A stretch of 64,000 bases of DNA from Mesorhizobium sp. 131-2-1 (GTDB lineage: Bacteria; Pseudomonadota; Alphaproteobacteria; Rhizobiales; Rhizobiaceae), in contig NZ_AP023247.1 of NCBI RefSeq assembly GCF_016756535.1, positions 1,674,501 to 1,738,500 on the forward strand, written 5' to 3'. Below are positions 1-64,000 of the stretch, piece after piece; positions within the stretch are counted from its first letter, which is position 1, and every line of letters begins with the position of its first letter. Made by a program: the position numbers and the translations under genes. A model generated the notes under the pieces. The model had not been told where the DNA came from. It made no database searches and saw only the letters and a program-made list of their open reading frames with translations.

Positions 1-203
1 CGGTGGGCGATGGCGCGCCTGCCGAACGTGTACCGGCCAAGGTCGTCGCCCCAGGCGACGAGGTTCAGCCGGTCATGCGGCACGGCCCACAGCAGTGCGC
101 CCTTGCGCGCGCAGATCGAGCAGTTGCAGCGCACGACTCCAGCCAGTTCGCCCTCGACCTCAAACGCCACCTTGCCGCAGTGGCAGCCACCTTTGTAGAG
201 CAT
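1..203 (-). CDS. GFA/CENP-V family zinc protein, partial (C-terminus outside window)
   Basis: The reading frame begins at the ATG complementary to 201-203 and stays open to the window edge (about 67 codons). The N-terminus has GGCHCGKVAFEVEG and, about 15 residues later, CNCSICARKG. These are the CxC and CxxC zinc ligands of the glutathione-dependent formaldehyde-activating (GFA) fold. A GAGAAG ribosome-binding site lies just upstream on the minus strand. Most members of this family are of unknown function; a link to formaldehyde or glutathione adducts is by family name only. The frame is too short to appear complete because the rest lies to the left of base 1. Confidence 0.75.
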   Translation of the reverse strand, partial: MLYKGGCHCGKVAFEVEGELAGVVRCNCSICARKGALLWAVPHDRLNLVAWGDDLGRYTFGRRAIAH

Positions 204-288
204 CGTTGCTTCTCTCCCTTCGGCCCGGTAGGTGCAAACTTGCCTCGGCCGGGTTATTGCTTCGCGCAAGCCAGATGCTGGCTCTGGC

Positions 289-388
289 TTGGATCAGGAT
301 GACGTTGCGTTGAATCGTCATCCTGATCCAACTCTTGTTGGAGCATGATCTTTTCCGAAAACCGGTTCCCACTTTTCGCGATCATGCC
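289..388. repeat. Composite palindromic intergenic repeat
   Basis: Two adjacent structures occupy the gap before the amidase. The first is a perfect 16-bp inverted repeat (289-304 and 316-331) around an 11-base loop. The second (342-388) is the dyad around TTTTCCGAAAACCGGTT with GATCATG-type ends. A clearly related copy of the second lies at 62963-62999. Such elements recur in intergenic regions of Mesorhizobium-type genomes. Whether they act as terminators, mRNA stabilisers or are mobile cannot be told from one window. Confidence 0.7.
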
Positions 389-425
389 CTAAAGACGTTG
401 CAGCCATCCGGAGTCCGACACCGAA

Positions 426-1724
426 GTGCAGTCAGTCCGCGATCATCTCGAAATTCTGCTGTCGCGTCTCGCGGCTCGTGCGAACGACGAAAGCGTGTTC
501 GTGAGACTTTATCCGGAGGCGGCGCGAGCAGCGGCCGACGCTAGCGATGCGCGCAAGCGGGCCGGTGTGACGCTTGGACCGCTCGACGGCACGATCGTCT
601 CGATCAAGGATCTGTTCGACGTTGCCGGCGAGCCGACCACGGCCGGCTCACTGATGCTGAAGACCGCCGCGCCCGCCTTGCGCGACGCCGCCATCGTCAG
701 CCGGCTGCGCCAGGCCGGCGCGGTCATCCTCGGCAAGACCAACATGACCGAATTCGCCTTCACCGCGATCGGCGATAACCAGCATTACGGTACGCCCGGC
801 AACGCCACCGACGCCAGCCTGATACCGGGCGGCTCGTCATCGGGCGCCGGCGTTTCCGTCGGCGAAGGCACCTGTGACATCGCTATCGGCTCCGACACAG
901 GCGGCTCGGTGCGCATACCGGCATCGCTCAATGGTGTCGTCGGCTTCAAGCCAACGGCACGGCGCGTGCCATTGGCCGGCGCATTTCCATTGTCCGCTAC
1001 TTTGGATTCGATCGGCCCGCTGGCGCTGAGTGTCGCCGCGTGTGCCGTCGCCGATGCGGCAATGGCGGCTGAGGAGATGCCGCCACTACATCTGCCGTTG
1101 CCGCTTGCCGGGCTTCGTGTCGGCATCCCGCGCGGTGTTCTTTTCGACGATACCGAAGGCGAGGTCGCGACCGCCTTCGATCGATGCCTGGGCAAGGTCG
1201 AACAGGCCGGCGCGCGGGTCGCGGACCTGTCGATCGACGACCTGCTTGCCGAGATGCGTGCCGCGACCAGGCGCGGCACGATCGCCTCGATGGAGGGCGC
1301 TGAGGTCCACGCCGACTGGCTTGCGACAGGCGCTTCCGTGCCGGTCGATCCGCATGTCAGCGGGCCGTTGTCGCGCGCGCTGGCCATCCCTGCTTCGGTC
1401 TATATCAGGACAATCCGCCGCCGCACGGCGCTGGCCGCCGCGATGGACGAGCGTCTGGCCGCCGTCGACGTGCTGGCCCTGCCGACGACGCCGGTGACGG
1501 CGCCGACCATCGCCTCGATGGCAAGCGACACGGCGCTGCGCGATCGGACGGAAGGCCTGCTGCTTCGCAACACCCAGGTCGCCAATCAGTTCGATCTCTG
1601 CGCGATCTCGTTGCCGATGCCGGGAACGGCGCGCCCGGCCGGACTGATGCTGGTGGCGCGCAATGGCCATGACCGGCATCTGCTGCGCGTCGCGGCGGAA
1701 GTTGAGCGGCTGCTCGGTGCGTGA
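426..1724 (+). CDS. Amidase (amidase-signature family)
   Basis: A 432-residue member of the amidase-signature hydrolases, which cleave carboxamides with a Ser-cisSer-Lys triad. The parts are visible: Lys61 in SIKDLFDVAG, the Ser-rich loop GGSSSG at 135-140 (cis-Ser), and the nucleophile Ser161 in SDTGGSVRIP. The length is near the usual 430-500. The start is a GTG at 426; no strong ribosome-binding site is seen, so it could move slightly. The substrate cannot be deduced. It faces the sugar-catabolic operon convergently and is preceded by a repeat element, so it is probably an independent gene. Confidence 0.85.
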   Translation: MQSVRDHLEILLSRLAARANDESVFVRLYPEAARAAADASDARKRAGVTLGPLDGTIVSIKDLFDVAGEPTTAGSLMLKTAAPALRDAAIVSRLRQAGAVILGKTNMTEFAFTAIGDNQHYGTPGNATDASLIPGGSSSGAGVSVGEGTCDIAIGSDTGGSVRIPASLNGVVGFKPTARRVPLAGAFPLSATLDSIGPLALSVAACAVADAAMAAEEMPPLHLPLPLAGLRVGIPRGVLFDDTEGEVATAFDRCLGKVEQAGARVADLSIDDLLAEMRAATRRGTIASMEGAEVHADWLATGASVPVDPHVSGPLSRALAIPASVYIRTIRRRTALAAAMDERLAAVDVLALPTTPVTAPTIASMASDTALRDRTEGLLLRNTQVANQFDLCAISLPMPGTARPAGLMLVARNGHDRHLLRVAAEVERLLGA

Positions 1725-1736
1725 CCGGTGTGCGTA

Positions 1737-2120
1737 TCAGCGCGACGAACAGTGCTTGCGTTCGCTGTCCTTGGCGGTCCGTTCAATGCCGGTCGCGACC
1801 AGCGTCGGCAGCCAGTGTTGCTTGCCGTTGAAGGTCTGGGGCCGGTTCTCGATCGCGCCGGCAATCACGAGCTTGCCGGCATAGAGCTTGTCCTGGAGGT
1901 CGAGCGCCTTGTCTTCCTGCGGCAGGCCATCGACGTCGATCGCGACGCCCTTGATGATCTTGCCGGTGGCGAGGTCGAGCGCGCTGTTCGAAGGGCAGGG
2001 CGCCGCGATACAGCGAAGGCCATTGTCGCAGAACACATAGCCATCCTGCCCATCGGTGAAAGCCGGCGCAGTCGTTGCGCAGAGGCCGGCGGCAAGAATG
2101 AAGAGGCGGGCGATGGACAT
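1737..2120 (-). CDS. Small secreted protein of unknown function
   Basis: A 127-residue protein beginning MSIARLFILAAGLCATTAPAF, a clear Sec signal peptide with likely cleavage near residue 20. The mature part has CDNGLRCIAAPCPS, three closely spaced cysteines that could form a disulfide. I recognise no enzymatic motif and do not assign a function. It lies tail to tail with the amidase (12 bp between stops) and downstream of the 2-hydroxyacid dehydrogenase on the same strand. It may be co-transcribed with that gene, but its role need not be related. Confidence 0.65.
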   Translation of the reverse strand: MSIARLFILAAGLCATTAPAFTDGQDGYVFCDNGLRCIAAPCPSNSALDLATGKIIKGVAIDVDGLPQEDKALDLQDKLYAGKLVIAGAIENRPQTFNGKQHWLPTLVATGIERTAKDSERKHCSSR

Positions 2121-2173
2121 GACGGCAATGTCCCCGTCGAATCCGTGAAAATTGAGGCACCGCTTGTGACGGG

Positions 2174-3154
2174 TTACAGGTCGACCGGGAAGCGCCGCCG
2201 GTAGTGCTCCATCACCTCCGGGTTGCGCAGATTGAGCGGCAATTTGTTGGCCAGCACCAGCAGCGCCTCGCCGGCGGCGCCGACGCCCATGCGCATCATC
2301 GATTCCTCGGTGATCCCGGCCATATGCGGGGTGACGATGACATTGTCGAAGCCGAAATAGGGATGGTTTTGCGGCAGCGGCTGCGTCGCAAAGACATCGA
2401 GCGCGGCACCGCCGATGCTGCCCTTGCGCAAGGCTTCGATCAGCGCCTCGTCGTCGACCACCGGCCCGCGCGAGACATTGATCAGCAGCGCATTCGGCTT
2501 CATGCGCGAAATGCGCTCGCGGCTGATCAGGCCGCGCGTCTCCTCCGTCAGCGGACAGCAAAGCACGATGATGTCGCTCTGCTCGACCAGGGCGTCGATC
2601 GACAGGAAGCCGACCTTGTCGGGCGCCGGGCGCATGCTGCGCGTCGTTGCCACGACGTTGAGGTCGAAGCCATGCGCGGCGATATGGCCGACCGCCTGGC
2701 CGACGGCGCCGAGGCCGACAATGCCGATGGTCTTGCCGGCGAGTTCGGTGTTGGAGTTGGCGTGGTCGCGTCCGGCGAGCCAGCCATTGGCCCGCAAGTC
2801 GCGGTCGACCATGCGAAAACGCCGAAGCAGGGCCAGCGTCACGAACATCACGTGCTCGGCAACCGAGCGCGCATTGACCGCCGGCACGTTCGCCACCAGC
2901 ACGCCGGCAGATGTCGCCGCCTCGACCGGGATCATGTCCAGCCCGGCGCCGTGACGGATCGCGGCGCGCAGCCTGGCCGCGCCCTGGAAAAGCTCCGGCG
3001 GCAGCGGCGCGCGGACGATGACGATGTCGGCATCAGCGGCTTCCGCCACCAGCGTCTTTGCATCCAGCGCCGAGGCGACGACCAGCTTGCCTGCCCCGGC
3101 CAGCATGCCGGTTGCGCGCGGATGCAGCGGATGCGTCGACAGGATTCTGGGCAT
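2174..3154 (-). CDS. D-2-hydroxyacid dehydrogenase (NAD-binding)
   Basis: A 326-residue enzyme of the glyoxylate/phosphoglycerate dehydrogenase family, which interconverts 2-keto and D-2-hydroxy acids with NAD(P)H. The Rossmann motif GIVGLGAVG is at about 144-152. Catalytic Arg229 is in VSRGPVVDD and His277 in TPHMAG. The position usually filled by the catalytic Glu (DVFxxEP) is Gln258 (DVFATQPLP), a variation also seen in some relatives. The start at 3154 has GGGAG seven bases upstream and is preferred to the longer reading frame. It lies 64 bp after the GntR gene, so it probably closes this operon and acts on a keto-acid product of the pathway. Confidence 0.85.
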   Translation of the reverse strand: MPRILSTHPLHPRATGMLAGAGKLVVASALDAKTLVAEAADADIVIVRAPLPPELFQGAARLRAAIRHGAGLDMIPVEAATSAGVLVANVPAVNARSVAEHVMFVTLALLRRFRMVDRDLRANGWLAGRDHANSNTELAGKTIGIVGLGAVGQAVGHIAAHGFDLNVVATTRSMRPAPDKVGFLSIDALVEQSDIIVLCCPLTEETRGLISRERISRMKPNALLINVSRGPVVDDEALIEALRKGSIGGAALDVFATQPLPQNHPYFGFDNVIVTPHMAGITEESMMRMGVGAAGEALLVLANKLPLNLRNPEVMEHYRRRFPVDL

Positions 3155-3218
3155 CTGGCTCCCGTTTGTTTGCCGCATTTTTGCGACGCCAAGCGATGCC
3201 GCCTGGCTGCAAAATGCT

Positions 3219-3935
3219 CTAGGCCTTTTCGAGCGCCGGGCTTTTCGGCTCCGCCCCGCGGCCCTCGATCAGGCCCTTCCAGTAGCTCTCGGCGCCCTGC
3301 AGATGGGCGTTCATCAGCGCCTGGGCGAGGTTGCCGTCGCGGCGCAACAGCGCCTCGTAGATCTGGATGTGCTCGGCATGCGAGCGCACGCTGCGCTCGG
3401 GATCGTTGAAATAGATCGGCAGGCGCTGCTCGCCCATCAGGTAGTAGACGCTGCAGATATTGTGGAAGATGCCGTTCTTGGTGGCGCGCACGATCTCGAG
3501 GTGGAACTCGCGGTCCTCCTTGGCGAGGCCCTCGCCGGCGGCGATGCGTTCCTCCGAGGCTTTCAGGATCTCGCGCAGCCGCTCGAAATTCTCTTCGGTG
3601 GCGCGCGAGCAGGCAAGCTCGGCGGCCTTGATCTCGTGGATCTTGCGCAGCTCGACCGTCTCGTAGATCTGGATCGGGTCGAGCGGCAGGCCGGCGCGGG
3701 CGAAAAGGGCCAACGCCTCGACGCTCGCCTGCTTGGTGTCGACATAGATGCCGGATTTGGCGCGGCGCTCGACGATGCGCATGGCTTCCAGGATGGCCAG
3801 CGCCTCGCGGATCTGGCCGCGGCTGACGGCGAAATGCTCGGCCAGTTCGCGCTCCGACGGCGTGCGGCCCGTCTCCTTGTCCGAATTGGAGAACAGATAG
3901 GCAGCGAGTTCCGCGAGAAGGTTCTTTTCTTTCAT
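3219..3935 (-). CDS. GntR/FadR-subfamily transcriptional regulator (FCD domain)
   Basis: A 238-residue regulator. An N-terminal winged helix has its HTH at about 27-49 (SERELAEHFAVSRGQIREAL). An all-helical FCD ligand domain follows, with the usual acidic and histidine metal-binding positions (EDREFHLEIV, RSHAEHI, NAHLQGA). FCD regulators normally bind small organic acids and recognise TNGTNNNACNA. Two sites of that form (6157-6167 and 6337-6347) lie in the divergent promoter region upstream of this operon. The gene starts two bases after the dehydratase stop codon, so it is translationally coupled and very likely regulates this locus. Confidence 0.88.
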   Translation of the reverse strand: MKEKNLLAELAAYLFSNSDKETGRTPSERELAEHFAVSRGQIREALAILEAMRIVERRAKSGIYVDTKQASVEALALFARAGLPLDPIQIYETVELRKIHEIKAAELACSRATEENFERLREILKASEERIAAGEGLAKEDREFHLEIVRATKNGIFHNICSVYYLMGEQRLPIYFNDPERSVRSHAEHIQIYEALLRRDGNLAQALMNAHLQGAESYWKGLIEGRGAEPKSPALEKA

Positions 3936-3937
3936 GG

Positions 3938-5113
3938 TCAGCAGCGGTGCGCGTGCGCCTCCAGGAATCGCTCGGAAATTGTGAAACCCAATCCAGGCTT
4001 TTCAGGGATCGCTATCATACCGTCCTTCGCTTCGACAGTCTCTTCGATAAGATCGTGGATCATCGGGTTGGCGCCGAGCGAATACTCGACGGTGAAGCTC
4101 GCCGGCGAGGCCGCGCAGACGTGCAGGCCGGCGAAGAAGCACGGCGCGCCGGCCCACAGATGCGGGGCAAAGCGCAGGTTGAAAGCGCTGGCGATGGTGC
4201 CGATCTTCATCGCCTCGCTGATGCCGCCGCAGAAGGCGGGATCCGGCTGGAAGATGTCAGCCGACTTCAGAACGGCGAGGTCGCGGAAGGCGTAGCGCGT
4301 CGCCTCGCTCTCGCCGGTGGCGATCGGGATGGAGCTGGAGGCTCGTACTTCGGCCATCCCAGGCTTGTCGTCGGCGATCACCGGCTCCTCGAACCAGGCG
4401 AGGTCGAGGTCGCCGGCAAGCTGGATGAAGCGCTTCGCCTCGGCCACCGTATAGGTGCCATGCGCGTCGACCATCAGGTCGACGTCGGCGCCGAGCGCCA
4501 CCCTCGCCGCGCGGACGCGTGCGGCGGAAATATGCGGAGCGCCATCCATGGCGCCGATGCGCATCTTCAGCGCCTTGAAGCCGCCCTTGGCGATGTAGGA
4601 TTTGAGCTGCTCGCCGATGGTCTCAGCCGGCGCCCAGCCGCCGGAAGCATAGGCCTGCATGCGCTCGACCTTGCGGCCGCCGAGCAGCCGCCAGACCGGC
4701 TGGCCGAGCGATTTGCCGAGGATGTCCCAGAGCGCGATGTCGACGGCGCTGATGGCGGCCACGCTCATGCCGCGCCGTGCCAGTTGCGGCATGGCATGCC
4801 CGGCATGGGCCGCGGTGTGATGGCGCACGCCGTTGTAGAGCATCTCCCAGATGACGCCGATGTCGGCGGGGTCGCGACCGATGAGCTGCGGGCCGACCTC
4901 GTGGTTCAGCATGTGGACGAGCGCGCCGTAGCTGCCGGTGCTGCCGGCGGCGTTCTTGCCCTCGCCCCAGCCGACCAGGCCGTCATCGGTTTCGATGCGC
5001 AGGATGGCGGCGTCGAACGTCGTCACCTGACCGAAGTCGCTGCGATGCTGCTTCACCGCTTCGATCGGTATGCGAACCCACCAGGCTTGGACCGTCTTGA
5101 TGCGCATGGTCAT
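3938..5113 (-). CDS. Mandelate racemase/muconate lactonizing enzyme family (enolase superfamily), probable sugar-acid dehydratase
   Basis: A 391-residue enolase-superfamily protein. The capping domain fills about 1-130 and the barrel carries the three Mg ligands in VDAHG, WFEEP and GESE order. It also has the KMR base on strand 2 (ALKMRIG) and a late His in FAPHLW. This arrangement fits acid-sugar dehydratases that remove water from aldonates or similar acids to give 2-keto-3-deoxy acids. The exact acid is unknown. It sits between a TIM-barrel epimerase and the GntR gene in one operon. Starts at 5113 (MTMRI) and 5107 (MRI) are both possible. Confidence 0.85.
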   Translation of the reverse strand: MTMRIKTVQAWWVRIPIEAVKQHRSDFGQVTTFDAAILRIETDDGLVGWGEGKNAAGSTGSYGALVHMLNHEVGPQLIGRDPADIGVIWEMLYNGVRHHTAAHAGHAMPQLARRGMSVAAISAVDIALWDILGKSLGQPVWRLLGGRKVERMQAYASGGWAPAETIGEQLKSYIAKGGFKALKMRIGAMDGAPHISAARVRAARVALGADVDLMVDAHGTYTVAEAKRFIQLAGDLDLAWFEEPVIADDKPGMAEVRASSSIPIATGESEATRYAFRDLAVLKSADIFQPDPAFCGGISEAMKIGTIASAFNLRFAPHLWAGAPCFFAGLHVCAASPASFTVEYSLGANPMIHDLIEETVEAKDGMIAIPEKPGLGFTISERFLEAHAHRC

Positions 5114-5161
5114 CCCCGGCCCCGCCGCCGTTCGGCGGAAGGGCGTCTTCCCTTGGACCGG

Positions 5162-6049
5162 CTACTTGATCAGCGGCAACAGCGTTTCGGCGGTGATGCG
5201 CATCTGGTCGGTGTAGAACTTCTCCGTCAGCACGCTCGAGCCGTGATCCTGGATGAATTTCAGCTGCTCGGGCGAGATGTCGACGGGATGGCGCTCGACC
5301 ATGTCGGGATAGGGCGCGGCCGGCGTGCGGTCGACGGGGGCGACGAACTCGTTGGTCAGCGCGCCGTCATAGCCGATCTCCTTCAGCGTGCGCACGATCC
5401 GCGGCCAGTCGATCTGGCCGAGGCCGGCGGCGAAGCGGTTGTTGTCGGCGACGTGGAAGTCGAACAGTCGCTTGCCGACCTGCCGGATGGCGTCATAGAC
5501 GTTAAATTCCTCCATGTGGATGTGATAGGCGTCGAGGCAGACGCCGCATTCCGGGCTGACCGCATCGGCAAGCGCGAGCGCCTGCGCGCCGCGGTTGAAG
5601 AGATAGGTCTCGAAGCGGTTGAGTGGCTCGACCGCGACCTTGACGCCGACCTTCTTGGCGTGAGCGAAACACTCGCGGGTGGCGTCGACCACCCAACCCC
5701 ATTCCTCCGCCTCGGTGCCGTCGGGCACCACCTTGCCGACGGTGGCGGGAACCAGCGTGATGATCTCGCCGTCGAGCTCGCTGACCATGGTCAGCACGTC
5801 CTTGACGTACTGCACCGAACGTTCGCGCTGGCCCTGGTCCTTGGCGGCGAGGTTGCGTTCGCCCAGCATCAGCGTCACCGAGCCCCAGCAGCGGATGCCG
5901 TGCTCCTTCAAGAGCGCGCGCGTTTCCTTGGTCTTGTACTGCGCGGGCTCGCCGGAGATCTCGATCGACTCATAGCCGAATTTCTTGATGCGCTTCAGCG
6001 TCACCTCGAGCGGCTCCGCCCGCATCCAGTTGTGCGTCGAAAGGTGCAT
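5162..6049 (-). CDS. Sugar epimerase/isomerase, xylose-isomerase-like TIM barrel
   Basis: A 295-residue protein of the AP endonuclease 2/tagatose-3-epimerase fold, which interconverts ketose or keto-sugar epimers with a divalent metal. Probable ligands run in the expected order: Glu in VAVEPLNRFE, Asp-His in CLDAYHIH, His in FHVADN and Glu in TNEF. It is the first gene of the minus arm and is followed by the dehydratase 48 bp downstream. The substrate is not identifiable. The family also includes hydrolases and inosose dehydratases, so epimerase is the most likely rather than the only reading. Confidence 0.82.
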   Translation of the reverse strand: MHLSTHNWMRAEPLEVTLKRIKKFGYESIEISGEPAQYKTKETRALLKEHGIRCWGSVTLMLGERNLAAKDQGQRERSVQYVKDVLTMVSELDGEIITLVPATVGKVVPDGTEAEEWGWVVDATRECFAHAKKVGVKVAVEPLNRFETYLFNRGAQALALADAVSPECGVCLDAYHIHMEEFNVYDAIRQVGKRLFDFHVADNNRFAAGLGQIDWPRIVRTLKEIGYDGALTNEFVAPVDRTPAAPYPDMVERHPVDISPEQLKFIQDHGSSVLTEKFYTDQMRITAETLLPLIK

Positions 6050-6156
6050 GGTCTATCCTTCCCAGAATTCGCCTGTCACGTTTCCCACGACGTGGCTCCA
6101 GCAGAACCCCGCCGCGCGATTCCTCCCCAAGGTGCTCCAGTGTCTTTTTGGCAAAC

Positions 6157-6167
6157 TGGTTCGACCA
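6157..6167. promoter_or_regulatory. Candidate FadR-type GntR operator, copy 1
   Basis: The sequence TGGTTCGACCA is a perfect TGGT/ACCA dyad with a 3-base spacer and matches the FadR-subfamily consensus TNGTNNNACNA. It lies 108 bp upstream of the minus-arm start codon. The same form occurs at 6337-6347. It is assigned to the local FCD regulator by proximity only. Confidence 0.5.
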
Positions 6168-6319
6168 ATTGGGCCTGATGCGAGGTCTACCGCAATTTCA
6201 GCTGCACGGCAAGAAGTCGCGTGCGGCGATGCTAGTCTCTGCTTACTTCGTTGAATAATCTAACATATTTTCACAGTTTGTGACGAACGAAAGCGCTTCA
6301 GAGGGCTGTGCGGCCGCTT

Positions 6320-6347
6320 GACCAAATGTCGATATTTGGTCATACCA
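6320..6347. promoter_or_regulatory. Candidate FadR-type GntR operator, copy 2, overlapping a longer palindrome
   Basis: TGGTCATACCA at 6337-6347 matches TNGTNNNACNA. It overlaps a second dyad, GACCAAAT (6320-6327) and ATTTGGTC (6334-6341), with a 6-base spacer. The pair lies about 104 bp upstream of the plus-arm start. The rest of the 401-bp gap (6050-6450) holds AT-rich stretches and a small TCACA-GTT-TGTGA dyad at 6271-6283. I see no gene and no unambiguous -35/-10 pair there. Confidence 0.5.
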
Positions 6348-6450
6348 GAATGGCGGCGCGTGCTGGCGTCGACAGGAAAACACCAAACGGGCTGGCCCTG
6401 CTTTCAATCAGCGCTATGCTTGGTCGTGAAATGAGAGAGGGAGGATGCCG

Positions 6451-7506
6451 ATGCCGTCGACGATGAAGGGCCCCGGTCTGTTTCTGGCGCAGTTCGCAGG
6501 CGATGCCGCGCCGTTCAATTCGCTGCCGTCGATCACCAAATGGGCGGCCGGCCTCGGCTACAAGGGCGTGCAGATTCCGACCTGGGACGCGCGGCTGTTC
6601 GACCTTGAGAAGGCGGCGACCTCCAAGGCCTATTGCGACGAGGTGAAAGGCATCTGCGCCGATGCCGGCGTCGAGATCACCGAGCTGTCGACGCATCTGC
6701 AAGGGCAACTGGTAGCGGTGCATCCGGCGTACGACGCGCAGTTCGACGGCTTCGCGCCGGCTTCGGTGCACAACAATCCGAAAGCAAGGCAGAAATGGGC
6801 GGTCGAGCAGATGAAGTTCGGCGCCAAGGCATCGAAGAATCTGGGGCTGAAGGCCTCGGTGTCCTTCTGTGGAGCGCTGGCCTTCCCTTACCTTTACCCA
6901 TGGCCGCAGCGGCCGGCCGGCTTGATCGAGGAGGCCTTCGCCGAGCTCGGCAGGCGCTGGAAGCCGATCCTCGACGTCTATGACGAGAACGGCGTCGATA
7001 TCGGCTACGAGATCCATCCGGGCGAGGATGTGTTCGACGGCGCCACCTTCGAGATGTTCCTCGACGCGGTCGGCGGTCACAAGCGCTGCAACATCAACTA
7101 CGACCCGTCGCATTTCCTCTTGCAGCAGCTCGACTATCTCGAATTCATCGACATCTACCACGAGCGCATCAAGGCGTTTCACGCCAAGGACGCTGAGTTC
7201 AACCCGACGGGGCGGCAAGGCGTCTATTCCGGCTATCAGGGCTGGGTAAACCGCGCCGGGCGGTTCCGCTCGCTGGGCGACGGGCAGGTCGATTTCGGCG
7301 GCATCTTCTCCAAGCTCACCCAGTACGGCTACGATTCCTGGGCGGTGCTGGAATGGGAATGCTGCCTGAAGCATCCGGAGGATGGCGCGGCCGAAGGCGC
7401 GCCGTTCATCCAGCACCACATCATTAGGGTGACGGAGAAGGCGTTCGACGATTTCGCCGGCGGCGCGACCGACAAAAAGGCGCTGCGCGCGATGATGGGC
7501 ATTTAG
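6451..7506 (+). CDS. Sugar isomerase/epimerase, TIM barrel (about 350-residue type)
   Basis: A 351-residue xylose-isomerase-like protein, longer than the usual 280-300. Metal-site motifs are YEIHPGE, NYDPSH, FHAKD and LEWE, in the order expected for this fold. The ATG at 6451 is six bases after GAGG; the ATG at 6445 abuts the ribosome-binding site and is less likely. Proteins of this length are often paired with a Gfo/Idh/MocA oxidoreductase, and one follows here 54 bp downstream. The likely role is isomerising a keto-sugar intermediate. The substrate is unknown. Confidence 0.83.
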   Translation: MPSTMKGPGLFLAQFAGDAAPFNSLPSITKWAAGLGYKGVQIPTWDARLFDLEKAATSKAYCDEVKGICADAGVEITELSTHLQGQLVAVHPAYDAQFDGFAPASVHNNPKARQKWAVEQMKFGAKASKNLGLKASVSFCGALAFPYLYPWPQRPAGLIEEAFAELGRRWKPILDVYDENGVDIGYEIHPGEDVFDGATFEMFLDAVGGHKRCNINYDPSHFLLQQLDYLEFIDIYHERIKAFHAKDAEFNPTGRQGVYSGYQGWVNRAGRFRSLGDGQVDFGGIFSKLTQYGYDSWAVLEWECCLKHPEDGAAEGAPFIQHHIIRVTEKAFDDFAGGATDKKALRAMMGI

Positions 7507-7560
7507 CATTTTACCCGCCCTTCGCGGGCAGGGCGATCCGAGACAGTAAGGAGGACAGGA

Positions 7561-8748
7561 ATGGTCGGCGCATCGAAGTCGGAAACGGGAGGCGGCCCGA
7601 TCCGCTACGGCATGGTCGGCGGCGGGCAAGGCGCCTTCATCGGCGCGGTGCACCGGATCGCGGCGCGCATGGACAACGACTTCGTGCTGGTGGCCGGCGC
7701 GCTGTCGGCGAACCCGGAGCGCGCCAAAGCTTCCGCCGCAGAGCTCGGGCTCGATCCGTCGCGCAGCTACGGCTCCTATGCCGAGATGGCCAAGGCCGAA
7801 GCCAAGCGGCCCGACGGCATCGAGGCGGTGGCGATCGTCACGCCCAACAACGTGCATGTGCCGGCCGCCAAAGCCTTCCTCGAGGCCGGCATCCACGTCA
7901 TCTGCGACAAGCCGCTTGCTACCACGCTGGCCGAGGCGAAAAAGCTCGCGGCACTGGTCGAGAAGACCGGCAAGGTGTTCGTGCTCACCCACAACTACAC
8001 CGCCTATCCGATGATCCGCCAGGCGCGCGAAATGGTGGCCAAGGGCCAGCTCGGCGACATCCGCATCGTGCAGTCTGAATATCCGCAGGACTGGCTGACG
8101 GAAGATCTCGCCGCAACTGGGCAGAAGCAGGCGGCGTGGCGTTCCGATCCCAAGCAGGCCGGCGCCGGTGGCGCACTCGGCGACATCGGCACGCATGCCT
8201 ACAATCTGGCACGCTTCGTCTCCGGACTGGAGCTTGACACGCTGTCGGCCGACCTCGATGCCTTCGTGCCGGGACGGCAGCTCGACGACAACATCAACGT
8301 CATGCTGCGCTTCAAGCCGGTCGGCAAGGCGCATCCGGCCAAGGGCATGATCTGGGCGAGCCAGGTGGCTCCCGGCCACGAGAACGGGCTGAAGCTGCGC
8401 ATCTATGGCTCGAAAGGCGGGCTGGAATGGGTGCAGGCGGATCCGAACTATCTTTGGTATACGCCGTTCGGCCAGCCGAAGCAGCTGTTGACCCGCGCCG
8501 GCGCCGGCGCGCTGCCGTCCGCAGGGCGTGTCACCCGTGTTCCGTCGGGTCATCCGGAGGGCTATCTCGAAGGCTTCGCCAACATCTACCAGGAGGCAGC
8601 CCGCGCCATCCGCGCCGCGCGCAGGAAGGGCGGCAAGCCGGCAAAGGATGTCGTCTTCCCGACCATCGCCGACGGTGTCGAAGGCATGGCCTTCATCGAG
8701 GCCTGCGTGAAGTCGTCGAAGAAGAATGGGGCGTGGACGAAGCTCTAA
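7561..8748 (+). CDS. Gfo/Idh/MocA family NAD(P)-dependent oxidoreductase
   Basis: A 395-residue sugar or inositol dehydrogenase-type protein. The N-terminal Rossmann motif is YGMVGGGQGAFIGAVHR. The family's EKP signature appears as CDKPLATTL near residue 120. GGALGDIGTHAYNLARF near residue 205 carries the conserved Asp and His of the active site. AAGGAGG lies six bases before the ATG. It sits between two TIM-barrel isomerases on the plus arm, a common arrangement for oxidising a free or glycosidic sugar and then isomerising it. Confidence 0.88.
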   Translation: MVGASKSETGGGPIRYGMVGGGQGAFIGAVHRIAARMDNDFVLVAGALSANPERAKASAAELGLDPSRSYGSYAEMAKAEAKRPDGIEAVAIVTPNNVHVPAAKAFLEAGIHVICDKPLATTLAEAKKLAALVEKTGKVFVLTHNYTAYPMIRQAREMVAKGQLGDIRIVQSEYPQDWLTEDLAATGQKQAAWRSDPKQAGAGGALGDIGTHAYNLARFVSGLELDTLSADLDAFVPGRQLDDNINVMLRFKPVGKAHPAKGMIWASQVAPGHENGLKLRIYGSKGGLEWVQADPNYLWYTPFGQPKQLLTRAGAGALPSAGRVTRVPSGHPEGYLEGFANIYQEAARAIRAARRKGGKPAKDVVFPTIADGVEGMAFIEACVKSSKKNGAWTKL

Positions 8749-8752
8749 GGGG

Positions 8753-8793
8753 ATCGATATTCAGGTGATGCCGGCCTGACCTGAATCTCGACG
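8753..8793. repeat. Short form of an ATTCAGGT/ACCTGAAT inverted repeat
   Basis: ATTCAGGT (8759-8766) and ACCTGAAT (8779-8786) form a perfect 8-bp stem around a 12-base centre. They are flanked by ATCGAT on the left and TCTCGACGCC on the right. A long form with the same ends and an extra 117-bp interior lies at 52783-52940. It sits between two co-directional genes and has no T-run, so it may not terminate. Confidence 0.65.
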
Positions 8794-8826
8794 CCCCTTG
8801 TCGCGAAATCTAGGGGGGGGATGTCG

Positions 8827-9678
8827 ATGAAAATCGGCATGTGCATGTTCCTATGGACGACCAGCGTCTCGAAGAAGCACGAGGCGCTGCTTCGCGACAT
8901 CAAGGCGACCGGCTTCGACGGCGTCGAAATCCCGGTGTTTTCCGGCACGCCCGACGACTACAGAAAGCTCGGCGAACTGCTCGACCGCATCGGGCTGGAG
9001 CGAACGGCCGTCTCGGCCATGGGCGATCCGGCGATGAACCTGATCTCGGCCGATGCCTCAGGGCGCAGGGCCGGCATCGACTACATGAAATGGGCGATCG
9101 ACTGCAGCGGGGCACTTGGCGCCAACCGGCTAAGCGGTCCGCTGCATTCGACGCTCGGCGCCTTTTCCGGCAGCGGGCCGACGGCCGCCGAGAAGAAGCG
9201 TTCGGTCGCCTCGCAGCGCGCCATTGGCGACCATGCCGGCAAGAAGGGCGTCACCATCGGGCTGGAGGCGCTCAACCGCTTCGAATGCTATCTGCTCAAC
9301 ACAATGGACGATCTGTCCGAGCATGTGGACGCGATCGACCGGCCGCATATCAAGGCCATGTACGACACTTTCCACGCCAACATCGAGGAAGCCGACCCGA
9401 TCGGCGCCTATACACGCAACCGCAAGAATGTCGTCCACATCCATATTTCGGAGAACGACCGCGGCGTGCCGGGGCGCGGCAACATCCCCTGGAAGGAGAC
9501 TTTTTCGGCCATTCGCAAGAGCGGCTATGACGACTGGCTGACGATCGAATCTTTCGGCCGCTCGCTGAAGGATCTGGCGGCGGCGACCAGGGTGTGGCGC
9601 GACTTTGCCGAGAGCCCGGAGGCTGTTTACCGGGACGGGTACAGGCATATCAGGGATGGGTGGAGGAAGGCGGCGTAG
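8827..9678 (+). CDS. Sugar isomerase/epimerase, TIM barrel
   Basis: A 283-residue xylose-isomerase-like protein starting MKIGMCMFLWTTSVSKK. Metal-site motifs are LEALNRFECY, MYDTFHANIEE, HIHISENDR and TIESFG, in the usual order. The ATG at 8827 is six bases after a run of eight G; the ATG at 8821 abuts it. It is the third isomerase-fold gene of this locus and ends the plus arm. It resembles tagatose/psicose 3-epimerase-like proteins. The substrate is unknown, and the relation between the three barrels could be sequential steps. Confidence 0.82.
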   Translation: MKIGMCMFLWTTSVSKKHEALLRDIKATGFDGVEIPVFSGTPDDYRKLGELLDRIGLERTAVSAMGDPAMNLISADASGRRAGIDYMKWAIDCSGALGANRLSGPLHSTLGAFSGSGPTAAEKKRSVASQRAIGDHAGKKGVTIGLEALNRFECYLLNTMDDLSEHVDAIDRPHIKAMYDTFHANIEEADPIGAYTRNRKNVVHIHISENDRGVPGRGNIPWKETFSAIRKSGYDDWLTIESFGRSLKDLAAATRVWRDFAESPEAVYRDGYRHIRDGWRKAA

Positions 9679-9732
9679 GGCGCTGCGCCTGGTCCATTTT
9701 CTATTTGCGTTCGTCGCGGTTGCCAGGTGGTT

Positions 9733-9921
9733 CCCCCACTCCGTCTCGGCTTCGCCGAGCCACCTCTCCCCCCTCCGGAGGGAGAGGAAGGGAGTCTGGT
9801 GGTTTGGGAGAGGAAGAAGCCTCCGCCTTGGAGGACAGGCATCGGCTCGGACGGCCTGGTGCCGTTCCTCTCCCCCGTCGATCGGGGGAGAGGTGTCGAG
9901 CGCAGCTCGACGGAGTGGGGG
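9733..9921. repeat. Composite inverted-repeat element, 189 bp
   Basis: The ends CCCCCACTCCGTC (9733-9745) and GACGGAGTGGGGG (9909-9921) are exact reverse complements. Each is followed inward by its own small hairpin and by CCACCTCTCCC-type sequence. No coding frame is credible. The element fills most of the 293-bp gap between the convergent sugar locus and phn transporter genes. It looks like a non-autonomous MITE or REP-type repeat. Confidence 0.6.
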
Positions 9922-9971
9922 TCGACCCTTGGCGTGGCACCATACGATGCCAGCGCTTATGGGTCACAAGG

Positions 9972-11339
9972 TTATCCCTGCTCGGCCTGCAGCCTGTTGT
10001 AGTCGTGGATCGTGCGGCTCAGCCTGCGACGCAGGAAATTCGAGATGTTGTCGAAGACGAAGACGACGACCAGCGTCAGCAGCACCATGTAGAAGACGTT
10101 CGCCCAATTCGAATTGGTGCGCATCGCTTCCCAGAGCTTCAGGCCGATGCCGCCGGCGCCGACGGCGCCGATGATGGTGGCGCCGCGGGTGTTGGATTCC
10201 CACTGGTAGAGCGTCTGGCTGATGAACACCGGCACCACTTCCGGCAGAACGCCGTAGCGCTGCACAAGCAAGCCGTTGGCGCCGGTCGATTGCACGCCTT
10301 CGCGCGGCTTGTCGTCGATGTTCTCCAGCGCTTCGGAATAGGTTTTGCCGAGCGTGCCGATCTCGGTGAAGAAGATCGCAGCACTGCCCGCGAGCGGGCC
10401 GGGGCCGAAGGCGCGGGTGAAGAACAGCGCCCAGATCAGCATGTCGACCGAGCGCATGAAATCGAAGAAGCGCTTCAGCACCTGGCTGAGCAGACCGCTC
10501 GGCGTGATGTTGCGGGCGGCAAAGAAGGCGAGCGGGAAGGCGACGATGCCGCCGAGCAGCGTGCCGAGGAAGGCCATGACAATGGTCTGCAGAAGCTTCG
10601 TCCAGACATCGCCATGCTGCCACTGGGCATTGTTCCAGATGTTGTCGGCGGCAAGCGCGAGGTTCGATGTGCCGGGCTTCAGCTCAGGGCCGGAGAGGAT
10701 CAGCGAGACCACTTCACTGGGCGACTTGCCGAAGAAGGGCGAGCGCGTGTCGAAGACGAAATTGGCCCAGCCGAGGAAGCGCTTGCGCACCTTGACGCGG
10801 TCGACGGTGACGCGCACCTCGCCGACAAAGCCCATCCTGGCGACGACTTCGTCGTCATGCGCGGTGATCCAGTTCGGCACCGGCCCGGCGATCACCGGCT
10901 TGCCGCCGGTCAGCGACACCTGCACGGTCTGGCCGTTGGCGACAATCGTCGCCCTCGTCTTGTCGAAGGTGACGGATTTGGCCGGCCCGTCGATCAGCAC
11001 TGTGAAGGTGCCGTCCGGATTCTTGAGCACCCAGTCGGGGTTGGGATTCTCGCCAAGGGCTGAGAAGCGCGGATATTTCGGCGTGATCTCGGGCTGGTCG
11101 AGGCGGAACTCCGGCTGCAAATCGTAGCTGACCCACTGAGCCAGGAAGAGCGGCAGGCGCTCCCAATGCGATTCGCGCAGCACCTGCGGCAGGCTGAAGA
11201 ACCACAAGGCATAGGCGAGATAGAGTATGGTGCCGGCTACCAGCAACAGGGGGCCGAAGCGCTTGTGGAGCGGGCGGCGGAACACCTGTGGGAAGCGTTC
11301 CTCGATCGCGTTGATCTCGTTGGCGGTCATCGCGGCCAT
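9972..11339 (-). CDS. phnE: Phosphonate ABC transporter permease, long form
   Basis: A 455-residue inner-membrane permease. It has an N-terminal membrane segment (about 25-45), a periplasmic insert of roughly 200 residues, and then the usual PhnE membrane core. The coupling EAA-type loop is STGANGLLVQRYGVLPEVVP, and the C-terminal GAVGAGGIGLKLWE is typical. It is the second permease and last gene of the phnC-D-E-E unit. The ATG at 11339 is one base after the upstream permease stop (TGATATG). Two unequal permeases are also the arrangement of the rhizobial phoCDET phosphate/phosphonate transporter. Confidence 0.88.
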   Translation of the reverse strand: MAAMTANEINAIEERFPQVFRRPLHKRFGPLLLVAGTILYLAYALWFFSLPQVLRESHWERLPLFLAQWVSYDLQPEFRLDQPEITPKYPRFSALGENPNPDWVLKNPDGTFTVLIDGPAKSVTFDKTRATIVANGQTVQVSLTGGKPVIAGPVPNWITAHDDEVVARMGFVGEVRVTVDRVKVRKRFLGWANFVFDTRSPFFGKSPSEVVSLILSGPELKPGTSNLALAADNIWNNAQWQHGDVWTKLLQTIVMAFLGTLLGGIVAFPLAFFAARNITPSGLLSQVLKRFFDFMRSVDMLIWALFFTRAFGPGPLAGSAAIFFTEIGTLGKTYSEALENIDDKPREGVQSTGANGLLVQRYGVLPEVVPVFISQTLYQWESNTRGATIIGAVGAGGIGLKLWEAMRTNSNWANVFYMVLLTLVVVFVFDNISNFLRRRLSRTIHDYNRLQAEQG

Positions 11340-11340
11340 A

Positions 11341-12294
11341 TCAGGCACTCATCAGGAAGGCTTGCTCGCCGACGAGCTTGCGGCGCAGCCAGGCGGAGAA
11401 TTGGTCGACGAGAAAGATGGTGGTGAACAGCAGCAGCACCAGCGCCAGCGTCTTGGCGCCGAAGCCGCGCGAGATGGAGAGCTTCAGTTCCTCGCCGATG
11501 CCGCCGCCGCCGACCGCGCCCATGATGGTCGAGATGCGCACGTTGATCTCGATCCTGAGCAATGTATAGGACATGAAATTGGGCAGCACCTGCGGCAGGG
11601 CGGCGAAGCGGACGCGCTCGAACCAGTTGGCGCCGACTGCCCGCAAGCCTTCCTCGGCGCGCATGTCGATGTTCTCGTTGATCTCGTAGAACAGCTTGCC
11701 GAGCGCGCCGATCGAATGCAGGCCGATGGCGATGATGGCGGCGACCGGACCGATCGAGACGATGGCCGCGAACAGGCCGGCAATGACGATCTCGGGGAAG
11801 GCGCGCAGCAATTCCATGAAGCGCTTGACGATGAGCCTCAGCGCCGGGCTCGGCGTCAGATTGCGCGCGGAGATGAAGGAGAAGGGCACGGCGAAGACGA
11901 AGCCGATGAAGGTCGAGACCAGCGCCACGTTCACCGTGGTCAGCATCAGCTCGAAATATTCGGGGACGTAGAAGCCGCCCCGGACATAGACGCGGCCGAG
12001 CGGGAAGTTGAATTCCTGCGTGCCGGTGTCATGCGGCGAGGCGACGTCGAACAGCGCCCGCCAGACGTCGTTCCAGTCCTTGGGGATCAGCCAGCTCAGG
12101 AAATCCAGCAAATGCGGCAGCCGGTCGAAGAAATGCCCGGCATTGGCCTCGTCGGCGAACCACATGGTCGCGCACATGGCTACGAACAAAAGGCCGACGC
12201 CGAGGGCGGTGTAAAGCCGGCGCACGGACGTCTGGCGCCGCCAGGCGTCGGCCGTGACGCGGGTCGCATTGGTGTGGAGAGTCGCTGAGGTCAT
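11341..12294 (-). CDS. phnE: Phosphonate ABC transporter permease
   Basis: A 317-residue permease with about six membrane segments. The ATPase-contact loop is VGANWFERVRFAALPQVLP and the C-terminal signature GAVGGGGIGEELKLS is typical of PhnE. It should form a heterodimeric channel with the longer permease encoded immediately downstream. No strong ribosome-binding site precedes the ATG at 12294. A terminator-like hairpin (12307-12341) separates it from phnD, so it is probably expressed at a lower level than the binding protein. Confidence 0.9.
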   Translation of the reverse strand: MTSATLHTNATRVTADAWRRQTSVRRLYTALGVGLLFVAMCATMWFADEANAGHFFDRLPHLLDFLSWLIPKDWNDVWRALFDVASPHDTGTQEFNFPLGRVYVRGGFYVPEYFELMLTTVNVALVSTFIGFVFAVPFSFISARNLTPSPALRLIVKRFMELLRAFPEIVIAGLFAAIVSIGPVAAIIAIGLHSIGALGKLFYEINENIDMRAEEGLRAVGANWFERVRFAALPQVLPNFMSYTLLRIEINVRISTIMGAVGGGGIGEELKLSISRGFGAKTLALVLLLFTTIFLVDQFSAWLRRKLVGEQAFLMSA

Positions 12295-12306
12295 GATCGT
12301 AGATGC

Positions 12307-12341
12307 AAAAAGGGCGGCGCTGGAGGACGCCGCCCCTTTTT
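12307..12341 (-). terminator. Intra-operon hairpin with T-run between phnD and phnE (attenuator-like)
   Basis: The stem GGGCGGCG (12312-12319) pairs with CGCCGCCC (12328-12335) around an 8-base loop, flanked by AAAAA and TTTTT. Read on the minus strand it is a textbook Rho-independent terminator just after phnD. Partial readthrough would give more binding protein than permease. Confidence 0.75.
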
Positions 12342-12351
12342 CCTGATGCCG

Positions 12352-13260
12352 TCAGCCGCCGATCGCCGCTTTGCGGGCTTCCACGATGACGTTGTAGAAG
12401 TCCGGCTTGACCGGAACATAGCCGGTGAAGTCGCCGCCTTCGACGCCCTCGAAGCAGGGCTTGTCCTTGGCCGGCAGGGCGGTGAAGAAGGCGGTGAGCT
12501 TGGCGGTCATGTCGTCGCCGAGCGCGGTGCGCACGACCAGCGGGCCGTTCGGGATCAGGCCGGAGCGCCAGACCTCGACGAAGTCGTTAGGGTCGACGGC
12601 GCCCTTGGCGACTTCCTTGTGGAAGGTGCCGGAAGTGTAGCCGTTCTTGAAGTCGCCGATGCCCGAGGAGTCGTCCACCGCAACGTCGACCTTGCCGTCG
12701 CGGACGGCGAGGATGTTGTTCTCATGGCCGCCATTGAACTGGGTCGAGGCGAAGAAGGCCTCGTTCGACTGGCCGGTGTCCTTCGGGATCTGGGTCAGCG
12801 GGATCAGGTAGCCGGAGGTCGAATCCGGATCGGCGTAGCCGAGCTTCTTGCCCTTGGCGGACTTGATGTCGGTGATGCCGGAGGACTTCAGCGCCAGGCC
12901 GATCGAATAGTAGCCGGTGGCGCCGTCGGTCTGCTGGGTGGTGAGGATCGGGGTGACCGCCTTAGGGTCCTTGATATAGACGCTGGCATAGCCGGAAGCG
13001 CCAAGCTCGGCGAAGTCGAGAGTGCCGCCGAGCAGGCCCTGGATGACGCCGTCATAGTCGGCGGCCGGGAACAGCGACACCTTCTCGAAACCGAATTCTG
13101 CCTTCAAATGGTCGGCGAGGCACTGGTAGTTGCGCAGCCGGTCGGTCTCGTTCTCGCCGCCAAGGATGCCGACGCGGAATTCCTTCATGTCGGCCGCGTG
13201 GGCCATGCTGGTTGCCATGGCGAGCACCGAAACGGCGCTGAAAACCATCTTCCTGAACAT
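12352..13260 (-). CDS. phnD: Phosphonate ABC transporter substrate-binding protein
   Basis: A 302-residue periplasmic binding protein. The signal peptide ends near MATSMAHAAD. The mature protein contains FRVGILGGENETDRLRNYQ and ADPDSTSGYLIPL, which are typical of PhnD-type phosphate/phosphonate binders; the Ser-Thr-Ser-Gly stretch contacts the ligand in this family. GGAGAG six bases before the ATG supports the start at 13260; the longer frame upstream is spurious. It lies between phnC and the permeases and is followed by an attenuator-like hairpin. Confidence 0.93.
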   Translation of the reverse strand: MFRKMVFSAVSVLAMATSMAHAADMKEFRVGILGGENETDRLRNYQCLADHLKAEFGFEKVSLFPAADYDGVIQGLLGGTLDFAELGASGYASVYIKDPKAVTPILTTQQTDGATGYYSIGLALKSSGITDIKSAKGKKLGYADPDSTSGYLIPLTQIPKDTGQSNEAFFASTQFNGGHENNILAVRDGKVDVAVDDSSGIGDFKNGYTSGTFHKEVAKGAVDPNDFVEVWRSGLIPNGPLVVRTALGDDMTAKLTAFFTALPAKDKPCFEGVEGGDFTGYVPVKPDFYNVIVEARKAAIGG

Positions 13261-13351
13261 TGATGTCTCTCCTGTATGGTCCGGCCCCGCGCCGGCAGCG
13301 TTCTTGGTTTTGAAGGGTGCCCTTGACGCGGGCAGTCGATCCAGGTGCGGC

Positions 13352-14209
13352 TCAGTAGCCGGGGAATGCGGGCTCGAGCGGTCCGGCGGATGCGGTGATC
13401 TTCGGCTTGAGGTTGACGCTGGTCGACGTGATGGCCTCGGAGATTTCGGCGCCGTTCGCGTCCGCGCCATAGACCAGGCGCACGGCGTCACGGTCGAGAT
13501 CCTCGGGCGCGCCATCGAACACGACCTTGCCGGCGGCCATGCCGATGATGCGGTTGCAATAGGCCCGCGCCGTGTCCAGCGTGTGCAGATTGGTGACGAC
13601 GGTGATGCCTTCGCGCAGGTTGATGTCCTGCAGGGAGTCCATCACAACCTTGGCGTTGAGCGGGTCGAGCGAGGCGATCGGCTCGTCGGCGAGCAGCACC
13701 TTCGGCTGCTGCATCATGGCGCGCGCGATCGCCACGCGCTGCTGCTGGCCGCCGGACAGCGTGCCGGCCGGCTGCAGCGCGGTGCGGGCGATGTCGAGGC
13801 GTTCCAGAGCCGCAACAGCCTCGGCGCACTCGGTGCGCGAGAACATGCCGAACAGGTTGGACAGCGTCGAGCGGTGGTTGAGGCGGCCGAGCAGCACGTT
13901 GGTCAGCACGTCGAGGCGCGGCACCAGGTTGAACTGCTGGAAGATCATGGCGCAGTCGCGCTGCCAGCGCCGGAGCGGCGAACCCTGCAGGCTGGACACC
14001 TCGGCGCCGTCAAAAAAAATCGACCCCTGGCTGGGGTCGATGAGACGGTTGATCATGCGCAGGAGCGTCGATTTGCCGGCGCCGGAACGGCCGATGATGC
14101 CGACCATCTGGCCCTGCGGGATCGAAAGGTCGACGGCGCTGACGGCGGTGTTCTTGCCGAATCGTCGGGTGACACCGCGGATTTCGAGCGTGGCGGATGT
14201 TGCTGACAT
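13352..14209 (-). CDS. phnC: Phosphonate ABC transporter ATP-binding protein
   Basis: A 285-residue ABC ATPase with Walker A GRSGAGKS, signature [13 protein letters not shown] and Walker B VLLADEP followed by IASLDPLN. It energises the PhnD/PhnE importer. The ATG at 14209 has GGAG eight bases upstream. The C-terminal 40 residues extend past the ATPase core and are of no known function. It is the first gene of its unit, and a degenerate Pho-box-like element lies about 70 bp upstream (14281-14298), consistent with phosphate-starvation control. Confidence 0.93.
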
Positions 14210-14280
14210 GGGCAAGGCTCCAGTCCAGTCGCGCTTTGAAGGTCTGTTAACCTTGGCTAGCGCAACGCCATGAACCTGCC

Positions 14281-14298
14281 GTGTCGGATTGATGTCAG
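14281..14298 (-). promoter_or_regulatory. Candidate Pho box upstream of phnC
   Basis: On the minus strand the 7-4-7 array is CTGACAT-CAAT-CCGACAC. The PhoB consensus in rhizobia is two CTGTCAT repeats four bases apart; the first half matches 6 of 7 and the second 4 of 7. The position, about 72 bp before the phnC start, is suitable. The match is imperfect, so this is tentative. Confidence 0.4.
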
Positions 14299-14333
14299 TT
14301 TTGTTACCGCCCACAGCTGCGCTGCAGCAGTCA

Positions 14334-15044
14334 TCAACCGAGGACCAGAAGCTCCTCGAAATGCTTCATGTCGCGGAATGCGCAGAAGGCCGGCGGCCGG
14401 AGTTCGATGACCGGTGCCTCGCGCTCGAGGAAGGCTAGGCAATCGTCGAACAGCGCCTGCCAGGCGGAGGCGCGCTCGTCGGCGAGGCGGCGGGTCTGGT
14501 AGGCGAAAGTGATATGGAAGACGTAGGCGTCGTGGTCGGGGTGGCGGTAGCCGAACGGCACCGACAGCGCGTCACGCCAGGCGCGCATGATGGCCCTGTC
14601 TTCCTCCGAGGCGCCGGCGACGGTGAGGCCGTTGGGTGTAACGCCGATGGCTTTTATCCTGAACGTGCCGCTGCCCTCGAAGTTCTGCAGGCGCTCGAGA
14701 TAGAGCCGGGTCATGTCGTCGATGCTCATGTCGAGCGCTACATCGGATGGCCAGTAAGGCAGCCGGCGGCGATACTCGATGATGCCCTGGAACAACGTCA
14801 TGTGCAGGCTGGAGATTGGCGTGAAAGCCAACCGGCCGGCGTCGGGCATGGCGCGCATGCGCTCGCGCACCTCGATGACCGCCGCTTCGGAAGGCGAGCC
14901 GTTGACGAGGTGGCTGACGACGGTGTTGCCGGGTTCGAGGAGGAAATTGCCCGATGTGTCGTAGCGGGTGCCGAGATGCACCGGAGGCGTCGGATTGGTG
15001 CCTTCGAAGAAGGCGGTGAGCGAGGATCTTGGTTTGTCGAGCAT
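14334..15044 (-). CDS. DUF1868 protein, 2H-phosphoesterase-like
   Basis: A 236-residue protein with the two HxT motifs of the 2H (LigT-like) phosphoesterase fold, SLHMTLF near residue 82 and FHITFAY near residue 177. It also has the N-terminal [19 protein letters not shown] segment typical of DUF1868. 2H enzymes open cyclic or 2',3'-type phosphodiesters. Its place between phnC and the C-P lyase genes suggests action on a phosphoribosyl intermediate. One candidate is the 1,2-cyclic phosphate made by PhnJ, normally opened by PhnP, which is absent from the window. That role is inference; the fold assignment is firm. Confidence 0.82.
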
Positions 15045-15149
15045 GGCGGTCTCCTTGGGGAAGACTGCGACCTGTCCGAGTCATGTGTCAGCGATATGAA
15101 ACTCCGGCGTCCGGCTTTGGCAATGACGCACACGTGAACATCGGTGAGG

Positions 15150-15764
15150 TCAGCCGTGTTTCTCCAGAAACGCCTCAGCCGAGAGCTCGCGGAAATCATC
15201 GAGCGCGGCGCGCAGTCTCGCATGGTCCCAGTCCCACCAGGCGAGTGCCTGGTAGCGCTCGGCGGTACGGCGGTCGAAACGCTCGCGGAGCGGTTTCGCC
15301 GGCACGCCGCCGACAATCGTGTAGGGCGCTACATCCTTCGACACCACAGCACCGGCGCCGACCGCGGCGCCGTCGCCCACCGTGACGCCGGGCAGGATGG
15401 TCGAGCCGTGGCCGAGCCAGGTGTCATGGCCGATGGTGACGCGTTTGGCGCGTCGCTCTGCGAAGAACTCGCTTTCATGCTCAGCGTCGTCCCAATAGTC
15501 GGAGGCGCGGTAGGTGAAGTGGTGCATCGTCGGCCGCCATGTCGGATGGTTGGTGGCGTTGATGCGCACGCTGGCCGCGATGTTGGAAAACTTTCGAATG
15601 GTTGTGCACCAGACGGCGCAGTCCTGCATCATGTAGGAGTAGTCGCCGAGCTCACTTTCCGAGACCCTGCTGCGGTCGGCGATCTCGGTCCAGCGGCCAA
15701 GCGTCGAGTTCTCGACCTGCGCCGTCGGATGAACCAGCGGCGTTTCCGAAAGTTTCCTTTTCAT
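15150..15764 (-). CDS. Phosphonate-cluster hexapeptide acetyltransferase
   Basis: A 204-residue left-handed beta-helix transferase. Hexapeptide repeats run from LVHPTAQVENSTLG to VTVGDGAAVGAGAVV, with a central insert (TMHHFTYRASDYW) and a C-terminal helix. It belongs to the phosphonate-metabolism transferase family regularly linked to phnL. By analogy with PhnO it may acetylate an aminophosphonate substrate, though it is unrelated to the GNAT-fold PhnO. Its ATG overlaps the phnL stop codon by four bases (ATGA), showing translational coupling. Confidence 0.85.
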   Translation of the reverse strand: MKRKLSETPLVHPTAQVENSTLGRWTEIADRSRVSESELGDYSYMMQDCAVWCTTIRKFSNIAASVRINATNHPTWRPTMHHFTYRASDYWDDAEHESEFFAERRAKRVTIGHDTWLGHGSTILPGVTVGDGAAVGAGAVVSKDVAPYTIVGGVPAKPLRERFDRRTAERYQALAWWDWDHARLRAALDDFRELSAEAFLEKHG

Positions 15765-16468
15765 GCGGCGATCTTTCCGGTGGCGAAAGCGGTGACGTCG
15801 ATGATGCGGTCGGCGACCGCTTCGCGCACGTCCTGGTCGTGGAAGATGCCGAGCAGGGCGACGCCCGCCGCCTTCTTGGCGGCGATCAGCGCCACCACCA
15901 CGTCGCGGTTCCTGGCGTCGAGCGAGGCGGTCGGTTCGTCGAGCAGCAGGATCGGATGTTCGGTGATGAAGCCGCGCGCGATGTTGACGCGCTGCTGCTC
16001 GCCACCGGAGAAGGTCGCTGGCGGCAACGCCCAGAGTTTTTCGGGGAGGTTGAGCTGTGCAAGAAGAGCGCGCGCCTTGTCGCGTGCAGCCTCCCTGTCC
16101 TCGCCGCGCTCGACCAGCGGCTCGGCAACGACGTCGAGCGCCGAGACGCGCGGCACGGTGCGGAGGAATTGGCTGACATAGCCGATCGTTTGCCGGCGTA
16201 CGGCAAGCACGGTGCGCGGGCTGGCACTGGCGAGGTCGATCAGGCCGTTATCGTGCTGGACGATGATCTGGCCTTCGTCGACGGCATAGTTGCCGTAGAG
16301 CATTTTCAGGATCGAGCTCTTGCCGGCGCCGGACGGACCGCCGAGCACGGCGCATTCGCCGGCGCGGATCGAGAACGACACACCGGCGACCACCGGCAGC
16401 CGGATGCCGTCGCGCAGATGCATGGAGAAGCTTTTGGCGACGTCGGAGACAACGAGAGGCGTCGGCAT
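15761..16468 (-). CDS. phnL: C-P lyase system ATP-binding-like protein PhnL
   Basis: A 235-residue ABC-ATPase-like subunit with Walker A GGPSGAGKS, signature FSGGEQQRVNIAR and Walker B LLLDEPTASLD. PhnL is needed with PhnG, H and I to attach phosphonate to the ribose of ATP; it is not a transporter subunit. The ATG at 16468 has GGAGG eight bases upstream. It is separated from phnK by a 157-bp inverted-repeat element, so phnL may depend on readthrough through that structure. Confidence 0.92.
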   Translation of the reverse strand: MPTPLVVSDVAKSFSMHLRDGIRLPVVAGVSFSIRAGECAVLGGPSGAGKSSILKMLYGNYAVDEGQIIVQHDNGLIDLASASPRTVLAVRRQTIGYVSQFLRTVPRVSALDVVAEPLVERGEDREAARDKARALLAQLNLPEKLWALPPATFSGGEQQRVNIARGFITEHPILLLDEPTASLDARNRDVVVALIAAKKAAGVALLGIFHDQDVREAVADRIIDVTAFATGKIAA

Positions 16469-16505
16469 CAGAAGGTCCTCCAATCGTCAGTCGTTTGCGG
16501 GCCAA

Positions 16506-16662
16506 CACCCCCCTCTGCCTTGCCAGGCATCTCCCTCTCAAGGGGGGAGATTGGCAGCCTCACCGCCTCGCCTTTTCTGCAACGTTGGAGAGTGGCGAAA
16601 TCGGGAGTGACAGCCAATCTCCCCCCTTGAGAGGGAGATGGCCGGCAGGCCAAAGGGGGGTG
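16506..16662. repeat. Large inverted repeat between phnL and phnK
   Basis: Arms 16506-16557 and 16611-16662 are 52 bp each and match at 46 of 52 positions in inverted orientation, with a 53-bp centre. The arms contain the ATCTCCCTCTCAAGGGGGGA-type sequence common in rhizobial intergenic repeats. Transcribed, it would fold into a very strong stem inside the phn operon. No coding frame is credible here. Confidence 0.75.
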
Positions 16663-16676
16663 ACTTGGCGTCATCA

Positions 16677-17453
16677 TCACACCTGCAAGATCGAAGAAAC
16701 AAGCAACTGGGTGTAGGGCGCGCGCGGATCGTCGAGCACGCGGTCGGTGAGGCCACTTTCGACAACGCGGCCGTCCTTCATCACCATCATCCGCTGCGAC
16801 AGAAGCCGCGCCACGGCGAGGTCGTGGGTGACGACGATGGCCGCCAGGCCAAGATCGGTGACCAGCCCGCGCAGCAGGTCGAGAAGGCGCGCCTGCACCG
16901 AGACGTCGAGGCCGCCGGTCGGCTCGTCCATGAACACCAGCCGTGGCCCGGTGACGAGGTTGCGGGCGATCTGCAGGCGCTGGCGCATGCCGCCGGAAAA
17001 GGCGCGCGGTTCATCGTCGATGCGGTCCTTGTCGATCTCGACCCGCGACAGCCAGTCGACGGCGGTGGCGCGGATCTTGCCGTAGTGGCGGTCGCCCACC
17101 GCCATCAGCCGCTCGCCGACATTGGCGCCGGCCGACACCGTCATGCGCAGCCCATCCGCCGGGTTCTGATGCACAAAGCCCCAGTCGGTGCGCATCAGGA
17201 AGCGGCGCTCAGCCTCGCTCATGCGGTAGAGCTCGCGGAACTGGCCGTCGCGCATGCGGTAGCTGGCGGTACCTGAAGAGGGCAGCAGCCGGGTCGACAG
17301 GCAGTTGAGCAGCGTCGTCTTGCCGGAGCCGGATTCGCCGACAACCGCCAGCACCTCGCCCGGCCAGAGGTCGAAGCTGACATTCTCGCAGCCGACGCGC
17401 GAGCCGTAGAATTTGGACAGCGCCGAGACGCGCAGCAGCGGTTCGTCGGTCAT
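16677..17453 (-). CDS. phnK: C-P lyase system ATP-binding protein PhnK
   Basis: A 258-residue ABC-ATPase-like protein with Walker A GESGSGKT, signature FSGGMRQRLQIAR and Walker B LVFMDEPTGGLD. In E. coli PhnK docks on the PhnGHIJ core complex next to PhnJ. Its ATG overlaps the phnJ stop codon (ATGA at 17450-17453), so the two are translationally coupled. The longer upstream frame runs inside phnJ and is not real. Confidence 0.93.
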   Translation of the reverse strand: MTDEPLLRVSALSKFYGSRVGCENVSFDLWPGEVLAVVGESGSGKTTLLNCLSTRLLPSSGTASYRMRDGQFRELYRMSEAERRFLMRTDWGFVHQNPADGLRMTVSAGANVGERLMAVGDRHYGKIRATAVDWLSRVEIDKDRIDDEPRAFSGGMRQRLQIARNLVTGPRLVFMDEPTGGLDVSVQARLLDLLRGLVTDLGLAAIVVTHDLAVARLLSQRMMVMKDGRVVESGLTDRVLDDPRAPYTQLLVSSILQV

Positions 17454-18331
17454 TCGGCCGGCTCCATGGTTTCCGGGGCAAGGTGGCCGCGATGGCCTTC
17501 GGCGCGCCGCTTCTCGCAGTGGTCGGTGTCGGAGCAGACGAACATGTGGCCGCCATGGTCGTCGAGGATGACCTCGTCGAGATAGACGTTCTCGGCGGCG
17601 CATAGCGCGCAGGGCTGGTCGAAGGTCTGCACCTCGAAGGGATGGTCCTCGAAATCGAGGCTGACGACATCGGTGAAGGGCGGCACGGCGTAGATGCGCT
17701 TCTCGCGGCCGGCGCCGAACAATTGCAGAGCCGGCGAACGATGCATTTTCGGATTGTCGAATTTCGGCGTCGGCGACGGATCCATCACATAGCGCCCCTC
17801 GACCTTGACTGGATAGGCGTAGGTGGTGGCGATGCGGCCATGCCTGGCGATGTCTTCGTAGAGCTTGACATGCATGAGGCCGTATTCCTCCAGCGCATGC
17901 ATTTTCCGCGTTTCGGTCTCGCGCGGCTCGAGGAAGCGCAGCGGCTCGGGGATCGGCACCTGGTAGACCAGCACCTGGCCCGCGGTCAGTGGATGCTCGG
18001 GGATGCGGTGGCGGGTCTGGATGATCGAGGCTTTGGCCGTCTCAGTGGTGACGGCGACGTTGGCGACCTTTTTGAAGAAGGCACGGATCGAGACGGCATT
18101 GGTGGTGTCGTCGGCGCCCTGGTCGATCACTTTCAGCACATCATCCGGGCCGATGATCGAAGCCGTAACCTGGACGCCGCCGGTGCCCCAGCCATAGGGC
18201 ATCGGCATCTCGCGTGAGGCGAAGGGCACCTGATAGCCGGGAATGGCGATGCCCTTGAGGATCGCGCGGCGGATCATCCGCTTGGTCTGTTCGTCGAGAT
18301 AGGCGAAATTGTAGGTGGCGATGTCGGTCAT
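17450..18331 (-). CDS. phnJ: Carbon-phosphorus lyase PhnJ (radical SAM)
   Basis: A 293-residue catalytic subunit that breaks the C-P bond of ribose-1-phosphonate 5-phosphate. It releases the hydrocarbon and 5-phosphoribosyl 1,2-cyclic phosphate. The four cysteines Cys241, Cys244, Cys266 and Cys272 (Cx2C-x21-C-x5-C) and Gly32 in IPGYQ fall at the same positions as the iron-sulfur ligands, thiyl cysteine and glycyl radical of the E. coli enzyme. The ATG at 18331 is preferred; a GTG nine bases earlier is also possible. A 277-bp gap containing a small plus-strand frame separates it from fosX upstream. Confidence 0.95.
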   Translation of the reverse strand: MTDIATYNFAYLDEQTKRMIRRAILKGIAIPGYQVPFASREMPMPYGWGTGGVQVTASIIGPDDVLKVIDQGADDTTNAVSIRAFFKKVANVAVTTETAKASIIQTRHRIPEHPLTAGQVLVYQVPIPEPLRFLEPRETETRKMHALEEYGLMHVKLYEDIARHGRIATTYAYPVKVEGRYVMDPSPTPKFDNPKMHRSPALQLFGAGREKRIYAVPPFTDVVSLDFEDHPFEVQTFDQPCALCAAENVYLDEVILDDHGGHMFVCSDTDHCEKRRAEGHRGHLAPETMEPAE

Positions 18332-18396
18332 GGCGATCACATCCGCTTCGTGCTACCGAATTGACTTGCAAGGCGTGGAAACCGGACCAGATCGAA

Positions 18397-18606
18397 ATGA
18401 ATTCTGCCGGATGGTTGCACCTCGGGATCGTGTTGCTGGCGTTCGCCGGCGCCATCGTATTCTTCCTTCGGAGCACGATTTTTCCGGCGCCAAGGGACGG
18501 TTCCCACAATTCCGAAAGTTGGTACGGCGGCGGTGGCTCCGAGGGCCAAAGTGGACATTCCCACGATAGCAGTGGGCACGCGGGTCACGGTGGCGGAGAT
18601 AGCTGA
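18397..18606 (+). CDS. Possible small membrane protein on the opposite strand inside the phn operon
   Basis: A 69-residue frame starting MNSAGWLHLGIVLLAFAGAI. It has one N-terminal membrane segment (about 5-25) and a Gly/Ser/His-rich tail ending GHSHDSSGHAGHGGGDS. The composition looks like a real small membrane protein, not a random frame. No good ribosome-binding site is visible. It fills almost exactly the gap between phnJ and fosX and ends two bases before the fosX stop. Bases 18470-18520 resemble a degraded copy of the TTTTCCG...GGTTCCCAC palindromic repeat, so part of the frame may derive from a repeat. Confidence 0.4.
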   Translation: MNSAGWLHLGIVLLAFAGAIVFFLRSTIFPAPRDGSHNSESWYGGGGSEGQSGHSHDSSGHAGHGGGDS

Positions 18607-18608
18607 GC

Positions 18609-19028
18609 TCACTGCGCGGCCTCCAGTTCCTTGGCGTAGCGCGCCAGCCGCTCAGCGAGCGTGCCGGTGTGCAACTCGAACATGCGGTTGTCGTCGTCGT
18701 AGAAATAAATCGAGCGGCCTTCGCCCTTGACGCGCGGGCGCGGCGGGCGCATTTCGAGGCCGAACTTCCTGACGCGGTCGGCGTAGCGGTCGAAATCGGC
18801 CTCGTCGATCTTGAAAGCGATGTGGTTGTAGCTGCGCTCGGGCAGCGGTTCGCCCTCCATGATGGCGATCCAGATGTCGCCGATCAGGAAGAATTTTTCG
18901 CGCGACAGTGAGAATTGCCGGGCACCGCTGTCATAGACCTCGCGCGCGTCGAAGATGCCGGTCAGGATCTCGCTCATGCGGTCGAGATCGCGCACGACGA
19001 AGGTCATGTGGGACAGGCCCTCGATCAT
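18609..19028 (-). CDS. fosX: FosX-type VOC metalloenzyme (fosfomycin epoxide hydrolase family)
   Basis: A 139-residue vicinal-oxygen-chelate protein. Probable metal ligands are His7 (SHMTF), the His in YNHIAF and the Glu in MFELHTG. Conserved polar residues sit in GRSIYFYDDDN. It matches the FosX family that hydrates the epoxide of fosfomycin, itself a phosphonate. A FosX homologue inside a phn operon is known in Mesorhizobium loti and has weak fosfomycin activity, suggesting a native role in phosphonate metabolism. Its ATG overlaps the phnI stop codon by four bases. Confidence 0.85.
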   Translation of the reverse strand: MIEGLSHMTFVVRDLDRMSEILTGIFDAREVYDSGARQFSLSREKFFLIGDIWIAIMEGEPLPERSYNHIAFKIDEADFDRYADRVRKFGLEMRPPRPRVKGEGRSIYFYDDDNRMFELHTGTLAERLARYAKELEAAQ

Positions 19029-20137
19029 TCGGCGGCCTCCCGCTTCTCCTCGCCCGTGCGGTGATTTTCGCGGGCGTCGTGCTCTGCGCGCATGCGGCGC
19101 ACCAGGTCGAGCTCGGCCTGGAAGTCGACATAGTGCGGCAGCTTCAGATGCTCGACGAAGCCGGTGGCCTGGACATTGTCGGAATGCGAGATAACGAACT
19201 CCTCGTCCTGCGCGGCGGCGACGACGTCCTCGCCGAACTCGCTTGCCCGCAAGGCACGGTCGCAGAGCGCCATCGCCATCGCCTTGCGTTCGCTCTGGCC
19301 GAAGACGAGGCCGTAGCCACGGGTGAATTGCGGCGGCGCCTTGGCCGAACCCTTGAACTGGTTGACCATCTGGCATTCGGTGACACGGATAGAGCCAAGC
19401 GGCACCGCGAAGGGCAATTCCGGCACGTCGAGCTCCAGCTCGACCTCACCGATGCGGACCTCGCCGACAAAGGGATGGTTGCGGGCGTAGCCGCGCTGGG
19501 TGGAATAGCCGAGCGCCAGCAGAAAACCTTCGTCGCCGCGCGACAGCGCCTGCAAGCGGATGTCGCGCGCCATCGGGAACTGCAGCGGCTCGCGAGTGAT
19601 GTCGCCGGGGACGTGGTCGCCGGGCATGTCGCCGTCAGCCTCGATCAGGCCTTCGCGGGCGAGGATCGCCGAGACGCGCGGCATGGGTTCGGCTTCGGTG
19701 CTGCGCTGGGCGGGGTCGGCGACGTCGCCGCCGGCGGCAAGTTCGGGGTCGAGCAGCCGATGCGTGTAGTCGAAGGTCGGGCCGAGCAACTGGCCGCCGG
19801 GCAGGTCCTTATAGGTCGCCGACACCCGCCGCTCGACCAGCATCGTGGCGGTGTCGATGGCCCTCGTGTAGCCGAAGCGGGGCAGCGTGGTGCGATAGGC
19901 GCGGATGAGGAAGATCGCCTCGATCATGTCGCCGCGCGCCTGGACGATGGCGAGCGCCGCCAGCTCGCGGTCGTGGAGCGATCCCTCGCTCATCACCCGG
20001 TCGACGCCGAGCGCCAGCTGCTCGACGATCTGGTCGAGGCGCAATGCCGGCACAGAGCGGTCGCCGCGCCGGCGATCGGCAAGCAGGCGGTGCGCGTTGG
20101 CAATCGCGGCCTCGCCGCCCTTCACCGCGACATACAT
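19025..20137 (-). CDS. phnI: C-P lyase core subunit PhnI
   Basis: A 370-residue protein, close to the E. coli length. With PhnG, H and L it displaces adenine from MgATP with phosphonate, giving ribose-1-phosphonate 5-triphosphate. The N-terminus (MYVAVKGGEAAIANAHRLL) and the segments YGLVFGQSERKAMAMALCD and SHSDNVQATGFVEHLKLPHY are characteristic. It starts one base after the phnH stop codon and overlaps fosX by four bases, so it sits in the tightly coupled G-H-I-fosX part of the operon. Confidence 0.94.
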   Translation of the reverse strand: MYVAVKGGEAAIANAHRLLADRRRGDRSVPALRLDQIVEQLALGVDRVMSEGSLHDRELAALAIVQARGDMIEAIFLIRAYRTTLPRFGYTRAIDTATMLVERRVSATYKDLPGGQLLGPTFDYTHRLLDPELAAGGDVADPAQRSTEAEPMPRVSAILAREGLIEADGDMPGDHVPGDITREPLQFPMARDIRLQALSRGDEGFLLALGYSTQRGYARNHPFVGEVRIGEVELELDVPELPFAVPLGSIRVTECQMVNQFKGSAKAPPQFTRGYGLVFGQSERKAMAMALCDRALRASEFGEDVVAAAQDEEFVISHSDNVQATGFVEHLKLPHYVDFQAELDLVRRMRAEHDARENHRTGEEKREAAE

Positions 20138-20138
20138 G

Positions 20139-20744
20139 TCAGGCCTCCATCGTCTTGATGCGGGTGGTGCGCGGCAGGCAGGCGAGGCTATCTGGCGCGG
20201 CCAGGATGATGTCGACGCCGCGCGGAAAACGCTGGTTGTTCTGCTTCCATTGCTCGATGAAGTGGCGCGGCATCGCAGCCGGCGCGACCATCGCCATCTT
20301 CTCGATGCCGGGCCCTTCGAGCAGCAGAGGCACGCCCGAGACCAGATCGCCGACCGCGAGGATCAACGTCGTCGAGCGATCGGGATACTCCTGCGTGCCT
20401 TGCGAAAAGCCGTCCAGCGCCATCATCTCCGCCGGCCTGGCTACAATCGCGAAATGCGCGTCGGCCGGCGTGTTGGCTAGCGGCGCGCCAGTATGGAAGC
20501 CGAGCCAGGACTTGACCGATGGCTCGGCCTGCAAGGCCGGATCGAGCCAGAGCGGGGTGTCGTTGTCGCAGAGCGCCAGCGCCACCGCGCCTGACGTCGC
20601 CGACAGCGGCGCCGGCGGACGGGCAAGGGCTGGCAAGGGCTGCACGCTGCCAGGCCGCGCCATCGCGTCCATGATGGCGCGAAACACCGTCTGGGCATTG
20701 AACACCGGATCGGCGAAGCCGCCTTCGATCGATTGCGTCTCCAT
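20139..20744 (-). CDS. phnH: C-P lyase core subunit PhnH
   Basis: A 201-residue subunit of the PhnGHIJ core complex. The start METQSIEGGFADPVFNAQTV and the segment FRAIMDAMARPGSVQPLP are typical, as is the late PRGVDIILAAPDSLACLPRTT. GAGAGGA precedes the ATG, which overlaps the phnG stop codon by one base (TGATG). The fold is PLP-transferase-like but lacks the cofactor lysine in characterised members, so it is thought to have a structural or substrate-binding role. Confidence 0.93.
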   Translation of the reverse strand: METQSIEGGFADPVFNAQTVFRAIMDAMARPGSVQPLPALARPPAPLSATSGAVALALCDNDTPLWLDPALQAEPSVKSWLGFHTGAPLANTPADAHFAIVARPAEMMALDGFSQGTQEYPDRSTTLILAVGDLVSGVPLLLEGPGIEKMAMVAPAAMPRHFIEQWKQNNQRFPRGVDIILAAPDSLACLPRTTRIKTMEA

Positions 20745-21205
20745 CAGTCCTCTCCGCGCACCATGGTGAAGAAATCCACTTTCGTCGCCGCCGTCTCGGC
20801 GCGGCGTTTCTCGCGTGCCCCGGCGAGCGCCTCCCGCAGCGGCGCGATCACTCTGGTCTCGACCGCCTCGCGATGGGCCGGGTCCTGCCAGAGCGCGTCG
20901 GCGATCGCGGCCAGCTTCGCCTTCTGCCTGTCGCGGCCGAGCGCATAGCAATGGCCGACCTGGCCGGAGGGCAGCCGCACCGTGGCGCGGGTCACCGTCG
21001 CCTCGCCGACATTGAAGGGCGCGCCGCCGCCGCCGATGCGGCCGCGCACCGTCACCAGGCCGGTTTCGGGGCCGCGCAGCAGCTCGGCTTCCAATGGCAG
21101 GCCGGCCTCGCTCCAGAGCCGGGCGAGATCGTCGCCGCTGGACTGCACCAGCGTCGCCATCGCCGCCTTGCGCCCGGCCTGCTCGCGCGCTTCCTGTCCT
21201 CGCAT
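20744..21205 (-). CDS. phnG: C-P lyase core subunit PhnG
   Basis: A 153-residue subunit and the first gene of the C-P lyase operon. Family segments include VRGRIGGGGAPFNVGEATVTRA and GHCYALGRDRQKAKLAAIADAL near residues 50-105. GAGGGAG lies eight bases before the ATG. Upstream on the minus strand a TATAAT at 21260-21265 and the 20-bp palindrome at 21232-21251 form a plausible promoter with an operator at the start point, expected to be read by the divergent PhnF. Confidence 0.93.
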   Translation of the reverse strand: MRGQEAREQAGRKAAMATLVQSSGDDLARLWSEAGLPLEAELLRGPETGLVTVRGRIGGGGAPFNVGEATVTRATVRLPSGQVGHCYALGRDRQKAKLAAIADALWQDPAHREAVETRVIAPLREALAGAREKRRAETAATKVDFFTMVRGED

Positions 21206-21231
21206 GGCAGCACTCCCTCGATTGGGTAAAT

Positions 21232-21251
21232 TTGTCTATTGATATAGACAA
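21232..21251. promoter_or_regulatory. Candidate PhnF operator
   Basis: The dyad TTGTCTAT (21232-21239) and ATAGACAA (21244-21251) has perfect 8-bp arms and a 4-base spacer. It lies between phnG and divergent phnF, just downstream of a TATAAT on the phnG side. HutC-subfamily GntR regulators use dyads of this kind. Confidence 0.65.
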
Positions 21252-21345
21252 CTATACAAATTATACGCATTAGCTAGCGCGAGTCCATGACGGGTGGATG
21301 ACACCTGCGAAAAGTCTGGGGCGGGTGGGAGAGCCGGGGGCGGAA

Positions 21346-22095
21346 ATGAGTGGGCAGCAGGTGGCCAGCATCGAGCGGCGCAGCGGCGTTTCGTTGTGGC
21401 GGCAGATCGCCGATCAGATTTTGCAAGGGATCGCCGCCGGCGACTTCGCAGAGAACGCGGCGCTGCCGCCGGAAATGGCGCTCGCCGAACGCTACGGCGT
21501 CAACCGGCATACGGTGCGCAGCGCCATTGCGGCGCTGGTGCAGGAAGGCGTGCTCAGGGCCGAGCAGGGCCGCGGCACCTTCGTCTTGTCGCGCAAGCGG
21601 CTCTCCTACCCGATCGGCGCCCGCACGCGCTTCTCGACCGGCCTGCAAGGGCAGACGAGCGAACGGCATATTGCCTTGCTCGCCTCATCCGTCGAGCCCG
21701 CCAGCCGGCGCATCGCCGACGCCTTGAAGCTTGCCAGGGGATCGGGCGTGCTCCGCCTGGAGACGCGCGGCGAAGCCGATGGCCATCCGGTGTCACGCGC
21801 CACCGCCTGGTTCGACGCCAAACGCTTCGCCGGCATCGACGCCGCCATGGCGGAGACCGGATCGATCACTGCCTCGCTCAAGCGCTTCGGCATCAACGAT
21901 TATCTCAGGCAGTCGACGGTGCTGTCGGCGCGCCATGCCGATGCCGCCGATCTTGTCGATCTCGACCTGCAGCCCGGCGCCATCGTGCTGGTCACGGTGG
22001 CGGTCAACGTCACGCTCGACGGTCAGCCGATCCAGTTTTCGGAGTCGCGGTTTCCGGCGGAGCGGGTCGAGCTCAAATTGTCGGCCAACGACTAA
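21346..22095 (+). CDS. phnF: Phosphonate-cluster GntR/HutC regulator PhnF
   Basis: A protein of about 249 residues. The winged helix includes LPPEMALAERYGVNRHTVRS. A UTRA-type effector domain follows, with the pattern GEADGHPVSRATAWFDA and DGQPIQFSESRFPAERVEL. It is divergent from phnG and likely represses the C-P lyase operon and itself through the palindrome at 21232-21251. The start at 21346 follows GGGGGCGGAA; an ATG at 21298 would add 16 residues but abuts its purine run. Its stop overlaps the convergent lactonase stop by four bases. Confidence 0.88.
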   Translation: MSGQQVASIERRSGVSLWRQIADQILQGIAAGDFAENAALPPEMALAERYGVNRHTVRSAIAALVQEGVLRAEQGRGTFVLSRKRLSYPIGARTRFSTGLQGQTSERHIALLASSVEPASRRIADALKLARGSGVLRLETRGEADGHPVSRATAWFDAKRFAGIDAAMAETGSITASLKRFGINDYLRQSTVLSARHADAADLVDLDLQPGAIVLVTVAVNVTLDGQPIQFSESRFPAERVELKLSAND

Positions 22096-22922
22096 CTGAT
22101 GCCGTAAAACCGCGCGGCGGTGCCGCCGAAGACAGCGTCCTGTTCCGCCGGCGAAAGGCCTGCCAGAATCTCCTTCGCCGCGGCCAGCCAATTCTCGTAG
22201 GTGGCCGCCAGCTCGCACACCGGCCAGTCGCTGCCGAACATCAGCCGGTCCGGCCCGAAGCAGGCGAGAAGGTGGTCGGCGTAGGGCTTCAAGCCGGCGA
22301 TCGACCAGTTCGGGCCGGCCTCGGTGACGAGCCCGGAGAATTTGCAGACGACCGACGGCCGCTTCGCCAGGGCCGCCATGTCGCTCGCCCAAGGTTCGAG
22401 GATGCCCTTGGCGATGAAGGGTTTTGCCGCGTGGTCGACAACGATGGGCAAGTCCGGCATGTGGTCGGCCAATGCCGCCACCACCGGCAGGTGGCGCGGC
22501 TGCGCCAGCGCGTCGAAACGCAGGCCGAGTTTCGGCAGAAGCTTCAGCGCCGCGAGCTGCTTTGGCTTCAGGATGTCGAATGTGTCGTCGATGTCCTGCA
22601 GCATCGGCCTGATGCCGCGGAATTTTGGCCGCGCCGCCAGCCGTCGCAACGTCGCTTCGACATCGTTGGCGTCGAGATCGACCCAGCCGACCACCGCCGC
22701 GATGCTGTCGTCCTCGTCGGCGAGGTCGAGCATGAATTCGGTTTCGGCGACGGTGGCTGCTGCCTGCACGACAACAGTGCGGGCGATGCCGGCGGCCTGC
22801 AGATGCGGCTTGAGGTCGGCCGGGAAGACGTCGCGCACGATCGGCGCGACATGCGGTCCCATCCAGGAATAGTCGCCGCGCGCGATCTCCCAGTAATGCT
22901 GGTGCGCGTCAATCTTCAGCAT
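22092..22922 (-). CDS. Amidohydrolase-2 family lactonase (sugar lactone hydrolase)
   Basis: A 276-residue metal-dependent TIM barrel starting MLKIDAHQHYWEIARGDYSW. The HxH-type strand-1 site (DAHQH), IVVDHAAKPF and the late FGSDWPVCE aspartate are family features. Relatives include 2-pyrone-4,6-dicarboxylate lactonase and L-fucono/L-rhamnono/L-galactono-lactonases. With an aldose 1-dehydrogenase in the same cluster, opening of the resulting aldonolactone is the most likely role. It is the last gene of the cluster, four bases from the zinc dehydrogenase. Confidence 0.82.
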   Translation of the reverse strand: MLKIDAHQHYWEIARGDYSWMGPHVAPIVRDVFPADLKPHLQAAGIARTVVVQAAATVAETEFMLDLADEDDSIAAVVGWVDLDANDVEATLRRLAARPKFRGIRPMLQDIDDTFDILKPKQLAALKLLPKLGLRFDALAQPRHLPVVAALADHMPDLPIVVDHAAKPFIAKGILEPWASDMAALAKRPSVVCKFSGLVTEAGPNWSIAGLKPYADHLLACFGPDRLMFGSDWPVCELAATYENWLAAAKEILAGLSPAEQDAVFGGTAARFYGIS

Positions 22923-22926
22923 GGTC

Positions 22927-23943
22927 CTACCCGACTTCGATGACGGCCTTGATCAGGCCGGATTTCTCATGCGCCCATCTTGCGAGATCGCGGGGGGTGC
23001 CGGCAAGGGTGGTGCGGTGGGTGACGAGCTTGGCCATCGGCACCGCGCCGCCGCGGATCGAGGCCGCGACATGATCGAAGTCGGCGCTGAGCGCGTTGCG
23101 GCTGCCGATCAACGTCATCTCGCGCTTGTGGAATTCAGGGTCGGAGAAGGTGATGTCGTCCTTGACGACGCTGACCAGGACGAGGCTGCCGCCATGCGCG
23201 ACGTGGGCGAAGGCCGACTGCACCGACTGCGTGTTGCCGGTGGCATCGAAGACCACGTCGAAACCTTCGCCGCCGGTCGCTTCGCGCACCAGGTCGGCCG
23301 CCGCTTGCCGCGAGCCGTCGAGCGATGCAAAGCCGAGCTCGCTTTCGGCAAAGCGCAGGCGCTCACTGCTCATGTCGAGCAGGCTGACATCGAGGCCGGC
23401 GATGCGGGCAAACAGCGCGGTGCCGAGCCCGATCGGGCCGGCGCCGATGACCAACGCCCTGGCGCCAGGCTCAGCCTGCACGCGGCGCACCGCATGCGCG
23501 CCGATGGCCAGGAACTCGACCGCGGCGGCATCGGCCAGCGACAGGCCGTTCGCCGGATAGAGATTTTGCGCCGGCACCAGGATCTCCTCGCACATGGCGC
23601 CGTCGCGATGGACGCCGAGCACTTCGATCCTGACGCAGCAATTCGGCTTGCCTTTGCGGCAGGCGATGCATTTGCCGCATGCGAGATAGGGATTGATAAT
23701 GACCGCCTCGCCGACGCTCAGCGCGACACCTTCGCCGGTCTCGACAACCGTGCCGGAGACCTCGTGGCCCATGATGCGCGGATAGGCGAGGAACGGGTGC
23801 TTGCCTTCGAAGATGTGGTAGTCGGTGCCGCAGATGCCGACATGGCTGACGGCCACCCGCGCCCAGCCGGCAGGCGGCGCCCCCGGCGCCGGGCGGTCCT
23901 CGAGGACAAGATCGCCGGGCGAGCGGCAGACGACTGCTTTCAT
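22927..23943 (-). CDS. Zinc-dependent alcohol/polyol dehydrogenase (MDR family)
   Basis: A 338-residue medium-chain dehydrogenase. Catalytic zinc ligands lie in GICGTDYH and MGHEVSG. The structural zinc lobe is CGKCIACRKGKPNCC, and the nucleotide-binding turn is VIGAGPIGLGTALF near residue 165. It resembles L-idonate and L-galactonate 5-dehydrogenases. In this cluster it could oxidise an aldonate such as L-galactonate at C5, or a keto-deoxy acid further along. Which one is not decided by sequence. Confidence 0.85.
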   Translation of the reverse strand: MKAVVCRSPGDLVLEDRPAPGAPPAGWARVAVSHVGICGTDYHIFEGKHPFLAYPRIMGHEVSGTVVETGEGVALSVGEAVIINPYLACGKCIACRKGKPNCCVRIEVLGVHRDGAMCEEILVPAQNLYPANGLSLADAAAVEFLAIGAHAVRRVQAEPGARALVIGAGPIGLGTALFARIAGLDVSLLDMSSERLRFAESELGFASLDGSRQAAADLVREATGGEGFDVVFDATGNTQSVQSAFAHVAHGGSLVLVSVVKDDITFSDPEFHKREMTLIGSRNALSADFDHVAASIRGGAVPMAKLVTHRTTLAGTPRDLARWAHEKSGLIKAVIEVG

Positions 23944-24013
23944 GCTTCAATCCAGTCTGTTGATGGGGCCGCCGGCACTCGAGCTGTCGCGAGGGCCGGC
24001 GGTCGAGGTCAGC

Positions 24014-24979
24014 CTACTTGCCGCGGCGGCGCAGCCCGTCGAAATAGACGATGACGATGATCAGCACGCCGGTGATGATGCGCTGCCAGAAGGCGTTGAC
24101 GTTCAAAAGGTTGGCGCCGTTGTTGATGGTGGCGAGGATGAAGGCGCCGAGCAACGGCCCGTGCACGGAGCCGACCGCGCCGAACAGCGAGGTGCCGCCG
24201 ATCACCGAAGAGGCGATCGCCTGCAGTTCCCAGCCCTCGGCCTGGGTCGGATTGCCGATGCCGATGCGCGAGGCGAGCAGCACGCCGACGAAAGCGGCGC
24301 ACAGGCCGGACAGCGTATAGGCCATGTAGATGGTGCGCTGGACATTGACGCCCGACAGGCGCGAGGCCTCGGCGTTGGAGCCGACCGAGAACAGGTAACG
24401 GCCCCAGCGGCTGTGGTGCAGGAAGATGTAGGCCGGGATGCCGACCAGGATCACCATCCAGAACAGATTGGGGATGCCGACGAAGGAATTGCGCGAGAAT
24501 TCCTGGAAGGCATCGTTGTTGATCGAGATCGAATTGCCGTTGGTCATCAGCAGGCCGATGCCGCGCAGCGAGGTCAGCGTCGCCAGCGTGATGATGAAGG
24601 GCGGCAGGCCCATCCTGACGATGCCGAAACCGTGAAACAGGCCGATGGCGACGCCGACCAGCAAGGTGATCAGGATCGCGGCGAAGACCGGCACGCCGGC
24701 ATTGATCAGCATCGCCGTGATGACGGTGGCGAAACCGACCACGGCGCCGACCGAAAGGTCGATGCCGCCGGTGATGATAACGAAGGTCTGCCCGACCGCC
24801 AGGATGGCGATCATCGAACCCTGACGCAGCAGGTTGGAGATGTTGTTGGCCGAGGCAAAGCTCTGCGTCGTCACCGACAGGATGACCCACAACAGAACCA
24901 GCAGCGCCAGCAGCGTCAGCCCGAACAGGGCGTTGTAGTTGCGCTTCGGCTTTTCAGCCGCGATCGCCTCGGTGCTCAT
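24014..24979 (-). CDS. Ribose-type sugar ABC transporter permease (RbsC-like)
   Basis: A 321-residue CUT2 permease with eight to ten membrane segments. The family hallmark VIITGGIDLSVGAVVGFATV lies near residues 67-86, and SSVIGGTSLFGAVGSVHGPLLGA near residues 250-275. Its ATG overlaps the ATPase gene stop by four bases. It forms the pore of the importer with the RbsA-like and RbsB-like neighbours. Confidence 0.92.
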   Translation of the reverse strand: MSTEAIAAEKPKRNYNALFGLTLLALLVLLWVILSVTTQSFASANNISNLLRQGSMIAILAVGQTFVIITGGIDLSVGAVVGFATVITAMLINAGVPVFAAILITLLVGVAIGLFHGFGIVRMGLPPFIITLATLTSLRGIGLLMTNGNSISINNDAFQEFSRNSFVGIPNLFWMVILVGIPAYIFLHHSRWGRYLFSVGSNAEASRLSGVNVQRTIYMAYTLSGLCAAFVGVLLASRIGIGNPTQAEGWELQAIASSVIGGTSLFGAVGSVHGPLLGAFILATINNGANLLNVNAFWQRIITGVLIIVIVYFDGLRRRGK

Positions 24980-26529
24980 TTCTGTCCTCCCTGTTTTTCT
25001 TGTTTCTCGGCGAGCGCCTGAGAGAGAATGTCCTCATGATCCGCGGTGCGGAATCCATGCGTGGCGACCAGCTTGCCGCGCCGGAACACATGCAGCGTGT
25101 CGGCGAGCTCATAGACCTCGGGCAGATAGGAGGAGATCAGGATGATGCCGGCGCCGTTGGATAGCAGCGTCGAGAACAGGCGGTAGATCTCGGCCTTGGT
25201 GCCGACATCGACGCCGACCGTCGGCTCGTCGAAGATGAACAGCTTGGCGCCGTGCGCCAGCCATTTGCCAATGACGATCTTCTGCTGGTTGCCGCCGGAC
25301 AGGCTGGAGGCGAGCGCGTTGCGTGTCGGTGTCTTGATCCTGAGGCCGGCGATCTGGCGGTCGGCCTCGGCCTTCTCCTGCGCGTTCGAGATCAGCAGAT
25401 TGTTCGAGATGCGCTTGTAGATCGGCAGGTTGAGGTTGAGACCAACCGGCAGATTGAGGCAGAGGCCCTGGTCGCGGCGGCTTTCCGGCGCCAGCGCCAT
25501 GCCGAGCCGGATCGCGTCATGCTCGGAGTTGACCTGCACCTCCTTGCCTTCCCACAGGATCTGCCCGGCCGACTTCTTGTGGCGGCCGTAGAGGGTGGTG
25601 ACGAACTCGCTGCGGCCGGCGCCGATCAGGCCGTAGAGGCCGACGATCTCGCCGGCGCGGACGGCCATCGAGACATTCTCGAAGCCTTTCCCGGAGAGGT
25701 TCCGCGCCTCGACGATTGTGGCGCCTGGCGTGAAATGCTCCTTGTGGTAGATCTGCTCGATCGAGCGGTTGATCATCATCTTGACCAGTTCGGCGTCGTT
25801 GGTCTCCGCGATGTTGCGGGTGCCGACCAACGTGCCGTCGCGCAGCACCGAGACGCGGTCGGCGAGCTCGAACACCTCTTCCATGCGATGGCTGATGTAG
25901 ATGATGGTGACGCCTTCGCCCTTCAGCCGGCGGATCAGCGTGAACAACTGATCGGCCTCCTTGCGGGTCAGGTAGGCGGTCGGCTCGTCGAAGATCAGGA
26001 ACTTGGTGCCGCGCACCGTGGCGCGGGCAGCGGCGATCAACTGCTGCTGGCCGATCGTGAGATCGCCGAGCATGACGTGCGCCGGCAGGTCGAAGCCGAG
26101 GCCGTCGATGATCTTCTGCGCATCCTTGACCATGGCCCGCTGCTGCAGGATGCCGAAGCGCGAATTCTCCTCGCCGAGGAACATATTGGCGGCGACGGTG
26201 AGGTGACGGCAGAGCACGACCTCCTGGTGCACGGCATTGATGCCGAGCGCCATCGCCTCGTGCGGGGTCGCCAGCGCTTCCGGCTTGCCCTCCCAGATGA
26301 CGTCGCCGGAGGTGCGCGGCATGACGCCGGTGAGAAGCTTGATGAGGGTGGATTTGCCGGCGCCGTTCTCGCCGACGATGGCGTGGATCTCGCCGGATTT
26401 GAAGGCGAGGTTGACGGGCTTCAGCGCGTGCGTGCCGGGATAGCGCTTCTCCAGCCCCCTGAGTTCGAGGATCGTCCTGCCGGGCTCCAGCGTGGGAGCC
26501 GGGTGCAGGTCCTGCGCCGTCGACGTCAT
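24976..26529 (-). CDS. Ribose-type sugar ABC transporter ATP-binding protein (RbsA-like, two ATPase domains)
   Basis: A 517-residue protein with two ABC domains. The first has GENGAGKSTLIK, LTIGQQQLIAAAR and FLIFDEPTAYL. The second has a degenerate Walker A (GLIGAGRSEFV), LSGGNQQKIVIGKWL and LFIFDEPTVGVD. This is the normal CUT2 layout in which only the first site is fully canonical. It lies between the binding protein and the permease; 147 bp including a strong hairpin separate it from the binding-protein gene. Confidence 0.93.
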   Translation of the reverse strand: MTSTAQDLHPAPTLEPGRTILELRGLEKRYPGTHALKPVNLAFKSGEIHAIVGENGAGKSTLIKLLTGVMPRTSGDVIWEGKPEALATPHEAMALGINAVHQEVVLCRHLTVAANMFLGEENSRFGILQQRAMVKDAQKIIDGLGFDLPAHVMLGDLTIGQQQLIAAARATVRGTKFLIFDEPTAYLTRKEADQLFTLIRRLKGEGVTIIYISHRMEEVFELADRVSVLRDGTLVGTRNIAETNDAELVKMMINRSIEQIYHKEHFTPGATIVEARNLSGKGFENVSMAVRAGEIVGLYGLIGAGRSEFVTTLYGRHKKSAGQILWEGKEVQVNSEHDAIRLGMALAPESRRDQGLCLNLPVGLNLNLPIYKRISNNLLISNAQEKAEADRQIAGLRIKTPTRNALASSLSGGNQQKIVIGKWLAHGAKLFIFDEPTVGVDVGTKAEIYRLFSTLLSNGAGIILISSYLPEVYELADTLHVFRRGKLVATHGFRTADHEDILSQALAEKQEKQGGQK

Positions 26530-26629
26530 GACAATCCTCCCAGATTGGCCCTACGATTGGCATGCAACGATGCGGCGGGGCCGTACCGTCAAGGGTAGTT
26601 CAAGCCTGCGGATTTCCAGATGCGCTGGT

Positions 26630-26657
26630 GTTTCCGGGGCAGCGAGGCCCCGGAAAC
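26630..26657 (-). terminator. Intercistronic hairpin after the sugar-binding-protein gene
   Basis: GTTTCCGGGGC (26630-26640) pairs perfectly with GCCCCGGAAAC (26647-26657) around a 6-base loop. There is no T-run, so it more likely protects the upstream binding-protein mRNA from 3' decay than terminates outright. Confidence 0.6.
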
Positions 26658-26676
26658 TGTGCGCCTATCGCGATGC

Positions 26677-27672
26677 TTAGTCGAGCTTCGGATTGAGCAG
26701 CGCGTCGATCTTCGGCTCTTTCATGTTGGCCTTGGTGACGAGATTGGCGCCGGTGTCGACATTGGCCTCGACCTTCTCGCCCTTCGAGGCGGCAAGCGCG
26801 GTCTTGATGCCGTCATAACCCATCCGGTACGGATCCTGCACGACGAGGCCCGAGATGACGCCGTCATTGAGGAACTTGATCAGCTTCTCGTCACTGTCGA
26901 AGCCGATCAGCCCGACCTTGCCGGCCAGGTTGTTCTCGGCGATCGCCTGGCCGACGCCCTGCGCCATGATCAGGTTGGAGGCGAAGATGCCTTTCAGGTC
27001 CGGATTGGCGGTGATCAGGTCGGTGGCGATGTTGAGGCCGGTGGTGGCCTGACCGTCGGCATACTTGTCGGCGATCAGTTCGAGGCCGGGATATTTGGCC
27101 TTGAGCTGTTCCTTGAAGCCCTGGGCGCGCTGCTCGAGCGAGCCGGCGCCCGGCAACGCGGTGATCAGCGCAACCTTGCCCTCGACCTTGCCGCCATTGG
27201 CAGCGCCGATGGCCGCGGCAAGTCCGTCAGCGGCGACGCGGCCACCCTGGACGTTGTCGGTGGTGAGGAACGAGGTGAAGGCCTTGGAGTCGGCGCCGGA
27301 ATCGATGCCGATGACCTTGACCTTGGTCGCGGCCTCGTCGATCGGCTTGCCGAGCGCCTTGGCTTCGGTCGGCGCGATGACGACGGCGGCCGGATTGCCG
27401 GCGACGGCGTTCTCGAGGATCGAGATCTGGCCGTTGACGTCGGTCTCGGCCTGGGCGCCGAGCTCCGGCACGTTCACGCCGAGGTCCTTGCCGGCCTTGC
27501 GGGCGCCGGCGAGCACGATCTGCCAGTAGAACGAGGTGGTGTCCTTGACGATGATCGGGATGGTCACGTCCGCCGCCGAGGCCGGCGCCGAATGCATGGC
27601 GCCTGCGAGCATCGATGCGGCGGCGAGCGCGACGAAGGCGCGGCGGTTGAGAATGCTGGTCACGAATTTCAT
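26677..27672 (-). CDS. Ribose-type sugar ABC transporter substrate-binding protein (RbsB-like)
   Basis: A 331-residue periplasmic binding protein. The signal peptide spans about 1-33 (MLAGAMHSAPASAAD). The mature start VTIPIIVKDTTSFYWQIVL and the segments IGIDSGADSKAF and LIGFDSDEKLIKFLNDG are typical of Peripla_BP_4 sugar binders. It is the first gene of the transporter-enzyme operon. Ligand identity is not visible; the linked enzymes suggest a deoxy- or L-configured aldose. Confidence 0.92.
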   Translation of the reverse strand: MKFVTSILNRRAFVALAAASMLAGAMHSAPASAADVTIPIIVKDTTSFYWQIVLAGARKAGKDLGVNVPELGAQAETDVNGQISILENAVAGNPAAVVIAPTEAKALGKPIDEAATKVKVIGIDSGADSKAFTSFLTTDNVQGGRVAADGLAAAIGAANGGKVEGKVALITALPGAGSLEQRAQGFKEQLKAKYPGLELIADKYADGQATTGLNIATDLITANPDLKGIFASNLIMAQGVGQAIAENNLAGKVGLIGFDSDEKLIKFLNDGVISGLVVQDPYRMGYDGIKTALAASKGEKVEANVDTGANLVTKANMKEPKIDALLNPKLD

Positions 27673-27744
27673 GAGGGTTCCTCCCTAGATCGCCTGGTGA
27701 AGGTTACGGAAGCTCCGTTCGGATAGGCGCTGCCCAAACAGAAC

Positions 27745-27764
27745 TTTATCAATAAAAAACATTT
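27745..27764. promoter_or_regulatory. Candidate shared operator, copy 1 (TTTATCAATAAAAAACATTT)
   Basis: This 20-mer upstream of the binding-protein operon matches the one at 30621-30640 at 17 of 20 positions. It continues into an imperfect dyad ending GTTTTTTGATA. The other copy lies between the altronate-dehydratase-family gene and the GntR gene of the same cluster, so a common regulator is likely. The 323-bp gap 27673-27995 holds this box, the TGGAAT dyads listed next, and no gene. Confidence 0.5.
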
Positions 27765-27890
27765 GCCGTTTTTTGATAGTGCATCGGCTCGGTCGACGCA
27801 AGCGCTGTTTCGCCCGTCGCCATGAGGCGGGCGTAAGAAACCTGCTCCGCCTGACCCTTATCCGAACGCTTCCGATCCTCCCTGACCGAT

Positions 27891-27935
27891 ATGGAATATT
27901 AATTCCATCTGCATGTCAATATGGAATATTCATTC
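27891..27935. promoter_or_regulatory. Two operator-like TGGAAT sites 30 bp apart
   Basis: ATGGAATATTAATTCCAT (27891-27908) is a near-perfect dyad. ATGGAATATTCATTC (27921-27935) repeats its left half 30 bp downstream, about three helical turns. They lie between the sugar-transport promoter and the aldose dehydrogenase 3' end. Which protein binds is unknown. Confidence 0.4.
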
Positions 27936-27995
27936 TCTCAAGATCGTGAAGCTTCACAACGCATGCAAGTCACCCGCGCCGGTGAGCATTGCTCC

Positions 27996-28994
27996 TCAGC
28001 CGAGCGCCTGGACCACCGTGTAAGGATGGTATTTGGCGAATTCCGCCGGCGGCACCTCGATGTCGAGCAGTTCCAGATTGCGCGTCAGATTGGCAGGCTT
28101 GGCCGTGCCGGTCAGCACGGAAGCCACGACCGGCTCATGCAATGGAAACTGGAAGGCGGCGGCGGCCAGAGGATAGCCGCCTTGGGCGGCGATCCGCTCC
28201 ATCGCGCCGACGCGGTCGAGGATATCCTTGCTCGCCGGCTGGTAGTCGAAATGCGCGCCATGCACGGGACCGGTCGCCAAAATGCCGGAATTGAAGACGC
28301 CGCCGATGATCAGAGACGTCTGCCGTTGCCGGCACAGCGGAAGCAACTCGGCCTCGGCGCTGCGGTCGAGCAGCGAATAGCGGCTGGCAAGCAGGATGCA
28401 GTCGAGCGGCGCGCGGCTCAGCACATCGAGGCAGATCGGCACCTCGTTGACGCCAAGGCCGTAGGCGGAAATCGTGCCGGACGACTTCAACTCCTCCAGC
28501 GCTCTCAGCCCGCCGTCCATGAACTGGCGGAAATGCAGCTTCGTCTTCTCGACGCCATGCGTGTAGACGCCGATGTCGTGGACAAACAGGATGTCTATCC
28601 TGTTCAGGCCAAGGCGCGCATAGCTGAACTCGACCGAGCGCATGATGCCGTCATAGGAATAGTCGTAGTCGAGCGCGAAGGGCAGCGGATCGACATAGGA
28701 ATGATCCGGCACCTGGTCTTCCGGCACGGGACGGAACAGGCGCCCGACCTTGGTCGACAGCACATAGGACGAGCGCGGCTTCTCACGCAGGAAATCGCCG
28801 GTCCGCCGCTCCGACAGGCCAAAGCCGTAGAAGGGCGCGGTGTCGAAATAGCGCAGGCCGCCATCCCAGGCCGTCTGCAGCGTTTCCATCGCCGGCTCGC
28901 GCGGGCAGGCCCGGTAGAGCCCGCCGATCGCGGCGCCGCCGAAGCTGATTTCGGTAACTTCGAGCGCAGTGGTGCCGATCCGGCGTTTGTTCAT
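27996..28994 (-). CDS. Aldo/keto reductase, D-threo-aldose 1-dehydrogenase (L-fucose/L-galactose dehydrogenase) family
   Basis: A 332-residue aldo/keto reductase. The active-site residues appear as FDTAPFYGFG (Asp, Tyr), STKVGR (Lys) and FVHDIG (His). The segments ALDYDYSYDGIMRSVEFS and GGVFNSGILATGP are characteristic of the L-fucose/D-arabinose/L-galactose 1-dehydrogenase group, which makes the aldonolactone. GGGAGG six bases before the ATG supports the start. A lactonase and an aldonate-dehydratase-family enzyme lie in the same cluster, which fits this oxidation as the first step. Confidence 0.85.
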   Translation of the reverse strand: MNKRRIGTTALEVTEISFGGAAIGGLYRACPREPAMETLQTAWDGGLRYFDTAPFYGFGLSERRTGDFLREKPRSSYVLSTKVGRLFRPVPEDQVPDHSYVDPLPFALDYDYSYDGIMRSVEFSYARLGLNRIDILFVHDIGVYTHGVEKTKLHFRQFMDGGLRALEELKSSGTISAYGLGVNEVPICLDVLSRAPLDCILLASRYSLLDRSAEAELLPLCRQRQTSLIIGGVFNSGILATGPVHGAHFDYQPASKDILDRVGAMERIAAQGGYPLAAAAFQFPLHEPVVASVLTGTAKPANLTRNLELLDIEVPPAEFAKYHPYTVVQALG

Positions 28995-29046
28995 GCAAAG
29001 CCTCCCGTGCCGGCTATCCGTTAGCCGGCCAATGTCTGATTGGTAT

Positions 29047-30552
29047 TTATAGCGTCGCGCCGAGGTGCCAGGGCACGAACTCGTTGTCGCCGTAGCCGAA
29101 GGCCTCGCTCTTGGTCTTGCGGCCGGAAGCCGTCTCGACGATCAGCTCGAAGATCTCCCGACCCATGCCGGCAATGGTCTTCTCGCCGGAAGCGATGACG
29201 CCGCAATTGACATCCATGTCCTCTTCCATCTGATGGTACATGGTCGAGTTGGTGGCGACCTTGATCGACGGCGTCGGCCGGCAGCCGAAGCAGGAACCGC
29301 GACCGGTGGTGAAGACGATGACGTTGGCGCCGCCCGCAACCTGGCCGGTGGCGGAGACCGGGTCGTAGCCGGGCGTGTCCATGAACACCAGACCGTGGCC
29401 GGTGACCTTTTCGGCATAGCCGAAGACACCGTTGAGCGGCGTCTGGCCGCCCTTGGCGACCGCGCCCAGCGACTTTTCCAGGATGGTGGTCAGGCCGCCG
29501 CGCTTGTTGCCGGGCGAGGGGTTGTTGTCGATCGAGGCGCCGTGCTTGGCGACATGCTCCTCCCACCACTTCACAAAGCCGTCGAGCTTGGCCGCGATCT
29601 CGGGGCTTGCCGCGCGGTAGGCCAAGAGATGCTCGGCGCCGTAGATCTCCGTCGTCTCCGAGAGGATGCCGATGCCGCCGACGCCGGCGAGGATGTCGAC
29701 TGCCGCGCCCAGCGCCGGATTGGCGGTGATGCCGGACATGCCGTCGGAGCCGCCGCACTGCAGGCCGACGACGATCTCGCTGACCGGGATCGGCTCACGC
29801 TTGAGATGGCCGACCTCCTCGGCGATCTCGGCGAGCACGCCCATCGCCTTCTCGACCGATTTGCGCGAGCCGCCGGCATCCTGGATGTTGAAATGGCGTT
29901 TTCCCGCGGCGACACCCTTCTGGCCGTAGAGGGTCAATTGATTGACCTCGCAGCCCAGCCCGACCATCATCACGCCGCCGAAATTCGGATGCCGGGCATA
30001 GCCGGCGAGCGTGCGGTGCAGGACCATCATGCCGTCGCCAGTGCCGCTCATGCCGCAGCCCTGGCCATGCACGATCGGCACGAAGCCGTCGATGCCCGGG
30101 TATTTCGGCAGAAGCGTGCGGTTGGCCTCGTCGGCGATGGCGTGGCAGACGGTGGCCGAGCAGTTGACGCTGGCGATGATGCCGATGAAGTTGCGGGTGC
30201 CGGCGCGGCCATCGGCGCGGCGGTAGCCCATGAAGGTGCGGGCACGGTCAGCCTCGGTCGCGTGCTCGGCCTCACTTGGCGGCACCACCGGCAGGCGGCC
30301 GCTCTCGAAGACCAGATTGTGCGAATGGACATGCTCGCCCGGCGCAATGTCCTGCGTAGCGCGGCCGATCGCCTGGGCATATTTCACCACCGCCTCGCCG
30401 GCCGCGATCGGCTTGATCGCGACCTTGTGGCCGGGCTCGATCACCGTCATCGCAGTGGCACCGCCCGGCAGCGCCGTGCCGATCTCGATGCGGCCATTGG
30501 CGACCGCGACGTTGTCGGCGGGAGACAGGAGGATGCTGTTTGCGGCGTTCAC
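29047..30552 (-). CDS. UxaA-family (altronate/galactarate) dehydratase
   Basis: A 501-residue enzyme with an N-terminal SAF domain (about 1-85) fused to the galactarate/altronate dehydratase core. Core segments include GTRNFIGIIASVNCSATVCH, HGQGCGMSG, GLQCGGSDGMSGITANPALG and the cysteine stretch GRGSCFGCRPTPSIKV. These are iron-dependent dehydratases giving 2-keto-3-deoxy acids. The start is a GTG at 30552 with AGGAAA six bases upstream. It would dehydrate the aldonate made by the dehydrogenase and lactonase of the cluster. A related hydro-lyase is possible. Confidence 0.83.
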   Translation of the reverse strand: MNAANSILLSPADNVAVANGRIEIGTALPGGATAMTVIEPGHKVAIKPIAAGEAVVKYAQAIGRATQDIAPGEHVHSHNLVFESGRLPVVPPSEAEHATEADRARTFMGYRRADGRAGTRNFIGIIASVNCSATVCHAIADEANRTLLPKYPGIDGFVPIVHGQGCGMSGTGDGMMVLHRTLAGYARHPNFGGVMMVGLGCEVNQLTLYGQKGVAAGKRHFNIQDAGGSRKSVEKAMGVLAEIAEEVGHLKREPIPVSEIVVGLQCGGSDGMSGITANPALGAAVDILAGVGGIGILSETTEIYGAEHLLAYRAASPEIAAKLDGFVKWWEEHVAKHGASIDNNPSPGNKRGGLTTILEKSLGAVAKGGQTPLNGVFGYAEKVTGHGLVFMDTPGYDPVSATGQVAGGANVIVFTTGRGSCFGCRPTPSIKVATNSTMYHQMEEDMDVNCGVIASGEKTIAGMGREIFELIVETASGRKTKSEAFGYGDNEFVPWHLGATL

Positions 30553-30620
30553 GGGCGGTTTCCTGGGATGTTCCTGGGGGCGCGGGCGGATTGACACGCG
30601 TCAGTTAATGGATAATGTCT

Positions 30621-30661
30621 TTTATCGTGAAAAAACATTTTTGCGTCAAATGTTTTTTTTC
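30621..30661. promoter_or_regulatory. Candidate shared operator, copy 2, with AT-rich dyad
   Basis: TTTATCGTGAAAAAACATTT (30621-30640) matches copy 1 at 17 of 20 positions. Here AAAAACATTT and AAATGTTTTT form an inverted repeat spanning about 30631-30657. It lies in the divergent region between the dehydratase (start 30552) and the GntR gene (start 30801). Confidence 0.5.
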
Positions 30662-30800
30662 GCGAGAGCGCCGTTTGTGAGAGGCGCAAGGGCCAGTCCG
30701 GCCGGCGTCCCAAAAGCGATTCCGCTTTCCGGAAGCATACGTTAGGAACATATCGCGCTTGAGGCCGGCCACTGCAAGCCCGGCGCGCAACGGGGCGGGG

Positions 30801-31703
30801 ATGTCGAAAAGCAACAACGTCTACAAGGATGCCTACAACCGCTGCCTCAGGCTGCTCGACGAGACGCAGAGCCTGCCGTCGGAGCCGGAGCTGGGCACTC
30901 TGCTCGGCGTCAGCCGCACCACGGTGCGCAGCATCCTTGCGCGCATGGCGGAAACCGGGCTGATCACCTGGAACAAGCGCAGCAAGACGGTGCTGCGCGC
31001 GCCGCGGCCGGACGACTTCTTCCCCGATGAGGAGACCGACACGCTGGCCGAGATCATCGAGCGCTCCTTCATGCGCCGGCTGCTTGCCGGCGGCGCCGAG
31101 GCCGGCATGCAGATCAACGAGTTGGAACTGGCGCGCGAGATCGGCGTCGGCACCACCAGCGTGCGTGAGTTCCTGATCCGCTTCTCCCGCTTCGGCCTGA
31201 TCGAGAAACGGCGCAACAGCCACTGGGTGCTGAAAGGCTTTACCCGTGCTTTCGCGCTGGAGCTGACCGAAATCCGCGAAATGTTCGAGCTACGCTCGGC
31301 GGCCGCCTTCGCCGCATTGCCGGAGGACAGCCCGGTCTGGGCCGACCTCGACAGACTGGAGGACGAGCACCGCCAGCTGGCGCAAGAGATCGCCACGCGC
31401 TTCACCGCGTTTTCCGAGCTGGACGAGCGCTTCCACCGGCTGATCCACCGTGCCTCGCGCAACCGCTTCATCGTCGATTTCTACGACGTCATCGCCATGA
31501 TCTTCCACTACCACTACCAGTGGAACAAGGCGCAGGAGCGCGAGCGCAACGAGGTCGCCGTCCAGGAGCATCTGGCCTATATCGCGGCGCTGAAGTCGCG
31601 CGATCTCGGCAAGGTCGATGCCGCCTGCCGCAAGCACCTGAAGTCGGCGCGCCAGACGCTGTTGACCTCGATTCCCGAGGGCCGGCAGCCGCAGCACGCC
31701 TGA
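30801..31703 (+). CDS. GntR-family regulator with two winged-helix segments and an FCD domain
   Basis: A 300-residue regulator. The first winged-helix-like segment is at about 8-65 (LPSEPELGTLLGVSRTTVRS) and a second at about 82-145 (INELELAREIGVGTTSVREF). An FCD-type helical ligand domain runs from about 153 to 285. GntR regulators normally have one DNA-binding domain, so the tandem is unusual and could read a longer operator such as the AT-rich 20-mer found twice in this cluster. The start at 30801 follows GGGGCGGGG. It is divergent from the dehydratase gene and is the likely regulator of the locus. Confidence 0.85.
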   Translation: MSKSNNVYKDAYNRCLRLLDETQSLPSEPELGTLLGVSRTTVRSILARMAETGLITWNKRSKTVLRAPRPDDFFPDEETDTLAEIIERSFMRRLLAGGAEAGMQINELELAREIGVGTTSVREFLIRFSRFGLIEKRRNSHWVLKGFTRAFALELTEIREMFELRSAAAFAALPEDSPVWADLDRLEDEHRQLAQEIATRFTAFSELDERFHRLIHRASRNRFIVDFYDVIAMIFHYHYQWNKAQERERNEVAVQEHLAYIAALKSRDLGKVDAACRKHLKSARQTLLTSIPEGRQPQHA

Positions 31704-31865
31704 ACGGAATCATCCGGGGAGCCTCGACCCTCGTGCGGGTGCGCCAGTCGCGCCGCGTTGCCGCAGCCCTGATTTGGCGATTTTCGCCCCGTTGGCAGCG
31801 TGCTAGGTATCTGCCGTTGCTGCGTGGAGAGGCAGGCCTTGGACATCCGGCGGAGACGATGGAGC

Positions 31866-32213
31866 ATGAGGATCGCGTTCGCCGCGGCCTTGATGCTTTT
31901 GCTCCAGTCGGCACTTGGCGCCTTTGCCGCAGGGCCGGATGCCGCCCAGCTCGACGCATTCGGCAATGTCATCTGCACCCATGAGGGCGCTGCTCAGCTT
32001 CCCGGTGGCGATCCGCATCAGCAGCACATGCCTGCCTGCTGCGTGCTCGGCTGCAGCATGGTTTCAGCGGCTCACGCGCCGCCCGACGCAGCCGCACCGA
32101 CCCGTAGCCTCGCCCTCGAGGCCGTGGTGTTCGCGCCGCCGGCTTTCACCCATATCGATTTCGCCCGCGACCGCTCTCCATCGAACCCGCGCGCGCCGCC
32201 GGCGGCGGCCTGA
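31866..32213 (+). CDS. DUF2946-type small secreted protein of the copper locus
   Basis: A 115-residue protein with a signal peptide (MRIAFAAALMLLLQSALGAF). The mature part has ICTHEG and HQQHMPACCVLGCSM, a His/Met/Cys-rich stretch suited to binding copper. This is the usual form of DUF2946 proteins, which are often next to PCuAC or CopC/CopD genes, as here. The function is inferred from context and composition. It starts 163 bp after the GntR gene and probably opens the copper operon. Confidence 0.72.
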   Translation: MRIAFAAALMLLLQSALGAFAAGPDAAQLDAFGNVICTHEGAAQLPGGDPHQQHMPACCVLGCSMVSAAHAPPDAAAPTRSLALEAVVFAPPAFTHIDFARDRSPSNPRAPPAAA

Positions 32214-32317
32214 TCCGCCCCCGGCTCGCCTCGCGGAACCTTTCGCGGGCGCATTCATCCAACACTCGAACCGTCCGCGACGCCGCGGCGGTGCGATCAT
32301 CGTATCATGGAGCAACC

Positions 32318-32863
32318 ATGTCTTCTTTTTCCGCAACGCAGGCCAGCGCGCCCGGCCGCAGGAACCGAGCCCCGCGCTGGCAGCGCGTCGGCATCGTTCT
32401 TTCCACCCTCGCCATGTTGTTCGCAGGCGCTCCCGCCACCTTCGCACATGAATTCAAGGCCGGCGATCTCGAAATCGTGCATCCCTGGTCGCGCGCGACG
32501 CCCGCCAGCGCCAAGGTGGCCGGCGGCTATTTCACCATCATCAACAAAGGCAGTTCGCCGGACCGGCTGCTGTCGATTGCCTCCGACATTTCCGAGAAGG
32601 CCGAACTGCATGCGATGGGCGTCAAGGACGGCGTCATGACCATGCGGCCGGTCAGCGGCGGCCTCGAGATTCCGGCCGGCGGCAAGGTCGAGCTCAAGCC
32701 CGGCGCCTATCATCTGATGTTCTTCGGGCTGAAGCGGCAGCCCAAGCAGGGCGAGAAGTTCCCGGCGACGCTGACCTTCGAGAAGGCTGGCAGCGTCGCC
32801 GTCGAGTTCGCCGTCGAAGGCATGGGAGAAACCGGCGGCATGGAGACGGACCATGCCGACTGA
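32318..32863 (+). CDS. Periplasmic copper chaperone, PCuAC family
   Basis: A 181-residue protein with an N-terminal signal ending near TFAHEF. The copper-binding set is His98 and Met100 (ELHAMG), Met109 (MTMRP), and His132 and Met134 (YHLMFF), the HxM...HxM pattern of PCuAC. These proteins hand Cu(I) to the CuA or CuB sites of cytochrome oxidase in the periplasm. GGAG lies before the ATG at 32318. It overlaps the next gene's possible early starts, and the four copper genes run in one direction with little spacing. Confidence 0.88.
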   Translation: MSSFSATQASAPGRRNRAPRWQRVGIVLSTLAMLFAGAPATFAHEFKAGDLEIVHPWSRATPASAKVAGGYFTIINKGSSPDRLLSIASDISEKAELHAMGVKDGVMTMRPVSGGLEIPAGGKVELKPGAYHLMFFGLKRQPKQGEKFPATLTFEKAGSVAVEFAVEGMGETGGMETDHAD

Positions 32864-32873
32864 GCCGGGGGGA

Positions 32874-33398
32874 ATGACGATGCTCAGACATGCCTTGCCG
32901 GCTTGCGTGGCCCTTGCCTTGGGGACCAGTGCCGCCTTTGCCCATGTCACGCTTGAGACCCAGGAATCGCCCGTCGGTTCGACCTACAAGGCGGTCCTGC
33001 GCGTGCCGCATGGCTGCGACGGCAAGGCGACGACGGCCGTGCGTGTGCAGATCCCGGAAGGGGTGATTTCGGTGAAGCCGATGCCAAAACCCGGCTGGAC
33101 GCTGCAGACCAAGAAGGGCAGGTACGAGAAGTCCTACCAGCTCTGGGGCGAGACGCTGACTACCGGCGTTAAGGAAGTCGACTGGAGCGGCGGAAATCTG
33201 CCGGACGAGTTCTATGACGAGTTCGTCTTCCGCGCTTCCCTGGCGGCGGACCTGCCTGCCGGGCAGATGCTCTACTTCCCGGTGGTGCAGGAATGCGACG
33301 GCGCCGCCGCGCGCTGGATCGAGATTCCGGCAGCCGGGCAAGACGAGGATGCGCTGGAGAATCCGGCGCCCGGCATCAAGCTGTTGCCGAAGAAATGA
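32874..33398 (+). CDS. YcnI/DUF1775 copper-binding protein
   Basis: A 174-residue exported protein. Signal peptide cleavage before His24 (AFA|HVTLETQ) would leave histidine as the N-terminal residue, the key Cu(II) ligand of the YcnI family. Conserved segments are YKAVLRVPHGCDG, VKPMPKPGWTL and DEFVFRASL. GGGGGG lies before the ATG. Its stop overlaps the CopC-CopD start (ATGA at 33395-33398). The function is periplasmic copper binding or trafficking by family. Confidence 0.87.
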   Translation: MTMLRHALPACVALALGTSAAFAHVTLETQESPVGSTYKAVLRVPHGCDGKATTAVRVQIPEGVISVKPMPKPGWTLQTKKGRYEKSYQLWGETLTTGVKEVDWSGGNLPDEFYDEFVFRASLAADLPAGQMLYFPVVQECDGAAARWIEIPAAGQDEDALENPAPGIKLLPKK

Positions 33399-35092
33399 TT
33401 TCCTGGCGGCGCGCACCGATCCAAGGCGCGCGCCGCCTGCTTCGCGATGGTGGCATGAGCGCTGGATCCTCCCCAAGAACCTCATTGCTCGGCAAGCGGG
33501 CCGGCAGGCTTGCCATTGGCCTGCTGGCAGCGCTCGTTCTGCTCGGGGCACTCGGTCTGCCGGGCCGGGCCTTCGCGCATGCGGCGCTGATCAACGCCTA
33601 TCCCGCTGACGGCGCGGTGCTGGCGCAAAGCCCGGCAAAATTCGCGCTGACCTTCAGCGAGCCGGTATCGCCGCTGGTGCTCAACCTGGTGAGGCCGGAT
33701 GGCACGTCGGTTGCGCTGACCGCCTTCCGCCTCGACGGCCAGACGGTAGACATTGACAATCCCGAGGCGCTGAAACCCGGCACGCATGTGCTGAGCTGGC
33801 GGGTGATTTCGGAAGACGGCCATCCGGTCGGCGGCTCGGTGCTGTTTTCCATCGGCGCACCGAGCACGCCGCCGGTGGTCGCCGAGGTGGTGGACGGGAA
33901 CCTGCGCGCCGCCATCTGGATCGGCAAGATCCTGCTCTATGTCGGGCTGTTTCTCGGCGTCGGCGGTGCCTTCGCACTCGCCTGGCTGGCCAAGGGCGGG
34001 CGCTGCGGCCAGCGCTTCGTCGCCGCCGCAATCCTGTGCGGCCTGGCTGCCGCGCCGTTCTCGCTCGGTCTGCAGGGGCTGGATGCGCTCGGCGCGCCGC
34101 TTGCCCGGCTGGCGCAGCCGGTGATCTGGCAAACCGCGTTCGGCACCAGCTTCGGCTGGACCGTCCTGATCGCGCTGATTGCGCTCGGCCTCGGCGTGCT
34201 GTCGCTGGCCGGGCCGCCCGGCGGCCGCAAGCCGCTCGCCCTTGCCGGGCTGGCTGGTGTCGGCGCCGCGCTCGCCGCCAGCGGGCATGCCAGCGCCGCC
34301 GAGCCGCAATGGCTGACGCGGCCGATGGTGTTCCTGCACGGCGCGGGCATCGCCTTCTGGGCCGGTGCGCTGGTGCCGCTCGGGCTTTCGGTGAGGCGGC
34401 AGTCGGCGGATGCCGGGGCTTTCCTGCACCGGTTTTCGCGCGCGATCCTGCCGGTCGTCGTCGTGCTCGCCATGGCCGGCATCGTGCTTGCCGTCATCCA
34501 GGTACAGACGCCCGCCGCGCTGGTTGGCACCGCCTATGGCAGGCTCCTGCTGGTCAAGCTGGTGCTGCTCCTCTTTCTCTTCACGCTCGCGACCATCAAC
34601 CGCTGGACGCTGACGGCTCCGGCCGAAGCCGGCGCCACCGAGGTGCAGCGGCGCCTGGTCCGTTCGATCGGCGCTGAAGTGCTGATCGTGGTCGCCATTT
34701 TCGCGGTCGCCGCGGGCTGGCGCTTCACGCCGCCGCCGCGCGCGCTGGCGATCGCTGCCGCGCAGCCGGTGTCGATCCACATCCACACGCTGCAGGCCAT
34801 GGCCGATCTAAGCATCACGCCAGGCCATGCCGGGCCAGTCGCCGCCTCGATGGTGATCATGACCGGCGACTTCGGCCCGCTCGACGCCAAGCAAGTGACG
34901 CTGGTGCTGTCGAAGCCCGACTCCGGCATCGAACCAATCAAGCGTCCGGCGACAAAGCCCGGCGATGGAACCTGGCGCATAGACAATCTGGTCATCCCGG
35001 TTCCGGGCCGCTGGACGGCACGGCTCGACATCCTCGTCTCGGACTTCGAGATGGTGAAGATAGAGGCACCGATCGACATCCGCGCCGAGTGA
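33395..35092 (+). CDS. CopC-CopD fusion, copper binding and membrane transport
   Basis: A 565-residue protein. After a signal segment (about 35-61) comes a CopC domain (about 62-165) starting at His62 (FAHAALINAYP), with the second His in SEDGHPVGGS. This is followed by about eight membrane helices of CopD (about 175-470) and a C-terminal periplasmic extension (about 480-565). CopC and CopD are separate proteins in pseudomonads; the fusion puts the Cu(II) binder directly on the membrane protein. The start overlaps the YcnI stop, so it is translationally coupled. Confidence 0.88.
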   Translation: MISWRRAPIQGARRLLRDGGMSAGSSPRTSLLGKRAGRLAIGLLAALVLLGALGLPGRAFAHAALINAYPADGAVLAQSPAKFALTFSEPVSPLVLNLVRPDGTSVALTAFRLDGQTVDIDNPEALKPGTHVLSWRVISEDGHPVGGSVLFSIGAPSTPPVVAEVVDGNLRAAIWIGKILLYVGLFLGVGGAFALAWLAKGGRCGQRFVAAAILCGLAAAPFSLGLQGLDALGAPLARLAQPVIWQTAFGTSFGWTVLIALIALGLGVLSLAGPPGGRKPLALAGLAGVGAALAASGHASAAEPQWLTRPMVFLHGAGIAFWAGALVPLGLSVRRQSADAGAFLHRFSRAILPVVVVLAMAGIVLAVIQVQTPAALVGTAYGRLLLVKLVLLLFLFTLATINRWTLTAPAEAGATEVQRRLVRSIGAEVLIVVAIFAVAAGWRFTPPPRALAIAAAQPVSIHIHTLQAMADLSITPGHAGPVAASMVIMTGDFGPLDAKQVTLVLSKPDSGIEPIKRPATKPGDGTWRIDNLVIPVPGRWTARLDILVSDFEMVKIEAPIDIRAE

Positions 35093-35128
35093 TACTCAGC
35101 CGGCCTGCGAACGGCAATTTTCTGCGTT

Positions 35129-35566
35129 TCAGCCGAGTTCCTGCGCGAGTCCGATGAGATGCCCTTCAGGCCCGCGGATGTAGCAGAGCCGATACACGTC
35201 TTGGTAACGGACGACTTCGCCGACAAGCTGCGCGCCGCGCTTGCGGAGCCTTTCAAGCGTCTCGTCGATGTCGTCCACGGTAAACATGACGCGGAGGTAG
35301 CCTAGCGCGTTCACCGGGGCGTTACGATGATCCGCGACGACAGGCGGCGTGAGGAAGCGGGAGAGTTCGAGCCGGCTATGACCGTCCGGCGTGCGCATCA
35401 TGGCAATCTCAACGCGCTGATCGCCCAGTCCGGTGACACGTCCGGACCATTCGCCTTCGATCGTCGCCCGCCCTTCGAGCTCGAGGCCGAGCTCGCGAAA
35501 GAAGGCAATCGTCTCTTCGAGGTCCTCGACGACGATTCCAACATTGTCCATCCGTTTGACTGCCAT
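35129..35566 (-). CDS. VOC/glyoxalase-fold protein
   Basis: A 145-residue protein with two beta-alpha-beta-beta-beta modules (MDNVGIVVEDLEETIAFF near the N-terminus and LRVMFTVDDIDETLERL near residue 92). Possible metal ligands are Glu in VEIAMMR and Glu/His in RGPEGHLIGLAQELG. VOC proteins include glyoxalases, dioxygenases and resistance enzymes. No substrate can be assigned. It stands alone between two other transcription units. Confidence 0.8.
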   Translation of the reverse strand: MAVKRMDNVGIVVEDLEETIAFFRELGLELEGRATIEGEWSGRVTGLGDQRVEIAMMRTPDGHSRLELSRFLTPPVVADHRNAPVNALGYLRVMFTVDDIDETLERLRKRGAQLVGEVVRYQDVYRLCYIRGPEGHLIGLAQELG

Positions 35567-35755
35567 ATGTCCAACCTAACGCCGTATGTTCAATCGGCAA
35601 GGCGTCACCTGGCCTCCCAACGGACCCTTCTCGACTCGGCCCTGTCCTGAATCTGACCGACACAATTCGGCGAGGCGGTTGACGCGGCGCGAAAGGCCCG
35701 TCAATCATCCCGGCAAAACGCGACCTCAACAAAATTCGGAAGCAGGGAAGAAACG

Positions 35756-37183
35756 ATGGAAAAAGCCGAAATCGGCCTGATCGGCCTTGGCACGATGGGC
35801 TCCAACCTGGCGCTCAACATTGCCGAGCATGGGCACCGCATCGCCGTCTTCAACCGCACGGCCGCGCGCACCGACGCTTTCGTCGAGAGCGCCGGGCCGC
35901 TGAAGGACATGGTCGTGCCCTGCTACAGCCTCGAGGAGCTCGCGGCGGCGATCCGGCCGCCCAGGCCGATCATCATCATGGTGCTGGCCGGCAAGCCGGT
36001 GGACGAGCAGATCGCGGCGCTTCGCGGCGTTCTCGCCAACAACGACATCGTCATCGATGCCGGCAACGCCAATTTCCGCGACACGATGCGGCGCTTCTCC
36101 GAGCTGTCAGGCTCCGGCCTGACCTTCATCGGCATGGGCGTGTCCGGCGGCGAGGAAGGTGCGCGTCACGGGCCCTCGATCATGGTCGGCGGCACCGAGG
36201 AGTCCTGGAAGCGCGTCGAGAAGGTGCTCACCGCCATCTCCGCCAAGTTCAAGGACGAGCCGTGCGCGGCCTGGCTCGGCACCGACGGCGCCGGCCATTT
36301 CGTCAAGACCATCCACAACGGCATCGAATATGCCGACATGCAGATGATCGCCGAGATCTACGGCATTCTGCGTGACGGCCTCGGCATGGGGCCGAAGGAG
36401 ATCGGCGCCGTCTTCGCGGACTGGAACAAGGGCCGGCTCAATTCCTACCTGATCGAGATCACGGCCAAGGTGTTGGCCGCCGACGATCCGAAGACCGGCA
36501 AGCCGGTGGTCGACATCATCCTCGACCGGGCCGGGCAGAAGGGCACCGGCAAATGGTCCGTCATCGAGGCGCAGCAGCTCGGCATCCCGGCGACCGCGAT
36601 CGAGGCGGCGGTCGCGGCGCGCGTGCTGTCGTCGATCAAGGACGAGCGGCAGGCGGCGGAAGCGGCCTATGGCAATATCGGCGTGGCCAAGATTGCCGGC
36701 GACAGAGCTGCCTTGCTCAAGGACCTGGAGCTGGCGCTGTTCGCCGGCAAGATCGCGGCCTACGCGCAGGGCTTCGCGGTGATGAGCGGCGCCTCGAAGG
36801 AGTTCAACTGGAACCTGCCGATGCCGACCGTCGCCAAGATCTGGCGAGCCGGTTGCATCATCCGCTCGCAGATGCTGGACACGATGGCGGAGGCCTTTGG
36901 GTCAGGCAACGCCTCGACCAACCTGCTGATGGCGCCGGCCTTCATCGCCATGATGCAGGAGGCGCATCCGTCGTTGCGCAGGATCGTGGCGCGGGCCTCC
37001 GAGGCCGGGTCGCCGGTACCTGCGCTGTCGTCGGCGCTCGCCTATTTCGACAGCTACCGTCAGGGCCGCGGCACTTCAAACCTGATCCAGGCGCAGCGCG
37101 ACTTCTTCGGCGCGCACGGCTTCGAGCGCATCGGCGAGCAGGGTGCGTTCCATGGACCCTGGGGCAGCGGCGCGGGGCATTAG
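35756..37183 (+). CDS. gnd: 6-phosphogluconate dehydrogenase, decarboxylating
   Basis: A 475-residue enzyme that converts 6-phosphogluconate to ribulose 5-phosphate, CO2 and NADPH in the oxidative pentose phosphate pathway. The N-terminal motif is GLIGLGTMGSNLALNIAEHG. The catalytic Lys and Glu are in GHFVKTIHNGIEYADMQMI and MGVSGGEEGARHGPSIM is the second signature. The length fits the long-form family. Its stop overlaps the stop of the convergent LacI gene by four bases. Confidence 0.95.
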   Translation: MEKAEIGLIGLGTMGSNLALNIAEHGHRIAVFNRTAARTDAFVESAGPLKDMVVPCYSLEELAAAIRPPRPIIIMVLAGKPVDEQIAALRGVLANNDIVIDAGNANFRDTMRRFSELSGSGLTFIGMGVSGGEEGARHGPSIMVGGTEESWKRVEKVLTAISAKFKDEPCAAWLGTDGAGHFVKTIHNGIEYADMQMIAEIYGILRDGLGMGPKEIGAVFADWNKGRLNSYLIEITAKVLAADDPKTGKPVVDIILDRAGQKGTGKWSVIEAQQLGIPATAIEAAVAARVLSSIKDERQAAEAAYGNIGVAKIAGDRAALLKDLELALFAGKIAAYAQGFAVMSGASKEFNWNLPMPTVAKIWRAGCIIRSQMLDTMAEAFGSGNASTNLLMAPAFIAMMQEAHPSLRRIVARASEAGSPVPALSSALAYFDSYRQGRGTSNLIQAQRDFFGAHGFERIGEQGAFHGPWGSGAGH

Positions 37184-38217
37184 GCGCGATAGGGCAGGAC
37201 TTCGCTCGGCTTACTCAGCGATTGCAATGAGCCTGGATCGGCGCCGCCGATCCAGCCGAGCACGGCGCGCGCCAGCTCGGAGCCGGCAAGCCGGAAGTTC
37301 TCGTTGACCACCAGCAGTTCCCGGCGGAACAAATGCAGCAGCTCGGACGACTGCTTCGACACCACGTCGACGTCGCGACCAAGCTTCAGACCGGCATCCT
37401 CGATGCCGGCGACGACGGCGAGCGTCGCCGCGGCGGCGCAGCTGATGAAACCATCCGGCCGGTCCCGGCGCCGCATCAGCTGCGCGGTCCGCATCCTGAT
37501 CTGCTCGATAGACTGGTCGATGGAAACGGTGTTGAACGGCACCTCGCTGGCGCCGACTTCGCTCAACGCATCGGCAAAGCCGTTCAGCGTATGGCCATAG
37601 TAGGTGAGTCCGACCGGTGGTGTCACAAGGGCGAGTCGGCTTCGGCCCATGCCAGCGAGGTAGCGCACCGCCTCGCCCGCGAAGGCGTAATTGTCGAAGT
37701 CGTGGAAGGGATGCACCAGCCCCATGTCGGTGCGGCCATGCGTGGCAAAGGGGATACCGCGCTCCAGCATGTAGCGGGCGCGCGGATCGTTGGGTTGCGT
37801 GCGTGAGATGATGACGCCGTCGGCGGAGCCCGTCTCGACCAGATAGCGTATCGGATCCAGCGGATCCTGCGAGCGTGAATATGGCGTGACGATCAGGTGA
37901 TAGGGCGTGTCGGCGATCACCTCCGAGACACCGTAGATGATGTCCGAGACAAAGCTCATGATCTCGCGCTCGGTGTTGAGCACGAGGCTGATGACATTGG
38001 TTTTGCCGGTCCTGAGGCGCACGCCGGCGCGATTGGGCCGGTAGCCGATCTGCCTGGCGACAAGCTGCACGCGCCGCCTGGTCTCGGCGCCGATCTCGGG
38101 GGCATCCTTCAAGGCGCGCGACACGGTGGTGACGCCCAGCCCGGTCATGAAGGCAAGCGTCTTTAGCGTCGGCCGGCCCGGCGCCTCGCCATCCCTGTCT
38201 GTCTGGTCCCTGTCCAT
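37180..38217 (-). CDS. LacI-family transcriptional regulator
   Basis: A 345-residue repressor-type protein. The N-terminal HTH is TLKTLAFMTGLGVTTVSRAL with hinge GYRPNRAGVRLRTGKT, followed by a periplasmic-binding-protein-like effector domain. The start at 38217 leaves a short charged N-terminal tail before the HTH; the longer frame is unlikely. It is divergent from a CUT1 sugar importer operon. Two AACGTT-centred operator-like dyads lie between them (38311-38330 and 38584-38603). Confidence 0.9.
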   Translation of the reverse strand: MDRDQTDRDGEAPGRPTLKTLAFMTGLGVTTVSRALKDAPEIGAETRRRVQLVARQIGYRPNRAGVRLRTGKTNVISLVLNTEREIMSFVSDIIYGVSEVIADTPYHLIVTPYSRSQDPLDPIRYLVETGSADGVIISRTQPNDPRARYMLERGIPFATHGRTDMGLVHPFHDFDNYAFAGEAVRYLAGMGRSRLALVTPPVGLTYYGHTLNGFADALSEVGASEVPFNTVSIDQSIEQIRMRTAQLMRRRDRPDGFISCAAAATLAVVAGIEDAGLKLGRDVDVVSKQSSELLHLFRRELLVVNENFRLAGSELARAVLGWIGGADPGSLQSLSKPSEVLPYRA

Positions 38218-38310
38218 ATCGTCCCGCCCGTCAGGCGCATAGCAGTCGCCGGGCGAGCCGGCAATCGCCGCATTCGTCAGGCGAGGCAGCTTCCCGCCTA
38301 GCAACCCCAT

Positions 38311-38330
38311 ATACTGAAACGTTACAGATT
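38311..38330. promoter_or_regulatory. Candidate LacI-type operator, site 1
   Basis: ATACTGAAACGTTACAGATT contains CTGAAACGTTACAG, the exact reverse complement of the core at 38584-38603. The central AACGTT fits LacI-family half-sites. It lies about 95 bp upstream of the LacI start, suited to autoregulation. The 401-bp gap 38218-38618 holds both sites and otherwise only promoter-type sequence. Confidence 0.65.
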
Positions 38331-38583
38331 GTCACGACCGTTGTCCGGTGCGGTCGCTGGTCAAGGCGTTCCAGGCGGGTGTCCCGGCAGGGAAAGTCGT
38401 TGGAAATCAGCGAGGAAGCTGTTTAGTGCAAGTTTTTTGCCAGCTTTCCTCATTTTGCAGCGCGACTTTGCGTGTTGCGCTGCACAATGCATGTCCGGTG
38501 GAATTATTTTGTTCGCGGCTCGAAAAATATCGAGGTGGCGTTTTCGTCAGGGGTTGCGCATGCCGCGCAATTGCCGTATCGAA

Positions 38584-38603
38584 AATCTGTAACGTTTCAG
38601 ATT
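38584..38603. promoter_or_regulatory. Candidate LacI-type operator, site 2
   Basis: AATCTGTAACGTTTCAGATT is a near-perfect 20-bp palindrome with only the two bases flanking AACGTT unpaired. It ends just before the ribosome-binding site (GGGAGG) of the sugar-binding protein, where a bound repressor would block transcription. Centre-to-centre distance to site 1 is 273 bp, enough for a loop. Confidence 0.7.
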
Positions 38604-38618
38604 CTGGGAGGAACCGAA

Positions 38619-39857
38619 ATGCGATATAAACTCTTGACTGCTGCGCTGGCGGCGACGGCCGCGCTGCAGTTCGCCGGTCCGGCGGCCGCGACCGATCTGG
38701 AAGTCACCCATTGGTGGACGTCCGGCGGCGAGGCGGCTGCTGTGGCGGAACTCGCCAAGGCCTTCGATGCGACCGGCAACCACTGGGTCGACGGCGCCAT
38801 TGCCGGTTCCGGCGGCACGGCGCGGCCGATCATGATCAGCCGCATCACCGGCGGCGACCCGATGGGCGCCACCCAGTTCAACCACGGCCGCCAGGCTGAG
38901 GAACTGGTGCAGGCAGGCCTGATGCGCGACCTCACCGATATCGCCACCAAGGGCAAATGGACGGAGGTCGTGCGGCCGAAGAGCCTGCTCGACAGCTGCA
39001 CCATCGACGGCAAGATCTATTGCGTGCCGGTCAACATCCATTCCTGGCAATGGCTGTGGCTGTCGAACGCGGCCTTCGAAAAGGCCGGCGTGCCGGTGCC
39101 GAAGGACTGGAATGAATATGTGGCGGCAGCTCCCGCGCTGGAGAAGGCCGGCATCATCCCGCTCGCCGTCGGCGGGCAGCCCTGGCAGTCCTCCGGCGCC
39201 TTCGACGTGCTGTTGGCGGCGGTCGGCGGCACCGACACCTTCCTCAAGGTCTACAAGGACAAGGACGCGAAATTCGCGGCCGGGCCCGAAGTCGCCAAAG
39301 TGTTCAAGGCCGCGGACGATGCCCGCAAGATGGCGAAGAACACCAATGTGCAGGACTGGAACCAGGCGACCAATCTCGTCATCACCGGCAAGGCCGGCGG
39401 CCAGATCATGGGCGACTGGGCACAGGGCGAATTCCAGGTCGCCGGCCAGACCGCCGGCAAGGACTATACCTGCCTTCCGGGCCTCGGGCTGAACGAAGTG
39501 ATCGCCACCGGCGGCGATGCATTCTACTTCCCGCTGCTGAAGGACGCCGACAAGTCCAAGGCGCAGGAGGTGCTGGCCGAAACGCTGCTCGATCCCAAGA
39601 CGCAGGTTGCCTTCAACCTGAAGAAGGGTTCGCTGCCGGTGCGCGGCGACGTCGACCTGCAGGCGGCGAATGACTGCATGAAGAAGGGCCTCGACATCCT
39701 GGCCAAGGGCAGCGTCATTCCGTGGACCGACCAGTTGCTGTCGCAGGACAGCCAGAAGCAGAAGGAGGATCTGTTCTCCGAATTCTTCGCCAAGCCGGAG
39801 CTCACCGTGGAAGACGCGCAGAAGCGCTTCGCCGACATCATCGCATCGGCGGACTGA
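38619..39857 (+). CDS. CUT1 sugar ABC transporter substrate-binding protein
   Basis: A 412-residue periplasmic binding protein. The signal peptide ends near GPAAATD. The mature start LEVTHWWTSGGEAAAVAEL resembles the glucose/mannose-type binders of the CUT1 family, and WVDGAIAGSGGTARPI and SWQWLWLSNAAFEKAG follow. GGGAGG precedes the ATG. It is the first gene of the operon downstream of LacI site 2. The ligand is probably a hexose or glucoside, but this is by resemblance only. Confidence 0.9.
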   Translation: MRYKLLTAALAATAALQFAGPAAATDLEVTHWWTSGGEAAAVAELAKAFDATGNHWVDGAIAGSGGTARPIMISRITGGDPMGATQFNHGRQAEELVQAGLMRDLTDIATKGKWTEVVRPKSLLDSCTIDGKIYCVPVNIHSWQWLWLSNAAFEKAGVPVPKDWNEYVAAAPALEKAGIIPLAVGGQPWQSSGAFDVLLAAVGGTDTFLKVYKDKDAKFAAGPEVAKVFKAADDARKMAKNTNVQDWNQATNLVITGKAGGQIMGDWAQGEFQVAGQTAGKDYTCLPGLGLNEVIATGGDAFYFPLLKDADKSKAQEVLAETLLDPKTQVAFNLKKGSLPVRGDVDLQAANDCMKKGLDILAKGSVIPWTDQLLSQDSQKQKEDLFSEFFAKPELTVEDAQKRFADIIASAD

Positions 39858-39942
39858 TTACCGGCGCCCCCGCCAGCTCCCGGCCCCAGCCTATCCGGGG
39901 TCGGGAGCGCGATGTCCTCATTGCCCCAGCCCGGTTGTCGAG

Positions 39943-40836
39943 ATGAGCAAGAGCCAACGCCCCAACCAGCTTTTCCGCAACCTCAATGCGAAGGTCGCCT
40001 CGATCCCGATGATCCTCACCGCGCTGGTGGTTTTCGTCGGCGGCACCGCATGGACGGTGCTCTATTCCTTCACCAACTCGAAACTGCTGCCGCGATTGAA
40101 TTTCGTCGGGCTCGACCAGTATTACCGGCTGTGGGCGACGCCGCGCTGGCTGATCTCGATCGAGAACCTCTTGATCTATGGTGTCATATCGCTGGTGTTC
40201 TCGCTGGTGATCGGCTTCATCCTCGCCGCGTTGCTCGACCAGAAGATCCGCTTCGAGGACACATTCCGAACCATCTTCCTTTATCCCTTCGCGCTCTCCT
40301 TCATCGTCACCGGTCTTGTCTGGCAATGGCTGCTCAATCCGGACTTCGGCATCCAGGGCGTGGTGCGGAGCCTCGGCTGGACAAGCTTCAGCTTCGATCC
40401 GCTCTACAATTCCAGCATCGTCATCTACGGCATATCGATCGCGGCACTCTGGCAAGGCACCGGGCTGATCATGTGCCTGATGCTCGCCGGCCTGCGCGGC
40501 ATTGACGAGGATATCTGGAAGGCCGCGCGGGTCGACGGGATCCCGATGTGGAAGACCTATCTGTTCATCGTCATCCCGATGATGCGGCCGGTCTTCATCA
40601 CCACGCTGGTCATCATCGCCGCGGGCATCGTCAAGGTCTACGACCTGGTCGTGGCCCAGACCAGCGGCGGGCCGGGCATCGCCTCCGAAGTGCCGGCGAA
40701 ATATGTCTACGACTACATGTTCTTCGCCCAGAACCTCGGCCAGGGCTTTGCCGCCTCGACCATGATGCTGCTGTCGGTGATCATCGTCATCGTGCCGTGG
40801 GCCTACCTCGAATTCGGAGGCAAGAAGCGTGTCTGA
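39943..40836 (+). CDS. CUT1 sugar ABC transporter permease (MalF/UgpA type)
   Basis: A 297-residue permease with six membrane segments. The ATPase-contact loop is EDIWKAARVDGIPMWKTYL (EAA motif) near residues 188-206. Its end overlaps the next permease by eight bases. It lies 85 bp after the binding-protein gene, a usual gap that may limit expression relative to the binder. Confidence 0.92.
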   Translation: MSKSQRPNQLFRNLNAKVASIPMILTALVVFVGGTAWTVLYSFTNSKLLPRLNFVGLDQYYRLWATPRWLISIENLLIYGVISLVFSLVIGFILAALLDQKIRFEDTFRTIFLYPFALSFIVTGLVWQWLLNPDFGIQGVVRSLGWTSFSFDPLYNSSIVIYGISIAALWQGTGLIMCLMLAGLRGIDEDIWKAARVDGIPMWKTYLFIVIPMMRPVFITTLVIIAAGIVKVYDLVVAQTSGGPGIASEVPAKYVYDYMFFAQNLGQGFAASTMMLLSVIIVIVPWAYLEFGGKKRV

Positions 40837-41764
40837 GCTTGCCGTCCCCCTGCCCAGCACCGCCGATCCTCTCAGTCGCGAAGCCACGGGGCCGAGCGGG
40901 CCGAAGCCGCGGCATGTGTTCTCGCGCCGCAACATCTTCCTCTATGGCACGCTGATCGTGATGGCGGTCTACTACCTGCTGCCGCTCTATGTGATGGTCG
41001 TCACCTCGCTCAAGGGCATGCCGGAGATCCGCCTCGGCAACATCTTCTCGCCGCCGCTGGAGATCACCTTCGAGCCTTGGGTCAAGGCGTGGTCGCAGGC
41101 CTGCACCGGCCTCAATTGCGACGGGCTCTCGCGCGGTTTCTGGAACTCGGTGCGCATCACCGTCCCCTCGGTGATCCTGTCGATCGCGATCGCCTCGGTG
41201 AACGGCTACGCGCTCGCCAACTGGCGCTTCAAGGGCGCCGACACCTTCTTCGTCATCCTGATCGTCGGCGCCTTCATCCCCTATCAGGTGATGATCTACC
41301 CGATCGTCATCATCCTGCGCGAGATCGGCCTCTACGGCAGCCTGAGCGGCCTGGTCATCGTGCATTCGATCTTCGGCATGCCGATCCTGACGCTTCTGTT
41401 CCGCAACTATTTCTCGTCGATGCCGGAAGAGCTGTTCAGGGCGGCGCGCGTCGACGGCGCCGGTTTCTGGGGCATCTATCTGCGCATCATGCTGCCGATG
41501 TCGCTGCCGATCTTCGTTGTCGCCGTCATCCTGCAGGTCACCGGCATCTGGAACGACTTCCTGTTCGGCGTCGTCTACACGCGGCCGGACACCTATCCGA
41601 TGACGGTGCAGCTCAACAACATCGTCAATTCGGTGCAGGGCGTGAAGGAGTACAACGTCAACATGGCCGCCACCATCCTGACCGGCCTCGTGCCGCTGAT
41701 CGTCTACTTCATTTCCGGCAAGCTTTTCGTGCGCGGCATCGCCGCCGGCGCGGTGAAAGGATGA
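40829..41764 (+). CDS. CUT1 sugar ABC transporter permease (MalG/UgpE type)
   Basis: A 311-residue permease with the EAA loop PEELFRAARVDGAGFWGIYL near residues 200-220 and C-terminal KLFVRGIAAGAVKG, the usual MalG-type end. It pairs with the upstream permease. Its stop overlaps the ATPase start (ATGA), so the subunits are coupled in translation. Confidence 0.92.
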   Translation: MSELAVPLPSTADPLSREATGPSGPKPRHVFSRRNIFLYGTLIVMAVYYLLPLYVMVVTSLKGMPEIRLGNIFSPPLEITFEPWVKAWSQACTGLNCDGLSRGFWNSVRITVPSVILSIAIASVNGYALANWRFKGADTFFVILIVGAFIPYQVMIYPIVIILREIGLYGSLSGLVIVHSIFGMPILTLLFRNYFSSMPEELFRAARVDGAGFWGIYLRIMLPMSLPIFVVAVILQVTGIWNDFLFGVVYTRPDTYPMTVQLNNIVNSVQGVKEYNVNMAATILTGLVPLIVYFISGKLFVRGIAAGAVKG

Positions 41765-42870
41765 TGATGACGGATATCGCCAATCCCAGCGTGTCGATCC
41801 AGGACCTGTCGCTGAATTTCGGCGCGGTGTCGGTGCTGCAGACGCTCAACCTCGACGTCGCCGAGGGCGAGTTCATCGTGCTGCTCGGGCCGTCCGGCTG
41901 CGGCAAGTCGACTTTGCTCAACTGCATCGCCGGCCTGCTCGACATTTCGGAGGGCCGCATCTTCATCAAGGGCAAGAACGTCACCTGGGAAGAGCCCAAG
42001 GACCGCGGCATCGGCATGGTGTTCCAGTCCTACGCGCTCTATCCGCAGATGACGGTGGAGAAGAATCTGTCCTTCGGCCTGCGCGTCGCCGGCGTGCCCA
42101 AGGACGAGATCGCCCGCCGCATCGCGCGCGCCGCCGAGATCCTGCAGATCGAGCCATTGCTGCAGCGCAAGCCGTCGGCGCTCTCCGGCGGCCAGCGCCA
42201 GCGCGTGGCGATCGGGCGGGCACTGGTGCGCGATGTCGACGTGTTCCTGTTCGACGAGCCGCTTTCCAATCTCGACGCCAAGCTGCGCTCGGAACTGCGC
42301 GTCGAGATCAAGCTCCTGCACCGCAAGCTCGAGAACACGATGATCTACGTCACCCACGACCAGATCGAGGCGATGACGCTCGCCGACCGCATCGCCGTCA
42401 TGAGGGGCGGGGTCATCCAGCAGCTCGATGCGCCGCAGACGATCTACAACCGGCCAGTCAACCGCTTCGTCGCCGGCTTCCTTGGTTCGCCGGCGATGAA
42501 TTTCCTCAAGGGAGAGTTGGAAGTCGGCGCCGGCCCCGTGTTCAAAGCCGACGGCGTGTCGGTGCCGGTCGGCCGCTATCAATTCGAGGGCGATGGTGGC
42601 CGTGCCGCCAAGCCTTGCATCTTCGGCATCCGGCCTGAGCATATCGCCTTCGGTGACGCTGCCGTGGGAATGCCGTTCACCGCCGAGTCGACCGTCGAGA
42701 TCGTCGATCCGATGGGCTCAGACACGCTGGTGTGGACCAAGCTCGGCGGCCAGATCATCTCCTTCCGCGTCGAAGCGGATAAGACGCTGCGCAACGGCGA
42801 AGCGATTCGCATCGGCTTCGATCCGGCACGCGCTTCGCTGTTCGACGCCCAAACAGACAACCGCCTTTAA
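41761..42870 (+). CDS. CUT1 sugar ABC transporter ATP-binding protein (UgpC/MalK type)
   Basis: A 369-residue ATPase with Walker A GPSGCGKSTLLN, signature LSGGQRQRVAIGRAL, Walker B VFLFDEPLSNLD and switch His in YVTHDQIEAMTL. A C-terminal TOBE-like regulatory domain carries FGIRPEHI. Three consecutive ATG codons start the frame; the first overlaps the permease stop. The set of binder, two permeases and ATPase is complete. Confidence 0.93.
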   Translation: MMMTDIANPSVSIQDLSLNFGAVSVLQTLNLDVAEGEFIVLLGPSGCGKSTLLNCIAGLLDISEGRIFIKGKNVTWEEPKDRGIGMVFQSYALYPQMTVEKNLSFGLRVAGVPKDEIARRIARAAEILQIEPLLQRKPSALSGGQRQRVAIGRALVRDVDVFLFDEPLSNLDAKLRSELRVEIKLLHRKLENTMIYVTHDQIEAMTLADRIAVMRGGVIQQLDAPQTIYNRPVNRFVAGFLGSPAMNFLKGELEVGAGPVFKADGVSVPVGRYQFEGDGGRAAKPCIFGIRPEHIAFGDAAVGMPFTAESTVEIVDPMGSDTLVWTKLGGQIISFRVEADKTLRNGEAIRIGFDPARASLFDAQTDNRL

Positions 42871-42910
42871 CCTCCCAAGCACCTACCCCCCAATAGAACG
42901 GACAGAGACG

Positions 42911-43657
42911 ATGGACTGGTCATTCCAACTTTACAGCGCCCGCAATTTCCAGCCGTGGGAGGGCGTGCTGCAGATGCTCGGCAAGCTCGGCTACAGCCAG
43001 GTCGAAGGGTTCGGCGGCGTCTATGACGACCCCAAGGCGTTCCGCGCCGAGCTCGACAAGAACGGGCTGGCCATGCCGACCGGGCATTTCTCGATCGACG
43101 CGCTGGAGAAGGACTTCGACGGTGTGCGCAAAATCGCCGACGTGCTCGGTGTCACGCTGCTGATCTGCCCCTATCTGCTCGCCGAGCAGAGGCCGGCGGA
43201 TGCCGCCGGCTGGCGCGGTTTCGGCGAGCGGCTGGCCAAGGTCGGCGAAACGGCGAAAAAGGCCGGCTACGGCTTTGCCTGGCACAATCATGATTTCGAG
43301 TTCAAGGCGCTCGCGGATGGGTCGGTGCCGCAGGACCATATCCTGTCCGCCGCACCCGACATCGGCTGGGAAATGGACTTGGCCTGGGTGGTGCGCGGCG
43401 GCGCCGACCCGCTGCCCTGGATCGAAAAGCACGGCAAGCGCATCAGCGCCGTTCATGTCAAGGATATCGCCAAGCCGGGTGAAGGACTCGACGAGGATGG
43501 CTGGTCGGATGTCGGCCATGGCACGATCGACTGGGCCGGCCTGATCAAGGCGTTGCGCGCCAAGAGCGCGGCGAAGTACTTCGTCATGGAACAGGACAAC
43601 CCAAACAACATCGAGCGCTTCGCCAGCCGCTCGATCGCATCCGTCAAGAGCTACTAG
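42911..43657 (+). CDS. Sugar isomerase/epimerase-type TIM barrel
   Basis: A 248-residue, short xylose-isomerase-like protein starting MDWSFQLYSARNFQPWEG. Metal-site motifs are WHNHDFEF, EMDLAWVVRGG, AVHVKDIAKPG and the late EQDNP. The VHVKD motif is typical of the group linked with Gfo/Idh/MocA oxidoreductases, including proteins acting on 3-keto-sugars. It lies between the ATPase and such an oxidoreductase, so it likely processes an oxidised sugar or glycoside. Confidence 0.83.
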   Translation: MDWSFQLYSARNFQPWEGVLQMLGKLGYSQVEGFGGVYDDPKAFRAELDKNGLAMPTGHFSIDALEKDFDGVRKIADVLGVTLLICPYLLAEQRPADAAGWRGFGERLAKVGETAKKAGYGFAWHNHDFEFKALADGSVPQDHILSAAPDIGWEMDLAWVVRGGADPLPWIEKHGKRISAVHVKDIAKPGEGLDEDGWSDVGHGTIDWAGLIKALRAKSAAKYFVMEQDNPNNIERFASRSIASVKSY

Positions 43658-43668
43658 GAACAATCGAC

Positions 43669-44811
43669 ATGGCAAAGAAACTGGGTATCGGCGTCATCGG
43701 CTGCGGCAACATCTCGAAGGCGTATTTTTCGCTGGCGCCGCTGTTCCGCGGCATCGAGATGCGCGCCTGCGCCGACATCAACATGGACGCCGCGAAGGCG
43801 CGGGCGAAGGAGTTCAAGCTCCGCGCGGAGACCGTCGACGATCTGCTCAAGGCCGACGACATCGACATCATCGTCAACCTGACAATTCCGGCGGTGCACT
43901 ATGAGGTGTCGAAGCAGATCCTCGACGCCGGCAAGCATGTCTATTCGGAAAAGCCGTTCGTGCTGTCGATCAAGGAAGGGCTCGATCTGAAAGGCCGGGC
44001 CGAGAAGAAGGGGCTGCGCATCGGCTCGGCGCCCGACACTTTCCTCGGCGGCGCGCACCAGCTGGTGCGCAACCTGATCGACACCGGTGCGCTGGGCAAG
44101 ATCACCAGCGGCACCTGCCATGTGATGGGTCACGGCATGGAGCACTGGCACCCCAATCCGGATTTCTTCTTCCAGCCGGGCGCCGGCCCTGTGCTCGATA
44201 TCGGACCCTACTACATCACCAACCTGATCCAGTTGATCGGGCCGGTGAAGCAGGTGGCGGCCTTCGCCGCGACACCGGCCAAGGAACGAACGATTTCGTC
44301 GAAGCCACGCGCTGGCGAAAAAATCCCGGTCAACACGCCGACCACCATCCACGGCCTGCTGGAATTCGAGAACGGCGCGGTGGTGACGCTCAACACCAGC
44401 TGGGACGTCTGGAGCCATGGCCATGCGCCGATGGAGCTCTACGGCGAGGCGGGAACGGTGTACGTGCCGGATCCGAACTTCTTCGGCGGCGACGTGCGCT
44501 TCACCGAGGCGACGAAACCGGTCAAGAAGCTGCCAAAATGGAAGCACCCGTTCGGCGTGCCGAACGAGATGCATTCGCAGGGCATGATGGCCAACTACCG
44601 CACCGCCGGCCTGGCCGATATGGCGCTGGCGATCGCCGAGGGACGGCCGCATCGCTGCTCGATGGAGTTAGCGCTGCATGCCGTCGACGTGATGACCAGC
44701 CTGCTGCGCTCGGGCGAAACGGGCAAGTTCGTCCCCATGCAGACGACTTGCGAGCGGCCGGCCGCACTTGGCGTCAAGGAAGCCAAGGAACTGCTGGCGA
44801 AGAAGAAATAG
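43669..44811 (+). CDS. Gfo/Idh/MocA family oxidoreductase
   Basis: A 380-residue enzyme. The Rossmann motif is IGVIGCGNISKAYF, the conserved YSEKPFVLS near residue 105 carries the catalytic lysine, and GPVLDIGPYYITNLIQ near residue 180 carries the active-site Asp. It starts 11 bp after the isomerase gene. Together they suggest oxidation of the imported sugar at a ring position, followed by isomerisation or cleavage. The substrate is not known. Confidence 0.88.
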   Translation: MAKKLGIGVIGCGNISKAYFSLAPLFRGIEMRACADINMDAAKARAKEFKLRAETVDDLLKADDIDIIVNLTIPAVHYEVSKQILDAGKHVYSEKPFVLSIKEGLDLKGRAEKKGLRIGSAPDTFLGGAHQLVRNLIDTGALGKITSGTCHVMGHGMEHWHPNPDFFFQPGAGPVLDIGPYYITNLIQLIGPVKQVAAFAATPAKERTISSKPRAGEKIPVNTPTTIHGLLEFENGAVVTLNTSWDVWSHGHAPMELYGEAGTVYVPDPNFFGGDVRFTEATKPVKKLPKWKHPFGVPNEMHSQGMMANYRTAGLADMALAIAEGRPHRCSMELALHAVDVMTSLLRSGETGKFVPMQTTCERPAALGVKEAKELLAKKK

Positions 44812-44840
44812 ATCGCCACGATTATCGATAATCTTGATCA

Positions 44841-44870
44841 ACCCTCTCCCCCTTCTCCCGGGGAGAGGGT
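44841..44870. terminator. Strong hairpin after the oxidoreductase gene
   Basis: ACCCTCTCCCC (44841-44851) pairs with GGGGAGAGGGT (44860-44870) around an 8-base loop. There is no T-run. The sequence resembles common rhizobial intergenic repeats, so it may be a repeat acting as an mRNA stabiliser or weak terminator. Confidence 0.5.
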
Positions 44871-44946
44871 AAAGGGTGGGCCGCAGGGCATGGTCATCGC
44901 GTTGCGGTGAAGCCATGCCCATTCCGTTCAGATGCGAGGATTTCCC

Positions 44947-45993
44947 ATGCCCTATGTCGCCGCCGAAAACCGCTATGAGAAGATGATCTACAATCGCTGT
45001 GGGCGATCAGGCCTGAAACTGCCGGCCATCTCGCTCGGGCTGTGGCACAATTTCGGCAACGACACGCCGCACAAGACCAAGCAGGCGATCGTTCGCCGGG
45101 CTTTCGACCTCGGCATCACGCATTTCGACCTCGCCAACAATTACGGTCCGCCGCCCGGCTCCGCCGAAACCGCCTTCGGCGAAATCATGCGCACCGACTT
45201 CGCCGGCTACCGCGACGAGCTGATCATCTCGACCAAGGCGGGCTACGAGATGTGGGCCGGTCCTTACGGCGAGTGGGGCAGTCGCAAATACGTGCTGGCC
45301 AGCCTCGACCAGAGCCTGAAGCGGATGGGGCTCGATTATGTCGACATCTTCTATTCGCACCGCTTCGACCCCGATACGCCCTTGGAAGAGACGATGGGCG
45401 CGCTCGACCATGCCGTGCGCTCGGGCAAGGCGCTCTATGCCGGCATCTCCTCCTACAATTCGCAGCGCACGCGCGAGGCGGCCGACATACTGAGGCAGCT
45501 CGGCACGCCCTGCGTCATCCACCAGCCGAGCTATTCCATGCTCAACCGCTGGGTCGAGGAGGACGGCCTGCTCGACACGCTGGAGGGGTTGGGCATCGGC
45601 TCGATCGTGTTCTCGCCGCTGGCGCAAGGCATGCTGACCGACAAATATCTGGGCGGCATCCCCGAGGGCAGCCGCGCTTCCCAGGGCAAGTCGCTGCGGC
45701 CGGCCTTCATCAACGACAAGAGCGTCACCAACATCAAGGCGCTGAACGCCATTGCCGGGCGGCGCGGCCAGACGCTGGCGCAGATGGCGCTGGCCTGGGT
45801 GCTGCGCAAGGGCCGCGTGACCTCGGCGCTGATCGGCGCCAGCCGGCCGGAACAGGTCGAGGATTGCGTTGGTGCGCTGAAGGCGCTCGACTTCAGCGAT
45901 GCGGAACTGGCCGAGATCGACAGCTACGCGCGCGAGGCCGACATCAACCTGTGGGCGGCCTCGGCCGAGCGCAAGGGTCCGCCGCGAAAGTAG
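44947..45993 (+). CDS. Aldo/keto reductase, L-glyceraldehyde-3-phosphate reductase (YghZ) type
   Basis: A 348-residue aldo/keto reductase. RCGRSGLKLPAISLGLWHNF at about 17-36 and FDLANNYGPPPGSAE are diagnostic of the YghZ/MgrA group. The catalytic set is Asp/Tyr in that second motif, Lys in STKAGYEMW and His in FYSHRFDP. Members reduce L-glyceraldehyde 3-phosphate or methylglyoxal; the physiological role is often detoxification. AGGA precedes the ATG. It ends the sugar operon and is followed by a strong terminator. Confidence 0.87.
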   Translation: MPYVAAENRYEKMIYNRCGRSGLKLPAISLGLWHNFGNDTPHKTKQAIVRRAFDLGITHFDLANNYGPPPGSAETAFGEIMRTDFAGYRDELIISTKAGYEMWAGPYGEWGSRKYVLASLDQSLKRMGLDYVDIFYSHRFDPDTPLEETMGALDHAVRSGKALYAGISSYNSQRTREAADILRQLGTPCVIHQPSYSMLNRWVEEDGLLDTLEGLGIGSIVFSPLAQGMLTDKYLGGIPEGSRASQGKSLRPAFINDKSVTNIKALNAIAGRRGQTLAQMALAWVLRKGRVTSALIGASRPEQVEDCVGALKALDFSDAELAEIDSYAREADINLWAASAERKGPPRK

Positions 45994-46034
45994 GCGCGGG
46001 CGCCAGACGGAATCGCCGGCAAATCATCGAAAAG

Positions 46035-46062
46035 AAAACGGCGGGCTTTTGCCCGCCGTTTT
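46035..46062. terminator. Bidirectional Rho-independent terminator
   Basis: AAAACGGCGGGC (46035-46046) and GCCCGCCGTTTT (46051-46062) form a perfect 12-bp stem with a TTTT loop. The A and T ends serve both the aldo/keto reductase (plus) and the trypsin gene (minus), which converge here. Confidence 0.9.
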
Positions 46063-46071
46063 CCATCGAAC

Positions 46072-47163
46072 TCAGGGCTTGGCCGGCTTCTGAGCGGTAC
46101 CGACACCCGCCTTGGGCTTTACCGGCGTCGGCGTGGTCTTCATCTTCTCCTCGATCCAGCCGGTGTAATTGGCGAGCCGTGTGTAGATGCCGTAGGCGTT
46201 TTTGTGGCCACAGGCAGCGCTACCGTCATTTGGACCTTCTCCCCAGGAGACGACACCGACCTGGACCGGGCCGTCGGCGGCCGCCATGAACAGCGGCCCG
46301 CCGCTGTCGCCGTTGCAGGCATCGCGTTCACCGCTGGCGGTGCCGGCGCAGATCATGTTGTTGGTCAGCGGGTCGGACATGTCGGCGGCAATGGCGCTGG
46401 CGGCCGCATCGATGCCCTTTTCCGAATAGCGCATGCGGTGGGAGAGATCGCCAAGCGCGGCCTTCAGGTCGCGCGCATAGATGTCCTTGATGCCGCTGTT
46501 GCAGGTCGCGTTCGGCTGCAGATCGAGATCGGCGACCATCAGCGCCGTCGGGAAGGTTCCATCCTGCATCTTGCCCCAACCGGTGACCGTGGTCTTGCCG
46601 GCATCGGGGGTCGCTTCGTGGGCAACCTTGATCGTTGGCGCGTCCGCCGGCTCGGCCAGCCGGATCAGGCCGAGGTCGTTGTCCATCGTCTGCTCGCTGT
46701 AGCCTTCGTTGACGATGACCTCCACCGCCTTGTAGCGCTTGCCTTCGCCGAGATCGGTGGCGCCGGTGAGCACGGTGACCGCGCCCGCCGGGATCGGCCG
46801 GCCGCTGTCGACGAGGCAGTGCGCGGCCGTCAGCACCCATTGCGGGGCGATCAGGCTGCCGCCACAGAACTGCGCGTCCGGCTGCGATGCCGGGCTGTCG
46901 TCAAGCCTGTCGCTCGTCAGCAGCGCGACCTGGAACGGATAGGCGCCTTTCTCGGCCTCCTTGCCGCCATAGACGCGATCGGCGCCGTCGGGGTTCTCGG
47001 CCTTAGCCTTCGCCCGTTCTTCCGCCACCCGCTTCATCGGCGAGACAGCCGCTTCCGGCCGGGCAGGCCCGTCGGCCGCGTGGATGGCGTTGAGCGTCGC
47101 GAGCGCCGCCGTGCCGGCCAGCAATGCGATGGCGAGCGGCTTGAACCGATGGATGATGTTCAC
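46072..47163 (-). CDS. Trypsin-like serine protease zymogen (S1 family), exported
   Basis: A 363-residue protease. The signal peptide spans 1-29 and a pro-region reaches Arg63. The neo-N-terminus is VYGG (ADR|VYGGKEA), the counterpart of RIVGG in animal trypsins. The catalytic triad is His115 (LTAAHC), Asp163 (DNDLGLIRL) and Ser287 (GDSGGP). Asp281, six residues before the serine, predicts cleavage after Arg or Lys. The C-terminus has a Pro/Lys-rich tail. The start is a GTG with AGGAGG upstream. It diverges from a second protease and lies near a caspase-like gene with the same predicted basic preference. Confidence 0.9.
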   Translation of the reverse strand: MNIIHRFKPLAIALLAGTAALATLNAIHAADGPARPEAAVSPMKRVAEERAKAKAENPDGADRVYGGKEAEKGAYPFQVALLTSDRLDDSPASQPDAQFCGGSLIAPQWVLTAAHCLVDSGRPIPAGAVTVLTGATDLGEGKRYKAVEVIVNEGYSEQTMDNDLGLIRLAEPADAPTIKVAHEATPDAGKTTVTGWGKMQDGTFPTALMVADLDLQPNATCNSGIKDIYARDLKAALGDLSHRMRYSEKGIDAAASAIAADMSDPLTNNMICAGTASGERDACNGDSGGPLFMAAADGPVQVGVVSWGEGPNDGSAACGHKNAYGIYTRLANYTGWIEEKMKTTPTPVKPKAGVGTAQKPAKP

Positions 47164-47551
47164 CTTGACCTCCTGAGACGAACGTTCCCGAACGGGGCCG
47201 GCCCGGCGCAAGATCTGCGGTCCGTGGCACTTCGAACGACCGGCCGCGCAGCCCAGATCGGCGCGCGACCGGTCACAAAACCGAGTGCCACTTCTGCTAA
47301 TCGTGCCCGCGAGCAGAACCCGCTCAAAACCCTATAGCCCCCCACGGGCTACGTGGAAGCGATTTGTCGTTGCCAATGTTGGAATATTTTAGGCAGTATA
47401 TCGCGCGGATGTTTTGGCGGGGGCCTCGTTTGACCGCAGCGGGCAATGAACTGGCACGGGGGTAACCGAAGCCGGTGTTGGCCTCACCACGATCTCGACA
47501 ATATTTCTGTATCTTGATCCAGTCCTTGCTGACTTTTGGGAGAGTCTCACC
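47164..47551. other. Intergenic region between two divergent protease genes (388 bp)
   Basis: This region must contain both protease promoters. I see a small CCACG-GGCTA-CGTGG hairpin at about 47342-47356 and an AT-rich stretch around 47375-47405. I see no credible gene, no convincing -35/-10 pair and no extended operator. Confidence 0.5.
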
Positions 47552-48658
47552 GTGACAAAACTGACAAACACCATCATTGCGTCCGCGTTGCTTTCCAGCG
47601 CGATGTGGGCGGTGCCTGCCTTCGCCGCCGATCCCGGCACTGCCAATACCGGCAATGGCGAAAGCATGCGCGATGCTGGATCGGGCGACTACACGCCGGG
47701 GCGGGCAAAGCCGATCGCGCCGCCGAAGCTAACCGAGGACGAGGCCAGCCGCGCCGCGCCGCTCGCCGACGAGGATGCGGCGGTCAAGTCCTATGGCGTC
47801 GTCGGGCGTTCCGCCGACGGCAAGGAGATCAAGATCGAGGCAAACGAGGCGCTGAAGCAGTTGATCATCGAGGAACTGAACGCGCCGGCCGACGGGCAGG
47901 GGTCCGACGCTTCCGGTCCGCAGAACACCGAAGATCCCGGGCTGACGGAGGGCGAAGCCGGCCGCCAGGTCTTCGGCACCGACGACCGCGAGCAGGTCAA
48001 GAACACCAAGACCTATCCGTTCTCGGCCATCGGCTACCTCGAAGCCAAGTCGCCCAAGACCGGCAAATACGGCAGTTGCTCGGCGACGCTGATCGGCCCG
48101 CGCACCGTACTGACCGCCGCGCACTGCCTCTACAGCCATGAGGACGGCGCCTGGCTCGACGAATACCTGTTTGTACCGGGCCTCAATGGAAGCACCGCCG
48201 ACGACGCGCCGTATGGCGCCTTCACCTATGAGAGCGCCTATATCCTGCAGGGCTTCATCGACAACTACCAGGGCTTTTACGGCTCTGTCGTCCCATGGGA
48301 TCTCGGCATCGTCACGCTGAAGCAGGATATCGGCACCAATCTCGGCTGGCTGGGCTATGCCAATTACGAGGATCTCGGCGATTTCACCGCCAACATCGTC
48401 GGCTATCCCGGCGACAAGCCGATGGGCACGATGTGGAAGGCAGGCTGCGAAGTGCACGCTGAAAACATCGGCACGGACTATTTCCAGTATGATTGCGATA
48501 CGTTCCCGGGTTCGAGCGGCAGCTCGGTCTACGCCTACGATAATGCCGCGAAGGAGCGAGTCATCACCGGCGTGAATGTGGCCGAGAGCCCGGAAGCGAA
48601 CACCGCGGTCAGGCTCAACGCTGCCAATATCGAATGGATCAACAGCCTCTACAAATGA
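47552..48658 (+). CDS. Glutamyl-endopeptidase-like serine protease (V8/S1B type), exported
   Basis: A 368-residue protease. The signal peptide spans about 1-25, a long acidic pro-region runs to about 139, and a mature domain follows starting near VFGTDDREQV, which resembles V8-type mature ends. The triad is His191 (LTAAHC), Asp250 (VPWDLGIVTL) and Ser322 (FPGSSGSSV). V8-type enzymes usually cut after Glu or Asp; the specificity pocket is not certain here. The GTG start follows GGGAGA. Pro-region removal would need cleavage near Arg138-Gln139, a basic site the neighbouring trypsin could cut. Confidence 0.86.
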   Translation: MTKLTNTIIASALLSSAMWAVPAFAADPGTANTGNGESMRDAGSGDYTPGRAKPIAPPKLTEDEASRAAPLADEDAAVKSYGVVGRSADGKEIKIEANEALKQLIIEELNAPADGQGSDASGPQNTEDPGLTEGEAGRQVFGTDDREQVKNTKTYPFSAIGYLEAKSPKTGKYGSCSATLIGPRTVLTAAHCLYSHEDGAWLDEYLFVPGLNGSTADDAPYGAFTYESAYILQGFIDNYQGFYGSVVPWDLGIVTLKQDIGTNLGWLGYANYEDLGDFTANIVGYPGDKPMGTMWKAGCEVHAENIGTDYFQYDCDTFPGSSGSSVYAYDNAAKERVITGVNVAESPEANTAVRLNAANIEWINSLYK

Positions 48659-48690
48659 GGTCGACTCAAATCTGCCTGACGGCTGCATTC

Positions 48691-48726
48691 AAAAAAAGGC
48701 GGCGGGAGCGATCCGGCGCCTTTTTT
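48691..48726. terminator. Bidirectional Rho-independent terminator
   Basis: AAAAAAAGGCG at the left and CGCCTTTTTT at the right enclose a GC-rich loop with further internal pairing. It lies between the convergent V8-type protease and the minus-strand membrane-protein operon and can serve both. Confidence 0.85.
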
Positions 48727-48751
48727 ATATCCGGCGCCGATCGCCTGGCCG

Positions 48752-49474
48752 CTACTTGGACTGCGCGGGTTGTCCCCGGCGCACATAGGCCTCGATCGCC
48801 GAGGCGAAGTTGGCGGAGCCGGCCTTGCGCTGCTTTTCGATATAGCCGGCAAAGTAACTCCAGAACGAGACGGCATAGTCGCGGAAGTAGGAGTCTGCCA
48901 CCTTGTGTGAACACAGGTCGCTCTCGACGCAGATGGAGAGGCGGTTGAGGAAATAGACGATGCGGTCGAAGTGATCGCTGAAATCGGCAAGCGGCATGGT
49001 GCCGCCATCGGCGGTCATCGCCTCGATGCCGATGCGCTGCCTGAACACCTGCTCCTCGGTGGGCGTCGGATTGGCGCTGAGCAGATTGTCATATTTGGCG
49101 TTGAGCCCCGTCAGCCGCTCCTTGAGCGCCCGTTGCGCCTGCTGCAGGTCCTTGCTCTCCCAGAGCTCGACCAGCGACATGGTCTGCTCGACACGCTTCT
49201 GGTCCTGGTTGGCCAGGAACTGGAAGACGGAGAAAAGGAGGGTGAAGATGATCACCAGGCGCACCAGAAGGCCCGACCAGGCATAGGCCAGCATGCGCCA
49301 GTCACGATCGGTGAAGGGGTTCGATTCCTTCTTGATCTCGTGGCTGCTCGGCCACGGGAAGCCCTCCGTGGTCTCAGGCAGCGCCTCAGCCTTCTTGGCC
49401 GCCGGCGGCTCGGCCTTAGTCGACGCCGTCGCAGGCGCTGCTTGTTCCGTCACCTTGCCCCCCGGCCCATTCAT
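48752..49474 (-). CDS. Single-pass membrane protein of the protease locus, unknown function
   Basis: A 240-residue protein. It has a Pro/Ala/Lys-rich cytoplasmic-type N-terminus, one membrane segment at about 62-88 (AYAWSGLLVRLVIIFTLLF), and a helical C-terminal part with coiled-coil character from about 92. Two cysteines lie in SICVESDLCSH. I do not recognise the family. Its ATG overlaps the stop of the cysteine-rich secreted protein (ATGA), and both follow the caspase-like gene, so the three are probably one operon. Confidence 0.72.
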   Translation of the reverse strand: MNGPGGKVTEQAAPATASTKAEPPAAKKAEALPETTEGFPWPSSHEIKKESNPFTDRDWRMLAYAWSGLLVRLVIIFTLLFSVFQFLANQDQKRVEQTMSLVELWESKDLQQAQRALKERLTGLNAKYDNLLSANPTPTEEQVFRQRIGIEAMTADGGTMPLADFSDHFDRIVYFLNRLSICVESDLCSHKVADSYFRDYAVSFWSYFAGYIEKQRKAGSANFASAIEAYVRRGQPAQSK

Positions 49475-49857
49475 CGGCAGCTGTCCAGGTCGATGGTGGC
49501 GGACGGGTCGAGAACGACACCGGGCGCCTCGAGCTTTTTCTTCAGGCAATCGAGCTGCAAGCGCGAAATCATGAACTGCACATCCGGCTCGGCTGGCGCC
49601 TTGTTCGGCGAGGGCAGGGCCTCGACCACGCCGCGCGAGGCGCAGCCGCTGAGATCGACCACGACGGCCTCATTGCCGGTCTTGGCGATCTGGTCGTACT
49701 GGTCGAGAAAGCAGCTCGCCAATTCGGAATTGGTCACGATCTGCTTGGCGCAGAGGCCGCAGGTCTCCTCCGCCGCGGCATGGGCGAACGACAGCCCCGC
49801 GGCAAGAAGGCCCGCTCCGAGCCAGCAAAGCACATTGGTTTTCACGAGCGTCCTCAT
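49471..49857 (-). CDS. Cysteine-rich secreted protein of the protease locus, unknown function
   Basis: A 128-residue protein with a signal peptide (about 1-27, ending SFAHA). The mature part has six cysteines (ETCGLCAKQ, LASCFL, LSGCAS, QLDCLK and DSCR), enough for three disulfides, and is otherwise acidic. No family is recognised. It lies 93 bp after the caspase-like gene and overlaps the membrane-protein gene. A role as inhibitor, substrate or partner of the exported proteases is possible but unproven. The start at 49857 fits the signal peptide; its ribosome-binding site is close. Confidence 0.7.
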   Translation of the reverse strand: MRTLVKTNVLCWLGAGLLAAGLSFAHAAAEETCGLCAKQIVTNSELASCFLDQYDQIAKTGNEAVVVDLSGCASRGVVEALPSPNKAPAEPDVQFMISRLQLDCLKKKLEAPGVVLDPSATIDLDSCR

Positions 49858-49950
49858 CCTTTCCGCGCCGCGCCAGAATGTCCACATACCGAGCCTGTCG
49901 CGCAAGAGCCGATACGGCGGCTGCGACAGGCTTTTGCGGCGGCATGCCTT

Positions 49951-52167
49951 TCAGGTGCGGGGCACCGTCTCCATCGGAAAAATCATCACCGCACCCTTCG
50001 GCCCGCTCCTGTCGGCCAGTTTCATCACCGAGCGCGTTGAAGGCGCCATGCCGATATCGGTCAGCATGTCGGAGAAGCCGGAGCCGCCGACCGCGCGGGT
50101 GACCGAGGGCACGCCGTCCTGCGCCAGGAAGCTCAGGTCCTCTTTCTCGCTCTGCGGCGGCGCCTCGGTCAGCACGGCGATCATCCGCTCCATGCCGAAG
50201 CTGGAGTCGGTGAAGGCGAGCAGTCCTTCCCGCAAGCCGGCATCCGGCGAGCCGTTGGCGGGCGCCAGCCGTTCGGCGACGATATGGGTGATGGAGAAGT
50301 CGCTGCCGACATAGAGCACGTTGATGTCGACATACTTATCGGAATCATTCCTGGCCCTGATGTGCACCTCGTCGCCCGGCGAGACGCGCGGCACGGTCGA
50401 GGCCTGCAGCGGCTCCAGCGCGTCGCCACCCTTGCGCCTGATCTCGAACTCGACGCTCACTTCTTCCAGCCGGTAGTCGGACGCGGCCGCCAGCCTGGAG
50501 AGGCCGGTGGCGCGGAAGATGGTGGTCAGGTTCCTCGCCGCCGCCTCGGCCAGCTTTGCCGGGTCATCCGGATGGATGATGATCAGCGGCGGCCGGCCGC
50601 CGTCCTTCAGTGTCACGTCGCCGGACGCCGGGAGGAACCAGAGCGCCGGCTTGTCGGTCGCGTCAGCGGCCGCGCCGGCAATCGCATTCTCGCGTAGAAC
50701 CGCCAGCCGCAGGTCGGCACTCTTGCCAGGCTCGACCAGCTCAATATGAAACCCTGATTTTTTCCCGGTCGCCAGCTCGTCGAGGACCGAGTTGACCAGC
50801 GCCGTCTCCTTGTCGAGACCCTCGGTCGCTGCCGGCCGCGCCACCACGAGCCTGTAGTCGATGGCGAGTTCCGCGACGCGCGCATATGCACTGGCCGGGA
50901 TGTCGGCCAGTTTCAGCGCCGGCTTGCCGTCGAGTTCCACCGGCTGCACCCAGCTCTCCAGGTTCCTGGCCGACTGCACCTCGACATAGCCGAGCGCGTC
51001 GGAAAGCTGCGACAGGGCGGAAGGCAGGATGGCGAGCTTGCTGCCGGGGGTGAGGCGCTGCAGCAGCCCGGCGCCGATCGTCGCCGCGCCATCCTTGACG
51101 ACCAGCGGCCATTGCATCACCGCGTCGGTCCTGTCGGTGCCGAAGACGCGCGCGTCGAGCTCGCCCTCGAAGAGCGGCGTCGGCCGCGTGCGGCTGTCGG
51201 CCGAATATTGCTGCAGCACCGCCTGGCCGAGCTGGCGGTAGGTGACGTTGGGGTTCTCCGCCAGCTTGGACAGGATGGTGAAGGTGAACAGGCCGAAGCG
51301 CGGCGCGTCGGCGGTGCCCTTGGGCAGCGGCATCTCCGGCGTCGTCTCGATCGTCTGCGCGGCATAGAAGGCGACCAGCTTGCCCCTGCTGGTCGGCTCC
51401 GCGCCGGTCGGCGTCAGGTTGAAGGCCGGCTTGCGCTGGCCGTTCTCGTCGAGGCCGCGCGAGGCGCTCGCCGTGATGTCGTCATAGAGCTTCAACGCCG
51501 CCGCCCGCTCGGCCGCGCTGCCGCCGACCAGATCGGCGAACTCGACCTTGCGCTCCATCTCGTCGTCGACCTCGGCGGCGCGCGTCGCGGTGCCGGAATG
51601 ACAGCAGTCGAACAGCACCCAGACGAAGGCGCCCTTGTCGCGGATGGCGTCGAGTGCTGAGCCGACTTCATCGTCGACCAGCGCGTTGGGCACGCCGGCA
51701 TCGCGCTTGACCCATTTCTCGATGTCGACGGGGAGGAAGATCTCGTCGAGGCCGTCGGTCTCGTTGCCCTTCTTCGCTTCCGGCTGCTGCGCGCCGTGGC
51801 CGGACAGGTGCAGATAGACGAAGTCGTCGCGCTTAACCCTCGCGGCGAGGTCGGCCAGCGCCGCCTTGATCGCGGCGTGCGTTGGCAGGCCGGCGGCGCC
51901 TTCGACGTCCTTGGCGAGCAGGGTGATGTTTTCCGGCGCGAACTTCACCGGGGACGGCGTGTTCTTCAGCAGGTAGTCACGCACCAGGCCGGCATCGTTC
52001 TTCGGCCCGATCAGCCAGTTCTTCTTCGGCAGGTTCGGATAGTCGGTGCAAGCAACCAGCAGCGCATGATAGGTGCGCTGGGCGGCGAGCGCGCGAAACG
52101 GCACCGCGCCGGCAAGGCTGAGCGCGGAGGCGCCAGCAAGCAGCGTCCGGCGCGTCAATCTGATCAT
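49951..52167 (-). CDS. Tat-exported caspase-like (C14/metacaspase-type) protein with DUF4384-like C-terminus
   Basis: A 738-residue protein. The N-terminus MIRLTRRTLLAGASALSLAG is a twin-arginine signal. The caspase domain (about 32-300) carries His124 (HLSGHGAQ) and Cys189 (FDCCHSGT). Asp187 matches the Asp that gives metacaspases Arg/Lys preference. The middle (about 300-600) is unassigned. The end (about 600-720, SPGDEVHIRARNDSDKYVDI) resembles DUF4384, often fused to bacterial caspases. Export by Tat puts a folded protease in the periplasm, unlike cytoplasmic defence caspases. It heads a three-gene operon. Confidence 0.87.
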   Translation of the reverse strand: MIRLTRRTLLAGASALSLAGAVPFRALAAQRTYHALLVACTDYPNLPKKNWLIGPKNDAGLVRDYLLKNTPSPVKFAPENITLLAKDVEGAAGLPTHAAIKAALADLAARVKRDDFVYLHLSGHGAQQPEAKKGNETDGLDEIFLPVDIEKWVKRDAGVPNALVDDEVGSALDAIRDKGAFVWVLFDCCHSGTATRAAEVDDEMERKVEFADLVGGSAAERAAALKLYDDITASASRGLDENGQRKPAFNLTPTGAEPTSRGKLVAFYAAQTIETTPEMPLPKGTADAPRFGLFTFTILSKLAENPNVTYRQLGQAVLQQYSADSRTRPTPLFEGELDARVFGTDRTDAVMQWPLVVKDGAATIGAGLLQRLTPGSKLAILPSALSQLSDALGYVEVQSARNLESWVQPVELDGKPALKLADIPASAYARVAELAIDYRLVVARPAATEGLDKETALVNSVLDELATGKKSGFHIELVEPGKSADLRLAVLRENAIAGAAADATDKPALWFLPASGDVTLKDGGRPPLIIIHPDDPAKLAEAAARNLTTIFRATGLSRLAAASDYRLEEVSVEFEIRRKGGDALEPLQASTVPRVSPGDEVHIRARNDSDKYVDINVLYVGSDFSITHIVAERLAPANGSPDAGLREGLLAFTDSSFGMERMIAVLTEAPPQSEKEDLSFLAQDGVPSVTRAVGGSGFSDMLTDIGMAPSTRSVMKLADRSGPKGAVMIFPMETVPRT

Positions 52168-52372
52168 GGATGCCCCCCAAGCACGATCATATTCCCAAGC
52201 GCGGCAACCCTTGTCGATGATTTTGTCAGTATTTTGAAGGTTGACTGCCAGCGCTGTCCATGGCGACGGAAACAGTGGCAAAAGGCACGGTTCGTCGCTA
52301 TCTCAATGGAATTGAAGCCGTTTGCCTGCGCAAATGGCGTTACCGCGAAGCAAACAGACCGGAAGCAGGATC

Positions 52373-52777
52373 ATGGCGGCAAGGGATGTGCTGACGAAGA
52401 ACCAGCTGTGCGTGCTCGAAAAGCTCGAGGCCGCCAGCGGACCGCTCAGCGCCTATATGCTGCTCGACCAGTTGCGCGAACGCGGGTTCCGGGCGCCGCT
52501 GCAGGTCTACCGTGCGCTCGACACGCTGGTGAAGACCGGCTTCGTGCATCGGCTGGAAAGCATCAACTCCTTCGTCGCCTGCGCCGAGCCGCACGACCAC
52601 GGCCATTCGATGACCGCCTTCGCCATCTGCGACACATGTGGCCAGGTGACGGAGATGTCCGATCATGATGTCGACCACCGGCTCCACGAATGGGTGCGCT
52701 CGACGGGCTTCGCCGCCAAGAAGGCGGTGATCGAGTTCCGCGGTGTATGCGCCAAGTGTCGGGCCGAGGCGGCCTAG
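52373..52777 (+). CDS. zur: Fur-family metalloregulator, Zur-like
   Basis: A 134-residue Fur-family protein. The winged helix (about 8-70) includes GPLSAYMLLDQLRERGFRAP and QVYRALDTLVKTGFVHRLES, a pattern closer to Zur than Fur. Structural zinc cysteines are in CDTCGQ and CAKC. Sensory-site His residues are in EPHDHGHSM. It probably represses zinc uptake genes when zinc is present; no target is in the window. The start at 52373 follows AGGATC. No Zur box was identified in the 205-bp upstream gap. Confidence 0.82.
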   Translation: MAARDVLTKNQLCVLEKLEAASGPLSAYMLLDQLRERGFRAPLQVYRALDTLVKTGFVHRLESINSFVACAEPHDHGHSMTAFAICDTCGQVTEMSDHDVDHRLHEWVRSTGFAAKKAVIEFRGVCAKCRAEAA

Positions 52778-52782
52778 GGTCT

Positions 52783-52940
52783 ATCGATATTCAGGTGAGG
52801 CCGGCCTGCAAATCGCGGGCTCCTGCGCTTCCGGTGCTCACGTACTTCAAGTACGCTCCGCTCCGGTTCTCGGAACCCGCCTAGTTTGGTCGCTTCGCGC
52901 CCGTCTTCGACTCCGGCTCGGCCTGACCTGAATCTCAACA
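52783..52940. repeat. Long form of the ATTCAGGT/ACCTGAAT repeat with 117-bp insert
   Basis: ATTCAGGT (52789-52796) and ACCTGAAT (52926-52933) match the ends of the short element at 8753-8793. The extra interior lies between two GGCCTG direct repeats (52803-52808 and 52920-52925), as expected for an insertion or a slippage deletion. The interior contains its own dyad around ACGTACTTCAAGTACG. It sits between convergent zur and lysE-type genes. Confidence 0.7.
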
Positions 52941-52958
52941 GACCCGGAGCGAATCGCT

Positions 52959-53588
52959 TCAGCGCGCGGTCGACCAGGCGAACCAGAAAGCGACCAGGGC
53001 CAGCAGCGCTGAGAGCAGCCGTCTGGCAAACCGTTCCCTTTGGGGATCGTTGAGGAACGGCTCCAGCGTTCCCGCCAAGGCGACGATGACGCCGTGGACA
53101 GCCGTCGCGATCGCGACATAGACCGCGGTGAGCAGGACGGCCTGGGAGAGGACCGGCCGCTCGGCCTCGACGAAGGTCGGCAGCACGGCAACGTAGAAGA
53201 TCGCCGCCTTGGGGTTCAGGAGGTTGGTGACCAGTCCGCGCAGGAAATGCTTGCCGTCCGTGCCGCCGGCGCTCGATACAACATCCGTCCCCGCGGTCCA
53301 GCCCTCCCAGGCGAGGTAGAGAAGGAACAATACCCCGGCCCAGCGAAGTCCCTCGTAGAACAGGTGCGATGCCTGGATCAGTTCAGCGACGCCGAAGGCC
53401 GCGATGGCGCCGACGATGGCCAGTCCCGACGCGATGCCCGCCACCGTGGCAAAGCCGGCGCGGCGTCCTTCGCTGGCGGAGATCAGCGCCAGATAGGTCA
53501 TGTTCGGACCCGGCGTCAGTTCGATCAGCAGGCAGGCAAGCGAGAAGGAGAGGACGGTGGCTGTCGAGGGCGGCAGCAACACGCTCAC
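52959..53588 (-). CDS. LysE/RhtB family amino-acid exporter
   Basis: A 209-residue membrane protein with about six helices. The LysE-family N-terminal signature LLIELTPGPNMTYLALISAS and the later GLVTNLLNPKAAIFYVAVLP are present. It exports amino acids or similar metabolites; the substrate is unknown. The start is taken as the GTG at 53588, one base after the polA stop, giving the normal family length; the longer frame overlaps polA. The gene is probably co-transcribed with polA. Confidence 0.87.
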   Translation of the reverse strand: MSVLLPPSTATVLSFSLACLLIELTPGPNMTYLALISASEGRRAGFATVAGIASGLAIVGAIAAFGVAELIQASHLFYEGLRWAGVLFLLYLAWEGWTAGTDVVSSAGGTDGKHFLRGLVTNLLNPKAAIFYVAVLPTFVEAERPVLSQAVLLTAVYVAIATAVHGVIVALAGTLEPFLNDPQRERFARRLLSALLALVAFWFAWSTAR

Positions 53589-53589
53589 A

Positions 53590-56538
53590 TCAATGCGCCT
53601 CGTCCCAATTGTTGGCGGCCCGCGCATCGACATGCAGCGGCACCGACATCGACACCGCCGGCATCGGCGCGTTCTCCATCACACGGCGCACGACGGGGAG
53701 CGTCGCCTCGACCTCGGCCTCCACCGTCTCGAAGATCAACTCGTCATGCACCTGGAGCAACATGCGGGCCGACAGGCCCGCCTTCTCCAGCGCCTCCTCC
53801 ATGTGGACCATGGCGCGGCGGATGATGTCGGCGGCGGTGCCCTGCAGCCTGGCGTTAATCGAGGCGCGCTCGTTGAAGGCGCGGATCGACGGGTTGGATG
53901 ACCGTATCTCCGGATAGTGGATGCGGCGGCCGAAGATGGTTTCGACGAAGCCGTGTTCGCGCGCGTAGGCCTTGGTCGCCTCGATGTAGTCGCGGATGCC
54001 GGGGAAGCGTTCGAAGTACTTCTTGATGTATGCGCCGGCCTCGTCGCGCGGGATCGACAGCTGGTTGGCGAGACCGAAGGCCGAAATGCCGTAAATGATG
54101 CCGAAATTGATCGCCTTGGCGCGGCGGCGCACTTCCGAAGGCATGCCTTCGACCGGCACGTTGAACATCTCGGACGCGGTGATGGCGTGGATGTCGGCGC
54201 CGTCGGCGAAGGCCTGCTTGAGCTGCGGGATCTCGGCAACGTGGGCAAGCACGCGCAATTCGATCTGGCTGTAGTCGGCCGAGACCAGCTTGTGGCCCTT
54301 CTCGGCGATGAAGGCCGTCCTGATCTTGCGGCCTTCGGCGGTGCGCACCGGGATGTTCTGCAGATTGGGATCTGAGGACGACAGCCGGCCGGTCGTCGTC
54401 GCCGCAAGCGCGTAGGAGGTGTGCACGCGCCTGGTGCCGGGATTGATGAAGCCGGGCAGCGCATCGGTGTAGGTCGACTTCAGCTTGGTCAGCTGACGCC
54501 AGTCGACGATCTTGCGCGGCAGCTCGTGGCCTTCGGCGGCAAGGTCTTCGAGCAGCTGCGCCGAGGTCGACCATTGCCCGGTCTTGGTCTTCGAGCCGCC
54601 CGGCAGGCCCATCTTGCCGAACAATATGTCGCCGAGCTGCTTGGGCGAGCCGATGTTGATGCGCTCGCCGACGATCCCGTAGATCTCCTCCTCGACGCGG
54701 GCGGCACCTTGCGCCAGCTCGCCCGACAGCCTGGACAGGATCTGCCGGTCAACGGAGATGCCGCGCTGCTCCATGCGGGCCAGCACCGGCACCAGCGGCC
54801 GCTCCAGGCGTTCATAGACGGAAACAAGCCCCTTGGCGGCAAGCCTTGGCTTCAGCACCTGCCAGAGCCTCAGCGCAATGTCGGCCTGTTCGGCGGCGTA
54901 GGCGGTCGCGCGCTCGATATCGACCTGGTCGAAGCCGATGGCGCTCTTTCCCGATCCGGCAAGCTCCTTCTTCGAGGCTGGCGCATGGCCCAGCCATTTC
55001 TCCGAAAGCCCGGCCAGGTCGTGGCCGCCTGACGTGCCGGCGTCGAGCACGTAGGAGATCAGCATGGTGTCGTCGAACGGCCCTATTTCGATGCCGTGGC
55101 GGCTCATCACGACGACGTCGTATTTCAGGTCCTGGACGATCTTGAGGACCGACCGGTCCTCGAGCAGCGGCTTGAGCAGCGCCAGCGCTTCGCGGATGGG
55201 GATCTGGTTGTCGAGCAAGCCGCCGCCGAGCAGGTCGCCGTTGCCGCTCTTGTGAACCAGCGGCACATAGGCGGCGCGGCCAGGCGCGATTGCCATGGAC
55301 AGGCCGACCAGCTCGGCCTGCATCGGGTCGGGCGAGGTGGTCTCTGTGTCGAAGGCAAGGACGCCGGCATTCCTTGCCTCGGCGATCCAGTCCTTCAAGG
55401 TCGCCGCATCGCGAATGGCGACATAGGCCGATGTGTCGATCTTGCCGGCTGACGCCTGCTCAAGGCGAAGCGCCGAGAGCAGGGACGGGGTGTCGCCCTG
55501 CGGCGGGGCGTTTTCGCCCCTGACGGCCGGTTTTGCGGCGCCGTTGCCGTTGGGCGCGGCCGGCGGCGCGCCGGCGCCGACATCGGGGCCGTGCGCGGTG
55601 TCGGCGCGCTCGACGGTAACGGTGGAAGCCTGGACGTCGCCAATCTCGGTTGCGGTCGCTTCGCCGACGCGGCGGGTCAGCGTGGTGAATTCCATCGTCT
55701 TCAGGAAGCCGATCAGTTTCGGGCCGTCCGGCGCATGCAGCACCAGTTCGTCCAGGCTCTCCTTCATCGGAATGTCGTTCTTCAGCGTCACCAGCTGACG
55801 CGAGATGCGCGCCTTGTCGGCATTGGCGATGATGGTTTCGCGCCGCTTCTCCTGCTTGATCTCGGAGGCGCGCTCAAGCAGCCCGTCGAGGTCGCCGAAC
55901 TGTTCCAGCAACTGCGCCGCGGTCTTCGGCCCGATACCGGGAACACCCGGCACGTTGTCGACGGAGTCGCCGGTCAGCGCCTGCAGGTCGATCATCTTCT
56001 CCGGCGGCACGCCCCATTTCTCGATCACCTCGGGAACGCCGATCTGGCGGTCCTTCATCGGGTCGTACATGCCGACGGTGGGGCCGACCAGCTGCATCAA
56101 ATCCTTGTCGGAAGAGATGATGGTTGCGTCGGCGCCGGCCTCGCGGGCCAGCCGGCAATAGGTGGCGATGATGTCGTCGGCCTCGAACCCTTCCATTTCG
56201 ATGCAGGGCAGGTTGAAGGCTACGGTTGCCTGGCGGATCAGGCCGAATTGCGGGATCAGGTCCTCGGGCGGCGCCGAGCGGTTTGCCTTGTATTCCGGAT
56301 AGAGCTCGCTGCGGAAGGTTTTGGACGAATAGTCGAAGATGACGGCGAAATGCGTCGGCACGACGCCGACATCGGTGTTGCGGGCGTCCTGCATCAGCTT
56401 CCACACCATGTTGCAGAAGCCGAGCACGGCATTGGTCGGCAAGCCGTCGGATTTGCGGTTGAGCGGCGGCAGCGCGTGATAGGCGCGGAAAATGTAGCCG
56501 GAACCGTCGACAAGAAAGAGATGATCGCCTTTTTTCAT
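53590..56538 (-). CDS. polA: DNA polymerase I
   Basis: A 982-residue three-domain polymerase. The 5'-3' exonuclease (about 1-300) starts GDHLFLVDGSGYIFRAYHAL. The 3'-5' exonuclease (about 390-600) has FDTETTS and LKYDVVVM. The polymerase domain has motif A VSADYSQIELRVLAH, motif B RRRAKAINFGIIYG and motif C LLQVHDELIFE. The residue matching E. coli Asp501 is Gln (YAAEQADIAL against YAAEDADVTL), so one proofreading metal ligand may be missing. The start at 56538 drops 14 residues of the longest frame. Confidence 0.95.
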   Translation of the reverse strand: MKKGDHLFLVDGSGYIFRAYHALPPLNRKSDGLPTNAVLGFCNMVWKLMQDARNTDVGVVPTHFAVIFDYSSKTFRSELYPEYKANRSAPPEDLIPQFGLIRQATVAFNLPCIEMEGFEADDIIATYCRLAREAGADATIISSDKDLMQLVGPTVGMYDPMKDRQIGVPEVIEKWGVPPEKMIDLQALTGDSVDNVPGVPGIGPKTAAQLLEQFGDLDGLLERASEIKQEKRRETIIANADKARISRQLVTLKNDIPMKESLDELVLHAPDGPKLIGFLKTMEFTTLTRRVGEATATEIGDVQASTVTVERADTAHGPDVGAGAPPAAPNGNGAAKPAVRGENAPPQGDTPSLLSALRLEQASAGKIDTSAYVAIRDAATLKDWIAEARNAGVLAFDTETTSPDPMQAELVGLSMAIAPGRAAYVPLVHKSGNGDLLGGGLLDNQIPIREALALLKPLLEDRSVLKIVQDLKYDVVVMSRHGIEIGPFDDTMLISYVLDAGTSGGHDLAGLSEKWLGHAPASKKELAGSGKSAIGFDQVDIERATAYAAEQADIALRLWQVLKPRLAAKGLVSVYERLERPLVPVLARMEQRGISVDRQILSRLSGELAQGAARVEEEIYGIVGERINIGSPKQLGDILFGKMGLPGGSKTKTGQWSTSAQLLEDLAAEGHELPRKIVDWRQLTKLKSTYTDALPGFINPGTRRVHTSYALAATTTGRLSSSDPNLQNIPVRTAEGRKIRTAFIAEKGHKLVSADYSQIELRVLAHVAEIPQLKQAFADGADIHAITASEMFNVPVEGMPSEVRRRAKAINFGIIYGISAFGLANQLSIPRDEAGAYIKKYFERFPGIRDYIEATKAYAREHGFVETIFGRRIHYPEIRSSNPSIRAFNERASINARLQGTAADIIRRAMVHMEEALEKAGLSARMLLQVHDELIFETVEAEVEATLPVVRRVMENAPMPAVSMSVPLHVDARAANNWDEAH

Positions 56539-56714
56539 GCCGGCAGGGATAGCGCGGCAAGACGGCGCGGTCCATGCCAAAGGCGGCTGAGCCCACTGGT
56601 TCCGGCAACACCCTGACAGACCGGCACCGGCAGGTCTGCGCGCTCACGCGCATGTTACAAAAGTGTAATACTGGTGCCCTTGAATCGCCACGTTCACAGA
56701 CCCAAATAAGGGCC

Positions 56715-56858
56715 ATCGGCAGTTTTCGCCGAAGTCCGGAGCAAGGCCCGTCCCCCGCCTATCCCGGACAACTGCGGCAGCCTATCCCCCCTCTCCGGGC
56801 TGCCGCAACGTTTCGAGTAAGGCCGCCGTGGTTCCCCCTCCACCACGGCGGCTTTTTT
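56715..56858 (+). ncRNA. Putative small RNA with two C-rich hairpin loops
   Basis: A perfect Rho-independent terminator (56822-56858) ends a region with no upstream coding gene on this strand. Just before it is a second hairpin, GCGGCAGCC (56774-56782) with GGCTGCCGC (56798-56806). Both loops are C-rich (TATCCCCCCTCTCCG and TTCCCCCTCCA) and could pair with ribosome-binding sites. A weak promoter-like pair, TTGAAT at 56680-56685 and CAAATA at 56703-56708 with 17-base spacing, would give a transcript of about 145 nt. The 446-bp gap 56539-56984 holds nothing else clear. Confidence 0.5.
56822..56858 (+). terminator. Rho-independent terminator of the putative small RNA
   Basis: GCCGCCGTGG (56822-56831) pairs perfectly with CCACGGCGGC (56843-56852) around an 11-base loop and is followed by six T (56853-56858). 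It lies 126 bp before the peptidase start, so it does not end a coding gene on the plus strand. Confidence 0.9.
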
Positions 56859-56984
56859 CGTCTTCAGGTCCGACATTATCGGTCTGAATGTTTTTCGGCG
56901 CCCAAACAGCCTTGGTCCAACGATCCCGGCTTTTCGTTTTCGGCTCGTCCCTTTAGGGTCGGCGCAAAAATCGAAAGGCCAGAA

Positions 56985-58370
56985 ATGTCCAGAATCTCCC
57001 CCGTCCTCGACCGTCTCGACAAAAATCTCGACCAGAGCCTCGAGCGGCTGTTCGGCCTGCTCGGGATCAAGTCGATCTCCACCGACCCGGCCTATGCCGA
57101 CGACTGCCGCACGGCGGCCGAATGGCTGGTGGCCGAGTTGAAGCTGATCGGCTTCGACGCCAGCGTGCGCGACACTCCCGGCCATCCGATGGTGGTGGCG
57201 CATCATGAAGGACCGGCCGGCGCCCCGCATGTGCTGTTTTACGGCCACTACGACGTGCAGCCGGTCGATCCGATTGAGTTGTGGGAAAACGATCCGTTCG
57301 CGCCGGGGATCAAGGAGATCGAGCCCGGCCGCAAGGTGATCACAGGACGAGGCTCCGCCGACGACAAGGGGCAGTTGATGACCTTCGTCGAAGCCTGCCG
57401 CGCCTGGAAGCAGGTGTATGGCAATTTGCCGTGCCGCGTCACCATCCTGTTCGAAGGCGAAGAAGAGTCCGGCTCGCCGTCGCTGAAGCCGTTCCTCGAC
57501 GCCAACAAGGCCGAGCTCAAGACTGATTTCGCGCTGGTCTGCGACACCAGCATGTGGGACCGCGAGACGCCGTCGATCTGCGTCTCGCTGCGCGGCATGG
57601 TCGGCGAGGAAGTTGTCGTCAAGGCCGCCAACCGCGACCTGCATTCGGGGCTTTATGGCGGCCCCGCGGCCAACCCAATCCGCATACTGGCCAGGATCCT
57701 GGCCGATATCCACGACCAGGACGGCCGCGTCACCATTCCGGGCTTCTATGACGGCGTCGAGGAAACGCCCTCGCAGGTGCTGACATCGTGGGAGACGCTT
57801 GGCGAGACCGCCGAGAGCTTCCTCGGGCCCGTCGGCCTTTCGATCCCGGCCGGCGAAAAGGGCCGTTCGGTGCTCGAACTGACCTGGGCGCGGCCGACAG
57901 CGGAGTTCAACGGCATTATCGGCGGCTATACCGGCAAGGGCTTCAAGACGGTGATCGCGGCGGAGGCCTCGGCCAAGGTGTCGTTCCGCCTCGTCCACAA
58001 GCAGGACCCCAAGAAGATCCGCGCCGCGTTCGAGGCATTCGTGCGGGAGCGCATTCCGGCTGACTGTTCGGTCGAATTCCACCCGCATGGCGGCTCGCCG
58101 GCGATCCAGCTTTCCTACGACTCGCCGTTCCTGGCCAAGGCCAAGGAGGCACTGTCCGAGGAATGGGCGAAACAGGCGGTGATCACTGGCGGCGGCGGCT
58201 CGATCCCGGTGGTCGGCGATTTCCAGACCTATCTCGGCCTTGAGTCGCTGCTGGTCGGTTTCGGCCTCGACGACGACCGCATCCACTCGCCCAACGAGAA
58301 ATACGAGCTCACTTCCTTCCACAGGGGGCAGCGTTCCTGGGCCCGCATTCTCGACGCACTGACGCGTTGA
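56985..58370 (+). CDS. M20-family metallopeptidase (dipeptidase)
   Basis: A 461-residue di-zinc peptidase. Metal and catalytic residues are in LFYGHYDVQPVDP (His and Asp), GRGSADDKGQL (bridging Asp), FEGEEESGSPSL (catalytic Glu and ligand), DTSMWDRETP and the late HSPNEKY His. The length and the PVDPIELWENDPFAP stretch fit the carnosinase-like dipeptidase group. AAAGG seven bases before the ATG supports the start. It likely degrades peptides in the cytoplasm; no signal peptide is present. Confidence 0.9.
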   Translation: MSRISPVLDRLDKNLDQSLERLFGLLGIKSISTDPAYADDCRTAAEWLVAELKLIGFDASVRDTPGHPMVVAHHEGPAGAPHVLFYGHYDVQPVDPIELWENDPFAPGIKEIEPGRKVITGRGSADDKGQLMTFVEACRAWKQVYGNLPCRVTILFEGEEESGSPSLKPFLDANKAELKTDFALVCDTSMWDRETPSICVSLRGMVGEEVVVKAANRDLHSGLYGGPAANPIRILARILADIHDQDGRVTIPGFYDGVEETPSQVLTSWETLGETAESFLGPVGLSIPAGEKGRSVLELTWARPTAEFNGIIGGYTGKGFKTVIAAEASAKVSFRLVHKQDPKKIRAAFEAFVRERIPADCSVEFHPHGGSPAIQLSYDSPFLAKAKEALSEEWAKQAVITGGGGSIPVVGDFQTYLGLESLLVGFGLDDDRIHSPNEKYELTSFHRGQRSWARILDALTR

Positions 58371-58458
58371 GGCGGCGGAAAGACAAGTTTCTGTTGATTT
58401 TTCGTCGGATCGCGGTGAGGACGAAACGAATGGCGCACGCCGCGATCCGGAGACAATG

Positions 58459-59079
58459 ATGAGCGACATCCGCTTCCACAAGAACGACTTGCCCGACCTG
58501 TCCCACTACAACGTTGGGGCAGTGGCCATCGACACCGAGACGTTGGGCTTGAACCCGCATCGGGATCGGCTCTGTGTCGTGCAGATCTCGCCCGGCGACG
58601 GCAGCGCCGACGTCATCCAGATCGCGCCTGGCCAGAAGAAGGCGCCGAACCTGGTCAGCCTACTGCGCAACCGCAGCGTCACCAAGCTGTTCCATTACGG
58701 CCGCTTCGACATCGCGGTGCTCTACAACGCCTTCGGCGCAACGGCGGAGCCGGTGTTCTGCACCAAGATCGCCTCGCGCCTGACCCGCACCTATACCGAC
58801 CGGCATGGGCTGAAGGACATTTGCGGCGAGCTTCTCGGAGTCACCCTGTCGAAGGTGCAGCAATCGTCAGACTGGGCGGCGGAGACTTTGTCGCCCGAAC
58901 AGCTCGAATATGCCGCCTCCGATGTGCTCTATCTGCACCGGCTGCGCGAGGTGCTGGCCGCGCGGCTGGCGCGCGAAGGCCGCACGAAGGAGGCGGACGC
59001 CTGCTTCCGCTTCCTGCCGACGCGTGCCAAACTCGACCTGATGGGCTGGGGCGAGGAGGATATCTTCGCCCATAGCTGA
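58459..59079 (+). CDS. nrnC: RNase D-like 3'-5' exonuclease, NrnC type
   Basis: A 206-residue DEDDy exonuclease. The active-site acids lie in AIDTETLGL, HYGRFDIAVL and EYAASDVLYL (Tyr and Asp). It lacks the HRDC domain of full-length RNase D and has the size of alphaproteobacterial NrnC, which degrades very short RNAs (nanoRNA) in species without Orn. The second of two ATG codons is chosen for its spacing from GGAG. Confidence 0.87.
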   Translation: MSDIRFHKNDLPDLSHYNVGAVAIDTETLGLNPHRDRLCVVQISPGDGSADVIQIAPGQKKAPNLVSLLRNRSVTKLFHYGRFDIAVLYNAFGATAEPVFCTKIASRLTRTYTDRHGLKDICGELLGVTLSKVQQSSDWAAETLSPEQLEYAASDVLYLHRLREVLAARLAREGRTKEADACFRFLPTRAKLDLMGWGEEDIFAHS

Positions 59080-59097
59080 CGGCCTCGGGAGGACGAC

Positions 59098-59298
59098 ATG
59101 GCGGAGAGAAAGCCGATATCAAGCGCGCCGACCGACGGCTCCAAGGTCACCGTCTACTGGAAGGACGGCAATGGGGTGATCAACGAGTCGATCGCGCAAT
59201 TTCGCGACGGCGGCTGGTGGACCTATATCGACAGTACCACCCAGAAGAAGGTCGAACCGACCAGCTGGCGGCCTGCTTCCAGCGACGATGACGACTAA
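59098..59298 (+). CDS. Small conserved-looking protein of unknown function
   Basis: A 66-residue cytoplasmic-type protein starting MAERKPISSAPTDGSKVTVY with a run of acidic residues at the C-terminus and an aromatic patch (DGGWWTYIDS). GGGAGGA lies before the ATG at good spacing. The composition suggests a small beta fold. I do not recognise the family. It is 18 bp after nrnC and probably in the same transcript. Confidence 0.65.
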   Translation: MAERKPISSAPTDGSKVTVYWKDGNGVINESIAQFRDGGWWTYIDSTTQKKVEPTSWRPASSDDDD

Positions 59299-59299
59299 G

Positions 59300-59360
59300 C
59301 AATTCCAGGAAAAGTGTGAAGCGGTTTTCCGTCCGGAGTTGCGTCAAGACAAAGAGCTTA
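59300..59360. repeat. Dispersed imperfect palindromic repeat
   Basis: The segment has AATTCCAGGAAAA on the left and TTTTCCGTCCGGAGTT on the right, then an AGACAAAGAGCTTA tail. It is an imperfect palindrome of the kind common between genes in Mesorhizobium. No other copy is obvious in this window. Confidence 0.5.
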
Positions 59361-59469
59361 GGTCGGCCGCTGGCGGGCAGGATTGCTTTGGCTTAGCCTG
59401 AACCCGTTGATATCGAGGCCGATTCGGGGGCTCGCCCCTCTGTCGCCCTCCTGCTCAGAGGAAAGCGCA

Positions 59470-59724
59470 ATGGGTATCGAAAGCCTTCTCGTCTTCATCA
59501 TCATCGGCGCCATCGCCGGCTGGCTCGCCGGCCTGATCGTCAAGGGTTTCGGCTTCGGCCTGATCGGCAATATCGTCGTCGGCATCGTTGGCGCCTTGAT
59601 CGCCGGCTGGCTCTTCCCAAGGCTGGGGTTCGCCATCGGCGGCGGCATTCTTGCCGCGATCATCCACTCCACCATCGGCGCGGTGATCCTGCTGGTGCTG
59701 ATCAAGCTGGTGAAGCAGGCTTGA
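59470..59724 (+). CDS. GlsB/YeaQ/YmgE family membrane protein
   Basis: An 84-residue protein with three membrane segments and the Gly-rich pattern GAIAGWLAGLIVKGFGFGLIGN, followed by VVGIVGALIAGWLF. The family is called transglycosylase-associated but has no known enzymatic activity; it is often stress-induced. AGAGGA eight bases before the ATG at 59470 fixes the start over the longer frame. Confidence 0.85.
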   Translation: MGIESLLVFIIIGAIAGWLAGLIVKGFGFGLIGNIVVGIVGALIAGWLFPRLGFAIGGGILAAIIHSTIGAVILLVLIKLVKQA

Positions 59725-59752
59725 TGCCTGGCGTGGGCATCGAGGGCGCGCG

Positions 59753-59899
59753 ATGAAGCAGAACACGCTCTATCTGATCATCGGCGCGCTACTGGTCGTG
59801 GTCATCGCGCTGGGCGTCTATGTATACCGCGAGCAAACCCGGCCGAAGGGCGTCGAGCTCAAGATCGACGACAAGGGCATTTCGATCCAGCAGAATTGA
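59753..59899 (+). CDS. Very small single-pass membrane protein
   Basis: A 48-residue protein. It starts MKQNTLYLIIGALLVVVIAL (one membrane helix at about 6-25) and ends with a short polar part containing PKGVELKIDDKGISIQ. GAGGG precedes the ATG. The amphipathic C-terminal segment and good ribosome-binding site suggest a real gene. It is 28 bp after the GlsB-type gene and is followed by a perfect 10-bp hairpin. The function is unknown. Confidence 0.65.
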   Translation: MKQNTLYLIIGALLVVVIALGVYVYREQTRPKGVELKIDDKGISIQQN

Positions 59900-59907
59900 T
59901 GGGATCG

Positions 59908-59930
59908 GGTCGGCGCCAGTGGCGCCGACC
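59908..59930 (+). terminator. Hairpin after the small membrane protein genes
   Basis: GGTCGGCGCC (59908-59917) and GGCGCCGACC (59921-59930) form a perfect 10-bp stem with a 3-base loop. The T-run is absent, so it may be a weak terminator or mRNA 3' protection. Confidence 0.55.
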
Positions 59931-60066
59931 GCTTGACCGGCTCGTCTATCGGCTTTCACCCGGGCCGCCTCTCCGGTTGCCGCGCGATCCCCTGGGCTTT
60001 TGCAACCGCCGCGCTACTTCCCTTTCGTGGACCCCGGTTCACTGATTGGCAGATTGGGAGGTTTCT

Positions 60067-60393
60067 ATGGATCGCCGATTATTCTTGACGGGCATGCTGG
60101 GCTTGGCGGGGGCGGCCGCAGTCGTCAGCGCGGTTCGGCCCCTCAGCGCCGTGGCCGGCATTCCGGACGCCAGAAGCGGTATCCTCGACGAGCTCGAGGC
60201 GCAGGACAAGCAGGCCTGGGAGGACGACGGCACCGAAGCGGAGCTGCAAACCGTCTCGCATCGCCATTGGCATCGGTGGCATCGGCGCAGAAGGCGGCGT
60301 GCCTGGAGACGGTACTGTCGCCACTATTGGCGGTATGGCCGCCTGCACAGGCGCTGCTATCGCCGGCGCGTCTGGATCTGGTTCAGGCTTTAG
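60067..60393 (+). CDS. Probable Tat-exported protein with an Arg/Trp-rich tail
   Basis: A 108-residue protein. MDRRLFLTGMLGLAGAAAVV is a twin-arginine-type signal. A short acidic middle (about 33-62, DELEAQDKQAWEDD) follows, and then a 44-residue tail with 19 Arg, 6 Trp, 6 His and 4 Tyr. GGGAGG six bases before the ATG supports translation. Similar basic aromatic small proteins occur in rhizobia and are sometimes labelled protamine-like. The tail could bind nucleic acid, polyphosphate or cell wall, but no function is known. Confidence 0.65.
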   Translation: MDRRLFLTGMLGLAGAAAVVSAVRPLSAVAGIPDARSGILDELEAQDKQAWEDDGTEAELQTVSHRHWHRWHRRRRRRAWRRYCRHYWRYGRLHRRCYRRRVWIWFRL

Positions 60394-60401
60394 CCGCTAG
60401 C

Positions 60402-60452
60402 GCCTGCTTCTGTCCCGGCCGGATGATCCAGCCGGGGCAGAGGCTCGCAGGC
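60402..60452 (+). terminator. Two-layer hairpin after the Arg-rich protein gene
   Basis: The inner stem 60410-60419/60431-60440 is fully paired with one G-U. An outer 6-bp stem GCCTGC (60402-60407) and GCAGGC (60447-60452) encloses it. It begins nine bases after the stop codon. The rest of the gap to 60658 shows no gene and should hold the next promoter. Confidence 0.55.
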
Positions 60453-60658
60453 TTCGGGCAGGCAGCGCCGCCGCCGCGCCGCAAACGCTACACGCGCTGC
60501 TGGACCATGACGGCAACCGTAGCCGCGAGAGGCTGTAACCGGCGGCTTGCCAAGCATTTGATTATCAATCTCTTTGAATTTTCCCGACTTAACCCGCCTT
60601 TAAACCGCCGCATCTACTCTGCACCCGGAGCGCCATAGGCACCGGGACAGCGCAGCGC

Positions 60659-62908
60659 ATGGCGAACCGCAGAGACAGTCGCATCGAACCGAGCTTCGAC
60701 GGACCGCCCCAGGCGCAATCCTCGGCCGGGTTTTCGGTGAGCGAGGAGGATCGCGTCGTGCCGGGCAGTCGCAAATCCGCCGCTAGACGCAAGCCGGCCA
60801 AGAAGTCGTCGCGGCGCGGGCGCGATCGCAGCCGGCGCGGCCTGTTCGGCATTCTCGCCCGGCTGGTCTACTGGTGCTTCGTGCTGACCATCTGGGGCGG
60901 CATCGCGGCGGCCGGCATCGTCGTCTATTACGGCGCCAAGATGCCGGCGGCGACCACCTGGTCGATCCCCGACCGCGCGCCCAACATCAAGATCGTCTCG
61001 GTCGACGGACAGCTCATCGCCAATCGCGGCATGAGCGGCGGCGAGGCCGTCGGCCTGCACGAGATGTCGCCCTACATCCCCGAGGCCGTCGTCGCCATCG
61101 AGGATCGCCGCTTCTATTCGCATATCGGCATCGATCCGATCGGGCTCTCGCGCGCCATGGTCACCAACGTGCTCGGCGGGCATTTCTCGCAGGGCGGCTC
61201 GACGCTGACGCAGCAGCTGGCCAAGAACCTGTTCCTGACGCCGGACCGCACGCTCGAGCGCAAAGTGCAGGAGGTGCTCTTGGCGCTGTGGCTGGAGCAC
61301 AAGCACACCAAGGACCAGATCCTCGAAATGTACCTCAACCGGGTCTATTTCGGCTCCGGCGCCTATGGCGTGGAAGCGGCCTCGCGGCGCTATTTCGGCA
61401 AGAGCGCGCGTGACGTGACGCTCTCCGAGGCGGCTCTCCTCGCCGGTCTGCTCAAGGCGCCGTCGCGGCTGTCGCCGGCGCGCGACCCGAAGGCGGCCGA
61501 GGAGCGGGCGCAACTCGTGCTCGCGGCCATGCGCGACGAAGGCAAGATCAGCGGCAAGGAGCTGACGAGCGCGATGAGCGCGCCGGCGACGCGCGCGCCG
61601 TCCTACTGGACCGGTTCGGAGAACTATGTCGCCGACACCATCATGGGCGAGCTGCCCGACCTGATCGGCGACGTGCGTGGCGATATCGTCGTCGACACGA
61701 CCGTCGATCTCACCTTGCAGAACCTTGCCGAGCAGTCGATCCGGCGGCTGATCGACGAGAGCGGCAAGAAGCTCAACGTCACGCAGGGCGCGCTGGTGTC
61801 GATCGACGATTCCGGCGCCGTGCGCGCCATGGTCGGCGGCTACGACTATTCGACCAGCCAGTTCGACCGCGCCTCAGAAGCGCGCCGCCAGCCGGGCTCG
61901 GCCTTCAAGCCCTTCGTCTACATGGCCGCGCTCGAGGCCGGCCGCACGCCGGACAGCGTGCGCAACGACGCGCCGATCAAGATCGGCAAATGGACGCCCG
62001 ACAATTACGGCGGCAAATACTACGGCAAGGTGACGCTGGCGACCGCGCTGGCGAAATCGCTGAACTCTGTCGCCGCCCAGCTCACCATGGAGGTCGGGCC
62101 CGACGCGGTGGTCGAGGCGGCGCACCGCATGGGCATCCAGTCCGATCTGCAGTCGAACACCTCGATCGCGCTCGGCACGTCGGAAGTGACGCCGCTGGAG
62201 CTGACCTCGGCGTATGTGCCGTTCGCCAATGGCGGCTACAAGCCGGACATCCATTTCATCCGCCGCGTGACCACGGCCGACGGCAAGGTACTCTACGACA
62301 ACAATGGCGGCAGCGCGCCGCGCGTCGTCAGGCAGGACATTGTCGGCATGATGAATTCGATGATGACCGGCACGGTCGAGACCGGCACCGCCAAGAAGGC
62401 GGCCTTCGCCTGGCCGTCGGCAGGCAAGACCGGCACCAGCCAGAATTCGCGTGACGCCTGGTTCGTCGGCTACACCGCCAACCTCACCACCGGCGTCTGG
62501 TTCGGCAATGATGACGGCAGCCCGATGAAAAAGGTCACCGGCGGCGCGCTGCCGGCGCAGGCCTGGCACGAATTCATGGTCGCGGCGCATGAGGGCGTGC
62601 CGGCGAGGCCGCTGCCCGGGACCTGGAAGTCGACGCCGTCCGACACCGTCGTGCCCGACGAGATACCGTCGGCCGACGCCTCGCAGCCGGCGCCGGTGCC
62701 GCAAGCGTCGGTCGGTCAGTCGGCGCCTGTTGCCAAGGCGCCGACGCGGCAGGCACGTCCGGCGGAAACGGTCGACGCCGATGGGTTCGACATGCCGAGC
62801 GATGGCGGGACCACCGCCTCGGTCGGCCATCCGGTTCCGCCGGGCGACGTCGGCGGCCCGACCAAGAAGCGAAAGACGTCGATTCTCGACATCCTCAGTG
62901 GTGGCTGA
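60659..62908 (+). CDS. Class A penicillin-binding protein (1A/1C-type transglycosylase-transpeptidase)
   Basis: A 749-residue bifunctional murein synthase. It has a basic cytoplasmic N-terminus (about 30-62) and a membrane anchor at about 66-92. The GT51 glycosyltransferase domain has EDRRFYSHIGID, GGSTLTQQLAKNLFL and YLNRVYFGSGAYG. The transpeptidase has SxxK in PGSAFKPF, SxN in KSLNSVA and KTG in AGKTGTSQ. The C-terminal 100 residues are Pro/Ala-rich and disordered. It polymerises and cross-links peptidoglycan in the periplasm. The ribosome-binding site is weak. Confidence 0.93.
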   Translation: MANRRDSRIEPSFDGPPQAQSSAGFSVSEEDRVVPGSRKSAARRKPAKKSSRRGRDRSRRGLFGILARLVYWCFVLTIWGGIAAAGIVVYYGAKMPAATTWSIPDRAPNIKIVSVDGQLIANRGMSGGEAVGLHEMSPYIPEAVVAIEDRRFYSHIGIDPIGLSRAMVTNVLGGHFSQGGSTLTQQLAKNLFLTPDRTLERKVQEVLLALWLEHKHTKDQILEMYLNRVYFGSGAYGVEAASRRYFGKSARDVTLSEAALLAGLLKAPSRLSPARDPKAAEERAQLVLAAMRDEGKISGKELTSAMSAPATRAPSYWTGSENYVADTIMGELPDLIGDVRGDIVVDTTVDLTLQNLAEQSIRRLIDESGKKLNVTQGALVSIDDSGAVRAMVGGYDYSTSQFDRASEARRQPGSAFKPFVYMAALEAGRTPDSVRNDAPIKIGKWTPDNYGGKYYGKVTLATALAKSLNSVAAQLTMEVGPDAVVEAAHRMGIQSDLQSNTSIALGTSEVTPLELTSAYVPFANGGYKPDIHFIRRVTTADGKVLYDNNGGSAPRVVRQDIVGMMNSMMTGTVETGTAKKAAFAWPSAGKTGTSQNSRDAWFVGYTANLTTGVWFGNDDGSPMKKVTGGALPAQAWHEFMVAAHEGVPARPLPGTWKSTPSDTVVPDEIPSADASQPAPVPQASVGQSAPVAKAPTRQARPAETVDADGFDMPSDGGTTASVGHPVPPGDVGGPTKKRKTSILDILSGG

Positions 62909-62915
62909 GCGCGTT

Positions 62916-62938
62916 CCATCCCGGCAGAGCCGGGATGG
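62916..62938 (+). terminator. Hairpin after the penicillin-binding protein gene
   Basis: CCATCCCGGC (62916-62925) pairs with GCCGGGATGG (62929-62938) around AGA. It starts eight bases after the stop codon. The following bases are pyrimidine-rich but not a pure T-run. Confidence 0.6.
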
Positions 62939-62962
62939 GCTCTATCTCCTTGTTTGACTGTG

Positions 62963-62999
62963 TTCTTTTCCGAAAACCGGTTGCCACTTTTCGGGATCA
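62963..62999. repeat. Second copy of the TTTTCCGAAAACCGGTT palindromic repeat
   Basis: CTTTTCCGAAAACCGGTTGC and the following CACTTTTCGGGATCA match the repeat at 342-388 with a few changes and in the same orientation. It lies between the penicillin-binding protein hairpin and the SDR gene. Confidence 0.7.
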
Positions 63000-63060
63000 C
63001 GGAACTCGCCCCTCGCCAGCGCCGCCGCCTTCCGCTACATGTCCGGCCGGAGACCGCGAC

Positions 63061-63813
63061 ATGGCTGAACTCGACACCAGGAAAACCATCGTGCTGACCG
63101 GCGCCAGCCGCGGCATTGGCCATGCGACGGTGAAGCGCTTTTCGCGCGAGGGCTGGCGCGTCATCACCTGCTCGCGCCAGGCTTTCGCCGAGGACTGTCC
63201 CTGGCCGGCCGGGCCGGAGGACCATATCAAGGTCGATCTCGCCGATCAGGAGGATGTCGGCATCGCCGTCTCGGAGATACGTCACCGGCTGGAGGCGCAT
63301 GGCGGCCAGCTCAACGCGCTGGTCAACAATGCCGGCATCTCGCCGAAGCTGAAGGACGGCAACAGCCGCATGAATTCGATAGACACGCCGATGCATGTCT
63401 GGCGCGACGTGTTCCAGGTCAATTTCTTCGCGCCGATCATGCTGGCGCGGGGCCTGTTCAAGGAACTGGCGGCGGCCAAGGGCTCGATCGTCAACGTCAC
63501 CTCGATCGCCGGTACCCGTGTGCACCCGTTCGCCGGTACAGCCTATGCGACGTCGAAGGCGGCGCTCGGCTCGCTGACGCGCGAGATGGCGCATGATTTC
63601 GGCCCGCACGGCATCCGCGTCAACGCGATCGCGCCGGGCGAGATCGATACAGCGATCCTGTCGCCCGGCACCGACAAGATCGTTGAGACGATCCCGCTCA
63701 GGCGCCTCGGCGCCACGGCGGAAGTCGCCGACATCATCTTCTTCCTGTGCTCGCAGCAGGCGTCCTATGTGACCGGCTCGGAAATCCACATCAATGGCGG
63801 CCAGCACGTGTGA
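63061..63813 (+). CDS. Short-chain dehydrogenase/reductase (SDR)
   Basis: A 250-residue classical SDR. The cofactor motif is TGASRGIG at about 15-22 and the NNAG motif is ALVNNAGISP. The catalytic Ser lies in VNVTSIAG, with Tyr and Lys in AYATSKAAL. The C-terminal YVTGSEIHINGGQHV is typical. GGAG precedes the ATG at 63061; the longer frame starts inside the repeat and is unlikely. The substrate is unknown. Confidence 0.9.
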   Translation: MAELDTRKTIVLTGASRGIGHATVKRFSREGWRVITCSRQAFAEDCPWPAGPEDHIKVDLADQEDVGIAVSEIRHRLEAHGGQLNALVNNAGISPKLKDGNSRMNSIDTPMHVWRDVFQVNFFAPIMLARGLFKELAAAKGSIVNVTSIAGTRVHPFAGTAYATSKAALGSLTREMAHDFGPHGIRVNAIAPGEIDTAILSPGTDKIVETIPLRRLGATAEVADIIFFLCSQQASYVTGSEIHINGGQHV

Positions 63814-63839
63814 GCGGCTGACTTCGAGCCAGGGACGGC

Positions 63840-64000
63840 TCATCCGGTCATGGTGAGGACTGCCTTGCCGCTGAAGCTGCGCTGTCGCAGCGCGTCCAGG
63901 GCGTGGCCGATTTCGGTCCACGGCACGGTCAAGGCGACCCGGGTGTCCAGTCGGCCAGCCGCGACCAGGTTAAGCAGCGAGGCGATATCCACGCCAATGG
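63840..64000 (-). CDS. Zinc-type alcohol dehydrogenase/quinone oxidoreductase, partial (C-terminus only)
   Basis: The minus-strand frame from the window edge to the stop at 63840-63842 encodes about 53 residues, including NLVAAGRLDTRVALTVPW and ALDALRQRSFSGKAVLT. This is the usual C-terminal end of MDR-family zinc-binding or quinone oxidoreductases (TEIGHALDAL-type helix then GKAVLT strand). The N-terminal part and cofactor site lie outside the window, so the subfamily cannot be fixed. Confidence 0.7.
   Translation of the reverse strand, partial: IGVDIASLLNLVAAGRLDTRVALTVPWTEIGHALDALRQRSFSGKAVLTMTG

Follow-up and report, generated by a model that had tools for sequence, protein, structure and literature searches.

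Within the window, by which we mean the whole 64-kb stretch of Mesorhizobium sp. 131-2-1 DNA that was analysed, five genes form a cassette. Re-checking of the ORF coordinates confirmed all five where the original prediction had placed them. Its description of three exported protease folds with intact catalytic residues, together with a Cys-rich secreted protein and a membrane protein, agrees with the coordinates, the Pfam matches and the residue numbering. The features are as follows.

44932..45993, + strand: aldo-keto reductase (PF00248), flanking gene, left border of the cassette
46072..47163, - strand: S1A trypsin-type zymogen; GTG start, signal peptide, activation site between R63 and V64, His115/Asp163/Ser287, D281 as the Asp189 equivalent
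47164..47551, no strand: intergenic region of the divergent trypsin and V8 genes, from the gene coordinates
47552..48658, + strand: V8-type (S1B) protease zymogen; signal peptide, pro-region up to the R138-Q139 bond, His191/Asp250/Ser322, Asn342 replacing the S1 His
48752..49474, - strand: DUF4760 membrane protein; single hydrophobic stretch, residues 61-89
49471..49857, - strand: secreted Cys-rich protein; six invariant Cys, ATGA overlap with the DUF4760 gene
49951..52167, - strand: C14 metacaspase-type protease with a Tat-type motif; Asp58/His124/Asp187/Cys189, Arg linker, long C-terminal part
52322..52777, + strand: Fur-family regulator (PF01475), flanking gene, right border of the cassette

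The region at 47164..47551 presumably carries the promoters of both the trypsin and the V8 genes. GFO/IDH, aldo-keto reductase, Fur, LysE and polA genes flank the cassette on its two sides. With these neighbours, and with no tRNA genes within the 64-kb window, a mobile element at this site seems unlikely, but the caspase does have plasmid copies in other genera.

Across 99 Mesorhizobium genomes, all three proteases were found in 37 and no orthologue of any of them in the other 62, counts that exclude as non-orthologues a trypsin match of 114 bits in G152 and a V8 match of 62 bits in G228. A lack of co-occurrence had been set beforehand as a refutation of the original prediction, and this refutation did not come about. 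All eight empty sites examined were clean, lying between the aldo-keto reductase and Fur genes. In a family-wide sample of 151 genomes, strong matches to the caspase occurred in 17, to the trypsin in 16 and to the V8 protease in 14, the latter two always within the 17; the cut-offs used here (>300 bits for caspase and trypsin, >290 bits for V8) were chosen after the scores had been seen. They leave out caspase matches in G003, G011, G021, G066 and G099, trypsin matches in G087 and G099, and a V8 match in G077. Without cut-offs, the 151 genomes hold 22 with a caspase match, 18 with a trypsin match (18/18 alongside a caspase match) and 15 with a V8 match (14/15). The trypsin gene is clearly distant from the orthologous caspase genes in three of the 16 genomes (G007, G112 and G062); G030 and G055, where both genes lie near contig ends, were not counted as clearly unlinked. 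Because of the co-occurrence and the clean empty sites, a chance neighbourhood can be rejected, and the cassette is a real unit, present or absent as one block in Mesorhizobium and its relatives. Linkage on the chromosome alone could yield the all-or-none pattern inside Mesorhizobium.

The five genes are a reduced version of a bigger locus. In 46 of the 80 named loci there are extra genes, one for a WD40-caspase that is exported and, in most cases, Memo/CapA and MORN genes beside it; all of these are missing from the window. For two WD40-caspases of relatives, the Pfam results cover the best 25 of a longer list of families.

The caspase-like protein matches PF00656 (E 6.2e-12, 46 bits against a cut-off of 21.4), its sole Pfam match up to E 1, and thus has no C11 peptidase domain. 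The p20 His/Cys dyad (His124 and Cys189) is present in 87/87 caspases of the named loci, as is Asp187, and Asp58 is present in 85/87. The same dyad and two S1 aspartates, aligned with Asp58 and Asp187, are common to metacaspases and orthocaspases (C14B; Metacaspase-1, 4f6o and 7qp0; Metacaspase-4, 6w8s; MCA2, 4af8), and in TbMC2 the aspartates are named Asp95 and Asp211 (PMC6426788). The original prediction had read Arg/Lys specificity from Asp187. That residue by itself was set aside as a special clue because it is general for the caspase family, and it is both aspartates together that support an Arg/Lys-type pocket. Unlike the metacaspases, this protein carries an export motif, has an Arg-containing linker and a long C-terminal extension, and is encoded with two serine proteases. 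As to a separate p10 domain like that of type I metacaspases, alignments to solved metacaspases stop shortly past the catalytic Cys, and the Pfam match extends to residue 304. About 430 more residues follow this match. Beyond Cys189 follows a linker of mostly variable columns in which three arginines are conserved: Arg206 in 41/41 sequences, Arg245 in 36/41 and Arg237 in 33/41.

Export signals were judged by eye and from hydropathy. By this measure the N-termini of the trypsin, the V8 protease and the Cys-rich protein look Sec-like, and the window caspase carries a Tat-type RR motif (TRRTLLAG). The motif recurs in 42/42 loci of the main Mesorhizobium clade versus only 10/33 other assessable loci (5/80 could not be assessed). 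Tat-type export is thus not a conserved feature. The caspase tree was built from caspases above 850 bits (68 of the 80 loci plus the window).

The two remaining proteins adjoin the caspase. The DUF4760 protein (PF15956, E 1e-08) likely spans the membrane once, through a predicted helix at residues 61-89, and its start overlaps the stop of the Cys-rich gene. The mature part of the Cys-rich protein retains its six cysteines in 32/32 aligned sequences. It matched no Pfam family above the cut-off, and the search of solved structures gave no usable match, only a short unrelated chain at E 0.034. Pfam recognised no sensor domain among the five genes.

The trypsin (PF00089, E 2.5e-46) has the catalytic triad, a basic-specificity pocket with Asp189 and, as originally proposed, an activation site at ADR63-VYGG, which gives an IVGG-type new N-terminus after Arg at P1. 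The P1 residue is basic in 55/55 trypsin copies. A basic P1 is common among S1A zymogens generally, and we therefore dropped it as strong support for a relay. Asp189 could be aligned in trypsins longer than 300 residues (22/55; most of the rest are truncated where the retrieved sequence stops) and is present in 14 of the 21 assessable trypsins of the named loci. Of the eight Rhodobacteraceae loci with a trypsin homologue, seven have a homologue that lacks Asp189 and keeps Arg/Lys at P1, and each of these seven homologues adjoins a caspase with Asp58/His124/Asp187/Cys189. The eighth, L166, retains Asp189, as does the window; the L166 and window trypsins may therefore self-activate.

The V8-type protein matches PF13365 (E 3.8e-08) and PF00089 (E 6.4e-07), has the triad, and aligns over residues 140-364 to the glutamyl endopeptidase 1p3c (E 1.6e-17). 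V140 pairs with residue 2 of the 1p3c chain, which would make Q139 the first residue and place the cut after R138, in line with the predicted end of the pro-region near GRQVFG. In glutamyl endopeptidases, a His in the S1 pocket takes part in Glu binding, and the zymogen processes itself at Glu. The V8 enzyme of the locus resembles these enzymes (V8 protease, 1qy6; 1p3c) in sequence, triad and the position of the mature N-terminus, but lacks this His and the Glu self-processing pattern. Among the best 120 homologues of the locus type, P1 is Arg in 120/120 and Asn (Asn342) occupies the Glu-binding position in 120/120, whereas the best 120 outgroup proteins, the nearest ordinary Glu-endopeptidases, have Glu at P1 in 107/120 and His in 120/120 (the two lists being the best 120 of 439 and the best 120 of 1180). 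Two of the 120 listed outgroup proteins have P1 Arg with the His kept. It is as if self-activation had been traded for an Arg-specific activator, and since the switch divides two sub-families, it was possibly one event. The catalytic Ser is lost in 3/55 V8 copies. No V8 match was found in genomes G030 and G129 or in the fetched stretches of the seven Rhodobacteraceae loci without Asp189, and the V8 protease is therefore not essential.

We consider it slightly better than an even bet that this conserved module of exported proteases operates as a cell-envelope zymogen cascade triggered by cleavage at Arg. In the relay as originally proposed, the caspase would activate the trypsin and the trypsin the V8 protease; the window trypsin may instead activate itself, and the caspase may be what cuts the V8 pro-region. 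The metacaspase-type protease and the trypsin would be the Arg-cutting initiators and amplifiers, the caspase probably being self-processed within its Arg-containing linker. The V8 protease, no longer self-activating, would await an Arg cut after R138 and act as the terminal protease. The translationally coupled DUF4760 and Cys-rich proteins may anchor or restrain the caspase, and the WD40-caspase/CapA/MORN block of many relatives may be an added input, lost in the window lineage. A relay would account for two patterns, the V8 family without the Glu-specific self-processing of its relatives, and the Rhodobacteraceae trypsins without Asp189 but with a basic activation site beside a caspase of predicted basic specificity. 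The fuller picture, an envelope cascade with the logic of clotting or complement (metacaspase-type initiator, trypsin amplifier, Arg-cut-dependent V8 terminal protease, detachable WD40-caspase/CapA/MORN input), is more tentative, and we would put it somewhat short of even.

Three independent secreted proteases, co-regulated for protein scavenging and activated by themselves or by general envelope proteases, would need no relay. Export signals on all three, a trypsin whose Asp189 could allow self-activation, and five genes with no recognised sensor domain would all suit such a digestive set. It would, however, be expected to retain the Glu-His self-processing pattern of the V8 protease, both parts of which the locus family has lost; co-occurrence also holds in the three genomes with unlinked genes, and in our judgement it is odd for a scavenging set to include a metacaspase-type enzyme along with membrane and Cys-rich proteins. 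We regard this explanation as unlikely. Less likely again is that the caspase is target and effector, with the trypsin cutting its linker at Arg206, Arg237 or Arg245. The conservation of these arginines inside a variable linker fits, as do the prevalence of Asp189 among assessable named-locus trypsins and the persistence of trypsin with caspase where V8 was not found, but the seven Rhodobacteraceae loci do not, and the V8 protease is left unexplained. Caspase self-processing is equally likely at these sites because the caspase has its own Arg/Lys pocket.

It seems very improbable that the cassette serves defence or programmed death, with its proteases harming the cell or envelope under attack. 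Such systems do include caspase-like and trypsin-like proteases (PMC7159879), the presence of the cassette is patchy (37/99), and the generic caspase model of PADLOC matches (E 8e-13). In the same model library the two serine proteases match weakly. Against this, NTPase, STAND, vWA and nuclease domains are all absent from the Pfam matches of the five genes, the proteins bear export signals, and the site, fixed on the chromosome beside the Fur and polA genes, is not a defence island. NTP-dependent conflict systems likewise combine caspase-like and trypsin-like peptidases, but are described, in the portion of the source available, as NTPase-centred and with the two peptidase types mutually exclusive (PMC7159879); no MoxR/vWA, STAND or GTPase core was found in the five genes by Pfam.

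Other known systems share parts of the proposed cascade. In staphylococci, aureolysin activates SspA, which activates SspB; here too secreted zymogens are activated in order and a V8 protease is in the chain, but there is no caspase-like or trypsin-like member. Fragipain is an exported clan CD enzyme. This Bacteroides cysteine protease activates protoxins (PMC8406203), zymogens of another family, and is thus a partial parallel, but it is a C11 protease (PMC6964027) rather than C14, and its targets are toxins where here they would be proteases. An alphaproteobacterial fusion of a trypsin domain with a QC-dyad pseudo-orthocaspase (PMC6426788) is an independent sign of a link between trypsin and caspase-like domains; it differs in that both domains share a single chain and the caspase dyad is altered, and V8, DUF4760 and Cys-rich partners go unmentioned in the available part of that account (PMC6426788). 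A literature search by title and abstract opening, with subscription journals mostly outside its reach, returned no description of this gene set.

If the proposed relay is correct, the locus would represent an ordered exported zymogen cascade in bacteria, driven by a caspase-type enzyme. The residue-level predictions for R63, R138, Asn342 and the linker arginines are open to direct testing, and Mesorhizobium, which is culturable, offers full, reduced and empty natural versions at one chromosomal site.

The cassette (46072..52167) lies in a 7.1 Mb genome, bordered by an aldo-keto reductase gene on one side and a Fur-family gene on the other. Its five genes are arranged as follows:

Trypsin (S1A) gene: minus strand, divergent from the V8-type gene
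V8-type protease gene: plus strand, converged upon by the caspase/Cys-rich/DUF4760 row
Caspase (C14), Cys-rich and DUF4760 genes: minus strand, an apparent operon in which the Cys-rich and DUF4760 genes overlap by ATGA

A Pfam search with all five supported the trypsin, V8-type, DUF4760 and caspase assignments and gave no support for the Cys-rich protein. The catalytic and activation residues named in the original prediction were correct when their numbering was checked on the sequences. The same genome holds nine C14 matches, and the eight others each outscore the window caspase against Pfam.

Judged by title or abstract start, no publication describing this gene set was found in the library searched. 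Already published are alphaproteobacterial fusions of trypsin with a pseudo-orthocaspase (PMC6426788), metacaspases that carry WD40 domains and possible signal peptides (PMC3501461), and conflict systems with caspase/trypsin (PMC7159879). In related Roseobacter loci (L195, NZ_CP086846.1, and L170), trypsin and caspase stand together with patatin, CHAT and either a histidine kinase or a two-component system; L170 has a histidine kinase, and its caspase is a second one. Pseudosulfitobacter accounts for 46 of 53 plasmid records matching the caspase; the one such plasmid inspected (82 kb) carries trypsin, caspase, patatin, a two-component system and a CHAT protein.

The cassette is a unit. Its genes had been proposed to form one locus, and the co-occurrence check bore this out for the three proteases: among 99 same-genus genomes, a sample of a larger group, an identical set of 37 holds orthologues of the caspase, the trypsin and the V8 enzyme, and none of the three was found in the other 62. 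All eight cassette-free genomes examined have the reductase adjoining Fur, and none of the five genes gave a match in that interval. Among the named loci (the best 80 of 230 relatives found in one genome scan), the caspase directly adjoins Fur in 56, including 42/42 in the main Mesorhizobium clade. The reductase is visible in just nine, all of the reduced form, because most other fetched stretches stop short of it.

In a family sample of 151 genomes, strong trypsin (16 genomes) and strong V8 (14) matches all fall inside the 17 strong-caspase genomes (Fisher 1e-20 and 3e-17, respectively, uncorrected for kinship). The trypsin is within ~22 kb of an orthologous caspase in 11 of the 16. The two are clearly unlinked in three genomes: G062 (~160 kb apart on one contig), G007 (>300 kb apart on one contig) and G112, of the same genus as G007 (different contigs, both genes far from contig ends). 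In G030 and G055 they are on different contigs, but both genes lie near contig ends, so the two may yet be linked. In G028 and G127 (L047-L050), ~18–20 kb of other genes, without homology to the locus families, separate the caspase operon from V8/trypsin.

In relatives, a block of genes for a WD40-repeat + C14 protein, a Memo + PGA_cap (Memo/CapA) protein and a MORN-repeat protein, with Sec-like N-termini as judged by eye, lies between the locus halves. The WD40-caspase is present in 46/80 named loci, five of which, all on contigs ending nearby, have no Memo/CapA gene; no MORN gene occurs without the WD40-caspase among the 80. The Cys-rich gene is present in 65/80, and the DUF4760 gene likewise in 65/80. 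His, Cys and the Asp at -2 are retained in 45/46 WD40-caspases, the remaining one being partial. On a quick tree of 69 caspases, where the reduced form comprises 11 loci and the window, the reduced/full label needs seven changes, which makes repeated loss of the block most likely. The block makes up the far ends of two gene rows that run towards each other; in the window, their junction is at 48659-48751. Several Mesorhizobium lineages, the window's included, are without it as a whole; L092, L094 and L155 have the full form. A WD40-caspase query against the window's own genome matched in the WD-repeat part only.

Caspase residues His124, Asp187 and Cys189 are each conserved in 87/87 sequences and Asp58 in 85/87. 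In alignments to metacaspases of solved structure, all four fall in the dyad and pocket region; PMC6426788 names the pocket aspartates of TbMC2. In the linker that follows the catalytic Cys, Arg206 (41/41), Arg245 (36/41) and Arg237 (33/41) stand out from otherwise variable sequence, which makes them candidate processing sites. In L052 and L065 (G049, G055), a protein divergent from the adjacent caspase reads by eye as two caspase-like stretches.

In the relay put forward by the original prediction, the caspase would activate the trypsin and the trypsin the V8-type protease; proposals on the order of these steps, the trigger, the substrate and the roles of the DUF4760 and Cys-rich proteins are inferential. 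For the V8 step, V140 pairs with residue 2 of mature glutamyl endopeptidase 1p3c, placing the mature start at R138|Q139. In the best 120 of 439 locus-V8 homologues, P1 is Arg and the S1 position Asn in every one; V8 copies from the named loci have Arg in 54/55, the remaining copy being a fragment without that part, and Asn in 55/55. In contrast, an outgroup (the best 120 of 1180 homologues, query included, of a V8-like protein from a caspase-free genome, L189) has S1 His in 120/120 and P1 Glu in 107 (Gln 4, Asp 2, Arg 2, Gly 1, gap 4). When 80 genomes lacking a strong caspase orthologue were searched, six gave a V8-like match of any kind, none with Arg at the aligned P1; three are clear V8 types with Glu and His, and three aligned poorly. 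By this comparison, neither half of the pattern for self-processing at Glu has survived in the locus V8 enzymes; the loss may have been one evolutionary event. Some relatives carry tandem V8 paralogues with a dead active site (L039:8146-9471, L040:4282-5748, L128, L131, L042:4401-5522), through Ser322 to Asn or loss of both His and Ser, which suggests pseudo-protease partners.

The trypsin P1 is likewise basic (Arg 52/55, Lys 3/55). Asp189 is present in 16/20 aligned trypsin homologues, the window trypsin among them, and, in a second alignment of 22 trypsins long enough, in 14 of the 21 where the position was readable. These 14 include the trypsin of L166, a Rhodobacteraceae locus that has a V8 gene as well. 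The other seven Rhodobacteraceae loci have Thr (6) or Gly (1) at position 189 but keep a basic P1 (Arg in 4, Lys in 3), and the neighboring caspase has Asp58, His124, Asp187 and Cys189. Chymotrypsinogen activation requires trypsin. Since Asp189 is absent and P1 stays basic, the S1A enzyme in these seven loci should need a basic-specific activator, and they thus support, without proving, activation of the trypsin by the caspase.
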